From Acidimicrobiia bacterium (GTDB lineage Bacteria > Actinomycetota > Acidimicrobiia > Acidimicrobiales > Acidimicrobilacustridaceae), in the NCBI GenBank assembly GCA_020832495.1, contig JAFIEP010000120.1, positions 1 through 45,100 of the forward strand: 45,100 nt of DNA, read 5' to 3'. The position numbers and the translations under genes were made by a program. Under the pieces are notes generated by a model that was not told the origin of the DNA, did no database searches, and worked only from the letters and a program-made list of their open reading frames with translations. Position 1 is the stretch's first letter, and each line of letters begins with the position of its first letter. Below, piece after piece: positions 1 to 45,100 of the stretch.

Positions 1-803
1 GCCACACCCACCGCTACGGAGACCCGGGCCCCCCCGGTGGGGCGGGTACCGGCGGGCGCGCGGGGGGGGGGCGGGGCCTCGGGCCCGACCCAACGCCGCA
101 GGGGCGGAACCTCTCCCACCTCCGACGGGCCACGTCGCTCGAACACCACCACGGCTACTTCGACGGCGGCCTCGAAGATGGGCGTGTCCGGGAGCCACAG
201 GTCGACCATGTGGGCCCGAGCCACCACCTCGTCACGGGCCCGACGGGCGTCGCCCGACGACAGCAGCGAGACGGGGACGATGATCCCCAGCCGCCCACCG
301 GGTCGCAGCAGGTCCACCGCGGCGAGCAGGAACAACGCCGCTGGATCGCAGTAGCGATGTGCTGCGGGTCCGAACCGGTCTCGCAACGCTGCAGCCCGCT
401 GGCGGTCGTGCACGGTGACACCACGCACCTGACCCAGGAACGGCGGGTTCGCCACCACCACGTCCACCCCTTCCTGGGGCAGACCGGGGTACTCGGCACG
501 ACCGGCGAGCAGGCCGTCCGCCTGTTGGACGTGTACCGCCGCCGATCCGGCCAGCGCGCCCGTGGCCGCCACCGCAGCGGCATCCACGTCGGCCCCCCAC
601 AGCGTCACCGGGCCGTGGTGGCGGCGCGCCACGGCCGCCAACAGCGACCCGGCGCCGCATGCCGGGTCGACCACTGTCAGCGGGCGATCGGGGTGCGCGG
701 CGTCGCGACCCGCCAGCACGAGTCTGGCCAGCGTGTCGGCTGCCGAGGCCGGCGTGTAGTGGATGCCGAGCGCCCGCTGACGCCCGGGCGCACGCTCGGT
801 CAC
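1..803 (-). CDS. N6-adenine-type DNA methylase, C-terminus cut by window edge
   Basis: Class I SAM-dependent methyltransferase of the N6-adenine DNA methylase type. About 267 codons are visible. Near the N-terminus is HYTP (residues 15-18), as in Eco57I/TaqI-like enzymes. The SAM-binding motif DPACGAGSLL lies at 46-55 and the catalytic NPPF motif (NPPFLGQ) at 119-125, where NPPY/F is the signature of exocyclic-amine DNA methylation. The GTG start at 803 is 9 bases after the stop of the upstream gene, so translation may be coupled; no good Shine-Dalgarno is visible. The frame stays open to the window edge but passes a G-run at 62-71, so the last 20-25 codons are doubtful. No restriction gene is visible beside it. 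The motif assignment is firm; the target and the presence of a nuclease part are unknown. Confidence 0.8.
   Translation of the reverse strand, partial: MTERAPGRQRALGIHYTPASAADTLARLVLAGRDAAHPDRPLTVVDPACGAGSLLAAVARRHHGPVTLWGADVDAAAVAATGALAGSAAVHVQQADGLLAGRAEYPGLPQEGVDVVVANPPFLGQVRGVTVHDRQRAAALRDRFGPAAHRYCDPAALFLLAAVDLLRPGGRLGIIVPVSLLSSGDARRARDEVVARAHMVDLWLPDTPIFEAAVEVAVVVFERRGPSEVGEVPPLRRWVGPEAPPPPRAPAGTRPTGGARVSVAVGV
62..76. other. G homopolymer near left edge, possible assembly artefact
   Basis: A run of ten G is followed by CGGGG, with further C/G runs at 31-36 and 40-48. Together with the run at the other edge this looks like low-quality contig ends rather than biology. It lies in the 3' part of the methylase gene and could hide a frameshift. 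Confidence 0.5.
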
Positions 804-812
804 GAGATGACG

Positions 813-2396
813 TCAGCGCGGCGAAAGCGCGAAGAAGGTCACCGGACCCATGCCTGGGCCGAGGGCATTGAACTGATACGGATTGATGTCAGGGGCCGAG
901 GGCGACATCGACAGGGTCAGGTTGATCGTCTGCCCGGGCTGCACCTGAGCATTGAAGTTCGTCGTACCGTTGATCGTTGCAGCGGAATGGTTCGAACTGA
1001 TGCTGAAGCTGGCCGGAAGCTCGCCGGTGTTTGTCACCGACCCGATCGGCACCGAGCCACCTGGCGGCACGCGCAGTGTCTGACCTGCCGGGAGGGTCGA
1101 ACTCAGCGTGCCGGGCCGCGGCGGGGCCGTCTGCGGCACCGTCTGCACGGTGGCGTCGGGCGCGGGTCCGGGTTGCGGTGCCGGGGCGGGTTGCGGGGCC
1201 GGAGCGGGTCGCGGCGCCGCGGTGGTGGCCGTGGTGGGCGGGGCCGTCGTGGTCGTGGCCTCCTCGGCCGTCGTCGTCGTGGTCTCCTCGGCCTCCGCGA
1301 TCTCCTCTTCGACGGCTTCCTCGGCTTCGGCCTCGACCTCGAGTTCTTCCTCGAGCACCTCTTCGCCCACCGCCTCGGCTTCAGGCTCGGTGGTGGTCGT
1401 GGTCGTCGTCCGATCGGTGGCCACCTCGGCGTCATCGCCGCCGCCGAGGAGGGCGAGCGCAGCGACCACCGCCACCACCAGCACGGCGATGATCCCACCG
1501 ACCACCATCAACGGCCCCTTGCCACCGCCGTTCCCTTGCGGCTCACCGACACCTGCCCCGCCGCCACCCCCGGCGATGCCTGCGGGGCCAGGTGCACCCG
1601 GGCTGGTCGGCGGCGCAGCGACCGTGGCTGCTCCCACGCCGGCGGCCCCTGCCGCGACCGGTGCGACGACGAGGTCGTCGAGGTCGTGGGCGGCTTCCGT
1701 CTCGGTCGTGACATCGTGATCGTCGTCGAGCTCGGTGTCCGCCGCGCCGATGACGGGTTCGCCAATGGCCACACCGGACGCCGACGGGGCGATCGGCTCG
1801 GCTGTGGTCGGGTCGTCGTAGAGGACAGCGGCGGGAGCCACGGCCGCCGCCCCGAAGGCGCCACTGCGCCCGGCATCGGCGTCGTCATCGGCCGCCTCAT
1901 GGGCAGCGTCGTCGACCTCGACGTCATGGGCCTCGACGTCACCGGTGACCTCGCTGACATCTCCCTCGTCGTCGTCGCCGTCGACCTCGACGTACTCGTA
2001 GACGATCTCCTCCTCGAACACCCCGTCACCGTCGTCGTAGTCGCCGTCGACCTCGACGTACTCGTAGACGATCTCCTCTTCGAACACCCCGTCACCGTCG
2101 TCGGTCGGCGCAGCGTCGACCCCTGGCGGCGGGACGTCACCGGCAGGCGGCGGGGGCGGAGGCGGCGGGACCGGCTCGGAGGACGGGTCCTCGCTGCCAC
2201 CGACCACCTCGACCTCGTCGACCGGCGCCTCGGCCACCGCGGCATCGTCGACGGGGGCATCGACCACCTCGACCTCGTCGACCGGGGCCTCGTCGGCACC
2301 CGGCGTCGCGGCGGGCGCGCCGGCGCCGGAGCCCGGTCGCCCGAGTGAGAAGAGCGTCCTGGGTGGCTTGCCGCCTTTGCCCTCGCTTGTACTCAT
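813..2396 (-). CDS. acidic low-complexity single-pass membrane protein
   Basis: Uncharacterised 527-residue protein with a clear architecture. Residues 1-290 are very rich in Asp, Glu, Val and Pro and probably disordered. They include a 22-residue unit rich in EEE and VYEYVEVDGD that occurs twice in tandem (about 97-140). One strongly hydrophobic segment (about 296-320, rich in V/A/L/I/G) is followed by a Thr run, an EE-rich stretch and a Pro/Ala/Thr linker. The C-terminal ~100 residues look like a beta-sandwich domain (LPAGQTLRVPPGG, later QPGQTINLTLSMSPSAP). By the membrane segment the acidic part should be cytoplasmic and the sandwich outside, but topology is inferred. The start is ATG with GGGATGAG upstream. 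The methylase gene follows after 9 bases. No function is proposed. Confidence 0.7.
   Translation of the reverse strand: MSTSEGKGGKPPRTLFSLGRPGSGAGAPAATPGADEAPVDEVEVVDAPVDDAAVAEAPVDEVEVVGGSEDPSSEPVPPPPPPPPAGDVPPPGVDAAPTDDGDGVFEEEIVYEYVEVDGDYDDGDGVFEEEIVYEYVEVDGDDDEGDVSEVTGDVEAHDVEVDDAAHEAADDDADAGRSGAFGAAAVAPAAVLYDDPTTAEPIAPSASGVAIGEPVIGAADTELDDDHDVTTETEAAHDLDDLVVAPVAAGAAGVGAATVAAPPTSPGAPGPAGIAGGGGGAGVGEPQGNGGGKGPLMVVGGIIAVLVVAVVAALALLGGGDDAEVATDRTTTTTTTEPEAEAVGEEVLEEELEVEAEAEEAVEEEIAEAEETTTTTAEEATTTTAPPTTATTAAPRPAPAPQPAPAPQPGPAPDATVQTVPQTAPPRPGTLSSTLPAGQTLRVPPGGSVPIGSVTNTGELPASFSISSNHSAATINGTTNFNAQVQPGQTINLTLSMSPSAPDINPYQFNALGPGMGPVTFFALSPR
1974..2105. repeat. two tandem 66-bp direct repeats inside a gene
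   Basis: Two adjacent 66-bp units (1974-2039 and 2040-2105) are almost identical at DNA level; the clearest difference is CTCCTCG versus CTCTTCG. They encode the duplicated 22-residue acidic unit of the membrane protein. The near identity suggests a recent slippage or recombination duplication in frame. Confidence 0.85.
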
Positions 2397-2431
2397 GAGC
2401 TCATCCCATCGTGTCGGAGACCCCTCGACCG

Positions 2432-2450
2432 GCTCTACGCACGGTAGAGC
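2432..2450. promoter_or_regulatory. perfect 7-bp inverted repeat in leader of acidic-protein gene
   Basis: GCTCTAC, five bases, then GTAGAGC, flanked on both sides by CGACCGG. It lies 36-54 bases upstream of the ATG at 2396 and 140 bases downstream of the helicase stop. It could be an operator or a weak terminator hairpin; there is no U-tract. Confidence 0.35.
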
Positions 2451-2589
2451 ACGACCGGTGGCGCGCGACGTCGCCTGTCAGTGAGACCTGTCGGCAGATC
2501 TCGGCCACTCTTGAAGGCGAGACAGCGGCCGCCCGGCCACACTGCGCCCCCTTCCCGACGCTGTGACGACGCGCCGGCGGCGCGTCCGG

Positions 2590-3789
2590 TCAGCCCACCG
2601 TGTCGTCGTCGAAGCGAGTGAGATCAGCCAGTCTCGGGTCGTTCGAGAAGACCTCGATGATCGGGCTGTCGAGCTTCAGGCGGCGCTGGAGGCGGCGCAC
2701 CTCGAGTTCCTGGTTCCACAACACCAGCGTCACCGCCACGCCGGTCCCGCCCGCCCGTGCGGTGCGACCGGAGCGGTGCAGGTAGGACTTGTGGTCGTCA
2801 CTCGGGTCGAAGTGCACCACGACATCGACGTCGTCGACGTGGATACCCCGAGCGGCGACGTCGGTGGCCACCAGCACACCGAGCTTCCCATCGGAGAAGG
2901 CGCGGAGCGCCCGCTCGCGGTCGCTCTGACGGAGGTCACCGTGGATGGCCCTCGCCTCGACCCCCTCGGCCCCGAGCGAGCGTGCCAGGCGGTCGGCGCC
3001 GCGCTTGGTGGCCACGAAGACGATCGTCCGCCCCACCCCGCCGGCGATGGCCGCCACCACCTTGGTGCGGTCCATCTCGTGCACGGCCAGGAACAGGTGG
3101 CGCATCGCCTCCACCGTGACCTGATCGGTGGCCACCTCGTGGAACACCGGGTCCGCCTGGTAACGCTCGACCAGCGTCTCCACCACGCCGTCGAGTGTCG
3201 CCGAGAACAGCAACGTCTGGTGCGTACCCTCGACGTGCCGCAGGATCCACTCCACCTGGGGTAAGAAGCCCATGTCGGCCATGCGATCGGCTTCGTCCAC
3301 CACCACGTGTCGCAGGTCAGCCACCGAGACTGCGTCGCGGTCGATGCAGTCGATGAGCCGACCCGGTGTGGCCACGATGACGTCGGTGGGCTCGGCGAGT
3401 GCGGCCAACTGCCGTTCCAGTGGGGCGCCGCCGTAGACGGTGACGGCCCGCAACCCGATCGCCTCCGCCAACGGTTCGAGCTCGCGCGCCACCTGCAAGG
3501 CCAGCTCACGGGTGGGTACGAGTACCAGCGCCCGTGGCCTGCCATCGGCAGACGACTCCATCCGCTGCAGGAGAGGGATACCGAAGGCAAGGGTCTTCCC
3601 CGAACCCGTCTTCGCCTTGCCGCAGACGTCCCGCCCGGCCAGCGCGTCGGCGATGGTGAGCGTCTGGATGGGGAACGGTGCGGTGATGCCCGCAGCGTCG
3701 AGCACCTTCACCAGGCGAGGGTCGACCCCCAGCTCGGCGAAGCTGGAGACCGCCTCGGGGCCGTCGTCAGGAGTGCTGGAGGTGCTCAT
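2590..3789 (-). CDS. DEAD-box ATP-dependent RNA helicase
   Basis: Unwinds or remodels RNA at the cost of ATP, typically in ribosome assembly or RNA decay. All core motifs of the family are visible in 399 residues: Q motif (PFPIQ, about 38-42), Walker A AKTGSGKT (59-66), PTREL (92-96), TPGR (141-144), DEAD (165-168), SAT (196-198), then the second RecA domain with VATDVAARGIH (about 307-317) and HRSGRTAR (338-345). The C-terminal tail after the core is short (about 40 residues), so there is no extended RNA-binding domain such as DbpA has. It lies 45 bases downstream of the glutathione peroxidase gene on the same strand and may share its transcript. The exact subfamily cannot be fixed from sequence alone. 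Confidence 0.95.
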   Translation of the reverse strand: MSTSSTPDDGPEAVSSFAELGVDPRLVKVLDAAGITAPFPIQTLTIADALAGRDVCGKAKTGSGKTLAFGIPLLQRMESSADGRPRALVLVPTRELALQVARELEPLAEAIGLRAVTVYGGAPLERQLAALAEPTDVIVATPGRLIDCIDRDAVSVADLRHVVVDEADRMADMGFLPQVEWILRHVEGTHQTLLFSATLDGVVETLVERYQADPVFHEVATDQVTVEAMRHLFLAVHEMDRTKVVAAIAGGVGRTIVFVATKRGADRLARSLGAEGVEARAIHGDLRQSDRERALRAFSDGKLGVLVATDVAARGIHVDDVDVVVHFDPSDDHKSYLHRSGRTARAGGTGVAVTLVLWNQELEVRRLQRRLKLDSPIIEVFSNDPRLADLTRFDDDTVG

Positions 3790-3834
3790 GGGAACGCTGC
3801 CAGCGTAGTTGGCCGATACACCACCGCCGTGTCT

Positions 3835-4323
3835 TCAGCGGGGCAGCACCGATTCCACGGCCGACACCAGCTCGTCGGCGTCGGGCGCAGTGGTCGGGTC
3901 GAACCGCGCCACGATCTCCCCTCCGGGCGCCACGAGGAACTTCTCGAAGTTCCATCGGATGTCACCGGAGTGCCCGCCGCCATCCTCGGTCGTCACGAGC
4001 TGGCTGTAGAGCGGATGACGACCGTCGCCGTTCACCTCGAGCTTCTCGAGCAGCGGGAAGGTGACGCCGTAGGTGGTGGAGCAGAACGTAGCGATCTCTT
4101 CGGCACTGCCGGGCTCTTGGCCTCCGAACTGGTTGCACGGAGCCCCGAGCACGGTGAACCCTCGCTCGGCGTAGCGCTCGTGGAGTTGCTCGAGGCCCTC
4201 GTACTGCGGCGTCAGCCCGCACTGTGATGCCACATTGACGATGAGCACGGCCCGGTCGCGGTAGTCGCCGAGGTCGGCAGGGCTTCCGTCGAGTTTGTTC
4301 ACGGCGACGTCGTAGATGGACAC
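3835..4323 (-). CDS. glutathione peroxidase family, thioredoxin-type peroxidase
   Basis: Reduces hydroperoxides. In bacteria without glutathione the Cys-type members use thioredoxin. The 162-residue length fits the family. The peroxidatic Cys is C35 in NVASQCGLT, with Q69 in NQFGGQEPG and W124-N125 in RWNFEKFL completing the catalytic tetrad. C81 (FCSTTYG) is placed like the resolving Cys of thioredoxin-dependent members. It has Cys rather than selenocysteine. The GTG start at 4323 is preceded by GGGAGG at six bases' spacing. It is transcribed divergently from the dioxygenase gene and probably leads a transcript with the downstream helicase. Confidence 0.93.
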   Translation of the reverse strand: MSIYDVAVNKLDGSPADLGDYRDRAVLIVNVASQCGLTPQYEGLEQLHERYAERGFTVLGAPCNQFGGQEPGSAEEIATFCSTTYGVTFPLLEKLEVNGDGRHPLYSQLVTTEDGGGHSGDIRWNFEKFLVAPGGEIVARFDPTTAPDADELVSAVESVLPR

Positions 4324-4453
4324 CAGCGGCCTCCCGGTCGTGGATCTGAGGGTGAGCGGTCATCCTACGGCCAGAGCACCTACGATGCGCCCACGAGGAC
4401 CAGGGGACGACGGGGCGCCCGCCACCACCGGCGCGCCGAGGAGGTGCGACACC

Positions 4454-5323
4454 ATGACGGCGGCCGACACGACGACCGATCCGGCGAACACCACGGCGAG
4501 CTACGACACGCCCGGGCTCGACGAGGCCCGGGTCGCTGCTGCCCTGGCCGACATCGCCGAGCAGGGCTACACCGTGCTCAGCGACGTCATCGCCTCGTCA
4601 CTCATGGACGAGATCCTCGAGGAACTCCGGCGCCTCGAGGTCGACCTGGGCATCACCGAGGCGAGCAACGACTTCGAGGGGCGCCAGACCCGCCGGATCT
4701 ACAACCTGTTGGCCCACGGAGAAGTGTTCACCCGCATCCCCGTGCACCCGGGGGTCCTGCCCGTCGTGGAAGGGGTGCTCGACCGCGGCTGTCTCGTGTC
4801 CTCGTTGTCGTCGATCGACATCGGGCCCGGGGAGACTCCCCAGCCCATCCACTCCGACGACCAACTGATCCCGCTACCGAAGCCACACCCGCCACTCGTG
4901 TGTAACACCATGTGGGCGCTCACCGACTTCACCGAGGCCAACGGTGCCACCCGCATCATCCCCGGATCACACCTGCGCGACCACTCCCCCAACCCACTCG
5001 AGCACTACGACACGATCCCCGCCGAGATGGAGCGGGGCAGCGTGCTGGTGTGGGACGGTGCGCTGTGGCACGGCGGCGGGGCCAACAGCACCGAGGACCG
5101 GCGAGTGGGCATCGCCATGAACTACTGCGCCGGCTACATCCGACAGCAGGAGAACCAGCAGCTCGGCATCCCACGCGAGGTGGCGCGCACCTTCGGCACC
5201 CGACTCCGTCAACTCGTGGGGTACAGCGCCTACAACGGTCTCATCGGCCACATCGAACTCGACAGTCCGGCGAAGCTGCTCGACGGCGACGACGGCCAGC
5301 ACCGCATGGTGTGGGACGCCTGA
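4454..5323 (+). CDS. phytanoyl-CoA dioxygenase (PhyH) family protein
   Basis: Predicted Fe(II)/2-oxoglutarate-dependent oxygenase of 289 residues. The metal triad is visible: H133 and D135 in PIHSDDQ, and H206 in LWHGGG. R216 or R217 (EDRRVGIAMNY) is suited to 2-oxoglutarate binding. Family members hydroxylate or halogenate small molecules or carrier-bound acyl groups; the substrate here is unknown. The open frame extends upstream to 4316, but the start at 4454 is set by AGGAGGT at 4439-4445, eight bases before the ATG, and by the low-quality protein sequence upstream. It is divergent from the peroxidase gene and followed after 177 bases by the APH-like kinase, which may or may not be co-transcribed. 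Confidence 0.88.
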   Translation: MTAADTTTDPANTTASYDTPGLDEARVAAALADIAEQGYTVLSDVIASSLMDEILEELRRLEVDLGITEASNDFEGRQTRRIYNLLAHGEVFTRIPVHPGVLPVVEGVLDRGCLVSSLSSIDIGPGETPQPIHSDDQLIPLPKPHPPLVCNTMWALTDFTEANGATRIIPGSHLRDHSPNPLEHYDTIPAEMERGSVLVWDGALWHGGGANSTEDRRVGIAMNYCAGYIRQQENQQLGIPREVARTFGTRLRQLVGYSAYNGLIGHIELDSPAKLLDGDDGQHRMVWDA

Positions 5324-5339
5324 CGACTGCAGCCCAGGA

Positions 5340-5363
5340 GAACCATGTGGTACTCGATGGTTC
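5340..5363. terminator. possible hairpin after the dioxygenase gene
   Basis: GAACCAT and ATGGTTC form a perfect 7-bp stem with a 10-base loop, starting 17 bases after the dioxygenase stop. No U-tract follows, so termination is only a possibility. Confidence 0.3.
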
Positions 5364-5500
5364 GTGCTGCATCACCATGGAGCGCCAGCCTTACTCGCCG
5401 ACCCCTGCGAGTCACTGTGCCTACACTCGTGTTGTGCTCGTGGCCGGCGTGACGGCGGCCACTCGGAAGGTGTCACCATGAGTCGACGAGGGATGAGCCG

Positions 5501-6616
5501 GTGACCGACGCCATGGCGGTGGCGCGCGCCCGCAAGGCCCTGGCCGACGCCAACCTCCCCATGGACGTGCCGCTCGAGCGGGCCGACAGCGTGACCAACG
5601 AGGTGTGGCTGGCGCCGCGTCACGTCGTGCGCATCAACCGTCACCCCAACCAGCGACTGCGCAGAGAGGCCTTCCTCGGGCCGCGACTGCCCCGCGACGT
5701 CGGCTATCCGGGCATTGCGGCCTACGGCGGACGCCTCGGAGCCGACTGGTTGATCCAACCGCGACGTCCTGGACGCCCGCTGTCACGCTGCTGGCCCCTG
5801 ATGACCGTCGACGAGCGGCGTCGAGCCGTCCGCCAACTGGCCGCCATGCTCAAGGCGCTGCACACCTGTGAGGCGCCACCCGAACTGCCGCCCATCGTCA
5901 CGCCCCAACTCCTCTCCCCCACGGCACTGCGCGCCGTGGACCCGCTGCTCGAAGGGCTCGCCCAGATCCGCCAGCTCGACTACGTCGACACCGGCCTGGT
6001 GGACGAGACCACCAACTTGGTGCTGGACCTGGCCTGGGTCGTCGAGCCCTTCCGCTCCCCCACCCTGATCCACGGCGACCTCCACTTCGAGAACGTCCTG
6101 TGGGACGGGTACGTGGTCACGGCGTTGGTCGACTTCGAGTACGCCCGCGCCGCACCGGGCGACCTCGACCTCGACGTCCTGCTGCGGTGCTGCGCCTTCC
6201 CCTACCTCCACGTCGCCGAGGACTACGAGGACCAGACCCACTCCGAGGACTACGCCTCGGTGCCGTGGTGGTTGGCCGAGGACTACCCCGAGCTCTTCGC
6301 CCATCCCCACCTCGCCGACCGCTGCCGCATCTACTCGGTGGCCTATGACGTGGCCGACCTCCTCACCCATCCCCCCATGGCCTCGGCACGGGCGCTGTCC
6401 CCCCACCACGCACTGAACCGCCTCGAACGGGTCCTCCGGCGCGAGAGTCACATCGACTTCTTCGCCGGCTCACCCTCGGCTGCGTTCCTCGGGGAGAACG
6501 ACCCGCTCACCGCGCTCCACAGCGCGCAGGTACCCGACGGCCCTGCTCCCCTGTCGGGCGAGCCCAGGACCGTCTCGCCGCCACTCGAGGCGCTGCCCCG
6601 CCGCGACCGCGGCTGA
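5501..6616 (+). CDS. aminoglycoside phosphotransferase (APH) fold kinase-like protein
   Basis: Kinase-like small-molecule phosphotransferase of 371 residues. The catalytic loop HGDLHFENVLW (about residues 191-201) and the metal-binding DFEYA (about 210-214) match the APH/choline kinase family. The N-terminal lobe has an RINRHPNQRLRREAF stretch where the ATP-binding Lys and Glu of the family sit. The pattern fits a housekeeping or natural-product kinase rather than a resistance enzyme; nothing in the context supports drug resistance. The start is GTG with AGGGATG upstream. The last ~50 residues are Pro/Ser-rich and probably disordered. The substrate is unknown. Confidence 0.82.
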   Translation: MTDAMAVARARKALADANLPMDVPLERADSVTNEVWLAPRHVVRINRHPNQRLRREAFLGPRLPRDVGYPGIAAYGGRLGADWLIQPRRPGRPLSRCWPLMTVDERRRAVRQLAAMLKALHTCEAPPELPPIVTPQLLSPTALRAVDPLLEGLAQIRQLDYVDTGLVDETTNLVLDLAWVVEPFRSPTLIHGDLHFENVLWDGYVVTALVDFEYARAAPGDLDLDVLLRCCAFPYLHVAEDYEDQTHSEDYASVPWWLAEDYPELFAHPHLADRCRIYSVAYDVADLLTHPPMASARALSPHHALNRLERVLRRESHIDFFAGSPSAAFLGENDPLTALHSAQVPDGPAPLSGEPRTVSPPLEALPRRDRG

Positions 6617-6621
6617 GCTCT

Positions 6622-6654
6622 CCTCGGCGCCGTCCACCGGCGATCCGGCCGAGG
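6622..6654. terminator. hairpin between convergent genes
   Basis: CCTCGGC and GCCGAGG form a perfect 7-bp stem around a 19-base GC-rich loop in the 39-base gap between two gene ends facing each other. It could serve both strands. There is no T-run. Confidence 0.4.
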
Positions 6655-6655
6655 C

Positions 6656-7666
6656 TCAGGATGGAGGACCGGGGGGTGCCGAGACGTACCGCGGGGTCGC
6701 TCGGCGGGCGGCCACCTCGGCGCGGGCGGCCTCGTAGAGCTCGAGATCGGCAGCGCAATCGGCCACGATCCGCCGACGCAGACTGTCGCTGACACGGGCG
6801 TCGCGCCCGGTGTTGAGCTTCCGCAACGGCTCGAGTCGCCAGCCGTAGCGCTCGGCCATGGTGCCCATCAGCTCGTCGAGCTGCTCGGTGACACCGAGGA
6901 CCTCGATGTCGGGCAGGACGTCGAGAGCGCGCTGCAGCCGCTCGGGTGAACTGTCGAACGGAGCCGTGGCTGCCGTACCCATCAGGTCCATGAGTGCCCG
7001 CGGCTCGAAGTTGGCCGCCGCGGTGACCATCGAAGACTGCCAGTCGTCGGCACAGACGGCCCGCAAGCCGTCGAGGGCCGCCTGCTGTTCCTCGCCGGTG
7101 CGAGCGACCGCCAGCTCGATGGCAGCCGAACGGGCCGCTCCGAGGTCGGGATCGGCGGCCCGTGGTCGGAGCGCTTCCTCGAGGTCGAGCGAGAGGATCT
7201 TGGTCTGCAGGTCCTTCACCAGCCCCCCGAACATCATCGGGTCGTCGTAGATCTCCTCGAGCGGCGTGTCGCTCGTCTCGGGTCGCAGGCGACGCAGGTG
7301 ATCCAGCTGCGACACGGTCCTGGCCACCGGCTCGCGCACCACCACCACGCGGTCGACCGGGACGCGCATGAGCTCGGCGGCGGCCAACGGGAAGTGGCCG
7401 TCGATGCAGCGCAGGGAGGCCTGCTCGTCGTCGGTGCGAGCGGCCAACAGCCCCGGCTCGAGTTTGCTCAGGAAGCGCCGGAGGCGGATGAACTCGTCGG
7501 GAAGTGGTTCCTCGGCCCGCCACGGGTGCGCCGTGTAGTGCTCGGCACGTCGAATGTTGTCCCGAGCGTGCGCCAGGAAGGTGTGGCCCGCCGTCTTGAA
7601 GACGTGTACGAAGAACAAGCGGGCCGCGCCGTTCACGGACCGAGGCGCAGGTCGGCCGTCGCTCAT
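6656..7666 (-). CDS. sulfotransferase family protein
   Basis: Predicted PAPS-dependent sulfotransferase of 336 residues. The 5'-phosphosulfate loop is visible as FFVHVFKTAGHTF (18-30, with K24 and T25). The 3'-phosphate motif VVVVREPVARTVSQL (107-121) has the expected Arg (R111) and Ser (S119). The order and spacing match Sulfotransfer_2/3 enzymes, which modify glycans or lipids. The ATG start lies inside the stop of lgt (ATGA overlap), so the two are translationally coupled. A longer open frame runs upstream antisense-like through lgt, but the overlap and the immediate start of the fold support 7666. The acceptor is unknown; cell-envelope glycans or lipids are plausible from context. Confidence 0.82.
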   Translation of the reverse strand: MSDGRPAPRSVNGAARLFFVHVFKTAGHTFLAHARDNIRRAEHYTAHPWRAEEPLPDEFIRLRRFLSKLEPGLLAARTDDEQASLRCIDGHFPLAAAELMRVPVDRVVVVREPVARTVSQLDHLRRLRPETSDTPLEEIYDDPMMFGGLVKDLQTKILSLDLEEALRPRAADPDLGAARSAAIELAVARTGEEQQAALDGLRAVCADDWQSSMVTAAANFEPRALMDLMGTAATAPFDSSPERLQRALDVLPDIEVLGVTEQLDELMGTMAERYGWRLEPLRKLNTGRDARVSDSLRRRIVADCAADLELYEAARAEVAARRATPRYVSAPPGPPS

Positions 7667-8625
7667 GGGTTCCCGGCACCGCCTCCGAGAGAACCTCGTC
7701 CACGTCGGACGTCGCGGGTGCCCGAGCCGCTGGCTCGGGGATCCTCGGTGTCCTCGCTGCCGGTCGTGTCCTCGGGTAGGTACGGCTCGTCGCTGTCGCC
7801 GTCGCGCCACTGCAGGCCGCGGACCGCCAACACGGTGGCGGTCACCGCCAACATCACCAGGCTCATCCAGATGTTGACCCGCACTCCGAGGATCAAGCTG
7901 GCCGTGTCGATGCGCAACGACTCGACCCACAGGCGGCCGAGGAAGTAGCCCCCGATGTAGAGCACGAACAGGTTGCCCGGCCGCAGCACCCGGCGGCGGT
8001 CGACGAGCAGCAGGACAGCCACCAGCGCCAGGTTCCACAGTGACTCGTAGAGGAACGTCGGGTGGAAGGTGGCGAACTCCCTGAAACCTTCGGGCCGGTT
8101 GATGGCGTCGATCTGCAGGGCCCACGGCAGGTCGGTGGGTCGGCCGAACAGCTCCTGGTTGAACCAGTTGCCCCAACGCCCGATCGCCTGCGCCAGCGGC
8201 AGGCAGGGCGCCACCACGTCGAGCCCCACCGGCAGCCGCATACCCAGCCGACGAGCGACGATCACACCCACCACCAGCCCCAGTGCGATCCCTCCGGGGA
8301 TGCCCAGACCACCCTCCCAGATGGCGAAGGCATCGAGGGGACGGTCGGGGAAGTACTTCGGCCAATCGGTGATGACGTGGTAGATGCGGGCGCCGACGAG
8401 GCCAGCAGGCACCGCCCACAGCGCCACCGTGACGATGTCGTCGGGGTCGCCGCCGCGATCCGCCCAGCGTCGCCGAGCCAGCCACACCGCCGCCAGGACG
8501 CCCAGGGCGATCATCAGCCCGTAGGCGGTGAGCGACAGTGGACCCAGTTCCAGCTGGCTACTGGAAGGGCTGGGGATGGATCCCAGCAGCTCCGTGGCGA
8601 AGGCCTCGACGACTGCCATGGCCAC
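7663..8625 (-). CDS. lgt: prolipoprotein diacylglyceryl transferase
   Basis: Transfers diacylglycerol from phosphatidylglycerol to the lipobox Cys of prolipoproteins in the cytoplasmic membrane. The 320-residue protein has the expected run of membrane segments and the Lgt signature GRWGNWFNQELFG (149-161), plus IWEGGLGIPGG (102-112), YHVITDW (82-88) and the FHPTFLYES motif near residue 190. The C-terminal ~50 residues are hydrophilic (Asp/Glu/Gly/Arg), as in other actinobacterial Lgt. GTG at 8625 is taken as start; ATG at 8619 in the same frame is the alternative. It lies 8 bases after the acyl-CoA dehydrogenase stop and overlaps the sulfotransferase start by four bases. Confidence 0.96.
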   Translation of the reverse strand: MAMAVVEAFATELLGSIPSPSSSQLELGPLSLTAYGLMIALGVLAAVWLARRRWADRGGDPDDIVTVALWAVPAGLVGARIYHVITDWPKYFPDRPLDAFAIWEGGLGIPGGIALGLVVGVIVARRLGMRLPVGLDVVAPCLPLAQAIGRWGNWFNQELFGRPTDLPWALQIDAINRPEGFREFATFHPTFLYESLWNLALVAVLLLVDRRRVLRPGNLFVLYIGGYFLGRLWVESLRIDTASLILGVRVNIWMSLVMLAVTATVLAVRGLQWRDGDSDEPYLPEDTTGSEDTEDPRASGSGTRDVRRGRGSLGGGAGNP

Positions 8626-8633
8626 CTGCGAAC

Positions 8634-10439
8634 TCAGGCTGACCCGAGCTGCTCAGCGGTCAGCTCGAACAGTGGCTCGAAGCCAGCGACCACGGGACTG
8701 CGCAGACCGTGCACCTGCGGGAGGATCTGCGTGGCGAAGAACTGTGCCGTCACCAGCTTCGCCTTGGCGTCGGTATCGGCGGGGTCGCCCTCGAGCAGCC
8801 GATGGGCGGCAAGGGCCTGCTTCGACATGAGCCACCCGGCCACCACCAGGCTGAACATCCGCAGGTAGGGGGTGGCGCCGGCGAGCGCATTGCGCGGGTC
8901 GGCCATGCCCTGGCGCATGACCCACGCCGTGGTCTCGGCCAGCGTGGTCAGCGCCTCGCTCATGTGCTCTCGGATCGTGGCCAGGTCGTCGCCGGCCTTG
9001 GCCAGCGCCGGGTCCAACATGGCGATCATGGACAAGAACTCCTCGACGGCCTTCCCGCCCCGCAACGGCAGCTTGCGACCGACGAGATCCATGGCCTGGA
9101 TGCCGTTGGTGCCTTCGTAGATGGGGGTGATGCGGGCATCACGGAAGTGCTGCGGCACTCCGGACTCCTCGATGTAGCCCATGCCGCCGAGTACCTGCAC
9201 GGCCAGCGAGGTCACCTCGACGCCCATGTCGGTGCACCAGGCCTTGGCCACCGGGATCATGAGATCCACGAACTCCTGACGGGCGTCCCTGATGGCCCCG
9301 TCGGGGTGCTCGGTGGCCACGTCGATACCCTCGGCGGTGACGTACACGATGGCCCGCATGGCTTCCACCAGCGACTTCATGGTGAGCAGCATGCGCCGCA
9401 CGTCGGGGTGCTCCACGATCAGCGACTGCTCACCCGCCGCTGCACCGGGCGCACGACCCTGCTGGCGTTCGAGTGCGTAGGCGTGGGCGTCCTGGTAGGC
9501 ACGCTCGGCGATGGCGAGCCCCTCGAGCCCGACCGACAACCGGGCGTTGTTCATCATCGTGAACATGTAGCGCATGCCCCGGTTCTCCTCACCGATGAGG
9601 TAGCCGACGGCACCGCCGTTCTCGCCGTAGCTCATCACGCAGGTGGGGCTGGCCTTGATGCCCATCTTGTGTTCGATGCTCACGCAATGGGCGTCGTTGC
9701 GCGTCGCCGGCTCACCGTCGTCGCCGAGCAGGAACTTGGGCACGATGAAGCACGAGATGCCCTTCGTTCCCGGTGGCGCGTCGGGTGTGCGGGCCAGCAC
9801 GAGGTGGATGATGTTGTCGGCCATGTCGTGCTCGCCGAACGTGATGTAGATCTTCGTGCCGGTGATGAGGTAGGTGCCGTCGTCCTGGGCCACCGCCTTG
9901 GTGCGCAGGGCACCCACGTCGGAGCCGGCCTGCGGCTCGGTGAGGTTCATGGTGCCGCTCCACTCACCGGTCACCATCTTGCGGACGTACAGCTCCTTCT
10001 GCTCCTCCGAGCCGTGCGCCAGCAGCATGTCGATGGCGCCCTGGGTGAGCAGCGGTGCCATCGAGAAGGCCATGTTGGCCGAGGTGATGACCTCCTGCAT
10101 GGCCGTGCCCATGAGCCACGGGAACCCACCACCGCCGTGGTCGGCGGGGAACGGCACCGCACCCCAGCCAGCGTCCACGTACCGCTGGTAGGCCTCGGGG
10201 AACCCCTCGGGGGTGCGCACAGTGTTGTCGGAGGGATCGTGCACGCTGCCCTCCACGTCCCCCGGCCAGTTCAACGGGGCCACCACGTCGGCCACGAAGC
10301 GGGAGTACTCCTCGAGCACACCCTCGATGGTGTCGGGGTCGGTGTGGGAGAACGTGTCGAACTGGCACAGCTCGTCGAGGTCGACGAGGTGGTCGAGCAC
10401 GAAACGGATGTCGCGGAGGGGAGGTCGGTAGTCAGCCAT
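8634..10439 (-). CDS. acyl-CoA dehydrogenase, DmdC-like long form
   Basis: Flavoprotein catalysing alpha,beta-dehydrogenation of an acyl-CoA. At 601 residues it is the long acyl-CoA dehydrogenase form with a C-terminal extension, as in DmdC (methylthiopropionyl-CoA dehydrogenase) and related FadE proteins. The N-terminus (ADYRPPLRDIRFVLDHL) resembles that family's usual opening. NLTEPQAGSDVG is the FAD/substrate loop, and YEGTNGIQAMDLVGRKLPL near residue 440 carries the expected catalytic Glu. The start at 10439 is chosen because it aligns with the family; the open frame extends to 10502. It heads the operon with lgt and the sulfotransferase, a metabolically odd grouping. Whether the substrate is methylthiopropionyl-CoA or a fatty acyl-CoA cannot be told. 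Confidence 0.92.
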   Translation of the reverse strand: MADYRPPLRDIRFVLDHLVDLDELCQFDTFSHTDPDTIEGVLEEYSRFVADVVAPLNWPGDVEGSVHDPSDNTVRTPEGFPEAYQRYVDAGWGAVPFPADHGGGGFPWLMGTAMQEVITSANMAFSMAPLLTQGAIDMLLAHGSEEQKELYVRKMVTGEWSGTMNLTEPQAGSDVGALRTKAVAQDDGTYLITGTKIYITFGEHDMADNIIHLVLARTPDAPPGTKGISCFIVPKFLLGDDGEPATRNDAHCVSIEHKMGIKASPTCVMSYGENGGAVGYLIGEENRGMRYMFTMMNNARLSVGLEGLAIAERAYQDAHAYALERQQGRAPGAAAGEQSLIVEHPDVRRMLLTMKSLVEAMRAIVYVTAEGIDVATEHPDGAIRDARQEFVDLMIPVAKAWCTDMGVEVTSLAVQVLGGMGYIEESGVPQHFRDARITPIYEGTNGIQAMDLVGRKLPLRGGKAVEEFLSMIAMLDPALAKAGDDLATIREHMSEALTTLAETTAWVMRQGMADPRNALAGATPYLRMFSLVVAGWLMSKQALAAHRLLEGDPADTDAKAKLVTAQFFATQILPQVHGLRSPVVAGFEPLFELTAEQLGSA

Positions 10440-10542
10440 CGCGCCCGAAACTAGACCAATCGGCGACCCGGGTTCGCCCCGACCGGTCTCGAGCGCCCCC
10501 ACTCATCGCCACCCAGGTCGGCTGCGCTGCTCTGCGCTGTTC

Positions 10543-10585
10543 TGCGTGCAACCAGGTACCCAGGAGGTACCTCAGCGCACACAGA
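10543..10585. repeat. 43-bp palindromic repeat, copy 1
   Basis: Together with two flanking bases (10541-10585) this is an imperfect palindrome. Its 20-base arms match at 15 positions, with an AGGTACC / GGTACCT core and a central CAGGA. Just before it lie three 10-bp direct repeats, CTGCGCTGCT, CTGCGCTGTT and CTGCGTGCAA (10522-10551), the last running into the palindrome. No gene covers it. Confidence 0.85.
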
Positions 10586-10627
10586 GCTGGTTCCTCCTGT
10601 GCCGCCGGCCGCTCCGGGTACTGCAAC

Positions 10628-10670
10628 TGCGTGCAACCAGGTGCCCAGGAGGTACCTCAGCGCACACAGA
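10628..10670. repeat. 43-bp palindromic repeat, copy 2
   Basis: Second copy, 85 bases downstream of copy 1, with one mismatch (GGTGCC for GGTACC in the left arm). It has the same hairpin potential. It ends 65 bases before the small membrane protein gene, so it may sit in that gene's leader or promoter region. The 42 bases between copies are not repetitive. Confidence 0.85.
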
Positions 10671-10734
10671 ACCCGCCTCTGCGCAGGCGTCCGCCGCTTC
10701 GGATGTCAGGGTGGCCCTGTGGCAGGATCGACCG

Positions 10735-11001
10735 GTGGCCGATGGTGAGGACCCCGACGCTGACGCCGAGATCGATCCCGCCGTCGCCGAGCGGCGGGCG
10801 TCGCTCGCCCGCGGCCGCCAGCAGGCCGACCGTGAGTTCCGTCGAGCCGTGATCGTGGCCATCGGCATGGTCATCATCGGGCAGGTGTTCCTCACCGTCG
10901 GCTGGTGGTGGGCGGCCATGGCGTTCGTTGCGCTCCCGGGCTCGGTCGCCTCGGTGGTGTTGATCCGCCGGTGGCGACGACTCCACTTCGAGGGCGCCTG
11001 A
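10735..11001 (+). CDS. small two-helix membrane protein
   Basis: Uncharacterised 88-residue protein. The N-terminal ~40 residues are charged (an Asp/Glu cluster, then an Arg-rich helix). Two hydrophobic segments follow (about VIVAIGMVIIGQVFLTVGWW and AAMAFVALPGSVASVVLI), then RRWRR. The pattern predicts a helical hairpin with both ends in the cytoplasm. The start is GTG at 10735 with AGGA seven bases upstream; the frame is open further upstream but would run through the repeats. No neighbour suggests a role. Confidence 0.6.
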   Translation: MADGEDPDADAEIDPAVAERRASLARGRQQADREFRRAVIVAIGMVIIGQVFLTVGWWWAAMAFVALPGSVASVVLIRRWRRLHFEGA

Positions 11002-11072
11002 GTTCACCGGGCCCGCAGGCTCGGCGGACCATCCCTCGCCAAAACCCCGTTGCCGGATGCCATCCGGTGGCG

Positions 11073-11101
11073 TTGACACGGGCAGGCTCGGCCTCCACAC
11101 T
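11073..11101 (+). promoter_or_regulatory. candidate promoter upstream of the SLH protein
   Basis: TTGACA at 11073-11078 and CACACT at 11096-11101 are separated by 17 bases, 150 bases upstream of the SLH gene. The -35 is perfect and the -10 matches three of six positions. An inverted repeat, CCGGATG-C-CATCCGG (about 11053-11067), lies directly upstream. Confidence 0.4.
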
Positions 11102-11252
11102 GAGAGGTGTCTGGTGCAGCGGTGCGTCAGACGTGCTCTTGATCGGCGTGACTCGAACCGGTCCAGTGGCCCGACGTTGTGTCGAGCTGCCGCTGCACCC
11201 AGGATCGAGCGGTGCGCCTCTGATCGAGCTCCGTCCACGACAGGGAGATCCG

Positions 11253-12989
11253 ATGAGATTCCGAAGGCTCAAACGTACGCTCGCCATTTTGCTGAGCGTG
11301 TCGGTGGTCGGCGTGTTCGCCGTCACCGGTACCGGCACATCGCACGCCCAGGGAGGTGGTGGCTCATCGGGAGGCGGCGGCCCCATCGTGCTCATGGGCA
11401 TCGATGCAGAGGACGGTGGTAGCACCGGCCACGGACCCATCGAGGTCTACCAGGACGTGATGACCAGCGTGCTCAACGCCGTGAACAACGGCGGGGAGGA
11501 CATCCTGGTGGTCGGCGCCGGAAAGAACCCCAACGACAACGTGACCGACCACTGGGACGCCCTGGTGGACGGCATCGACGCCGACGCCACCTACGTGAAC
11601 GGTGCCGAGGACATCCTGGCCGTCGACTTCGCGGGCTTCGCCGTCATCGCCATCGCCTCGACGGTGTTCGACACGTCCTCGGGTGGTCTCACCAACGAGG
11701 AGAGCACGGCGCTGAGCCAGCGGGCCGGCGACATCGCCCTGTTCGTCAATCGCGGCGGCGGGTTGCACGCCTACAACCAGCGGGGACTCGACGACAACTA
11801 CGGGTTCCTCAACGCCATCGGCCTGTTCGAGGTGAACCACCCGGCGCAGTACAGCTCGATCACCCCCACCCCCCTCGGGGAGGAGATCGGCATCACCACG
11901 GCGCTCAACGTCTGTTGCTGGCACGACACCTACCCGGTGTTCCCCGACTTCCTCGACGTGCTCGCCACCGCCCCCAACGGTGAGCCGGCCGCCGTCGGCG
12001 GGGTCGACGTGGTCATCCCCACTGGCATCGAGCTCTTCCCTGTCGAGTCGACCGCCACGGTCATCGAGTCGGTCGAGCTCACCGCCGAGGTGACCCTGCG
12101 GAACCTGCCCGACCTCGAGCCCGACGATCCTCGCGACCCGCACGAGGGCCATCACGGCCGTGACAACGGGGAGAACGGCGAGAACGGCGAGAACGGAGGC
12201 ATCCCCGTGGTCGACACCACGGTGACCTTCTCGGTCGTCAGCGGCCCCAACGCCGGCACCACCGGCGAGGCCCAGACCGATGCCGACGGCCGGGCCACCT
12301 TCGTCCTCGACGGCACCACCGAGGGCACCGACGTGGTGGAAGCCACCTACGTCGACGACTTCGACCGGGTGCAGACCTCGAACCAGGCCACCGTGGCGTG
12401 GCTCGACTGCAACCCGTTCGTGGACGTGACCGTCGAGAACCCGTTCTGCTTCGACATCGAGTGGATGGAGCAGGAGGGCTACGCCAACGGATGGCCCGAC
12501 GACACCTACCGCCCCGGCGTCGACGTGTCCCGTCAGGCCAAGGCCGCCTTCCTGTGGCGAATGGAGGGCAGCCAGCCCGCAGAGCCCGGCCATCCCACCT
12601 TCAGTGACGTCCCCGAGACCAACGAGTTCTACGACGCCATCTCGTGGCTGGCTCAGGAAGGCATCACCGAGGGCTTCCCCGACGGCACCTACCGGCCGGT
12701 CGACAACATCTCCCGGCAGGCCACCGCAGCGTTCATGTGGCGCCTCGCCGGCTCCCCGGAGCCTGCGCCCGGGCACCCCACCTTCAGTGACGTGCCCGAG
12801 ACCAGCGAGTTCTACGACGCCATCTCCTGGTTCGCCGGTGAAGGCATCACCGACGGGTACGCCGACGGCACGTTCCGTCCGACCGAGGCCACCTCACGCC
12901 AGTCGAAGGCGGCCTTCCTGCGCCGCTGGGTCGAGGTGGTCGAGGCAGCGGAGGACAACGGCGACAACGGCGAGGTGATCGCCGACTAG
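11253..12989 (+). CDS. secreted S-layer-homology protein with three SLH domains
   Basis: Exported surface protein of 578 residues. The signal peptide is clear (MRFRRLKRTL, a hydrophobic core, then SHA-Q near residue 33). Residues ~45-255 form a globular domain with IVLMGIDAEDG at its start and FVNRGGGLHAYNQ and CCWHDTYP further in. It loosely resembles glutamine-amidotransferase-like (ThuA-type) folds, but this is uncertain. An invasin/Ig-like domain follows (about 260-385), interrupted by an ENG-ENG-ENG linker. Three SLH repeats (about 388-565) each carry a (G/D)-W/F-PDGTYRP-type motif and (S)RQA-KAAFLWR. SLH domains normally anchor proteins to secondary cell-wall polymers. The start ATG at 11253 has AGGGAG upstream. 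A strong hairpin follows the gene. Confidence 0.9.
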   Translation: MRFRRLKRTLAILLSVSVVGVFAVTGTGTSHAQGGGGSSGGGGPIVLMGIDAEDGGSTGHGPIEVYQDVMTSVLNAVNNGGEDILVVGAGKNPNDNVTDHWDALVDGIDADATYVNGAEDILAVDFAGFAVIAIASTVFDTSSGGLTNEESTALSQRAGDIALFVNRGGGLHAYNQRGLDDNYGFLNAIGLFEVNHPAQYSSITPTPLGEEIGITTALNVCCWHDTYPVFPDFLDVLATAPNGEPAAVGGVDVVIPTGIELFPVESTATVIESVELTAEVTLRNLPDLEPDDPRDPHEGHHGRDNGENGENGENGGIPVVDTTVTFSVVSGPNAGTTGEAQTDADGRATFVLDGTTEGTDVVEATYVDDFDRVQTSNQATVAWLDCNPFVDVTVENPFCFDIEWMEQEGYANGWPDDTYRPGVDVSRQAKAAFLWRMEGSQPAEPGHPTFSDVPETNEFYDAISWLAQEGITEGFPDGTYRPVDNISRQATAAFMWRLAGSPEPAPGHPTFSDVPETSEFYDAISWFAGEGITDGYADGTFRPTEATSRQSKAAFLRRWVEVVEAAEDNGDNGEVIAD

Positions 12990-13055
12990 GCCCGCCGACA
13001 GCCGTACCGGGTTGCCGGACACCTCCGGTCGAGGTCCCGGTTCCGAACACCTGCC

Positions 13056-13086
13056 ACGCACCCCCGGTCCAGTGCCGGGGGTGCGT
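13056..13086. terminator. strong terminator-like hairpin after the SLH gene
   Basis: ACGCACCCCCGG and CCGGGGGTGCGT form a perfect 12-bp stem with a 7-base loop, 66 bases after the SLH stop and 61 bases before the next start. There is no T-tract, which is common for high-GC actinobacterial terminators. Confidence 0.7.
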
Positions 13087-13147
13087 CGCGTCCGGCCACT
13101 GCGGACGACGTCCGACGTGGGGCGCGGCGGCCAGTAGCGTCGGCGGC

Positions 13148-13840
13148 ATGGCCCTTCTGCACACCGAGTCGATCGGCGATGTCACCGTCCTCACCTGGGA
13201 CGACGGAGAGAACCGGTTCCGCGCCGACAGCGTCGCCGCGCTGCGCGCCGCGCTGGCCGCCGCCACCGGATCGGACGGCCCTGCAGCGGTGGTCCTCGTC
13301 GGCACCGGCAAGTACTGGAGCAACGGGCTCGACCTCGAGTGGATGGGACTGCACCCCGACGAGGCGCCGCTCATGCTGGCCGAGTTGCAACGGCTCTTCG
13401 CCGATCTGCTGCGCTGTCCTGCCGTGACGGTGGCGGCGGTCAACGGCCACGCCTTCGCCGCCGGCGCCATGGCCGCCTGCGCCTTCGATCAGCGGGTGAT
13501 GCGCTCTGACCGCGGCTGGTGGTGCCTGCCCGAGGGCGAGTTGGGCCTCCCCTTCAGCGACGGCATGGCCGCCATGCTGCAGGCTGCCCTCCCGGCGCAC
13601 ACCGCCCGCCAGGCCATGCTCACCGCCGCCCGCTACGACGCCGACGCCGCGCTGCGCGGCGGCATCGTGGACCACATCGCCCCCGAGGCAGAGGTGCTGG
13701 ATCTGGCCGTCGACCTGGCCACCCGAGCGGCCGGACTGAACCGCAAGGTGACCGCTCGCACCAAGGAACAACTGCACGGGCCCGCCGTCGAGGCGTTGCT
13801 GCGCAGCGCAGCACTCGTGGAGGCAGGCGAGCCCGGCTGA
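13148..13840 (+). CDS. enoyl-CoA hydratase/isomerase family protein
   Basis: Crotonase-fold protein of 230 residues, at the short end of the family. VNGHAFAAGAM (about 98-108) is the oxyanion-hole region, and PEGELGLPF (about 128-136) carries a Glu where delta3,delta2-enoyl-CoA isomerases keep their single acid. YWSNGLDLEW matches the first oxyanion strand. The length and single acid fit an isomerase (ECI/PaaG-like) better than a two-Glu hydratase, though the substrate is unknown. It converges with the alpha/beta-hydrolase gene, leaving one base between stops. Confidence 0.85.
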   Translation: MALLHTESIGDVTVLTWDDGENRFRADSVAALRAALAAATGSDGPAAVVLVGTGKYWSNGLDLEWMGLHPDEAPLMLAELQRLFADLLRCPAVTVAAVNGHAFAAGAMAACAFDQRVMRSDRGWWCLPEGELGLPFSDGMAAMLQAALPAHTARQAMLTAARYDADAALRGGIVDHIAPEAEVLDLAVDLATRAAGLNRKVTARTKEQLHGPAVEALLRSAALVEAGEPG

Positions 13841-13841
13841 C

Positions 13842-14792
13842 TCACGACCCCGGCGTCGTCGACAGGAAGTCGTCCACCAGGGCGAACACGGTCTCGGGTC
13901 GATCCACCCAGGCAAGTTGACCCGCCCCGTCGACCGTGGCCACCTGCCCACGTTCGACAGCGGCTGCCCACTCATACGCGCTGTCGAGCGGCTCGGAGTC
14001 CTCGTCACCGTGGATGACCAGCAGCGGGCACGCCAACGCCCCGAGCGGCTCACGCCAGTCGTAGCTGCCCATCGACGCGAAGACCCCGACCATCGCACCG
14101 ACCACGTGGTCGGGCCGTTCGTTGGCCAGGTGACACACCGCCGCCATGCGCTCGTAGGCATCCGGATCGGCCAGTTGCAACCTCACGTAGACCGAGCGCC
14201 ACGCTGCACACCAGGCGGCTGGATCCTTGCTCGACAGCCCTTCGGCCTGCAGTTGGTCGAGCCGGGCGAGGTCGGCCGGGTCGGGCTCGGGGCCCGGGCG
14301 CGTGGCCGTGCCCGATCTCGGTGCCACCGGTGAGACCAGCGCCAGATGGGTGACCAGCCCAGGGTGCTCGAGGGCGTGCGCCGCCATCACCCCAGCGTGG
14401 TAGGACCAGCCGAAGAGCGCACATTTCGTCACGCCGAGCGCCACTCGCACGGCGGCCACGTCGCCCACCTCGGGGGAGAATCCTTGCGCCGGCGCACCGA
14501 CCGGGTCGGACCGGCCACGGTTGCGCACGTCGTAGAACACCGTCCGTCGACCGGGCCGGGCCAAGCCGGCGAGATCGTCGGCATTGCCACAGCACGGCAC
14601 CACGAGGGTCTCGCTGCCCTCGCCGACCACCCGATACCACAGTTTCACGCCGTCGACGCCCGTGAGGTGGCCCTCCGCTCCGTCGTGGGCCGGCACGGGC
14701 CCGGTCGGCTGTGCCCTGCGGGTCGCACTGCGGCGGCGCCCACGCCACCAGCGCCGCCGGCCCGCACCGGCACCGTCGCCCGCTGCGCTCAC
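13842..14792 (-). CDS. alpha/beta-hydrolase fold protein with catalytic His replaced by Gln
   Basis: 316-residue member of the alpha/beta-hydrolase superfamily. The nucleophile elbow reads LFGWSYHAGV (Ser near residue 128), that is G-x-S-x-H instead of G-x-S-x-G. The acid is in LLVIHGDEDSEPLD. In the place of the usual GAGHxxWxxxPE, which carries the catalytic His, the sequence is GAGQLAWVDRPE, so the base is Gln (codon 13917-13919). The rest of the fold is well conserved, so this is either an inactive paralogue or one with altered chemistry. The GTG start overlaps the DUF2207 stop by GTGA, indicating translational coupling. The N-terminal ~40 residues are Arg-rich and could be an unstructured extension. 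Confidence 0.82.
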   Translation of the reverse strand: MSAAGDGAGAGRRRWWRGRRRSATRRAQPTGPVPAHDGAEGHLTGVDGVKLWYRVVGEGSETLVVPCCGNADDLAGLARPGRRTVFYDVRNRGRSDPVGAPAQGFSPEVGDVAAVRVALGVTKCALFGWSYHAGVMAAHALEHPGLVTHLALVSPVAPRSGTATRPGPEPDPADLARLDQLQAEGLSSKDPAAWCAAWRSVYVRLQLADPDAYERMAAVCHLANERPDHVVGAMVGVFASMGSYDWREPLGALACPLLVIHGDEDSEPLDSAYEWAAAVERGQVATVDGAGQLAWVDRPETVFALVDDFLSTTPGS

Positions 14793-16657
14793 CAGGACCC
14801 GCGGCTTCCCCCGCCGCCACCGCCCCCGACGCTGCCGCCACCACCTCCGCCACCCGATGACGACGACGGGTCGGTGCGGCTGGCGATCGTCGTGGTGCGC
14901 AGGCTGCGAACGCCCATGTGCAGGCCGACGCCGCCCACCATCCATCCGTCGGTCGGGTCGACACCGGCGGCGCTGCACGCCTTGTCCCACCGCTCGACCT
15001 CGTCGAGCGCCACCGCCCAGGCGGCGTACTGGCGGAGCACCCCGCGCTCTGCCGCCTCGCGGGCGTGCTCACCTTCGGAGCCGGCCATGAACTGCCGGAA
15101 GCCCTCCACCTGGGCCCACACCGAGAACCCCTGTGCCGAGCGGGCACGCAACCCGCCGAGCGTGGCCCAGCACCCCAGTCCCAGCCCCACCAGCAGCGCG
15201 CCCGGCACGAGCACTGCCCACCCGACGGCGCTCTCAGCGGGCCACCGGCCCGCCGCCCCTCCCAGCGTCCACACCAGACCAACGCCGGCCATGGCGAGCC
15301 CGCCGAAGAAGCCCAGGGCCCGGCGCTGCCCTTCGCCGGGTCGCAACCAGCCGCGGTCCTGCACCGACCGGTCGATGGCCGAACCCAGCGCGCTCCACGC
15401 CGTGGCGAAGCCCGAGTCGTAGCTCCCCAACTGGCAGGTCGGCTGCCCTCGGAACACACCCTCGAGGAAGCGGTGCTCGAACTCCCGAAGCTGGTCGGTG
15501 CCGTCGCCGCCCTTCCACCGCAGCACCGGCTTCTTCGGGTCGGTCTCGTCAATCACCAACCAGCCACGCACGGCGAGGTCGACCAGCGTCGCCACCCGAT
15601 CACCCTCGGTGCTGCGCAGTCGCCACAAGGCAACCCCTTCCCCCGGCTGCACGTTGCGCGGCGGCGTGAAGGCGATGGTGACGAGCTGGCGTGCCTCGGC
15701 GTCCGACACCGTCTCGGTCGGCCCTTCACCTTTGAACACGGCGTCGACGGAGCTGCCCGACCACCGCACGTCCCGCCCGAGCCGGCGCACCACCGACCAG
15801 GCACCGCCTACGCCGAGCAGCATCGCCAGTGGGAAGCCGGCCACCAACGCCACCAACACGCCCGGGGGGCCGGGCTCGATGGCCACCTGCGCCAGATCGC
15901 TGACGTCGGGTGGTGTGGCAGCCACGGTGACCTGACGGTTGCTCGGGAGGTCGGGGACGGGTGGCGGCAGCGTGGCCGGCAGCTGATAGCGGACGTCGAT
16001 CGTGACACCCTCGAAGGCGTCGTAGGAGCGCGGGGCCACCCGCACCAGCGTCGCCCCGTCGCCGGTCGGGGTGATCTCCAGCTCGCAGCGGGACCGGGAG
16101 CCGACCGCGCCGAAGAAGCAGCTGGTGTCGCTGACGGGCCCCGGCACCAGCACCTCGGCCGAGGCAGACGTCATCGGCACCTCCGACAGTGGCGGGATCA
16201 CGTTGAAGTAGAGGCGACCCTCGCCGTCGCCCATGGGGTCCACCAACCCGGCGAGCTGGTACGTGAGTCGATAGTCGTGCTGGCCGCTGATGAACACCGA
16301 GGGGTTGCCCACCCGGATCTCCGCGTTGCGGCCCCTGATACTGGTGTCGAACATGTCGGGTGCCGTCGGGCTGGCCACGCCCACCTCGCGTACCGGCACG
16401 ATGCTGCCGCCTTCACGACGGGTGTCGGGCGCGTCGATGGGGATCTCGACGAGGAGGCCGCGACGCTCGGCGGTGTCGAAGTCGTAGCTCAAGGTCTCGG
16501 TGACCTCGACATCGCCGGCGGCGGTGACCACGGCAGCCACCTCCAGGTCGGCAATGCGCTCCCGAGGGGCTCGCTCGACGGCGTAGGTGATGCCGGCGAG
16601 CACGCCGCCGATGGCAAGGCATCCCAACCCAGCGGCGATCCGGTTGGTTGTCCCCAC
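14789..16657 (-). CDS. DUF2207 family membrane protein
   Basis: 622-residue membrane protein. An N-terminal hydrophobic anchor (about 6-28) precedes a large extracytoplasmic region (about 30-260) with the DUF2207 pattern: VTETLSYDF, RRGLLVEIPI and YRLTYQLAG. A membrane segment near 275-295 is followed by a soluble stretch, then two closely spaced segments around 450-510, a domain with GFSVWAQVEGFRQFM, and a C-terminal tail of Gly/Ser runs. The Gly-rich tail after the last domain is typical of DUF2207 proteins. The start is GTG at 16657 with AGGAGG at ideal distance. The function of DUF2207 is unknown; the gene is coupled to the following alpha/beta-hydrolase gene. Confidence 0.85.
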   Translation of the reverse strand: MGTTNRIAAGLGCLAIGGVLAGITYAVERAPRERIADLEVAAVVTAAGDVEVTETLSYDFDTAERRGLLVEIPIDAPDTRREGGSIVPVREVGVASPTAPDMFDTSIRGRNAEIRVGNPSVFISGQHDYRLTYQLAGLVDPMGDGEGRLYFNVIPPLSEVPMTSASAEVLVPGPVSDTSCFFGAVGSRSRCELEITPTGDGATLVRVAPRSYDAFEGVTIDVRYQLPATLPPPVPDLPSNRQVTVAATPPDVSDLAQVAIEPGPPGVLVALVAGFPLAMLLGVGGAWSVVRRLGRDVRWSGSSVDAVFKGEGPTETVSDAEARQLVTIAFTPPRNVQPGEGVALWRLRSTEGDRVATLVDLAVRGWLVIDETDPKKPVLRWKGGDGTDQLREFEHRFLEGVFRGQPTCQLGSYDSGFATAWSALGSAIDRSVQDRGWLRPGEGQRRALGFFGGLAMAGVGLVWTLGGAAGRWPAESAVGWAVLVPGALLVGLGLGCWATLGGLRARSAQGFSVWAQVEGFRQFMAGSEGEHAREAAERGVLRQYAAWAVALDEVERWDKACSAAGVDPTDGWMVGGVGLHMGVRSLRTTTIASRTDPSSSSGGGGGGGSVGGGGGGGSRGSW

Positions 16658-16823
16658 GTCGACCTCCTCGAGCGGACACCACAGGAGCGGGCCTGCGGGC
16701 ACATCCACCCACCCATCTGGTGGATCCGCCGACCCTACCGTCCTCCGTCATCGACGGTGCGACCACTGCCCCGGCCCACGGCGGTGGTGGCACGGCACCC
16801 GGGCCCCTCCGACCGGGCCGGTG

Positions 16824-17105
16824 TCACCAGATGGTCAGCACCCAGGCAAGCACGCCGATGGCCAGCATGGCCGCTGCCGCCACCGCCAGGATCGTCGGCC
16901 ACGGCCCCCGGGACCGTCGGAACTCCCCGAAACCCACCAGGTCCTGTCGGCTGCGCTTCAGGAGGTACTCGTCGTTGGCCGGCGTGCCCGAGTGCGGCAG
17001 GTGCTCGTGCGGCTTCTCCTTGGCCTTTGTCTCGTGCTTCTCCACACGCTGGGCGTGTGCCCGACGACGGGCCTTGCGCTTCTTCGCCTTCTTCGAGGAC
17101 GCCAT
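16824..17105 (-). CDS. small basic tail-anchored membrane protein
   Basis: Uncharacterised 93-residue protein. The N-terminus is very rich in Lys and Arg (SSKKAKKRKARRRAHAQRV), the middle is hydrophilic and charged, and a single hydrophobic segment ends the chain (ILAVAAAAMLAIGVLAWVL). It should be anchored by its C-terminus with the basic part in the cytoplasm, perhaps in contact with nucleic acid or phospholipid headgroups; this is inference. It is divergent from the yqgE-like gene. The frame is open far upstream but only this part is protein-like. Confidence 0.6.
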   Translation of the reverse strand: MASSKKAKKRKARRRAHAQRVEKHETKAKEKPHEHLPHSGTPANDEYLLKRSRQDLVGFGEFRRSRGPWPTILAVAAAAMLAIGVLAWVLTIW

Positions 17106-17198
17106 CGCCCGCACCCTATCGCTCCTCACCGGGCCCTTCGCACGACGCCGCAGGGCCCGCGACGAACCCCGCGGCTGCCCGGGGCCCGAGGATGCGCC

Positions 17199-17801
17199 AT
17201 GATGGGGACCATGGTGCACGCCATCGCCCCGGGCAGCCTCCTGGTGGCCACGCCGGTCATCGGCGACCCCAACTTCGAGCGCACGGTGGTCGTCGTGCTC
17301 GAACACGCTGCGGAAGGGTCGCTGGGGCTGGTCCTCAACCGCCCGACCGACACCGAGGTCGGCGGTCCCCTCCCCGAGTGGCACCGCTACACGAACACCC
17401 CACCGGTGGTGTTCGACGGCGGGCCGGTGGAGCAGGGCCGAGCCATCGCCCTGGCCCACATGCGACCCCCCACCCCGGCCCCGCCCTCGAGCGGAGGGTC
17501 GGATCTGCTGGCCGACGTCTTCGCCCCCCTCGTGGGTGGCGTGGGCACCCTCGATCTGTCGAGCGACCCCGACGTGGTCGGCGTCCGCATCGACGGGTTG
17601 CGGGTCTACTCGGGGTACGCCGGATGGGGCCCCGGTCAACTCGACGGAGAACTCGAGATGGAAGCTTGGTGGCCGGTCGCAGCCCACCCCGACGACCTGC
17701 TGTGCGACGACCCGTCAACCCTGTGGGGTCGCGTGCTACGGCGCCAACGGGGCACGCCCCGGTTGTTCGCCGACTTCCCTCACGACCCAGACCTCAACTG
17801 A
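17199..17801 (+). CDS. YqgE/AlgH family (UPF0301) protein
   Basis: 200-residue member of the widespread YqgE/AlgH family of unknown biochemical role. GSLLVATPVIGDPNFERTVVVVLEH near the N-terminus (residues ~11-35) and GLVLNRPT (about 43-50) are the family signature. FDGGPVEQGRAIALAH and YSGYAGWGPGQLDGELEMEAWW are also conserved. The first of two adjacent ATGs at 17199 is used because GAGG lies seven bases upstream; 17211 is possible. The next gene starts five bases after this stop, so they form an operon. Confidence 0.92.
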   Translation: MMGTMVHAIAPGSLLVATPVIGDPNFERTVVVVLEHAAEGSLGLVLNRPTDTEVGGPLPEWHRYTNTPPVVFDGGPVEQGRAIALAHMRPPTPAPPSSGGSDLLADVFAPLVGGVGTLDLSSDPDVVGVRIDGLRVYSGYAGWGPGQLDGELEMEAWWPVAAHPDDLLCDDPSTLWGRVLRRQRGTPRLFADFPHDPDLN

Positions 17802-17805
17802 CGTC

Positions 17806-18636
17806 ATGGAACCGACGACCAGCGCCCTCGAGGAGCTCGGCGACGGCGTCTACGTCTGGCGGCAGCACCCGGCGAGCCATGACAGCCCCAACGCCGGGGT
17901 GGTCGTCGAAGCTGACGGGATCACCCTCGTGGACACGTTGCTCGTGCCCTCGCAGGCCACCGAGCTGGCGGAGGCGCTCGAGGTGTTCGAGGTGCCGATC
18001 CGCCGGGTCGTCTACACCTCGAGTCACATCGAGTGCACAGGTGGTTCGTCCACGTTCTGGATGGCGGCCCGCTACGGACGGCCCCAGACGTCCGCCCTGT
18101 TGGACCAGCCGCCCAACGCCGCTGCATTCGCCGCCCTGCACCCCGCCTACGGCGAGGAGTTGGCCGAGGTGGCCACCCGTCCCGTGTCGCACATGGTCAA
18201 CGAGCCGGCATGGCTGAGCGAAGCTGTGTGTGCGCTCCCGACCGGCGGGCAGATGCAGGAGAATCTCGTCGCCGTGGTCCCCGCCGGTGACGTGCTGTTC
18301 GCCGGGGCCATGGCCTGCTTCGGGGTGACGCCGAACTGCTTCGACGGCGATCCGACGGCCTGGGCGACCGCGCTGGGCGAGCTCGGCGACGCCGCCGGGC
18401 GCGTCGTCCCCGGCATCGGTCCCGTGGGGACGGCCGACGACATCGTGGCCCTCGCCGCCTACCTGTGGGCCTGTGTCGACGCCGCCGGTGACCCGAGCGC
18501 CATACCCGAGGGCCCCTGGGACGACTGGTTGGACCGCCACCTCGATGCGGTCAACGTCGAGCGGGCCGCCATGCTGGCCGCCGGCGATCCGTCGGTGCCG
18601 CCCGCCATGCTCCGCCTGCTCGGCATGGGGCCCTGA
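17806..18636 (+). CDS. metallo-beta-lactamase-fold protein with degenerate metal site
   Basis: 276-residue protein that follows the metallo-beta-lactamase pattern. There is an N-terminal strand pair, GVVVEADGITLVDTLL, then a motif where T-H-x-H-x-D-H-x-G-G is expected. Here residues 71-80 read TSSHIECTGG: the first His is Ser, Asp is Glu and the third His is Cys, with only the middle His kept. At the site of the bridging Asp (usually AGD) the sequence is FAGAMA (A168). PNCFDGDPTAWATAL is family-like. The usual dinuclear site is therefore very unlikely. It sits five bases downstream of the yqgE-like gene. Fold assignment is by pattern only; the function is unknown. Confidence 0.65.
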   Translation: MEPTTSALEELGDGVYVWRQHPASHDSPNAGVVVEADGITLVDTLLVPSQATELAEALEVFEVPIRRVVYTSSHIECTGGSSTFWMAARYGRPQTSALLDQPPNAAAFAALHPAYGEELAEVATRPVSHMVNEPAWLSEAVCALPTGGQMQENLVAVVPAGDVLFAGAMACFGVTPNCFDGDPTAWATALGELGDAAGRVVPGIGPVGTADDIVALAAYLWACVDAAGDPSAIPEGPWDDWLDRHLDAVNVERAAMLAAGDPSVPPAMLRLLGMGP

Positions 18637-18658
18637 GGTCGCCCGCTCCGGACCCCAC

Positions 18659-18691
18659 CGGCGGCCGCAGTGGGTGCTTCGTGGGCCGCCG
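18659..18691. terminator. possible hairpin between convergent genes
   Basis: CGGCGGCC and GGCCGCCG can pair over a 17-base loop, 22 bases after the metallo-beta-lactamase-fold gene and 66 bases from the end of the convergent SDR gene. The rest of the gap (18637-18757) shows nothing else. Confidence 0.3.
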
Positions 18692-18757
18692 CGTCGCCCA
18701 CCGAATGAGCATGGAACCCGCCGTCACGCCTCGGCCGAGGTGGTGGCGCTGCCGCAG

Positions 18758-19687
18758 TCAGGACCCGGCCGGAGGCGGCCAGTAGCCGACGCTGCGCAGC
18801 ATCTCGCAGCTCACGTCCCACAGGCGCTCGCCGGCCTCGTGGTCACGGGCCGCTCGTGAGGGTCGGCTCAGGTGGAGCGGCAGATAGCCCCCGCTCAGGT
18901 ACTCACCGGTGACCGTGCCGTAGGCATCGGCCGATGCCAACTCGACCAGCGGGGTGGCACCCCGCGACGGCGGCACCAGGAACGGGCGACCGAGTGCCAA
19001 CACGGCGCGCTCGACCCCGCTGAGGTCGCCTCCGGCGCCGAACTGGGACCGCACCGACCCGGGATGGCAGGCGTTGACCGTCACCCCGGTGCCGACCAGC
19101 CGGTCCGCCAAGGTGCGAGCGAACAGCAGGTTGGCCAGCTTCGACTCGGCGTAGACCTGCGACGACCGGTAGCTGCCTCGCCGATCCAGGTCACTGAAGC
19201 TCAGGCCGCCCACGGCCCAGCGGTGCGCCAGCGAGGAGGTCACCACCACCCGCGCCGGTGCCGACGACGTCAACCGGTCGAGCAGCAGGTTGGTGAGCAG
19301 GAAGTGACCCAGGTGGTTGACCCCGAAGGTCGTCTCGAAGCCCTGGACGGTCTCACTGCGTTCGGACAACACCAGGCCGGCGTTGGCCACGAACACGTGC
19401 AGCTCGTCACACCGCTCGAGGATCTCCTCGGCACAGGCCTGCACCGAGGCCAGGTCGGCCAGGTCCAGCGCAACCACGTCCGCGTCGCTGCGACCGGACC
19501 GACGACGGAGCTGACCCCGGGCAGCGCGGCCACGGTCGGGATCGCGGGAGCCGATGAGGACACGGGCACCCATGCGGGCCAGGTCGACGGCGGCCTCGAG
19601 GCCGATGCCGGTGTTGGCCCCGGTGATGAACACGGTGCGGCCACGGAGGTCAGGCTGATCGGTCACCGTTGCATCATCGCCCGTCAC
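18758..19687 (-). CDS. short-chain dehydrogenase/reductase, retinol-dehydrogenase-like
   Basis: NAD(P)-dependent classical SDR of 309 residues. The cofactor loop TGANTGIG (about 21-28), DLADL, NAG (VFVANAG), the catalytic Ser (VVTSSLAH) and YAESK are all present. NHLGHFLLTNLLLDRL and VNACHPGSV match retinol-dehydrogenase/WWOX-like members. GSRDPDRG after the second strand, with Arg rather than Asp, suggests NADP(H) preference. GTG at 19687 is used; GTG at 19666 is an alternative start. It is divergent from rsgA with a 40-base gap. The substrate is unknown. Confidence 0.9.
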   Translation of the reverse strand: MTGDDATVTDQPDLRGRTVFITGANTGIGLEAAVDLARMGARVLIGSRDPDRGRAARGQLRRRSGRSDADVVALDLADLASVQACAEEILERCDELHVFVANAGLVLSERSETVQGFETTFGVNHLGHFLLTNLLLDRLTSSAPARVVVTSSLAHRWAVGGLSFSDLDRRGSYRSSQVYAESKLANLLFARTLADRLVGTGVTVNACHPGSVRSQFGAGGDLSGVERAVLALGRPFLVPPSRGATPLVELASADAYGTVTGEYLSGGYLPLHLSRPSRAARDHEAGERLWDVSCEMLRSVGYWPPPAGS

Positions 19688-19727
19688 CGACCGTCACCAC
19701 AACGCTCACCCCGGTATCCTGCCGACC

Positions 19728-20717
19728 GTGGTCGAGAGTGCGTCCAGCGAACTCCGAGCGGTCGGCTGGAACGACGGCGTGGCTACTGCATGGGCTGCTG
19801 CCGACCTCGACCCCGCCGTGCGCCCCGGGCGAGCGGTGCGGACCAGTCGTCGGTTCGCCGACGTGGCCACCGCCGACGGCACCGTGCGGGCCACGTCCCC
19901 ACCCGACTGGGCCTCACCACCGGTCACCGGCGACTGGCTGGCCGTCACCTGCGACGAGGGCGACCGCCCCCGCATCGTGGCCGTGCTGCCTCGCCGTACC
20001 AGCCTGGTGCGTCGCGACCCGTCCGAGCGCACGGCCCAGATCTTGGCCGCCAACATCGACCGAGTGCTCCTCACCTTCGGCGCCGACCGCCCGATCCGCC
20101 CGGGCCGAGTCGAACGCTCGCTCGTACTCGCATGGGACAGCGGCGCCGAGCCGGTGCTCGTGCTCACCAAGGTGGACCTGCTGAGCGACCCTCGACCGCT
20201 GCTCGACACCCTGTCGCGCCTTGGGGGCGGTGCCGCCGTACTGGCCACCTCGGCCACGGCGGGCACCGGCCTCGACGACGTGGATGCGCTCGTCCCGCCC
20301 GGCGCCACGGTGGTGCTCGTCGGCGAGTCCGGTGCCGGCAAGTCCACCCTGGTGAACCGTCTGGCCGGTAACGAGGCCCAGGAGACCGCTGAGGTGCGCA
20401 GCGGCGACGCCAAGGGTCGCCACACCACTGTCACCCGCGACCTCATCCCACTGCGCAACGGCGGCGTCCTCATCGACACACCCGGCATCCGCAGCCTCGG
20501 CCTCCCGGCCTCGGGTGAGGGTCTCGCCGCCACCTTCGCCGACATCGAGAGCCTGGCCGCCGACTGTCGCTTTCGAGACTGCCACCATCTGCACGAACCC
20601 GGCTGCGCCGTGATCGCCGCCGCCGACGGAGGCTCGCTCGACGCCGACCGACTGGACCGCTACCGGGAGCTGCGCTCCGAGATGGCAGCGGCGAGCGAAC
20701 CCACGCACCGGCGCTGA
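19728..20717 (+). CDS. rsgA: ribosome small-subunit biogenesis GTPase RsgA
   Basis: Circularly permuted GTPase that helps 30S subunit maturation. In the order typical of the family, an OB-like N-terminal domain is followed by G4 (TKVDLL, near 147), then G1 GESGAGKST (about 199-207), G2 region (GRHTTVTRDLIPL) and G3 (DTPGIRSLGL). The C-terminal zinc site is an exact C-x4-C-x-H-x5-C (CRFRDCHHLHEPGC). The 329-residue length is normal. The start is GTG at 19728, with a candidate -10 TATCCT about ten bases upstream. It converges with the exporter gene. Confidence 0.95.
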   Translation: MVESASSELRAVGWNDGVATAWAAADLDPAVRPGRAVRTSRRFADVATADGTVRATSPPDWASPPVTGDWLAVTCDEGDRPRIVAVLPRRTSLVRRDPSERTAQILAANIDRVLLTFGADRPIRPGRVERSLVLAWDSGAEPVLVLTKVDLLSDPRPLLDTLSRLGGGAAVLATSATAGTGLDDVDALVPPGATVVLVGESGAGKSTLVNRLAGNEAQETAEVRSGDAKGRHTTVTRDLIPLRNGGVLIDTPGIRSLGLPASGEGLAATFADIESLAADCRFRDCHHLHEPGCAVIAAADGGSLDADRLDRYRELRSEMAAASEPTHRR

Positions 20718-20732
20718 CCTGCGAGGCTCCCG

Positions 20733-20748
20733 GCACCCACCGGGGTGC
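20733..20748. terminator. short hairpin between convergent genes
   Basis: GCACCC, ACCG, GGGTGC: a perfect 6-bp stem in the 35-base gap between rsgA and the exporter gene. It could terminate in both directions. Confidence 0.4.
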
Positions 20749-20752
20749 GCGT

Positions 20753-22063
20753 TCACCCCGACGAGGGGCGCCGACGGCGCTTGATCCGACGTGGCCGACC
20801 GGTCCAACCCCGACCCGGACCCGATCGACCGCGGGCCAGGCTCTCACCGATGGTGATCCCCGCCGCGATGCCGAGGGAGATGCTGAGCGCCGTGATGGTG
20901 AACTCGAGCCCGGCCTCGTTGACACCACGGGCGAAGCCGACCATGGCCAGGTAGAGCGTCGTGCCCGGCACCAGCACCAGCACGGCGTTCGTGGTGTACA
21001 CGGTGCCGACGCTGCGCTGCAGTTGCGCCACGACGTGGGCGCCGGCCCCGAGCACGAACCCTCCGAGACCGGCAGCCACCGATCGGCCCAGGTCAGTGGG
21101 CACGGCCTCGGCAGTGATGAGGTAGGCCACCGCACCGAGTCCGGCGATCGGCGCGATGGCCCGGGCCGGCACCTCGCGGGCCACGCCCAGTGCCCCCACC
21201 GCCAGGGCGGCGGCCAGGGCGGTGACGCCGGGATGCCACCGGGCCGGACGGGTGTCGGGCACCTCGACGGCGAACTCGGTCACCACGGCCAGCGCCACGA
21301 GCACACCACCCGCCACGCCGACCGCCACGATGAACGCCTGCAATCCGCGAGCGATCGAGGACATGAGGTTGCCGGCGATCCCGTCGCTCACGCTGGCCAC
21401 CAGCGCACCACCGGGAAGCAGCGGATACAACCCGGCGATGATCGCCGGGTTCAGCGCGAAATCCAGCCCGGCACCGGCGGCGGCATAGGGCACGCCGACC
21501 GCCACCGTCGCGCCGAGTGCAGTGACGAAGGCCTCGGGCAGGGTGATCGAGCGTGCGGCCAACAGCAGCGGACGGGCCAGCACCGCGCCGACCATGGCCA
21601 CCAGCACCGCCACCACCGCACCGCCGGCGAACACCACCCACCCGGCGACGGAGAGCACCGCCGCCACCTCGACCAACCAGCGCGGGTAGGGGCTGCTGCT
21701 GTGGGCCAGCCGCTCGAGCTCCTCTCCTGCCTCGGTCAGTTCGAGCTCGCCGTCCTCGACTCGACCGACCAGCCGGGCGAGCGCCTCCACCCGGTAGACG
21801 TGGCTCACGTCGACGTCCACCGTGTGCACCAGCGTCACGGCGTCGTCGAGCCCCTCCGCGCTGCTCGCCGGCAGGTAGGACAAGGTGATGGTGTTCAGCT
21901 CGACGATCACCTCGCATCGGTCGTAGCCGAAGGCCCGGGCCAAGCGCACCAGCATCGACGTGCAGTCCGAGACCGCCATCCCGCTGCGCAGCATGACTTC
22001 GCCGGCCTTGAGCATCAGCGTCATGAGGCGCAGTAGGTCGTTGTGGGGATCACCGGCGCGCAT
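20753..22063 (-). CDS. threonine/serine exporter (ThrE) family protein
   Basis: 436-residue membrane protein of the ThrE family, which exports threonine and serine. The soluble N-terminal domain carries MLKAGEVMLRSGMAVSDC and CEVIVELNTITLSYL, followed by about ten hydrophobic segments. Both halves of the family are fused in one chain: the ThrE part, with FALNPAIIAGLYPLLPGGAL, and the second ThrE_2 part, with YTTNAVLVLVPGTTLYLAM. The C-terminus is Arg-rich. The start is ATG at 22063 with AGGG nine bases upstream. The substrate is inferred from the family only. Confidence 0.85.
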   Translation of the reverse strand: MRAGDPHNDLLRLMTLMLKAGEVMLRSGMAVSDCTSMLVRLARAFGYDRCEVIVELNTITLSYLPASSAEGLDDAVTLVHTVDVDVSHVYRVEALARLVGRVEDGELELTEAGEELERLAHSSSPYPRWLVEVAAVLSVAGWVVFAGGAVVAVLVAMVGAVLARPLLLAARSITLPEAFVTALGATVAVGVPYAAAGAGLDFALNPAIIAGLYPLLPGGALVASVSDGIAGNLMSSIARGLQAFIVAVGVAGGVLVALAVVTEFAVEVPDTRPARWHPGVTALAAALAVGALGVAREVPARAIAPIAGLGAVAYLITAEAVPTDLGRSVAAGLGGFVLGAGAHVVAQLQRSVGTVYTTNAVLVLVPGTTLYLAMVGFARGVNEAGLEFTITALSISLGIAAGITIGESLARGRSGPGRGWTGRPRRIKRRRRPSSG

Positions 22064-22124
22064 CGGCGCGCACCCTATCGGCCACCACCACGAGCCCCCA
22101 CGCCCCCAGGCCCTCCTCCTCGCC

Positions 22125-22170
22125 AACTGCCGGCGATCTGCGCTCCATTGAGCGCGAATCGCCGGCAGTT
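22125..22170. repeat. 46-bp dispersed palindrome, copy A
   Basis: Arms AACTGCCGGCGAT and ATCGCCGGCAGTT surround a 20-base centre that itself pairs (GCGCTC, CATT, GAGCGC), so nearly the whole element folds into one hairpin with a 4-base loop. It lies between the divergent exporter and Nudix genes. The 3' flank has CACGGAGCGTGAG, shared with copy C. Confidence 0.95.
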
Positions 22171-22265
22171 CGGGGAGTCGCCACGGAGCGTGAGGGGAGA
22201 TCGACCGTGCGTGGTCACCTGCGGACCTGACGGGTCGCTGAACGATCGGCCACTACGGTGGACCC

Positions 22266-23003
22266 GTGCCGCTCGTACCACCCGACCCGTTCGCTGACGA
22301 CGCCGCCACCTCGGTGCCGGCGGCCACCGTGGTGCCGCTGCGCGACGGCGACGACGGGCTCGAGACGCTTCTCCTGCTGCGCGCCTCGGGCCTCTCGTTC
22401 GCTGGTGGCATGTGGGTGTGGCCCGGCGGTCGCATCGACGACGCCGACCGCGCCGGCGCCGCCGCCGAGGGCCACGAGGACGAGGCCGCCGAGGAGGAAG
22501 CGGCAGCCCGCCAGGCCGCGGTGCGGGAGGCCGCCGAGGAAGCCGGGCTACGACTCGACCCGACCGACCTCGTGTGGTTCGCGCACTGGACGCCACCTGC
22601 GGAGAACCCGAAGCGGTTCCGCACCCACTTCTTCGCCGTGCACCTCGACACCGTCGATGCAGCGGCCGATGTGCACGTGGACGGGGGCGAGATCCTCGAG
22701 GCGGTGTGGATCGACCCTGTCACTGCGCTGGCCCGCCGGGATGCGGGCACCCTCGGGCTCACGCCCCCGACGGCCATCACGTTGGCGCAACTCAGCGAAC
22801 ACCGCACCGCCGCCGATGCCATGGCGTCGTGGACCGAGGGACCCGTCGAGTTCTACGTGACGCGCTTCGCCAAGGTCGACGGCGGTGGTGTGGCGCTATA
22901 CCACGGCGACGCCGCCTACGAGGGCGGGGACCCGAACGCACCGGGTGCGCGGCATCGGCTGTGGATGCTCGACGACCGCTGGTGGTACGAGCGCACGGTC
23001 TGA
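22266..23003 (+). CDS. Nudix hydrolase with inserted acidic loop
   Basis: Predicted hydrolase of nucleoside diphosphate-linked compounds, 245 residues. WVWPGGRIDD starts the Nudix box and REAAEEAGL (about 88-96) ends it. Between them lies an insertion of roughly 25 residues rich in Ala and Glu, as in the NUDT19/coenzyme-A-type branch. The two Glu of the REAAEE core are present. W/F-rich segments (WFAHWTPP, RFRTHFFAV) also recall that branch. It starts at GTG 22266. CoA or acyl-CoA hydrolysis is possible but not shown by the sequence. Confidence 0.85.
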   Translation: MPLVPPDPFADDAATSVPAATVVPLRDGDDGLETLLLLRASGLSFAGGMWVWPGGRIDDADRAGAAAEGHEDEAAEEEAAARQAAVREAAEEAGLRLDPTDLVWFAHWTPPAENPKRFRTHFFAVHLDTVDAAADVHVDGGEILEAVWIDPVTALARRDAGTLGLTPPTAITLAQLSEHRTAADAMASWTEGPVEFYVTRFAKVDGGGVALYHGDAAYEGGDPNAPGARHRLWMLDDRWWYERTV

Positions 23004-23021
23004 CCTCCACGTCTGGGCCGG

Positions 23022-23078
23022 CCCGTCAGACACCGAGCAACCCGTCAGGCCTCGAGCACTCCGTCAGGGCTCGAGCTG
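23022..23078. repeat. three tandem 19-bp repeats at a convergent gene junction
   Basis: Units 23022-23040, 23041-23059 and 23060-23078 follow the pattern C/T-CCGTCAG-n3-n-CGAGC. Unit 1 is CCCGTCAGACACCGAGCAA and unit 2 CCCGTCAGGCCTCGAGCAC. The third unit forms the end of the downstream minus-strand gene, whose stop codon is the TCA inside CCGTCAG. Confidence 0.8.
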
Positions 23079-23840
23079 CAGGTCGGACCCCGCCGGGTTG
23101 CGTCGAGGAGTGCCGGTCCGCTGCACCCACCCGTCGCCGTCGACGACGCTGTCCGTCGTGCGGCACCCGCCGTCGCTCACCGCCTGGTAGCTGGTCCGCA
23201 CCGTGCGGATCGTGTGGCGCTCGCCGTCGGGCGACACCGCCGCCAGGTCACTCCAGCGCACGGCGGTGCCCGGCGCGTCGCAGGGGGCGAACACCTCCGA
23301 CCACACCATGGGGTCGGCCAGTTCCTCGCCACCGCCCCACAGCTGACGGATGACCACCGGCGCACTGCCGGGCGTGGCCACGCTCGCCTGCCACCCCGTC
23401 GCACCCTCGGGGCTGCTCGACGCGCTCCGTTCGATGCGGAACCGGTACGGCACACCTGGCTCCCAGTGCAGATCCCTCGTGTTCGGGTTGCCCAGCGCGC
23501 TCGGTAACGGCGACGGGCTGCCGGCGAGTTCGCCGCCACCCGTGCGGTACCCGCCCCAGTTCACCGCCATCGATCCGGGGTACGACGGGTGCCACTGCAA
23601 CCCGGTGTGGGCCCCACCCAGACGCCGTCCCCGGTCGACGAACGACACCTGCAACGCCCAGAAGTACAACGCCGCCACCGACGGCGCCTCGCTGACCTCC
23701 AAGGTCGCCTCAACGGCGGTCCACGACCCCGACGACGGCACCCGCCAGCGCAGGTGGAACGACGACGCCCCGTTGCTCGATCGTGGCCGACCCGAGGTGC
23801 CGTCCCATCGAGATCGGAAGTGCCTGCGCCACCACGTCAC
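23064..23840 (-). CDS. uncharacterised Trp-rich protein
   Basis: 258-residue protein with no signal peptide or membrane segment that I can see. It is rich in Trp, Gly and Ser. Pieces such as ALYFWALQVSF, GGAHTGLQWHPSYPG and AVNWGGY, and later WEPGVPYRFRIERS, suggest a beta-sandwich, loosely like DUF3472-type carbohydrate-associated domains. This is a weak resemblance. The GTG start at 23840 gives TWWRRHFRSRWDG; no clear Shine-Dalgarno was found. It is divergent from the lipase-like gene and its end overlaps a 19-bp repeat. Confidence 0.6.
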   Translation of the reverse strand: MTWWRRHFRSRWDGTSGRPRSSNGASSFHLRWRVPSSGSWTAVEATLEVSEAPSVAALYFWALQVSFVDRGRRLGGAHTGLQWHPSYPGSMAVNWGGYRTGGGELAGSPSPLPSALGNPNTRDLHWEPGVPYRFRIERSASSSPEGATGWQASVATPGSAPVVIRQLWGGGEELADPMVWSEVFAPCDAPGTAVRWSDLAAVSPDGERHTIRTVRTSYQAVSDGGCRTTDSVVDGDGWVQRTGTPRRNPAGSDLQLEP

Positions 23841-23884
23841 ACCGGCAGCCTAGATTCGGTGGTCCGAGCGACAAGAGGAGCACC

Positions 23885-25213
23885 ATGGCTGACGAGCCCG
23901 TCACTCCCGACAGCGAGCCGACCGACGGCGACACGCCGCCTCGCCCCCACCACCGGGCGACGGTCGTGGGGCTGGTCCTGCTCGGCCTGCTGCTCCTGGT
24001 GGGCGTGGCCGGTGCGCTGGCCATCCGAGGTGTCGAACCCTCCGCACCCGACGCCTTCTACACCGCCCCGGACCCGCTGCCCGACGTCCCACCGGGCAGC
24101 GTGCTGCGCCTCGAGGAGTTCACCCCGTCCCTGGTGACTGCTCGCGGGTGGAAAGTGCTCTACGTGAGCACCGACCCCCAGGGCCAGCCTCTTGCGGTCA
24201 GCGGCGTGGTGTTGGCACCACGCGACCCAGCGCCTCAGGGCAGCCGCCAAGTGGTGGCCTGGGCCCACGGCACCAGTGGTGTGGCCGAACGGTGCGCTCC
24301 CAGCCTGCTCGACGACCCACTCGAGTTGATGTCGGGCGTCGACGACCTCATCGCCAACGGATGGGTGGTGGCCGCCACCGACTACCCCGGGCTCGGCACC
24401 CAGGGGCCCCACCCCTATCTCGTCGGCCAGAGCGAGGCCCGGGCCGTGCTCGACAGTGTGCGAGCCGCCGCCGCCATCGACGGCACCGAGGCGACCTCCA
24501 CGTTCGGTCTGTGGGGCCACTCCCAGGGGGGCCACGCCGCGGTGTGGAGCGCCATCATCGCCGCGGACTACGCCCCTGAGCTGACCCTGGTCGGTACCGC
24601 CGCCGCCGCGCCGGCACTCCTGCTCGGGAAGTTGTTCGAAGCCGACGAGGGCACCTCCGTGGGCAACCTGCTCACCTCCTACGCCCTGTCGTCGTGGTCG
24701 GACTACTACCCCGAGGCTGACATCGACGCCATCACCTCGGCGGTGGCACGCCCGTCGATCGACGCCATCGCCCGCGGCTGCATCGAGTCCAAGGCCCAGA
24801 TCCTGGCGCTCGGGCTCCCCGTCGAGGCGCTGCGCGCCACCTTCCTGACCGCTGATCCGGTGACCACCGAGCCGTGGAGCACCTACATCGAGGAGAACAC
24901 GCCGACCGGACCGGTCTCCGTGCCGCTTCTCGTCACCCAGGGCACGGCCGACACCGTGGTGCGACCGTTCACCAACCAGGAGGCGATGACCCAACGCTGC
25001 ACCGAGGGTGAGGACGTCGAGCTGCGGTGGTACCCGGGCCTCGATCACCTCGAGGTGGCCACCCAGTCCGCACCCGACGTGGCGGTGTGGCTCCGCGACC
25101 GCTTCGCCGGAGAACCGGCGTCCAGCAATTGTGACGCCGTGCTGAACGACCCGCCCCCACCCGGCGCGGAGCCACCGGCTGATGACGGGATCGGCACCGC
25201 CGAGGACGCCTAG
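23885..25213 (+). CDS. secreted or membrane-anchored lipase-like alpha/beta-hydrolase
   Basis: 442-residue hydrolase resembling the secretory lipase (LIP) family. A short hydrophilic N-terminus precedes one hydrophobic segment (about residues 26-46), likely a signal anchor. The triad is visible: Ser in GHSQGGHA, Asp in TQGTADTVVRP and His in GLDHLEV. VVAWAHGTSG gives the oxyanion strand. Cys residues at both ends (CAPSLL, SSNC) suggest disulfides and an extracytoplasmic location. The start ATG at 23885 has GAGGAG four bases upstream. Its stop shares the palindrome CTAG with the stop of the convergent ABC gene. Confidence 0.85.
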   Translation: MADEPVTPDSEPTDGDTPPRPHHRATVVGLVLLGLLLLVGVAGALAIRGVEPSAPDAFYTAPDPLPDVPPGSVLRLEEFTPSLVTARGWKVLYVSTDPQGQPLAVSGVVLAPRDPAPQGSRQVVAWAHGTSGVAERCAPSLLDDPLELMSGVDDLIANGWVVAATDYPGLGTQGPHPYLVGQSEARAVLDSVRAAAAIDGTEATSTFGLWGHSQGGHAAVWSAIIAADYAPELTLVGTAAAAPALLLGKLFEADEGTSVGNLLTSYALSSWSDYYPEADIDAITSAVARPSIDAIARGCIESKAQILALGLPVEALRATFLTADPVTTEPWSTYIEENTPTGPVSVPLLVTQGTADTVVRPFTNQEAMTQRCTEGEDVELRWYPGLDHLEVATQSAPDVAVWLRDRFAGEPASSNCDAVLNDPPPPGAEPPADDGIGTAEDA

Positions 25214-25878
25214 GCCTCGAGACGGCCGTCGGTGATCTCCACGGTTCGGTCGGCGTAGCGCGTCATGCGCCGATCGTGGGTGACGATCACCGCGGCCGTG
25301 TTGCGGGCCCGCATCTCGTCGACGATCAGTTCCATCACCTTCTCACCCATCTGGGTGTCGAGCGCCGAGGTCGGCTCGTCGATGAGCACCAGCGACGGCT
25401 CGTTCATCAGCGCCCGGCCGATGGCCACTCGTTGGCGTTCCCCGCCGGACAGCTCGTCGGGCAGGTTGGACCCTCGATCGGCCAAGCCCAGCTCGTCGAG
25501 CAGACGGTCCACCCGCTCGTCGGCATCAGAGCGGCGGCCGCCGAAGCCGGCCACCACGGCGATGTTCTCCCGGGCGGTGAGGAAGGGCACCAGGTTCACC
25601 GACTGGAACACGAACCCAACCTTGTCGCGACGGAACTCGGTGAGCTGGCGACTGCCATAGTCGCCGATGTCGTCACCGCCGACGCGCACCGTGCCCTCGG
25701 TGGGGGTCAGCAGACCTCCACTGATCGACAACAACGTCGTCTTGCCCGACCCCGAGGGCCCGAGCAGGGTGACGATCTCGTCGCTGGCCACCGACAGCGT
25801 GGCGTGGTCGAGCGCCACGGCCTCCTCGTCGCCGGTGCGGTACACCTTGCGGACGTCGTTCAGGGTCAGGGCATCCAT
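25210..25878 (-). CDS. ABC transporter ATP-binding protein, MacB/LolD type
   Basis: ATPase subunit of 222 residues. Walker A is GPSGSGKTT (40-48), the Q-loop is FVFQSVNLVPF, the signature is LSGGERQR, Walker B is LVLIDEPTSALD, and the switch His is in VTHDRR. Length and pattern match the LolD/MacB/HrtA group, which pairs with FtsX-like permeases and usually works by mechanotransmission rather than pore transport. It is the last gene of a three-gene operon, 43 bases after permease 1. The substrate is unknown. Confidence 0.93.
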   Translation of the reverse strand: MDALTLNDVRKVYRTGDEEAVALDHATLSVASDEIVTLLGPSGSGKTTLLSISGGLLTPTEGTVRVGGDDIGDYGSRQLTEFRRDKVGFVFQSVNLVPFLTARENIAVVAGFGGRRSDADERVDRLLDELGLADRGSNLPDELSGGERQRVAIGRALMNEPSLVLIDEPTSALDTQMGEKVMELIVDEMRARNTAAVIVTHDRRMTRYADRTVEITDGRLEA

Positions 25879-25921
25879 GGTCGGTCCCTTCTCGTGGACA
25901 TCGATCGAACTGCGGGCCCGG

Positions 25922-27025
25922 TCATCCGATCACCGATGCCGGGTCGACCCGCCAGACACGCCGAGCCGACAACAGGCTGCCGACCACTGACATGATGACC
26001 AGCCCCACACCGGTGCTGACGGCCCGTTCCAATGACAGGTCGAACGGCACGGCGCCGGCCAGGACGCCCGACGCCGCCAGGATGGCCCCAAGGCCGAGGG
26101 CGAACGCAACCAGGGCCACCACCACGGCCTGGGTGACGAGCGAGGCCACCACGCCAAGGTTCGATGAACCGAGCGCCTTCAGTACGCCGTAGAGCCCGGT
26201 GCGTTCGATGGTGATCAGGGCGAAGAACAGCGCCGCCACCACACCCACCACCACAAAGGTGGCGCCGATGACGATGCCGAAGGTGCCCTCTTGGTCCTCC
26301 ACGCCCGGCAGGGCAGCGATGGCGTCGTCGATGGTGAGCGTGGAGGTGGACCCGGTGGCGTCGTCGACCCGGGCCGCCACCACGTCGGGGTCGACACCGT
26401 CGGCGGTGCGCACCAGCGCTGCTTGGAACACCCCCGGCGCCATGGCCAGGTCGGGGCGAGCCGCCGCCAGCACCTGCTCGTAGGTCTCGGGTGACACCCA
26501 GACGCCGGGCTGCAGCAGGTAGCTGGTGTCGTCGACCGCCCCGACCACCTCGACCTCGAGTTGTTCGGGACCGATCGCCACGACGTCACCCACCGACGCG
26601 CCGAGGCTCGAGTCGACGTAGGCCTCCCCGACCGGCGGCGGGTCGGGGACCTCGGTGGCGGACAGTTCGTAGCCGACGACGGCCACGCTCTCCACCTCGT
26701 CGGTGCGGGGCTGGCCGTCGGCGTCGAGCACTCGGGCGCCCACCTGGGCCACGCCGAGCCCACCAACGGCGGATACTCCCTCCACGTCGCCGATGGCGGC
26801 GATGGTGGCCGGGTCGAGCCGGGACCGCACGAGCGAAGCGCGGGCGTCATCGGAGTAGACGATGAGTTCGGCCGACTGGGCACGTAGCAGACCGGTGGAC
26901 CCGCCGATCAGGCCGTCGAGCAGGCCCCCGAGGAAGATGAGCAGGAGCGTGAGGAAGGCCAGCGCCCCGCCGGCCACGCCGAACTGTCCTGGTCGGCGAC
27001 GCAACTCGAGCAAGCCGAGCTTCAC
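25922..27025 (-). CDS. FtsX-like ABC permease 1
   Basis: 367-residue permease of the MacB/LolC/FtsX type. One N-terminal membrane segment (about 16-40), a long extracytoplasmic domain (about 45-240) and three C-terminal segments make the standard four-helix layout. The N-terminus (KLGLLELRRRPGQFGV) aligns with that of the second permease, showing they are paralogues. It lies 34 bases after that gene and before the ATPase. No membrane-fusion partner is present next to it. Confidence 0.9.
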   Translation of the reverse strand: MKLGLLELRRRPGQFGVAGGALAFLTLLLIFLGGLLDGLIGGSTGLLRAQSAELIVYSDDARASLVRSRLDPATIAAIGDVEGVSAVGGLGVAQVGARVLDADGQPRTDEVESVAVVGYELSATEVPDPPPVGEAYVDSSLGASVGDVVAIGPEQLEVEVVGAVDDTSYLLQPGVWVSPETYEQVLAAARPDLAMAPGVFQAALVRTADGVDPDVVAARVDDATGSTSTLTIDDAIAALPGVEDQEGTFGIVIGATFVVVGVVAALFFALITIERTGLYGVLKALGSSNLGVVASLVTQAVVVALVAFALGLGAILAASGVLAGAVPFDLSLERAVSTGVGLVIMSVVGSLLSARRVWRVDPASVIG

Positions 27026-27059
27026 GAGGTCACCTCCAGCGGGATGGGGCGGTGCAGGC

Positions 27060-28187
27060 TCATGCCAGGCCTCCGAGTGAGGGCCGGGCCACGGCGTCGG
27101 TCGGGTCGACCTGCAGCAGACGCCGGAGCGCCAACAGCGACCCCACGCCGGCCACGGCCACCACCAGCCCGAGCGTGGCCGCCACCTCGAGCGGCTCGAT
27201 GCTCAGCGGGAGGGCGTCGCCCACCCCCTGGGCGGCCAACAGCACCAGCCCGGTGCCGATCACCGCTCCGATGCCCACCACCAGCGCCACCTGCAGGTAC
27301 AACCCGGTGACCAGTTCCCGCATGGGAATGCCGACGGCTCGCAACAGCGACAACGCCGCCGACTTCTGCACGGTGAGGATGAGGAAGAAGAAGGCCAACA
27401 CCAGCCCGACCACCACGTAGGCCAGCGACAAGATGAGCAGGAACGAGGTGCGGACCTCGGCCACGCCAGGGGTCTCGGCCACCGCATCGGACCGGGTCAA
27501 CGCGTCGGTGCCCTCGACCGCAGCCGAGATGTCGACGGCCACCGCCGCTGGTTCCTCGCCGGCCTCGGTGGCCACCGCCACCAGTGACGGGAACACCATC
27601 GGCGCGTCGGGCTCTGCGGCCTCGACCACCTCGACGTACCCCTCCCAGGTGAGCCACAACGTCGGCGAGACGCTGAAGCGGCTGCGGTCGGTGAGCCCGA
27701 CCACCGTCACCTCCGCGCCGCCGGGCTCCACCGTCACGGTGGCGCCCAACCCGAAGCCGTCGGCGGCGTCCTCCCGGCTGGCCGCCGCCTCACCGGGGGA
27801 CGCCGGGAGCCGACCCTCCACCAGCGCGGTGGGCTCGCCCGGTCCGCCGGGCACGAAGCCGAACACTGATCCGTCCACCAGTTCGCCGTTGGCCGACAAG
27901 GTGGTGGTCCGCTCGCCGAGCGGTGCCGCGGCCGCCACGCCCGGCACGGCACCGACCGCCTCGACCACCTCAGGGGACAGGATGGACCCAGCCACGCTGC
28001 GGCGGGCGTCCTCGCTGTACACCACAACATCAGCCGACTGCCGTTCCAAGGCGCCGGTGAAGCTCTCGAGCAGCGAACCGAGCAGCACTTGTTGGAACAG
28101 GATCAGGAAAACCAGCAGCCCCACGGCGCCACCGAGAAGGCCGAAGCGGAGCTTGGCTCGTCGAATCTCGCGGAGGCTGAGGCGCAC
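27060..28187 (-). CDS. FtsX-like ABC permease 2
   Basis: 375-residue paralogue of permease 1 with the same four-helix layout. The start at GTG 28187 (RLSLREIRRAKLRFGLL) is chosen because it aligns exactly with the start of permease 1; the frame stays open to a GTG at 28226 that would add 13 residues. It is the first gene of the transporter operon. The 220-base region to the divergent ATP-grasp gene should hold both promoters; a possible -10 (GACAAT near 28318-28323) faces the ATP-grasp side but no convincing -35 was seen. Confidence 0.88.
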   Translation of the reverse strand: MRLSLREIRRAKLRFGLLGGAVGLLVFLILFQQVLLGSLLESFTGALERQSADVVVYSEDARRSVAGSILSPEVVEAVGAVPGVAAAAPLGERTTTLSANGELVDGSVFGFVPGGPGEPTALVEGRLPASPGEAAASREDAADGFGLGATVTVEPGGAEVTVVGLTDRSRFSVSPTLWLTWEGYVEVVEAAEPDAPMVFPSLVAVATEAGEEPAAVAVDISAAVEGTDALTRSDAVAETPGVAEVRTSFLLILSLAYVVVGLVLAFFFLILTVQKSAALSLLRAVGIPMRELVTGLYLQVALVVGIGAVIGTGLVLLAAQGVGDALPLSIEPLEVAATLGLVVAVAGVGSLLALRRLLQVDPTDAVARPSLGGLA

Positions 28188-28407
28188 TCGGCCGAGCCTA
28201 CGAACACCGATGCGGGATTCAAACACCGTTCACCAATGATGGCCGCTGGAGCAGGTCACGACCGGGGCGTTCATGGTCGGGTCATCTTTCCGAAATGCAG
28301 CCGACGTCGTCATCGGTGACAATGAGGTGCGACGATCGGGACCGCGCGCAGCAGGTGCCGAGCAACGTGCGTCGTGCCGAGCCGACCAGACCGACCCGAA
28401 GGACCCC

Positions 28408-29847
28408 ATGGACTGGGACCACTACGACCCCACCGTCACCTACGACGAGTTCCTGACCACCGAGGGCACACCCCGGCAGGCGCTCAGCGGGGTGGCCGAC
28501 TTCCTGGGCACGCTCGATGCCAACGAGTTGCTGCGCCGCCAGGAGGCTGCCGAGGCGGCCATGGCGGCCATGGGCATCACCTTCACCGTCTACGACGAGA
28601 ACAGCAACATCGACCGCACCTGGCCCTTCGACGTCGTGCCCCGGGTGATCCCAGCCGCCGAGTGGCGCCAGGTCCGGCGGGGGCTGGAGCAGCGTCTGGC
28701 CGCGCTCAACCACTTCATCGACGACATCTACGGCGACGGGAAAATCCTGGCCGACAAGGTCGTCCCCCGTGAACTCATCGAGGGCTCACCGAACTTCCGG
28801 GCCGAGTGCGTCGGTGCCGAGCCGGCCTTCGGGGTGTGGGCCCACATCTGCGGGTCGGATCTGGTACGCGACGCCGACGGCACCATGTACGTCCTCGAGG
28901 ACAACCTGCGGGTACCGAGCGGCGTGTCGTACATGCTCGAGAACCGCTTGGTGACCAAGCGGGTCTTCCCCGAACTGTTCCGCAACCTCGACATCCAACC
29001 CGTCGACGACTACCCGTCGCGGCTGTTCGACCTGTTGGCCTCGCTCAGCGCACATCCCGACGACACCGTGACCGCTGCGGTGCTCACCCCCGGCGTCTAC
29101 AACTCGGCCTACTTCGAACACGCCTTCCTGGCCCAGCAGATGGGCGTCGAGCTGGTGGAGGGCCCCGACCTGTTCGTCGAGGACGACACGCTGTTCATGC
29201 GCACCATCCACGGCCCGGCCAAGGTGGACGTGCTCTACCGTCGGGTCGACGACCTCTTCATCGACCCCGACGTGTTCGTCCCCGAGTCCGTGCTCGGCGT
29301 CCGCGGCCTCATGCGTGCCTGGCGGGCGGGCAACGTGGCCATCGCCAACGCACCCGGGGCGGGCGTGGCCGATGACAAGGTCGTCTACACCTACGTGCCC
29401 GACATGATCCGCTACTACCTGGGTGAGGAACCCCTCGTCCCCAACGTGCCCACCTTCCGTTGCGACGAGCCGGCTGAGCTGTCCCACGTGCTGGCCAACC
29501 TCGGTGACCTGGTGGTGAAGCCGGCGAACGAGTCCGGCGGCTACGGGGTCTTCGTCGGCCCGGCGTCCACCGTCGCCGAGCAGGAAGAGGTGGCCGCCAA
29601 GATCAAGGAGGATCCTCGGAACTGGATCGGCCAACCCACCCTGGCCCTGTCCACCGCCCCGACGCTGTGCGACGGTCGTCTGGAGCCACGCCACATCGAC
29701 CTCCGGCCGTTCATCTTGACGGGCAACGACAGCTATGTCACCCACGGCGGGCTCACGCGGGTCGCCCTGCGTGAGGGCTCGCTGGTGGTCAACAGCTCCC
29801 AGGGCGGCGGCAGCAAGGACACCTGGATCCTCGAGGAGGACGCGTGA
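28408..29847 (+). CDS. circularly permuted ATP-grasp protein (DUF404/DUF407), stand-alone copy
   Basis: 479-residue member of the circularly permuted type 2 ATP-grasp family, predicted to form amide or peptide bonds at the expense of ATP. Key stretches look intact: VLEDNLRVPSGVSY (162-175, with the acidic/Asn metal residues), VVKPANESGGYG (369-380, Lys plus Gly loop) and SSQGGGSKDTW (463-473). YFEHAFLAQQMG (235-246) and LYRRVDDLFIDP are conserved with its paralogue. The start ATG at 28408 has GAAGGA upstream. It overlaps the alpha-E gene by GTGA and heads a five-gene unit with alpha-E and transglutaminase partners, the standard family neighbourhood. The substrate is unknown. Confidence 0.92.
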   Translation: MDWDHYDPTVTYDEFLTTEGTPRQALSGVADFLGTLDANELLRRQEAAEAAMAAMGITFTVYDENSNIDRTWPFDVVPRVIPAAEWRQVRRGLEQRLAALNHFIDDIYGDGKILADKVVPRELIEGSPNFRAECVGAEPAFGVWAHICGSDLVRDADGTMYVLEDNLRVPSGVSYMLENRLVTKRVFPELFRNLDIQPVDDYPSRLFDLLASLSAHPDDTVTAAVLTPGVYNSAYFEHAFLAQQMGVELVEGPDLFVEDDTLFMRTIHGPAKVDVLYRRVDDLFIDPDVFVPESVLGVRGLMRAWRAGNVAIANAPGAGVADDKVVYTYVPDMIRYYLGEEPLVPNVPTFRCDEPAELSHVLANLGDLVVKPANESGGYGVFVGPASTVAEQEEVAAKIKEDPRNWIGQPTLALSTAPTLCDGRLEPRHIDLRPFILTGNDSYVTHGGLTRVALREGSLVVNSSQGGGSKDTWILEEDA

Positions 29848-30863
29848 GCTCCACCGACACCCTGCTGCTCAGCCGTCTGGCCGAGGCCGTCTTCTGGACC
29901 GGTCGCTACCTCGAGCGAGCCGAGTGCACCGCCCGCCTGGTGCAGGCCCACACCGAGCTGTTCTTGGACCTGCCCCGTTCGGTGGGGCTCACCTTCGTGC
30001 CGCTGTTGGCCCTCACCGGCAGCGAGGACGTGTTCACCGAGCTCGGCGGTGCACCCACCGAGGAGAACGTGGTGGCGCACCTGGTGGCCGAACCGTCCAA
30101 CCCCAGCTCGATCGTGGCCAGCCTCACCGCCGCCCGCGACAACATGCGCACCACCCGCCAGCTGTTCCCCCGCGAGTCGTGGGAGTCCATCAACCTGCTC
30201 CACCTGTGGGCCACCGCCCAGGCGGAGGAGTGCACGAACCGTACGGTGCGCACGGGCTGGCTCACCGCCGTGTCCCGCGAGGTGCAACAGCTCACCGGCC
30301 TGCTCGCCGGGGCGATGAGCCACGACGAGACCTACGTGTTCCTCCGTCTCGGTCGTCACCTCGAGCGCGCCGACATGACCACCCGCGTCCTCGACGTGCG
30401 CGCCACCACCCTGCTGGCCGTGCGCGACGACGCCCTGCGTCCCTACGCCGACGTCCAGTGGGTGAGCGTGCTGCGGTCGCTCAGCGCCTACCAGATGTAC
30501 CGGCGCAAGGTGCACGCCCGGGTGCAAGGGCCCGAGGTGCTGCGTTTCCTCCTCCAGGACGAGCAGTTCCCTCGTTCGGTGCGGCACTGCCTCACCCAGA
30601 TCGGCACGGCACTCCCCGACCTACCCCGCCACGAGGTGCCATTGGCCACGTCGGTCGACGCCCTCGAGCACGTCACCACCGCCGAGGTGCGAGCGCTGGC
30701 CTGGGACGGCCTCCACGAGTTCGTCGACGACCTCCAGGGGCGGCTGGCCGCCATCCACGATGCCGTGGACGAGACGTGGTTCCGCCCCGAGGACTCGACG
30801 CCGGCCGACGCGGTGGACGGCCAGCCCCTCGACGACACCGCCGCGGCCGGCGCCACAGTGTGA
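29844..30863 (+). CDS. alpha-E domain protein (DUF403), stand-alone copy
   Basis: 339-residue all-helical alpha-E protein, the constant partner of circularly permuted ATP-grasps. The signature is at the N-terminus: SRLAEAVFWTGRYLERAE (about 10-27). A second pattern is YVFLRLGRHLERADMTTRVLD (about residues 165-185). No catalytic motif is known; a helper or substrate-binding role is assumed from gene fusions. It overlaps both neighbours by four bases (GTGA), so the three genes are tightly coupled. Confidence 0.92.
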   Translation: MSSTDTLLLSRLAEAVFWTGRYLERAECTARLVQAHTELFLDLPRSVGLTFVPLLALTGSEDVFTELGGAPTEENVVAHLVAEPSNPSSIVASLTAARDNMRTTRQLFPRESWESINLLHLWATAQAEECTNRTVRTGWLTAVSREVQQLTGLLAGAMSHDETYVFLRLGRHLERADMTTRVLDVRATTLLAVRDDALRPYADVQWVSVLRSLSAYQMYRRKVHARVQGPEVLRFLLQDEQFPRSVRHCLTQIGTALPDLPRHEVPLATSVDALEHVTTAEVRALAWDGLHEFVDDLQGRLAAIHDAVDETWFRPEDSTPADAVDGQPLDDTAAAGATV

Positions 30864-31642
30864 CCGACGAGCCGCTGGCGACACCGCTGCTGGTCACCCA
30901 CGCCGTCGAGTACCGCTTCAACCCCCCGGCCCTCCTCGGTCCACATTGCCTGCGGCTGGTGCCCATGGTCGGCGAACCCACCATCGGTCGTTCCACCCTC
31001 ACCGTGGACCCTCGACCCCGCCGTCGACGCGACGTGACCACCTCCGATGGGGTCACCACCACCGAGGTGCGCTTCGACGGCCGCCTCGGCCTGCTGCGCG
31101 CGGAGGGCCGGTCCGCCGTCGACCCCACCGGCACCACGGGTACCACCGGCGCCCCGCCGACAACGGGCCGAGCGGACGTCGGATCCGAGGAAGCCGTGCG
31201 GGCCGCAGTGCAGTGCTGTGGCGAGGTGGCAGCCGAGATCCGCTACGTGGAGCGTCACGACCCCGAGCCGCGCTCCCTCGAGGACGTGATGGCCAGCGGC
31301 GAAGGCTCGTGCCGGGACATGGCCTGGATGGCGCACCACCGGCTGACCTCCGCCGGCTGGCGGTCGCGGGTGGTCACCGGTTGGCTCCTCCCCCACCGAC
31401 CCGCCGACGACCCGGTGTCGTGGTCGGGGTTGTTGCACGCCTGGGTGGACGTGGCCACGACCGACGGTCGCTGGGCGGGCATCGACCCCACGACCGCCGA
31501 GCCGACCGGTCCCCACCATGTCCGCCTGGCCTGTGGCACCGAGTCGACCGACGTTGACGTGGTGGTGGGCGCCACCTCACCGGCGGGCGTCACGGTGGCG
31601 TCGAGCATCACGGTCAGCAACGCAGCAGCCCGACCCGAGTGA
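30860..31642 (+). CDS. transglutaminase-like protease 1 of the ATP-grasp cluster
   Basis: 260-residue protein with the bacterial transglutaminase N-terminal strand region followed by the papain-like core. The triad is C151 (GEGSCRDMAWM), H193 (LLHAWVDV) and D209 (GIDPTT). Residues ~92-105 are a low-complexity Thr/Gly/Pro insertion absent from its paralogue. Such enzymes beside ATP-grasps are predicted to cleave or transfer peptide bonds of the product. The start GTG at 30860 overlaps the alpha-E stop. The open frame extends far upstream but is antisense noise there. Confidence 0.88.
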   Translation: MTDEPLATPLLVTHAVEYRFNPPALLGPHCLRLVPMVGEPTIGRSTLTVDPRPRRRRDVTTSDGVTTTEVRFDGRLGLLRAEGRSAVDPTGTTGTTGAPPTTGRADVGSEEAVRAAVQCCGEVAAEIRYVERHDPEPRSLEDVMASGEGSCRDMAWMAHHRLTSAGWRSRVVTGWLLPHRPADDPVSWSGLLHAWVDVATTDGRWAGIDPTTAEPTGPHHVRLACGTESTDVDVVVGATSPAGVTVASSITVSNAAARPE

Positions 31643-31715
31643 CGGCAGTGAGGGCACTACCCTGGCAGGTGCCCCGTGTCCGACGGGCTGCCCGACCCCA
31701 CCGGAACCTCCCTGC

Positions 31716-34292
31716 ATGAGCGTCACCCCCGCTGCCCGCAGCACCTTGCTCAGCGCCTACCGTCCCCACACCGCCGGCTGGGACGAAATGGTCGACGCCG
31801 ACGGTGTGGTGCGCCCCCATTGGGCCTACCTGGCCGGCGCGCTCGATGCGCTGGGCCTCGACGAGCTACGCGAACGGCACGCAGAAGTCGATCGCCTGCT
31901 GCGCGACGACGGTGTGGCCCGCCACCTCCACGACGATCCCGACCGCTTCGACGACCCCTGGCCGCTCGATCCGGTACCGTTGGTGTTGCCCAGCGACGCC
32001 TGGTCGAGCATCGAACGAGGGCTGGCCCAGCGGGCCGAACTTTTCTCCCATCTGCTCGCCGACCTCTACGGCCCCCGCCAACTCCTCAGCCGCGGCGTCG
32101 TCCCACCCGAGGTGGTGGTGGGCCATCGGGGCTTCCTCCGGCACTGCGACGGCATGCACCTCCCCGGCAGCGCCCAGCTCCCCGTCTACGGCGCTGACCT
32201 CATCCGTGACCCCGACGGTACGGTGCTGGTCCTCGAGGACCTGGCCCAGGCGCCCACTGGCTTCGGCTACGGGCTCGAGAGTCGCTCGGTGCTGTCGCGG
32301 GTCTTCCCCAGCGTCTACCGCGACGCGCAGGTCCACGGTCTCGACGGCTTCTTCCGTGCCCTGCGCATGAGCCTGGCCGATAATGCCCCTGATGGCGTCG
32401 ACGACCCGACGGTGGTCATCCTCACCCCCGGGCGCCTGAGCCAGTCCTACTTCGAGCATGCCTACCTGGCCACCATCCTGGGCTGCCCACTGGTGGAGGG
32501 CACCGACCTCAGCGTGCGCGACGGCCAAGTGTGGCTGCGAGCCCTCGGAGGCCTGGAGCCGGTCCACGTCATCCTGCGCCGTGTCGACGGCTGGTACTGC
32601 GACCCACTCGAGCTACGCCCGGACTCCCAGCTGGGGGTACCCGGACTGCTCGACACCGCTCGGCGGGGGAACGTCTCGGTGGTGAACCCCGTCGGGGCAG
32701 CCGTGCTCGAGAACGCGGCGCTGGCCCGCTACCTACCCGACATCGCCCGGGCGCTGCTCGGCGAGGACCTGCTCCTCGACTCCGTCGAGGCCTGGTGGTG
32801 CGGCGACGACACCCAGCGCTCCCACGTGCTGGCCAACCTCGACTCGCTCGTGGTGCGCCCGCTGGCACCCCGTCCGTCCACCCCTCCGGTGGCCGGCTGG
32901 GAACGTTCGGCGAGCGACCTCGACGCCCTCCGGGCCCAGATCGCAGCCGATCCCTACCGTTGGGTCGGCCAGGCCCCCGCCGAGCCGTCCGCCGCCCCCA
33001 CCTTCACCCGTGCCGGCCTCGAAGCCCAGCCGTGCATCGTGCGCAGCTTCGCCGTCGGCCGCTCCGGCTCGTGGGTCCCCATGCCCGGCGGGCTGGCCCG
33101 AGCGGTGGACACCCCCATTTCGAGCGGTGTCGGCGTCCCGGTGAACAAGGACGTGTGGGTCCTGGCGTCAGAACCCGAGATGGTGGCCGGCACCTGGATG
33201 CCCGACGCCCCGCTGCGCGTCAGCACCGAGACGGCCGGGGCCGTGCCGTCACGCGCGGCGGAGAACCTGTTCTGGATGGGCCGCTACTCCGAGCGCGCCG
33301 AGGTGAGCATCCGACTCCTGCGGTCGATCCTCGATCGCCGTGCCACCCAGCCGGGTGGACCCGACCACGCTGCCGATGCGGCCATGGCGGTGCTGATGGG
33401 CGCCCTGTGGCAGCTCACCGGCGTGGTGCCACCCCTCGACGCCGGAGAGATCGGCACGCTCGACGCACCCGACGACGCCGCCGCCCTGCGCGCCGTGCTC
33501 CTCGACGGTGACCAGCCGGGCAGCCTGACGTCCAACCTCCGGGCCTTCCTCAACGCCGCCAACACGGTGCGCGACCAGCTGTCGAGCGACACGTGGCTGG
33601 CAGTGTCGAACATCGAGGGTGACCTCCGCCTGCTGCGTTCACCCATCGACCCCGACGCTGCTGCGCAGGTGGCCATCGCCCGTGTGCTCAAGAGCCTGCT
33701 GGCGGTGAGTGGCCTGGTCATGGAGTCCATGGTGCGCGACGCCGGGTGGTACTTCCTCGACGCCGGCCGGCGCATCGAACGAGCCCTCGGGCTGTTGCGC
33801 CTCTTGCGCGCCACCATCGTCCACCCGGCCGAGACGGCGGCGCAGGCGTTGGTGGTCGAGTCGGTGCTGGAGGCCAGCGAGAGCATCATCACCTACCGGC
33901 GCCGCTACCGCTCCCACGCCCGCACGGACACCCTCCTCGAGCTCCTTCTGGCCGATCCCACCAACCCGCGCTCGCTCGCCTACCAGCTCGACTCACTCAC
34001 CACCGACGTCGACGGCATGCCCCGGGTGCGCCGAACCCGCCTCGACGGCGACCAGCGGCTGGTGCTCGAAGCCGGCACCCGGCTGCGCCTGACCGACCCG
34101 GCGACGCTCGCCGCCGTGGACGACACCGGCCGCCACGCTGCGCTGGAGGACTTCCTCACCTCGTCGATCGAGTCCCTCGAAGCCATCGCCAGCGCGGTCG
34201 ACGCCCAGCACTTCACCCACCTGCACCGCGGCCACATGCTCGTCGGCGAGGCGCACGTCGTGCCCGACATGCTCGAGACGGTGCTGCCGTGA
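31716..34292 (+). CDS. ATP-grasp / alpha-E fusion protein with degenerate ATP-grasp half
   Basis: 858-residue fusion. Residues 1-500 match the stand-alone ATP-grasp along their length (YFEHAYLATILG at 245-256, RRVDGWYCDPLELR). Residues ~510-858 are an alpha-E domain (SRAAENLFWMGRYSERAE, 512-529). The ATP-grasp motifs are lost: EDNLRVPSG becomes EDLAQAPTG (174-182), VVKPANESGGYG becomes VVRPLAPRPSTP (379-390), and QGGGSKDTW becomes SGVGVPVNKDVW (470-481). ATP hydrolysis is therefore doubtful. Known family members with this fusion may share these changes, so it may be a subfamily trait. It lies 73 bases after transglutaminase 1, with only a weak GGAA as ribosome site. Confidence 0.88.
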   Translation: MSVTPAARSTLLSAYRPHTAGWDEMVDADGVVRPHWAYLAGALDALGLDELRERHAEVDRLLRDDGVARHLHDDPDRFDDPWPLDPVPLVLPSDAWSSIERGLAQRAELFSHLLADLYGPRQLLSRGVVPPEVVVGHRGFLRHCDGMHLPGSAQLPVYGADLIRDPDGTVLVLEDLAQAPTGFGYGLESRSVLSRVFPSVYRDAQVHGLDGFFRALRMSLADNAPDGVDDPTVVILTPGRLSQSYFEHAYLATILGCPLVEGTDLSVRDGQVWLRALGGLEPVHVILRRVDGWYCDPLELRPDSQLGVPGLLDTARRGNVSVVNPVGAAVLENAALARYLPDIARALLGEDLLLDSVEAWWCGDDTQRSHVLANLDSLVVRPLAPRPSTPPVAGWERSASDLDALRAQIAADPYRWVGQAPAEPSAAPTFTRAGLEAQPCIVRSFAVGRSGSWVPMPGGLARAVDTPISSGVGVPVNKDVWVLASEPEMVAGTWMPDAPLRVSTETAGAVPSRAAENLFWMGRYSERAEVSIRLLRSILDRRATQPGGPDHAADAAMAVLMGALWQLTGVVPPLDAGEIGTLDAPDDAAALRAVLLDGDQPGSLTSNLRAFLNAANTVRDQLSSDTWLAVSNIEGDLRLLRSPIDPDAAAQVAIARVLKSLLAVSGLVMESMVRDAGWYFLDAGRRIERALGLLRLLRATIVHPAETAAQALVVESVLEASESIITYRRRYRSHARTDTLLELLLADPTNPRSLAYQLDSLTTDVDGMPRVRRTRLDGDQRLVLEAGTRLRLTDPATLAAVDDTGRHAALEDFLTSSIESLEAIASAVDAQHFTHLHRGHMLVGEAHVVPDMLETVLP

Positions 34293-34335
34293 GCGCGGTC
34301 GACGACCACCGCGCCGGCGCGTCATCGGGGGTCCG

Positions 34336-35211
34336 ATGAGCTTCCACATCACCCACCGCACCCGGTACCGCTACAAGAGCAACGTGGTCACCGGCTACAG
34401 CGAGGCTCGACTGCTCCCACGCGACCAACCCGACCAGGCCGTGCGCTCCGCCACGCTCGAGGTGCGCCCCACGCCGTCGGACGTGCGTGAGCACCGGGAC
34501 TACTTCGGCAACCGGGTCACGTTCTTCTCCGTGCACGAGCCCCACGACGAACTGGAGGTCACGGCCGTCTCGGAGGTCGACGTCGTCCACGGCGATCCGC
34601 CGTTCAACCTCCTCGGCCCCTCCTGGGACGAGGCCGTGCACCACCTCCGATCCGACGAGGCACCCGACCTGCTCGAGGCCCGCGAGTTCCGACTCGACTC
34701 GCCGCTCGTGCGCCGGTCCGCCGCCCTCGCCGACTACGCCCGTCCGTCGTTCCCGCCGAACCGACCTTTGGTGGAGTGCGTGGTGGATCTGTCGAACCGG
34801 GTACACACCGACTTCGTCTACGACCCCACCGCCACCACCATCGGCACCAGGATCGACGAGCTCCTCGCGCTCCGCCGCGGTGTCTGCCAGGACTTCGCCC
34901 ACGTCATGATCGGGTGCCTTCGCTCACTCGGCCTCGCCGCCCGCTACACCAGCGGCTACCTCGAGACCCACCCACCTCCGGGACAACCCCGACAGGTCGG
35001 CGCCGACGCCTCCCACGCCTGGGTGGGAGTGCTGGTGCCCGACGTGGGCTGGGTGGACGTGGACCCCACCAACGACGTGTTGGTCTCCGACCGCCACACC
35101 ACGCTGGCGTGGGGGCGGGACTTCACCGACGTGACACCGCTCAAGGGCGTCGTGTTCGCCGGTGGGGGCGCGCAGGAACTCAGCGTCGAGGTGGACGTCG
35201 TCCGGGCCTGA
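34336..35211 (+). CDS. transglutaminase-like protease 2 of the ATP-grasp cluster
   Basis: 291-residue transglutaminase-like protein with the N-terminal bacterial transglutaminase domain (HITHRTRYRYKSNV) and core. The triad is C184 (RRGVCQDFAHVM), H227 (ASHAWVGV) and D243 (VDVDPTND). It is closer to the standard ATP-grasp-linked form than paralogue 1. It starts 43 bases after the fusion gene with GGGGG before the ATG. Its stop is only two bases from the end of the convergent M23 peptidase gene. Confidence 0.92.
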   Translation: MSFHITHRTRYRYKSNVVTGYSEARLLPRDQPDQAVRSATLEVRPTPSDVREHRDYFGNRVTFFSVHEPHDELEVTAVSEVDVVHGDPPFNLLGPSWDEAVHHLRSDEAPDLLEAREFRLDSPLVRRSAALADYARPSFPPNRPLVECVVDLSNRVHTDFVYDPTATTIGTRIDELLALRRGVCQDFAHVMIGCLRSLGLAARYTSGYLETHPPPGQPRQVGADASHAWVGVLVPDVGWVDVDPTNDVLVSDRHTTLAWGRDFTDVTPLKGVVFAGGGAQELSVEVDVVRA

Positions 35212-35213
35212 AC

Positions 35214-36536
35214 TCAGCGCAGGTAGGGCATGGGGTCCACCGCCACCCCGTTGACCCTCACCTCGAAGTGCAGGTGCGGTCCGGTGGAGAACCCGGTGCT
35301 GCCCACATAGCCGATCACCTGCCCGCGGCTGACCGAACCCCCGGTGACGGCGAACGAGCTCTGGTGGGCGTACGCCGTGACCTTGCCGTCGTGGTGGTCG
35401 ATGAGGGTGAGCAACCCGTAGCCGCCCATGTTCCCTGCGAAGAACACCGTGCCGCCGGCCGCCGCCACGATGGGCTGACCGGTGGGTGCGGCGATGTCGA
35501 TGCCCTGGTGCAAACGGCCCCACCGGAATCCGTACGGTGAGCTGACCGGCCCCGCCGTCGGCCACGCCAGGCCACCCCCCGAAGGTGCCGTGGTCGGGGG
35601 TGCGGTCGGCGGGGTCGTGGTGGGCGGGTTGGTCGGCGGATTGGTGGGTGGATTCGTCGGGGACGGCCCGGGCGAGCCGCCCGCAGGCGTCGTCGTGGTC
35701 GGCGCAACGGTGGTCGGCGCTGCGGTGGTCGAGGTCGTGGTCGGCGCCACCGTCGTCGTGGTGGTGGTGACCGCCGCACGGCGCTGCGCGATGAGCTGGG
35801 CCAGTTGCGCTTCGTCGGCGGCGAGGGCGTCGGCTTCCTGCTGGAACGCCTCGATCCGCAGCTCCAGGGCGGCCTGGACGTCGACCTGACGCTCCCGACG
35901 CTCACGGAGGCTGGCCAGATCTGCCTCCTGACCGGCTCGGGCGGCGCGCAGTTCGGCCTCGGCGTCGGCCACCTCGTCGCTCGTCCTGCGGAGATCCTCA
36001 CCCAGACGACGCTGGCCCTCGATGAGCTGGCGATCCGCCGCCGCCACCGAGTTGAGGAGCGCAAAGCGTCGATCGACCTCGTTGAACTCCGACGCAGCGA
36101 ACACCACGGCCACGTTGTCGAGCGACGGCTGCACGTAGGCGGCCACGGCCCGCTCGGCCACCAGCTCCCGCTGCCGCTCGAGCGTCCGGGTCACCTCCGC
36201 CTGCTCTCGCTGCAAGCGGTCGAGATCCGCCTCGAGCACCACGAGCTGGCGACTGGTCATCTCCGTGCGGCGGTCCAGCTCGGCGATCTCACCCTCGAGG
36301 CGGTTCGCCTCCGCACGCAGCTCGACGTCGGAGCGTCGGAGCAGCTCGAGCTGGCCCTCGACCTCTGACCGGCGCGACCGGGTCTGGTTGCGCTCGCGCG
36401 CCTCCTCGTCGGTCAGGAACTCGCCCGGCGCGCCCGACGAGCCGTTGGCCGGCTCGGGGTCGGCAGCGGCGGGCAGCGCCATCGCCAGGAGCGAGAGGGC
36501 GAGCAGAGCAGCGGAGGTGAGTCGAGAAGCGCGCAT
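35214..36536 (-). CDS. secreted coiled-coil M23 (LytM) peptidase
   Basis: 440-residue exported protein. The signal peptide (MRASRLTSAALLALSLLAMA, cleavage near AAA-D) is followed by a long coiled coil (about 40-255, rich in Glu/Arg/Ala/Leu), then a Thr/Pro linker (about 257-325, TTTTTT and NPPT repeats), then a LytM domain. Metal ligands are in HQGIDIAAP (about 343-351) and GPHLHFE (about 420-426). The build matches EnvC/NlpD/RipA-like proteins that cut or regulate cutting of peptidoglycan at division. An Asn-Pro-Pro-Thr tandem in the linker is repeated three times. It ends two bases from transglutaminase 2. Confidence 0.93.
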   Translation of the reverse strand: MRASRLTSAALLALSLLAMALPAAADPEPANGSSGAPGEFLTDEEARERNQTRSRRSEVEGQLELLRRSDVELRAEANRLEGEIAELDRRTEMTSRQLVVLEADLDRLQREQAEVTRTLERQRELVAERAVAAYVQPSLDNVAVVFAASEFNEVDRRFALLNSVAAADRQLIEGQRRLGEDLRRTSDEVADAEAELRAARAGQEADLASLRERRERQVDVQAALELRIEAFQQEADALAADEAQLAQLIAQRRAAVTTTTTTVAPTTTSTTAAPTTVAPTTTTPAGGSPGPSPTNPPTNPPTNPPTTTPPTAPPTTAPSGGGLAWPTAGPVSSPYGFRWGRLHQGIDIAAPTGQPIVAAAGGTVFFAGNMGGYGLLTLIDHHDGKVTAYAHQSSFAVTGGSVSRGQVIGYVGSTGFSTGPHLHFEVRVNGVAVDPMPYLR

Positions 36537-36608
36537 GGGTCACGGCTCCGCCCGTCCGGAGAACCTACCGCACCCGATCGGCTCACGGGTGGATACCTGT
36601 GTCGATCG

Positions 36609-36698
36609 TCACCGAGCGAGGATCAACTGCACCACGAACGCAGCCAGGATGGCCACGCCGCACAGGAGCGTCAGGATGATGAGTCGCCGAGTGCTCAC
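36609..36698 (-). CDS. very small single-pass membrane protein
   Basis: 29-residue reading frame: STRRLI, then an uninterrupted hydrophobic stretch to the Leu-Ala-Arg end. The GTG start at 36698 has GGCGGG just upstream. A longer version from 36806 exists but is Gly/Arg-rich noise. Similar minimal proteins with an Arg-Arg start and one helix are common in actinobacteria. It lies alone between the peptidase and the nucleotide-sugar dehydrogenase. Coding status is moderately likely only. Confidence 0.45.
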   Translation of the reverse strand: MSTRRLIILTLLCGVAILAAFVVQLILAR

Positions 36699-36829
36699 CC
36701 CGCCATCGTAGGGCCACCCGCAGGGTCGCCGACCATCCGCACCGCCACGCCCGCTACCATGGCGCCCTCGGAGGCGGGCCGGGAAGTGCGGGCCGCCGCT
36801 CGCCACTGTCCCTGCGGAAGGAACTCTCC

Positions 36830-38104
36830 ATGCCCGAATCGGTACGCCCCTCGACGGTGGTGATCGGCCAAGGGTACGTCGGCCTGCCCCTGGCCGTGCG
36901 GGCCGCCGAGACGGCCTACGACGTCGTGGGCTTCGACGTCGACAAGACCAAGGTCGACATGTTGGCGAACGGCGAGTCGCCAGTCGAGGACATCAGCGAT
37001 GAACGGCTGGAGGCGGTGCTGAGCGCGGGCCGGTACCGTCCCACCACCGACCCGGGCGACCTCAGCGACTTCGACGTCGCCGTCATCTCGGTCCCCACGC
37101 CGCTGAGCGAAGGAGCACCCGACCTCTCCTACATCGAGGACGCCGCCCGCACGTTGGCCGTCCACCTGCGCGCCGGTGCGTGTGTGGTGCTCGAGTCCAC
37201 CACCTACCCCGGCACCACCGAGGAGTTGGTCGGGCCCATCCTCGAGGCCGGCTCGGGGCTGCGGGCTGGTGCCGACTTCCGGCTGGGCTACAGCCCCGAA
37301 CGCATCGACCCGGGCAACACCACCTGGCTGCTCGAGAACACGCCGAAGGTCGTCTCCGGCATCGACGACGAGTCCCTCGCCGCCGTGAAGGAGTTCTACG
37401 ACCACATCGTCGACACCACCGTGCCGGTGTCGAGCCCGAAGGAGGCGGAGCTCACCAAGCTGCTCGAGAACACGTTCCGCCACGTGAACATCGCGCTGGT
37501 CAACGAGTTGGCCATCTTCGCCAACCAATTGGGCATCGACGTGTGGGAGGCCATCGACGCCGCCTCCACCAAGCCGTTCGGCTACATGCGCTTCACCCCG
37601 GGTCCCGGCGTCGGCGGCCACTGCCTGCCCATTGACCCTTCGTACCTGTCGTGGCAGGTCCGTCAATCGCTGGGTGAGACCTTCCGCTTCGTCGAACTGG
37701 CCAACGACGTGAACGAGCACATGCCCGACTACGTCGTACGGCGGCTGATGGAGGGTCTGAACGACCGCTCACTGTCGGTGCGCGGCCAGCGGGTGCTGCT
37801 GTGCGGCTACGCCTACAAGCGCAACACCGGTGACGCCCGGGAGACCCCGTCCCGACCGATCGCCGAACGCCTCCTGGCGCTCGGCGCCGAGGTCCGGGTG
37901 GCCGACCCCTTCGTCGACGACCGCCAACTCCCCCATGGCGCAGCCCGGGTCGAACTCACCGCCGAGGAACTGGCTGCGTGCTCGGTGGCCGTCGTGCTGG
38001 TGGACCACGACGCCTTCGACCCGGCCTTGATCGCCCGTGAAGCGCCCTACGTGTTCGACACCCGCCGCTTCGTCCCCGCCGACGACGGCGTCGAGTATCT
38101 CTGA
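36830..38104 (+). CDS. nucleotide-sugar dehydrogenase (UDP-GlcNAc/ManNAc or UDP-Glc type)
   Basis: NAD-dependent 6-dehydrogenase of 424 residues that oxidises a UDP-sugar to its uronic acid for surface polysaccharide. GQGYVGLPLA (13-22) is the NAD loop, SVPTPL (about 86-91) and ESTTYPGTTEE follow, and C265 in GGHCLPIDPS is the catalytic nucleophile. KLLENTFRHVNIALVNELA is the dimer helix. GHCLPIDP and SPERIDPGN are typical of the WecC/WbpA branch (N-acetylhexosamine substrates), but a UDP-glucose enzyme is not excluded. The start ATG at 36830 has GGAAGGA upstream. Confidence 0.92.
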   Translation: MPESVRPSTVVIGQGYVGLPLAVRAAETAYDVVGFDVDKTKVDMLANGESPVEDISDERLEAVLSAGRYRPTTDPGDLSDFDVAVISVPTPLSEGAPDLSYIEDAARTLAVHLRAGACVVLESTTYPGTTEELVGPILEAGSGLRAGADFRLGYSPERIDPGNTTWLLENTPKVVSGIDDESLAAVKEFYDHIVDTTVPVSSPKEAELTKLLENTFRHVNIALVNELAIFANQLGIDVWEAIDAASTKPFGYMRFTPGPGVGGHCLPIDPSYLSWQVRQSLGETFRFVELANDVNEHMPDYVVRRLMEGLNDRSLSVRGQRVLLCGYAYKRNTGDARETPSRPIAERLLALGAEVRVADPFVDDRQLPHGAARVELTAEELAACSVAVVLVDHDAFDPALIAREAPYVFDTRRFVPADDGVEYL

Positions 38105-38285
38105 CCCACGCCCCGGGCCTTCACCGACGAGCGCCCCACCGCAGGGGGCCCGTCGCCGACGGCCGCGCACACCCGATTGCTGCACGGCTTCGCACCTTCG
38201 GGAACACCAACCACCTCGAGGCTGTTTGACACGGTAACGGCGCGTCGTCACGCTGCCGGCCTTCACCACCATCTCGAGGACACTC

Positions 38286-39179
38286 ATGGACATCGCCGTC
38301 ACCGGATCGTCGGGCCTCATCGGCACGGCACTTGCTCGTTCCCTGCGCGCCGACGGGCACCGCGTGGTACCGATCGTCCGGAGCGACCGCGACGGCGACG
38401 TCCTCCGCTGGGACCCCTCGGTGGGGCGCATCGACGCGGCCGGGTTCGAGGGACTCGATGCCGTCGTGCACCTCGCCGGGGAAGGCATCGCCGACAAGCG
38501 TTGGACCGCCGAGCGGAAGCGCAGCATCCTCGAGAGCCGGACGAAGGGCACGAGCCTGCTCGCCGACACCCTGGCCACCCTCGACCGTCCGCCGAAGGTG
38601 TTCCTCAGCGGATCGGCCATCGGGTACTACGGCGACCGCGGCGACGAGGTCCTCACCGAGTCGAGCACCCCGGGCGACATCTACCTCTCCGAGGTGTGCA
38701 CGGCGTGGGAGGCCGCAGCGCAGCCGGCCGTCGACGCGGGCATCCGCACGACGTTCCTACGCACCGGCATCGTGCTGTCGACCGAGGGCGGGGCGCTGGC
38801 CAAGACGCTGCCACTGTTCAAGCTCGGCCTCGGTGGACGGCTGGGCTCGGGTCGCCAGTGGTGGTCGTGGATCACCATCGCCGACGAGGTGGGCGCCATC
38901 CGGTTCCTGCTCGATGCCGACGTGGCCGGCCCCGTGAACCTCACGGCGCCGGAGCCCTCCACCAACGCCGAGTTCACCAAGACGCTCGGTTCGGTCCTCG
39001 GCCGCCCGACCGTACTGCCCGTCCCTGCGTTCGGACCCAAGCTGGTGCTCGGTGGCGAGTTGGCCGAGCAGCTGTTGTTCTCGAGCCAGCGAGTACATCC
39101 CGACGTGCTCCTCGACGCCGGCTACACCTTCGAGCACCCGGACCTGCCGACCGGCCTGCGAGCCACCCTCGATCGCTGA
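38286..39179 (+). CDS. TIGR01777 family epimerase (YfcH-like)
   Basis: 297-residue NAD(P)-binding extended SDR. TGSSGLIGTAL (6-16) is the cofactor loop. HLAGEGIADKRWTAERKRSILESR (about 62-85) and SGSAIGYYGDRGDE are the hallmarks of TIGR01777 proteins. The substrate is unknown; some relatives act in cell division control or sugar metabolism. The preceding gap (38105-38285) holds a perfect TTGACA at 38226-38231, but the sequence 17 bases on (CACGCT) is a poor -10. The start is ATG 38286. Confidence 0.9.
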   Translation: MDIAVTGSSGLIGTALARSLRADGHRVVPIVRSDRDGDVLRWDPSVGRIDAAGFEGLDAVVHLAGEGIADKRWTAERKRSILESRTKGTSLLADTLATLDRPPKVFLSGSAIGYYGDRGDEVLTESSTPGDIYLSEVCTAWEAAAQPAVDAGIRTTFLRTGIVLSTEGGALAKTLPLFKLGLGGRLGSGRQWWSWITIADEVGAIRFLLDADVAGPVNLTAPEPSTNAEFTKTLGSVLGRPTVLPVPAFGPKLVLGGELAEQLLFSSQRVHPDVLLDAGYTFEHPDLPTGLRATLDR

Positions 39180-39229
39180 CCCGCTCTCTGGGCTGGCGGC
39201 ACGCCACCCGGGCACGCTGGCATGCCGCA

Positions 39230-39269
39230 ACAGCAGAGGGGACGCCCCATCGGGAGCGTCCCCTGCTGT
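39230..39269. terminator. strong terminator hairpin between convergent genes
   Basis: ACAGCA[GA]GGGGACGC pairs with GCGTCCCCTGCTGT: 14 bp with a two-base bulge, and the loop itself can add CCC/GGG. It sits between the epimerase and HSD10-type genes that face each other and can act on both strands. Confidence 0.75.
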
Positions 39270-39327
39270 GCACGTCGTGATGGTGGGCGCCCCTGTCCGG
39301 GCGGACGGGGCACCGACTGGCCGTCGG

Positions 39328-40107
39328 CTACTTCGGTGCCAGGCGGGCAGCGCCGTCGAGACGGATCGTCTCGCCGTTCATGTAGCTGTTGGTCAGCAAC
39401 TCGAGCGCCAGGCTGGCGAACTCCTCGGAGTAGCCCAGACGCTTGGGGAACACCACGTCCTTCTTGAGCCGCTCCTTGAACTGCTCCGACGCCTCACCCT
39501 GGCCGTAGATGGGGGTGTCGATGAGCCCCGGGGCGATGGTGCAGTTGCGCACGCCCACAGCGGCAAGGTCACGGGCCACCGGCAGGGTCATACCGACCAC
39601 ACCGCCCTTGGATGCCGAGTAGGAGACCTGGCCGATCTGGCCGTCGAAGGCGGCCAGCGAGGCGGTGTTCACGATTGCGCCGCGCTCGCCGTCCTCGGTG
39701 AGCGGTTCCTCGTTGCTCATGGCGGTGGCCACCAGGCGAATGCAGTTGAACGTGCCGACGAGGTTGATCTGCACGACCTTGTTGAAGATGTCGAGGTCGT
39801 GGGCGGAGGCGTACTCCCCGTCCCGACCGATCGTGCGGGTGGCCCACCCGATGCCGGCGCAGTTCACGAGGCCGCGCACCGGACCGAGGCCCTTGGCCGC
39901 GTCGATGGCAGCAATCACCTGGTCGGTGTCGGTGACGTCGGTCTTGGCGAAGGCGCCACCGAGTTCCTCTGCGAGCGCCTTGCCCTTCTCCTCGTTGAGG
40001 TCGGCGATGACGACCTTGGCGCCACGGGCAGCGGCGGCGCGTGCGGTGGCCTCACCGAGGCCCGAGGCACCACCGGTGATGATGACGGAAGCTCCATTGA
40101 TGTCCAT
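39328..40107 (-). CDS. 3-hydroxyacyl-CoA dehydrogenase, HSD10-type SDR
   Basis: 259-residue classical SDR. TGGASGLGEAT (11-21) is the cofactor loop and ADLNEEKG, with Asp after strand 2, favours NAD. NCAGIG, the catalytic Ser (NTASLAAFDGQIGQ) and YSASKGG follow. APGLIDTPIYG and the C-terminal MNGETIRLDGAARLAPK closely fit HSD17B10-like 2-methyl-3-hydroxybutyryl-CoA / 3-hydroxyacyl-CoA dehydrogenases of branched-chain or fatty acid breakdown. A perfect 16-bp palindrome 12 bases upstream of the start suggests control by a TetR-family repressor. Confidence 0.92.
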   Translation of the reverse strand: MDINGASVIITGGASGLGEATARAAAARGAKVVIADLNEEKGKALAEELGGAFAKTDVTDTDQVIAAIDAAKGLGPVRGLVNCAGIGWATRTIGRDGEYASAHDLDIFNKVVQINLVGTFNCIRLVATAMSNEEPLTEDGERGAIVNTASLAAFDGQIGQVSYSASKGGVVGMTLPVARDLAAVGVRNCTIAPGLIDTPIYGQGEASEQFKERLKKDVVFPKRLGYSEEFASLALELLTNSYMNGETIRLDGAARLAPK

Positions 40108-40119
40108 GGCCGCAGCCTA

Positions 40120-40135
40120 TTGACCGCTCGGTCAA
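40120..40135. promoter_or_regulatory. perfect TetR-like operator upstream of the HSD10-type gene
   Basis: TTGACCGCTCGGTCAA is a 7+2+7 palindrome that lies 13 to 28 bases upstream of the dehydrogenase ATG. GACCG-n2-CGGTC dyads are typical of TetR-family regulators of lipid catabolism in actinobacteria. No repressor gene is next to it. Confidence 0.7.
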
Positions 40136-40194
40136 GAGGCGAATCCGCCCTCCGCCGCGGCCCCCGCTCCCCCCAATCTCCCCCGACCTCCCCC

Positions 40195-40240
40195 AACTGC
40201 CGGCGATTCGCGCTCGATTCGCCCCAGATCGCCGGCAGTT
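40195..40240. repeat. 46-bp dispersed palindrome, copy B
   Basis: Same invariant arms as copy A, extended by CC/GG to a 15-bp stem. The 20-base centre (40208-40227) does not self-pair well. It lies in the 332-base gap between the HSD10-type gene and the small SLH gene. The rest of that gap (40241-40439) shows nothing but a GC-rich leader. Confidence 0.95.
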
Positions 40241-40439
40241 GGCGGGCTGACCACCCCGAGTGGTGGTCGACCACATGGCGTAGGGTCGCGGCGCGTCGTC
40301 CAACGTCGGTGCCAGAGCAATGGTCGCTCCCACACCCGAAGGCCGCAGGCCATCACCCCGGTCACCCGCGCTCGGACGCCGCATGCAGCCCGATCACCCT
40401 CCGGCCCCACTCGGGGCCACCCACCGAAAGGCCACACAG

Positions 40440-41108
40440 ATGCGTCGACGTACGATCACCCTCCTCGGAGGCATCACCGCCGTGATCCTCCTCAGTGCCG
40501 GCACCGGAGCCTTCGCCGCCCAGCAGTTCTCCGACGTGCCCGACACCAACCCCTTCTCGCCTCAGATCTCGGCGTTGGCCGACGCCTGCATCACGAGCGG
40601 GTTCCCCGACGGCACGTTCCGTCCTGCTGATTCGCTCAGCCGCCAAGCCGAGGCTGCGTTCATCGGGCGCTCCGGGGCACAGGTCGCCGTCGGCAACCAG
40701 GGGTCGCCCATCACCTTCGGGGAGAACACCGGGTTCGACAGCGGCCTTGTTCCCCTCGCCTCCGTCTCGATCACCGTGCCCGAAGGACTCGAGGGATGTG
40801 GCCAGCAGATCCACCTGACCGGCACCGCCAACCTGCTCTCCATCCCGGCATCGGCCCCGTGCTTCGGGGCAACCCACTGCAACGCGTACCTCAGCATCAC
40901 CGACGCCGAGGACGAGCGCATCGGCACCGGCATCGTGCGCTTCACCGACAACGCCTCGGGCGCAACGGTCTCGGTGCAGGCCGTGGTGGAGGCACCTCCC
41001 GGTGACCACAGCTTCGCTCTCGAGGTGTGGAGCAACCGAGTGGCACTCGACAGCGCCTTCGCCACCCAAGGCCGCCTCGTCGCCACCCGCGTGCCCTTCG
41101 GCACCTGA
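40440..41108 (+). CDS. secreted protein with a single SLH domain
   Basis: 222-residue exported protein. The signal peptide is clear (RRRTITLLGG, a hydrophobic core, AFAA-Q near residue 27). It is followed at once by one SLH domain (QQFSDVPDTNPF to FPDGTFRPADSLSRQAEAAFI, about 28-76). The C-terminal ~140 residues form an uncharacterised beta-rich domain with four Cys (ECG, APCFGATHC). One SLH is less than the usual three, so cell-wall binding may need oligomers. The start ATG at 40440 has AAAGG eight bases upstream. Repeats B and C flank the gene. Confidence 0.85.
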   Translation: MRRRTITLLGGITAVILLSAGTGAFAAQQFSDVPDTNPFSPQISALADACITSGFPDGTFRPADSLSRQAEAAFIGRSGAQVAVGNQGSPITFGENTGFDSGLVPLASVSITVPEGLEGCGQQIHLTGTANLLSIPASAPCFGATHCNAYLSITDAEDERIGTGIVRFTDNASGATVSVQAVVEAPPGDHSFALEVWSNRVALDSAFATQGRLVATRVPFGT

Positions 41109-41116
41109 CCCCTGCG

Positions 41117-41162
41117 AACTGCCGGCGATTCGAGGTGCACGTGCACCAGATCGCCGGCAGTT
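41117..41162. repeat. 46-bp dispersed palindrome, copy C
   Basis: Invariant arms as in A, with a centre carrying the perfect palindrome GGTGCACGTGCACC. The outer CG/CG adds two base pairs. It starts eight bases after the SLH gene and could also serve as its terminator. The 3' flank has GACGGAGCGTGAG, as in copy A. Confidence 0.95.
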
Positions 41163-41490
41163 CGAGGGGTAGCGACGGAGCGTGAGCGGCTCGCGCCACG
41201 CGCGTTCGCGCCGCCCGTCGCTCCCCCTCATCGCGTCCGCTCACCGACTACCGTGGGCCGACAAGTGCCTACCGGCTCGCGCCGGACACCGCGTCCTCCC
41301 CAGGACCGCTCGACCTCCGGTCCCTCGCCTCACGAACTGGGGCCTACGACCGCCGGTCCTCGGGAAACCCCGTGCATGTGTCGGACACCGACGGAGCCGC
41401 GCCTTCGCCGCCGCTCGCTTCGGTCGGCTACCTGGTGCACCCGGATCAACTCCCCCTTCATCTCGTCACCAACACACCGCTGGGGGACCC
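41163..41490. other. gene-free stretch before the AbiEi/DUF559 gene
   Basis: 328 bases with no convincing reading frame, RNA or hairpin. The only recognisable items are the flank shared with copy A (to about 41185) and GGGGGA just before the GTG at 41491. Confidence 0.5.
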
Positions 41491-42456
41491 GTGGCGCGCC
41501 ACCACCAGAACCGAGCCGACCGCCGGAAGCTCGAGGACCGAATCCGTGTCCTCGCCGAGCACCAGCACGGCGTCATCAGTCAGCGGCAGCTCGACGACCT
41601 CGGGGTCGGGCGCCACCTTGCCCACCGCCGCTGTGAACAGGGCATCTGGAGCCGCCTCCACCCGGGAGTGTTCGCCGTCGGCGCGGCGCCCGCGACCCGC
41701 GAACGACGCCTGATGTCCAGCGTGTTGGCCGCTGGTCCCGAAGCGATCGCATCACACAGAGCAGCCGCCCAGCTGTGGGAGATCGGCGGACGACGAGCGG
41801 CGCCGGTGGAGCTCACCATCCCTCGCGGCCGGCGGCACCGGCCCCGAGGCGCTGTGGTCCACGAAGCGCGCGATCTTGACTTCGCCGAGCCCTGCCTCCG
41901 CTCAGCGATACCCACGACCGGCCTCGCCCGCACCATCTTGGACCTCGGTGCTGTGGCACCCGAGCAGGTGCGCGGCGCCATCCGCTCCGCTCGCCGCAAC
42001 CACGAGCTCGAGTGGTCAGATCTGCTCGACACGCTGGCCGTCCACAGCCGGCGGGGACGGCCGGGGCTCGGTGTCCTGCGCAGGCTGGTCGCTGCGCACT
42101 ATGGCGAGATGGCGGGCGACAGCGCCACCGAGGACCACGCCTTCACACTGCTGTGGTCGAGCAGCCTCGTCCCCACCCCCGAACGCCACGTACCGGTGCT
42201 CTGTGCCGACGGCGTCACCGTGACTGCCGATCTGGGCTGGCCGCGCTGGCGCGCCTACGTGGAGGTGCAAGGCGTTGACCACTTCACCAACGAGGACCTC
42301 CAGCACACCGACCTGCACCGTCGGAACCAGCTCCATCTCGCCGGCCACAACGTCCTCTATGTCTCGGGCCGCCAACTGCGGTCAGATCCGAGCAGGTTCT
42401 TGGCAGACGTGGAGGCGCTGCTCCGCAGAGCCGGATGGCGCCCCGGCGCGTTCTAG
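41491..42456 (+). CDS. AbiEi-like winged-helix / DUF559 nuclease-like protein
   Basis: 321-residue protein of the actinobacterial group that joins an AbiEi-type winged helix to a Vsr-like nuclease fold. HQHGVISQRQLDDLGVG (about 16-32) and HPGVFAVG (about 47-54) mark the N-terminal domain, also seen in type IV antitoxins. The C-terminal part has TADLGWPRWRAYVEVQG (about 252-268), that is an acidic residue and E-x-Q where PD-(D/E)xK enzymes have E-x-K. R-NQLHLAGHNVLYVSG follows. The start GTG at 41491 has GGGGGA upstream; the frame is open from 41182 but not protein-like there. No AbiEii-type toxin gene is adjacent. Repeats C and D bracket it. Confidence 0.75.
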   Translation: MARHHQNRADRRKLEDRIRVLAEHQHGVISQRQLDDLGVGRHLAHRRCEQGIWSRLHPGVFAVGAAPATRERRLMSSVLAAGPEAIASHRAAAQLWEIGGRRAAPVELTIPRGRRHRPRGAVVHEARDLDFAEPCLRSAIPTTGLARTILDLGAVAPEQVRGAIRSARRNHELEWSDLLDTLAVHSRRGRPGLGVLRRLVAAHYGEMAGDSATEDHAFTLLWSSSLVPTPERHVPVLCADGVTVTADLGWPRWRAYVEVQGVDHFTNEDLQHTDLHRRNQLHLAGHNVLYVSGRQLRSDPSRFLADVEALLRRAGWRPGAF

Positions 42457-42509
42457 CGTTCCTCGGCCACGCAGCGTGGAGGTGCGCCACCGTGAGCGCC
42501 CAACCCTCG

Positions 42510-42555
42510 AACTGCCGGCGATCTGCAACGCATGAAGCGCAGATCGCCGGCAGTT
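42510..42555. repeat. 46-bp dispersed palindrome, copy D
   Basis: Invariant arms as in A, with inner CTGC/GCAG continuing the stem to 17 bp and outer TCG/CGA adding three more. It lies between the ends of two genes facing each other (AbiEi/DUF559 and the PAS-GGDEF gene), so it can act as a terminator for both. Confidence 0.95.
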
Positions 42556-42574
42556 CGAAGGGGGGCGGTGGGGG

Positions 42575-43891
42575 TCAGCTCTGGCGGCGTTCTCGTTTGC
42601 GCTCGTACATGGCCACGTCTGCCGCCGCGATCAGCTCGTCCGCCGCCGTCGCCACCGACCCTTCCCAGCCCGCCTCGATACTCGTGCGCTCCAGGCCGAC
42701 CGACACCCCGATCGCCACCGACGCCCCGTTGCTGACCATCATCGGCTCGTCCAAGGAGTGCTCGAGCCGCCGGGCGATCTCGGCAGCCTGTCGCTCGTCA
42801 GGTCCACCGGCGAGGAGCAGCACCATCTCGTCACCACCCCAACGAGCGATCACATCGCCGGAGCGCAACACACCAGCGAGCCGTGCGGCAGCGATGCGCA
42901 GCACCTCGTCGCCGATCCGGTGCCCATACTGGTCGTTGACCGACTTGAAGCGATCGAGGTCGGCGAATGCGACCACCACGTCGCCGCCCTTGTGCACCAT
43001 GGCGGACAATTCTGCTTGAAGCAGGTCGAGAAAGGCATGACGGTTGGCCAGTCCGGTCAGCCCATCGTGGCTGACCTCGTGGCGGAGACGGTCACGCTGG
43101 CTGCGCAACTCAGCCTCGAGATGAACGATGTCGGTGACATCACGGGCCGACACGATCACCCCTTCGATGACCGGGTCGTCGATGTGATTCACCGCCTGCA
43201 ACTCGATGTCGAGCAAGCGACCGTCGGGACCGGTGAACTGCGCCCGCCAGCGGACGGTGGCCTGGCTGCCCTTGGAAACGAGCCGAGCCAAGTGTTCGGC
43301 GGCCTCGTCGCGCTGATCTGCCCGGAAGAGCGCCGTCCAGTCGTCACCGACCACACGATCACAGTCATGGCCGACCATCGACGTGAGCCGACGGTTGGCG
43401 AAGGCCAAGGTCCCGTCAGCGGCCACGAGCAACACGACGTCAGAGCTTCGATCGATCATCGACCGCAACCGTGCGGGACTATCGGCCAGCGCTGCCTGAC
43501 GGCTCACATCGCGAGCGGAGAGGATCATGCCCCCCAGGCTCGCGTCCTCGAGGAGGCTGCGGGCGTTGGCCTCGATCGCCAACCACGACCCGTCGGCACA
43601 CCGCACACGACCAGCGACGATCGTGCCGCTCTCGCCCTCGTCCTCGGCGCGGCTCTGGAACGACCACGCCATGTAGGCGAGGTCGTCGGGGTGCACGAAA
43701 TCGAATACGGTGCGCCCGACAATCTCGTCCCGCTGCCAACCAGAGAGATCAAGCAGTGTCTGATTGGCATAGACGATGGTTGCCGTGTCGTCGAGCACGG
43801 CGATGCCCTCAGGCAGGCGCTCGAGGACCACGAGCAGCTGGGTGTCGTCGAGTCGGGAGCCCCTCGACACTCGGTCGTTCTCGTTGCCCAC
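42575..43891 (-). CDS. diguanylate cyclase with two PAS domains
   Basis: 438-residue sensor that makes cyclic di-GMP. PAS 1 (about 16-130; VLDDTATIVYANQTLLDLSGW) and PAS 2 (about 140-255) are followed by GGDEF (about 275-430). The active loop is RWGGDEM, an accepted variant, and the inhibitory RxxD site (RSGD) is exactly five residues before it, so product inhibition is likely kept. DGLTGLANRHAFL and FADLDRFKSVND are the other GGDEF hallmarks. There is no membrane segment, so it is cytoplasmic. The start GTG at 43891 is set by AGAGGA eight bases upstream; the frame is open to 43984. The PAS ligand is unknown. Confidence 0.92.
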   Translation of the reverse strand: MGNENDRVSRGSRLDDTQLLVVLERLPEGIAVLDDTATIVYANQTLLDLSGWQRDEIVGRTVFDFVHPDDLAYMAWSFQSRAEDEGESGTIVAGRVRCADGSWLAIEANARSLLEDASLGGMILSARDVSRQAALADSPARLRSMIDRSSDVVLLVAADGTLAFANRRLTSMVGHDCDRVVGDDWTALFRADQRDEAAEHLARLVSKGSQATVRWRAQFTGPDGRLLDIELQAVNHIDDPVIEGVIVSARDVTDIVHLEAELRSQRDRLRHEVSHDGLTGLANRHAFLDLLQAELSAMVHKGGDVVVAFADLDRFKSVNDQYGHRIGDEVLRIAAARLAGVLRSGDVIARWGGDEMVLLLAGGPDERQAAEIARRLEHSLDEPMMVSNGASVAIGVSVGLERTSIEAGWEGSVATAADELIAAADVAMYERKRERRQS

Positions 43892-44212
43892 GTCTGACGT
43901 CCTCTGCTTCTGAGCGACGCCTACAGTCTGGCGCACTGCAGACATCGAACTGATATCGACACACAGTAAGCCGGCACGACACATTGCGACGTTGCCGGAC
44001 CCGAGGAAAAGCCCTCCGTTGTGGGGCGGATCGCGGCACCGGCGGCTGCTCGATCCCGACGCCGAGGCGGGTCCGCCTGAGGTCGTCGCTGCTCACTCGG
44101 CCCGCTTCCCGACCCGCTGTCGTCCGTTGCGACGCCGCAGCCAGCGTGGAAGGCTGCAGACCGGTTCAGTCCGCACTCGGGTGGCTGACCGACGCCGAGG
44201 GGATCGAGCCGC
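43892..44212. other. divergent intergenic region, no gene seen
   Basis: 321 bases between the cyclase and CHRD genes. It holds a perfect palindrome AGGCGG-GT-CCGCCT (44065-44078) and GAGGGGA before the CHRD start. If the cyclase began at 43945 or 43984 part of this would be coding. I looked for c-di-GMP riboswitch sequence landmarks and saw none. Confidence 0.5.
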
Positions 44213-45100
44213 ATGCGGACCACAACGATGACGTCGACGACACCGGCCCGACGAGCCGTGGCTGCACTGGCCGCGCTCTCCCTGCTCGTGGTGGTCCTCG
44301 GGGCCTCCCCGACCCCCAGTGGCGCCGCGCCCGGCCCTGATGAGCCGCAGGTGCTGCCCATCGAAACCGCAGCCACCCACGTGGCGCGTATGGATGCCGG
44401 CCAAGAGGTACACCAGCCGAATTCCGACGCTCGCGGGGTAGCCGTCGTGTCGGTCGATGCCATTGCCGGCGCAGTGTGCTTCGACATCTCCTTCGACGAT
44501 CCCTTCTTCGACGCCGACGTCACTGCGGCCCACATCCACACCGGTGGTGCCGGGGTCGACGGGCCGGTACTGATCGACCTCGACTGGCCGGGGAACGGGC
44601 CAGCGGGCTGTGTGACGGCATCGGCCACCGATGCGTCGTCGGTCAACGCCGACCCGTCCGGCTTCTACGTGAACGTGCACACGGTGCAGTTCCCCGCCGG
44701 TGAGGTGCGCGGTCAGCTCACGGCGCTGGACGTGGCCACTGCCTTCGGGGGTCTCGTACCGCTCGACGCCACCCTCTCGGGCGGCCAGGAGGTGCCACCG
44801 GTCACCACCGACGGCACCGGCGACGCCGACTTCTGGGTCGACCTCGTCGACGACGAGTTCTGCTACGACGTCCGGCTCACCGACGTCGACGGCATCACCG
44901 CTGCCCACATCCACCAAGGAGTGGCCGGCACCAACGGACCCGTGGTGATCGGCCTCGATCCCACCGCCCCCGACTTCTCGGCCTGCACCGACGTCGATCC
45001 ATCGCTGCTCGCCACCATCGCCGACAACCCCGCCGGCTTCTACATCAACGTCCACACCGTTGCGCCCCCCCCCCGCGCGCGCGGCGCGCACCAACGCGCC
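44213..45100 (+). CDS. secreted CHRD-domain protein, truncated at the window edge
   Basis: At least 296 codons. After a signal peptide (MRTTTMTSTTPARRA, a hydrophobic Leu/Val core, cleavage near GAA-P) come two CHRD domains, about residues 60-175 and 185 to the end. Each has the order C-(F/Y)D, AAHIHxG, GPVVIxL and FYVNVHTV. In the first the last motif continues as FPAGEVRGQL. In the second it breaks into a Pro/Arg/Ala string exactly where the C-run at 45065 begins, so the end is a sequence artefact rather than protein. CHRD domains are found in secreted proteins of unknown role. GAGGGGA lies nine bases upstream of the ATG. Confidence 0.85.
   Translation, partial: MRTTTMTSTTPARRAVAALAALSLLVVVLGASPTPSGAAPGPDEPQVLPIETAATHVARMDAGQEVHQPNSDARGVAVVSVDAIAGAVCFDISFDDPFFDADVTAAHIHTGGAGVDGPVLIDLDWPGNGPAGCVTASATDASSVNADPSGFYVNVHTVQFPAGEVRGQLTALDVATAFGGLVPLDATLSGGQEVPPVTTDGTGDADFWVDLVDDEFCYDVRLTDVDGITAAHIHQGVAGTNGPVVIGLDPTAPDFSACTDVDPSLLATIADNPAGFYINVHTVAPPPRARGAHQRA
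45065..45100. other. C homopolymer and GC noise at right edge, probable artefact
   Basis: Ten C are followed by alternating GC. The preceding protein sequence is a clean CHRD repeat that would be expected to continue with a Phe-Pro-rich motif; here it is lost within a few codons of the run. Confidence 0.6.

Follow-up and report, generated by a model that had tools for sequence, protein, structure and literature searches.

The ATP-grasp/Alpha-E/transglutaminase cluster

In the window, which is the whole stretch of 45,100 nucleotides from an Acidimicrobiia bacterium that we analysed, five genes of the plus strand form one cluster (28408 to 35211) encoding, in this order, an ATP-grasp protein, an Alpha-E protein, a transglutaminase-like protein (TGase), an ATP-grasp/Alpha-E fusion and a second TGase. 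The ATP-grasp domain is found twice in this cluster. A first-pass annotation of this DNA had proposed that the ATP-grasp half of the fusion looks catalytically dead and may be a regulatory or substrate-holding pseudoenzyme, paired with the active copy encoded upstream.

The stand-alone circularly permuted ATP-grasp protein, P0001 (28408..29847), matches Pfam PF14403 with 537 bits and is a close homologue of PDB 3n6x (518 bits). The end of its gene is overlapped by 4 bases by the start of the gene for the stand-alone Alpha-E protein P0002 (29844..30863; PF04168, 270.5 bits), and transglutaminase-like protein 1 comes next (30860..31642; Transglut_core, 42 bits; Bact_transglu_N, 33 bits), with C/H/D-type motifs that can be recognized by eye (GSCRDMA, LHAWVD and GIDPT). 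The fusion, P0003 (31716..34292), has CP_ATPgrasp_1, CP_ATPgrasp_2 and Alpha-E matches: it consists of an ATP-grasp half (residues 1-500; 31716..33215), which we call degenerate on the basis of a residue tally and whose fold is retained in the model, and of an Alpha-E half (residues ~501-858; 33216..34292; PF04168, 238 bits). Directly downstream of the fusion lies the gene for P0004, transglutaminase-like protein 2 (34336..35211; Bact_transglu_N, 95.5 bits; Transglut_core, 70 bits). The two ATP-grasp genes are separated by 1.87 kb (29847 to 31716) and not by the 1.4 kb that the first-pass annotation had given. On the minus strand, two adjoining, similar-looking ORFs (25922-28226) resemble FtsX/MacB-type ABC transporter permeases and one ORF (35214-36536) resembles a coiled-coil protein ending in an M23-type metallopeptidase domain, both by eye.

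P0001 and P0003 both pass Pfam CP_ATPgrasp_1 and _2. P0003 is a member of the CP_ATPgrasp family (PF14403/PF04174) by descent, with 449 and 343 bits against cut-offs of 32 and 23.1, and the ATP-grasp parts of the two proteins are 35% identical over 478 columns. We described the ATP site by eight canonical positions, given here in P0001 numbering: D151, E164, N166, K324, K371, G377, G378 and G380. We take D151, E164 and N166 to be metal ligands and K324, K371 and the glycine loop to be ATP ligands, by the roles of the corresponding residues in E. coli glutathionylspermidine synthetase (gss), in which the motif order is the same: D318, E330-Y-N332, K498 and K533-P followed by a Gly-rich stretch, with D151, E164-D-N166, K324 and K371-P followed by S-G-G-Y-G as the counterparts by motif in P0001. 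The correspondence is based on the order of the motifs and on these ligand roles, as no match was obtained when our ATP-grasp alignments were compared as profiles with the one E. coli gss sequence.

While P0001 carries all eight canonical residues, P0003 keeps two of them, D161 and E174, and has L176, A334, R381, P387, S388 and P390 at the other six positions. Its Asp/Glu/Asn set of metal ligands is therefore incomplete, with L176 in place of the Asn, and the two ATP lysines and the glycine-rich loop are gone. The motif strings that had been quoted for the two proteins are all present, namely EDNLRVPSG, VVKPANESGG and QGGGSKDTW in P0001 and EDLAQAPTG, VVRPLAPRPS, YFEHAYLA and SGVGVPVNKDVW in P0003. 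The site is indeed degenerate, but the loss that had been described for the first and third motifs was overstated: the first is only partly changed, since the metal Glu is kept (E174) while the Asn became Leu, and the third keeps K478, D479 and W481, its change being limited to the Gly-rich part. The retention of E174 is atypical, as this Glu is kept in only 3/131 fusions of the clade described below.

To place these changes among the others, we used the 105 invariant positions, defined as those with the same residue in 57 or all of the 58 stand-alone copies. P0003 shares 63 of them, in agreement with the earlier statement that the scaffold between the motifs is preserved, and its modelled fold agrees as well (see below). 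Within the three motifs, 8 positions are kept and 12 lost, compared to 55 and 30 elsewhere, which is not significant alone (Fisher p = 0.07), and a wider site that was defined post hoc gives 12 kept and 20 lost, compared to 51 and 22 elsewhere (p = 0.0025). The strong evidence for the loss of the site is the clade-wide tally rather than this single pair of proteins.

Loss of the canonical site throughout the fusion clade

The residue tally draws on relatives up to the same order, on 80 contigs of several phyla, and on spreads of 246 actinobacterial and 200 Pseudomonadota genomes. The 80 multi-phylum loci are the best 80 of 525 related stretches obtained with two peptide patterns built from fusions, so that this sample favours typical fusions; the two genome samples, for which typically 3 to 4 candidates per genome were scored, are less biased. 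Among the 200 Pseudomonadota genomes, 112 have a match, and residues were read for 34 fusions (one of them the L048 protein again) out of 62 genomes picked from among the matches listed. Five duplicates were removed before the tally (L005 is on the same contig as L083, and L185 is L048); for the same reason, the sets of 88 and 95 fusions used below each hold one duplicate. Five short stand-alone pieces were dropped from one alignment. The clade fusions counted here are all those that were read, their membership being taken from trees for subsets and from profile scores for the 34 Pseudomonadota ones, of which 34/34 score higher with the fusion profile.

All eight canonical residues are found in 110/110 distinct unfused copies, 9 of which come from genomes without a fusion among the order-level relatives. 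On the other side, 131/131 clade fusions (127 typical and 4 divergent) keep four canonical residues or fewer: none in 1, one in 45, two in 48, three in 33 and four in 4. The two groups show zero overlap in this count, and the comparison of many fusions with stand-alone copies that the first-pass annotation had suggested thus sets 131/131 degenerate sites against 110/110 intact ones. N166 is kept in 0/131 fusions and is replaced by Arg (100), His (12), Trp (6), Leu (6) or others (7), while E164 is kept in 3/131. K324, invariant among stand-alone copies and replaced by A334 in P0003, a loss that the first-pass annotation had overlooked, is a Lys in 1/131. This tally rules out that the changes are private to the window copy. 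A pseudogene is also ruled out, as the reading frame is uninterrupted both in the window and in those relatives that were read (long open frames in all 131 clade fusions) and about half of the invariant positions persist.

The four divergent fusions (L028, L174, L175 and L176, from genomes G030, G211, G243 and G201) form a branch of the clade that lacks the segment with the lysine and the glycine loop, and PF14403 matches L174 and L176 only to positions 256 and 272 of 374. Their genomes also hold a stand-alone copy, which is intact where read (L019, L165, L170 and L251), and G201 has a typical fusion besides the divergent one.

Quick trees, built without bootstrap, place the fusions on one side of one branch with an SH-aLRT of 100 in each case: 88 fusions against 58 stand-alone copies in the first ATP-grasp tree, 45 fusions, the four divergent ones among them, against 55 others in the second, and 57 fusions including the 34 from Pseudomonadota against 32 stand-alone copies in the third, where long branches lead to L244, L246, L247 and L028. 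The same separation is seen for the fused Alpha-E domains, the exception being row L071, entered as a "stand-alone" Alpha-E protein but apparently the fused one read in another frame; since this apparent artefact was left in the alignment, the Alpha-E tree needs two changes.

The first-pass annotation had considered that the changes may be shared by the whole fusion subfamily. This is the case for all clade fusions, but it does not extend to L172 and L173, two independent fusions of 737 and 736 residues from other actinobacterial genomes, which lie on the opposite side of the tree and keep 8/8 canonical residues. Fusion as such is therefore not equivalent to site loss, and it is ruled out as its cause. 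Each of these two proteins is the sole match in its own genome in the search of the actinobacterial sample, and Alpha-E is matched only in part, with 58 and 65 bits over model positions 6-163 and 6-164 of 294. Four further intact ATP-grasp copies were found in other architectures. Two of them, L178 (G175) and L179 (G072), lie behind a glutamate-cysteine-ligase-like GCS2 domain, which makes two ligase-type domains per protein.

What the fusion keeps and the company it is found in

Structure prediction for P0003 gave a mean pLDDT of 87.5, and the model of its ATP-grasp half aligns to 3n6x over 439 residues at 3.1 A with a Z of 40.5, indicating that the predicted fold of this half is retained. 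In the Alpha-E half, the ER positions E526/R527 and E688/R689 are intact, and they are conserved across 76 aligned rows (E526 and R527 in 75/76, with one gap each, E688 in 76/76 and R689 in 75/76), so that the core conserved among stand-alone Alpha-E proteins is also present in the fused half. A Foldseek search with the Alpha-E half returned generic helical proteins only (cytochrome bd, Z ~10). From the kept fold and the kept Alpha-E core, it follows that the clear loss within the fusion is that of the ATP site. P0003 falls under what is understood by a pseudoenzyme, since it is an enzyme homologue lacking residues that are thought essential and kept as an intact protein that is predicted to fold.

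If only the Alpha-E half mattered, the ATP-grasp half could be a decaying passenger, as the preserved Alpha-E core and the partial loss of the ATP-grasp half in the divergent members might suggest. However, 54 of the 105 invariant positions persist in 80% or more of 95 fusions across phyla, and the full fold is modelled with confidence, which long decay would not leave; we thus see a mere passenger as very improbable.

The other invariant positions show one dominant new residue (13), loss without a clear successor (13) or a mixed pattern (25) in these 95 fusions. The 13 new residues argue that not all changes are drift, as illustrated by R168 to Q (92/95), A234 to T (88/95) and D322 to E (87/95), and S233, found in 56/58 stand-alone copies, is E in 91/95 fusions. 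The commonest form of the fusion has Arg at the metal-Asn site together with a new conserved set (D-R-x-Q-A-P-S-G, E-T and K-D), and R433, K470 and D471 (P0001 numbering) are kept in 94/95. One could then imagine that the degenerate half has become an enzyme or binding protein of new specificity, with a chemistry of its own, whose pocket would still bind a nucleotide, an acyl phosphate or a peptide without Mg. Against this reading stand the 34 Pseudomonadota fusions, which often have H, L, Y or another residue in place of the Asn, a glycine loop that is hypervariable in fusions and absent in the four divergent members, and the window copy itself, which has Leu at the Asn site and Q and S at the E-T pair, and we consider it unlikely. 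Nucleotide or substrate binding by the degenerate half may still persist, because R433, K470 and D471 stay conserved, as do K371 (still Lys in 75/127 typical clade fusions) and D151 (113/127).

The genomes that carry a clade fusion nearly always encode a stand-alone copy as well. A further stand-alone-type PF14403 match was found in 49/50 fusion-bearing genomes drawn from the best 80 of 525 stretches, and in 69/70 of a second set made of the 62 Pseudomonadota picked from among the matches listed plus 8 Actinomycetota (G055 being in both sets). The same holds for all 12 recognisable fusion genomes of the 246-genome actinobacterial sample, 8 of which are also in the second set. In the searches of these 50 and 70 genomes, a second PF14403 match was not found in G044 and G481, which do have a fusion. 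The stand-alone copies that were read from a subset of fusion-bearing genomes are intact; the second copy of G078, left outside the tally, lies in a 923-residue frame without Alpha-E and is of the stand-alone type, with EDN. The reverse is not true, since 10/18 relatives with a match have a stand-alone copy and no fusion. Fusion and stand-alone genes can lie more than 1 megabase apart on one contig, as in G201 (2.00 versus 3.22 Mb) and G301 (1.59 versus 3.62 Mb), with the same megabase-scale separation in G237, G127 and G163, showing that their co-retention does not result from operon linkage only. Of the pairing that the first-pass annotation had proposed, it is this co-occurrence that is borne out. 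One record of the collection, titled a Bifidobacterium breve MAG (L034, CAMCUD010000021.1), belongs to a 5.0 Mb genome in which PF14403 matches four times, once below the cut-off, and its species label looks doubtful.

Other neighbours of the fusion also come into question as its partner. Among the loci from the best 80 of 525 stretches, a TGase gene directly follows the fusion in 65/70 testable cases, and in 34/50 testable ones a long frame (>880 residues) that includes a TGase is found upstream. All four of the long upstream proteins that were scanned (4/4) carry DUF2126, while the fifth protein scanned, L083, is short (373 residues) and has only the TGase. The true partner of the fusion could accordingly be a TGase-DUF2126 protein (transglutaminase/GS-like ligase) or the adjacent TGase instead of the intact ATP-grasp protein. 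Yet, DUF2126 was detected in 37/50 of the same fusion-bearing genomes, often in the neighbourhood of the fusion, compared to a second ATP-grasp in 49/50, and it was not found in the genome of the window (96.9% complete). This weakens the case for DUF2126 and leaves that for the adjacent TGase unaffected; taken together, we hold a partner of this kind for rather unlikely. In the window, the small TGase-like gene at 30860-31642 stands where many related loci have the long TGase frame (TGase-DUF2126 in the four scanned). The genome of the window has only two proteasome-family matches, side by side on another contig.

A putative partner of the intact copy and its known relatives

The one-way association with a stand-alone copy, the kept fold and the kept Alpha-E core fit a non-catalytic partner. 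We thus propose that the fusion is probably a pseudoenzyme, most likely serving as the non-catalytic partner of the intact ATP-grasp amidoligase copy of the same genome, which here is encoded in the same cluster. According to this model, the fusion would go back to an ancient duplication of a circularly permuted ATP-grasp amidoligase and would have lost the standard Mg-ATP site (metal Asn, usually the Glu, first ATP lysine, glycine loop and often the second lysine), and the degenerate protein, which we infer from its sequence to be inactive, would not be expected to ligate by the standard mechanism. It would pair with the intact copy as a dead twin subunit, or present the Alpha-E domain and a substrate pocket to it. 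The intact copy would probably use ATP to activate a carboxylate and link it in an amide bond, and the transglutaminase-like proteins would transfer or trim the product. Against this partner model stand the polar residues that stay conserved in the degenerate half, the retention of two of three metal ligands in the window copy, the two genomes without a second PF14403 match (G044 and G481) and the fact that co-retention is no proof of contact.

A bolder and quite improbable extension of this model would make of the fusions a phylum-spanning pseudo-amidoligase family, in which the Mg-ATP site would have been rebuilt (commonly with Arg for a metal ligand and with new Gln, Glu and Thr) into a metal-free pocket. 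From the intact sister enzyme, this pocket would receive an activated or tagged product and hand it on to the Alpha-E and transglutaminase parts, the fusion being a dedicated acceptor or carrier subunit of a peptide-tagging machine.

A gene set of this type was reportedly named a predicted peptide-tagging system by Iyer et al. in 2009, and is said to comprise an ATP-grasp, an Alpha-E and a transglutaminase protein with, in some genomes, Anbu or a GS-like DUF2126 ligase. The window shares with it the ATP-grasp, Alpha-E and transglutaminase genes and differs from it in that DUF2126 was not found in its genome and that it has a second, degenerate ATP-grasp.

In the Anbu operon of Yersinia bercovieri, a related stand-alone ATP-grasp protein frees phosphate from ATP in vitro, ligation not being demonstrated there, and Anbu did not detectably interact in a specific manner with the partners from its operon (PMC6376114). 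This lack of partner interaction would count against the partner model, although the operon as described contains no fusion. Nitrate gives higher levels of an Anbu-type gene and of a CP-ATP-grasp gene than ammonium does in Pseudomonas putida (PMC8050072), and mutation of ntrC in Burkholderia cenocepacia lowers a cluster that includes DUF404/407, DUF403 and two transglutaminase-like genes (PMC5491218). The ATP-grasp/Alpha-E/transglutaminase gene set, widespread in bacteria, is thus linked to nitrogen limitation in two species, and we found no report of its product in the literature searched. The co-retention of a degenerate twin with an intact copy suggests a helper subunit in this poorly understood nitrogen-related pathway. 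A site that is degenerate across phyla, nearly always in a genome with an intact copy, turns a vague gene set into a testable complex, and the label "ATP-grasp ligases" probably misstates the chemistry of the clade fusions.

A divergent protein of the ATP-grasp family that is suspected to lack classic activity has also been described in humans, TTLL12 (PMC3520985). Like the fusion, it is a divergent ATP-grasp-type homologue kept as a protein, but it belongs to another subfamily and is eukaryotic. We know of no link between TTLL12 and Alpha-E.

For the circularly permuted family itself, the accessible open-licence literature yielded no statement on an inactive ATP-grasp, an earlier remark in the 2009 survey being possible. 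In a profile search of solved structures, 3n6x was the sole hit with a meaningful E-value, and the P0001 model likewise matches 3n6x; more distant matches are eukaryotic glutathione synthetases and E. coli glutathionylspermidine synthetase, the nearest folds with bound ligands. These last enzymes are active and have the full residue set, unlike the fusion. With 3n6x-type proteins (circularly permuted ATP-grasp, PF14403/PF04174), the fusion shares its family by sequence and by fold; the fusion clade differs from them by lacking the metal Asn, the first ATP lysine and the glycine loop, with the Glu nearly always missing too, and by having Alpha-E fused.
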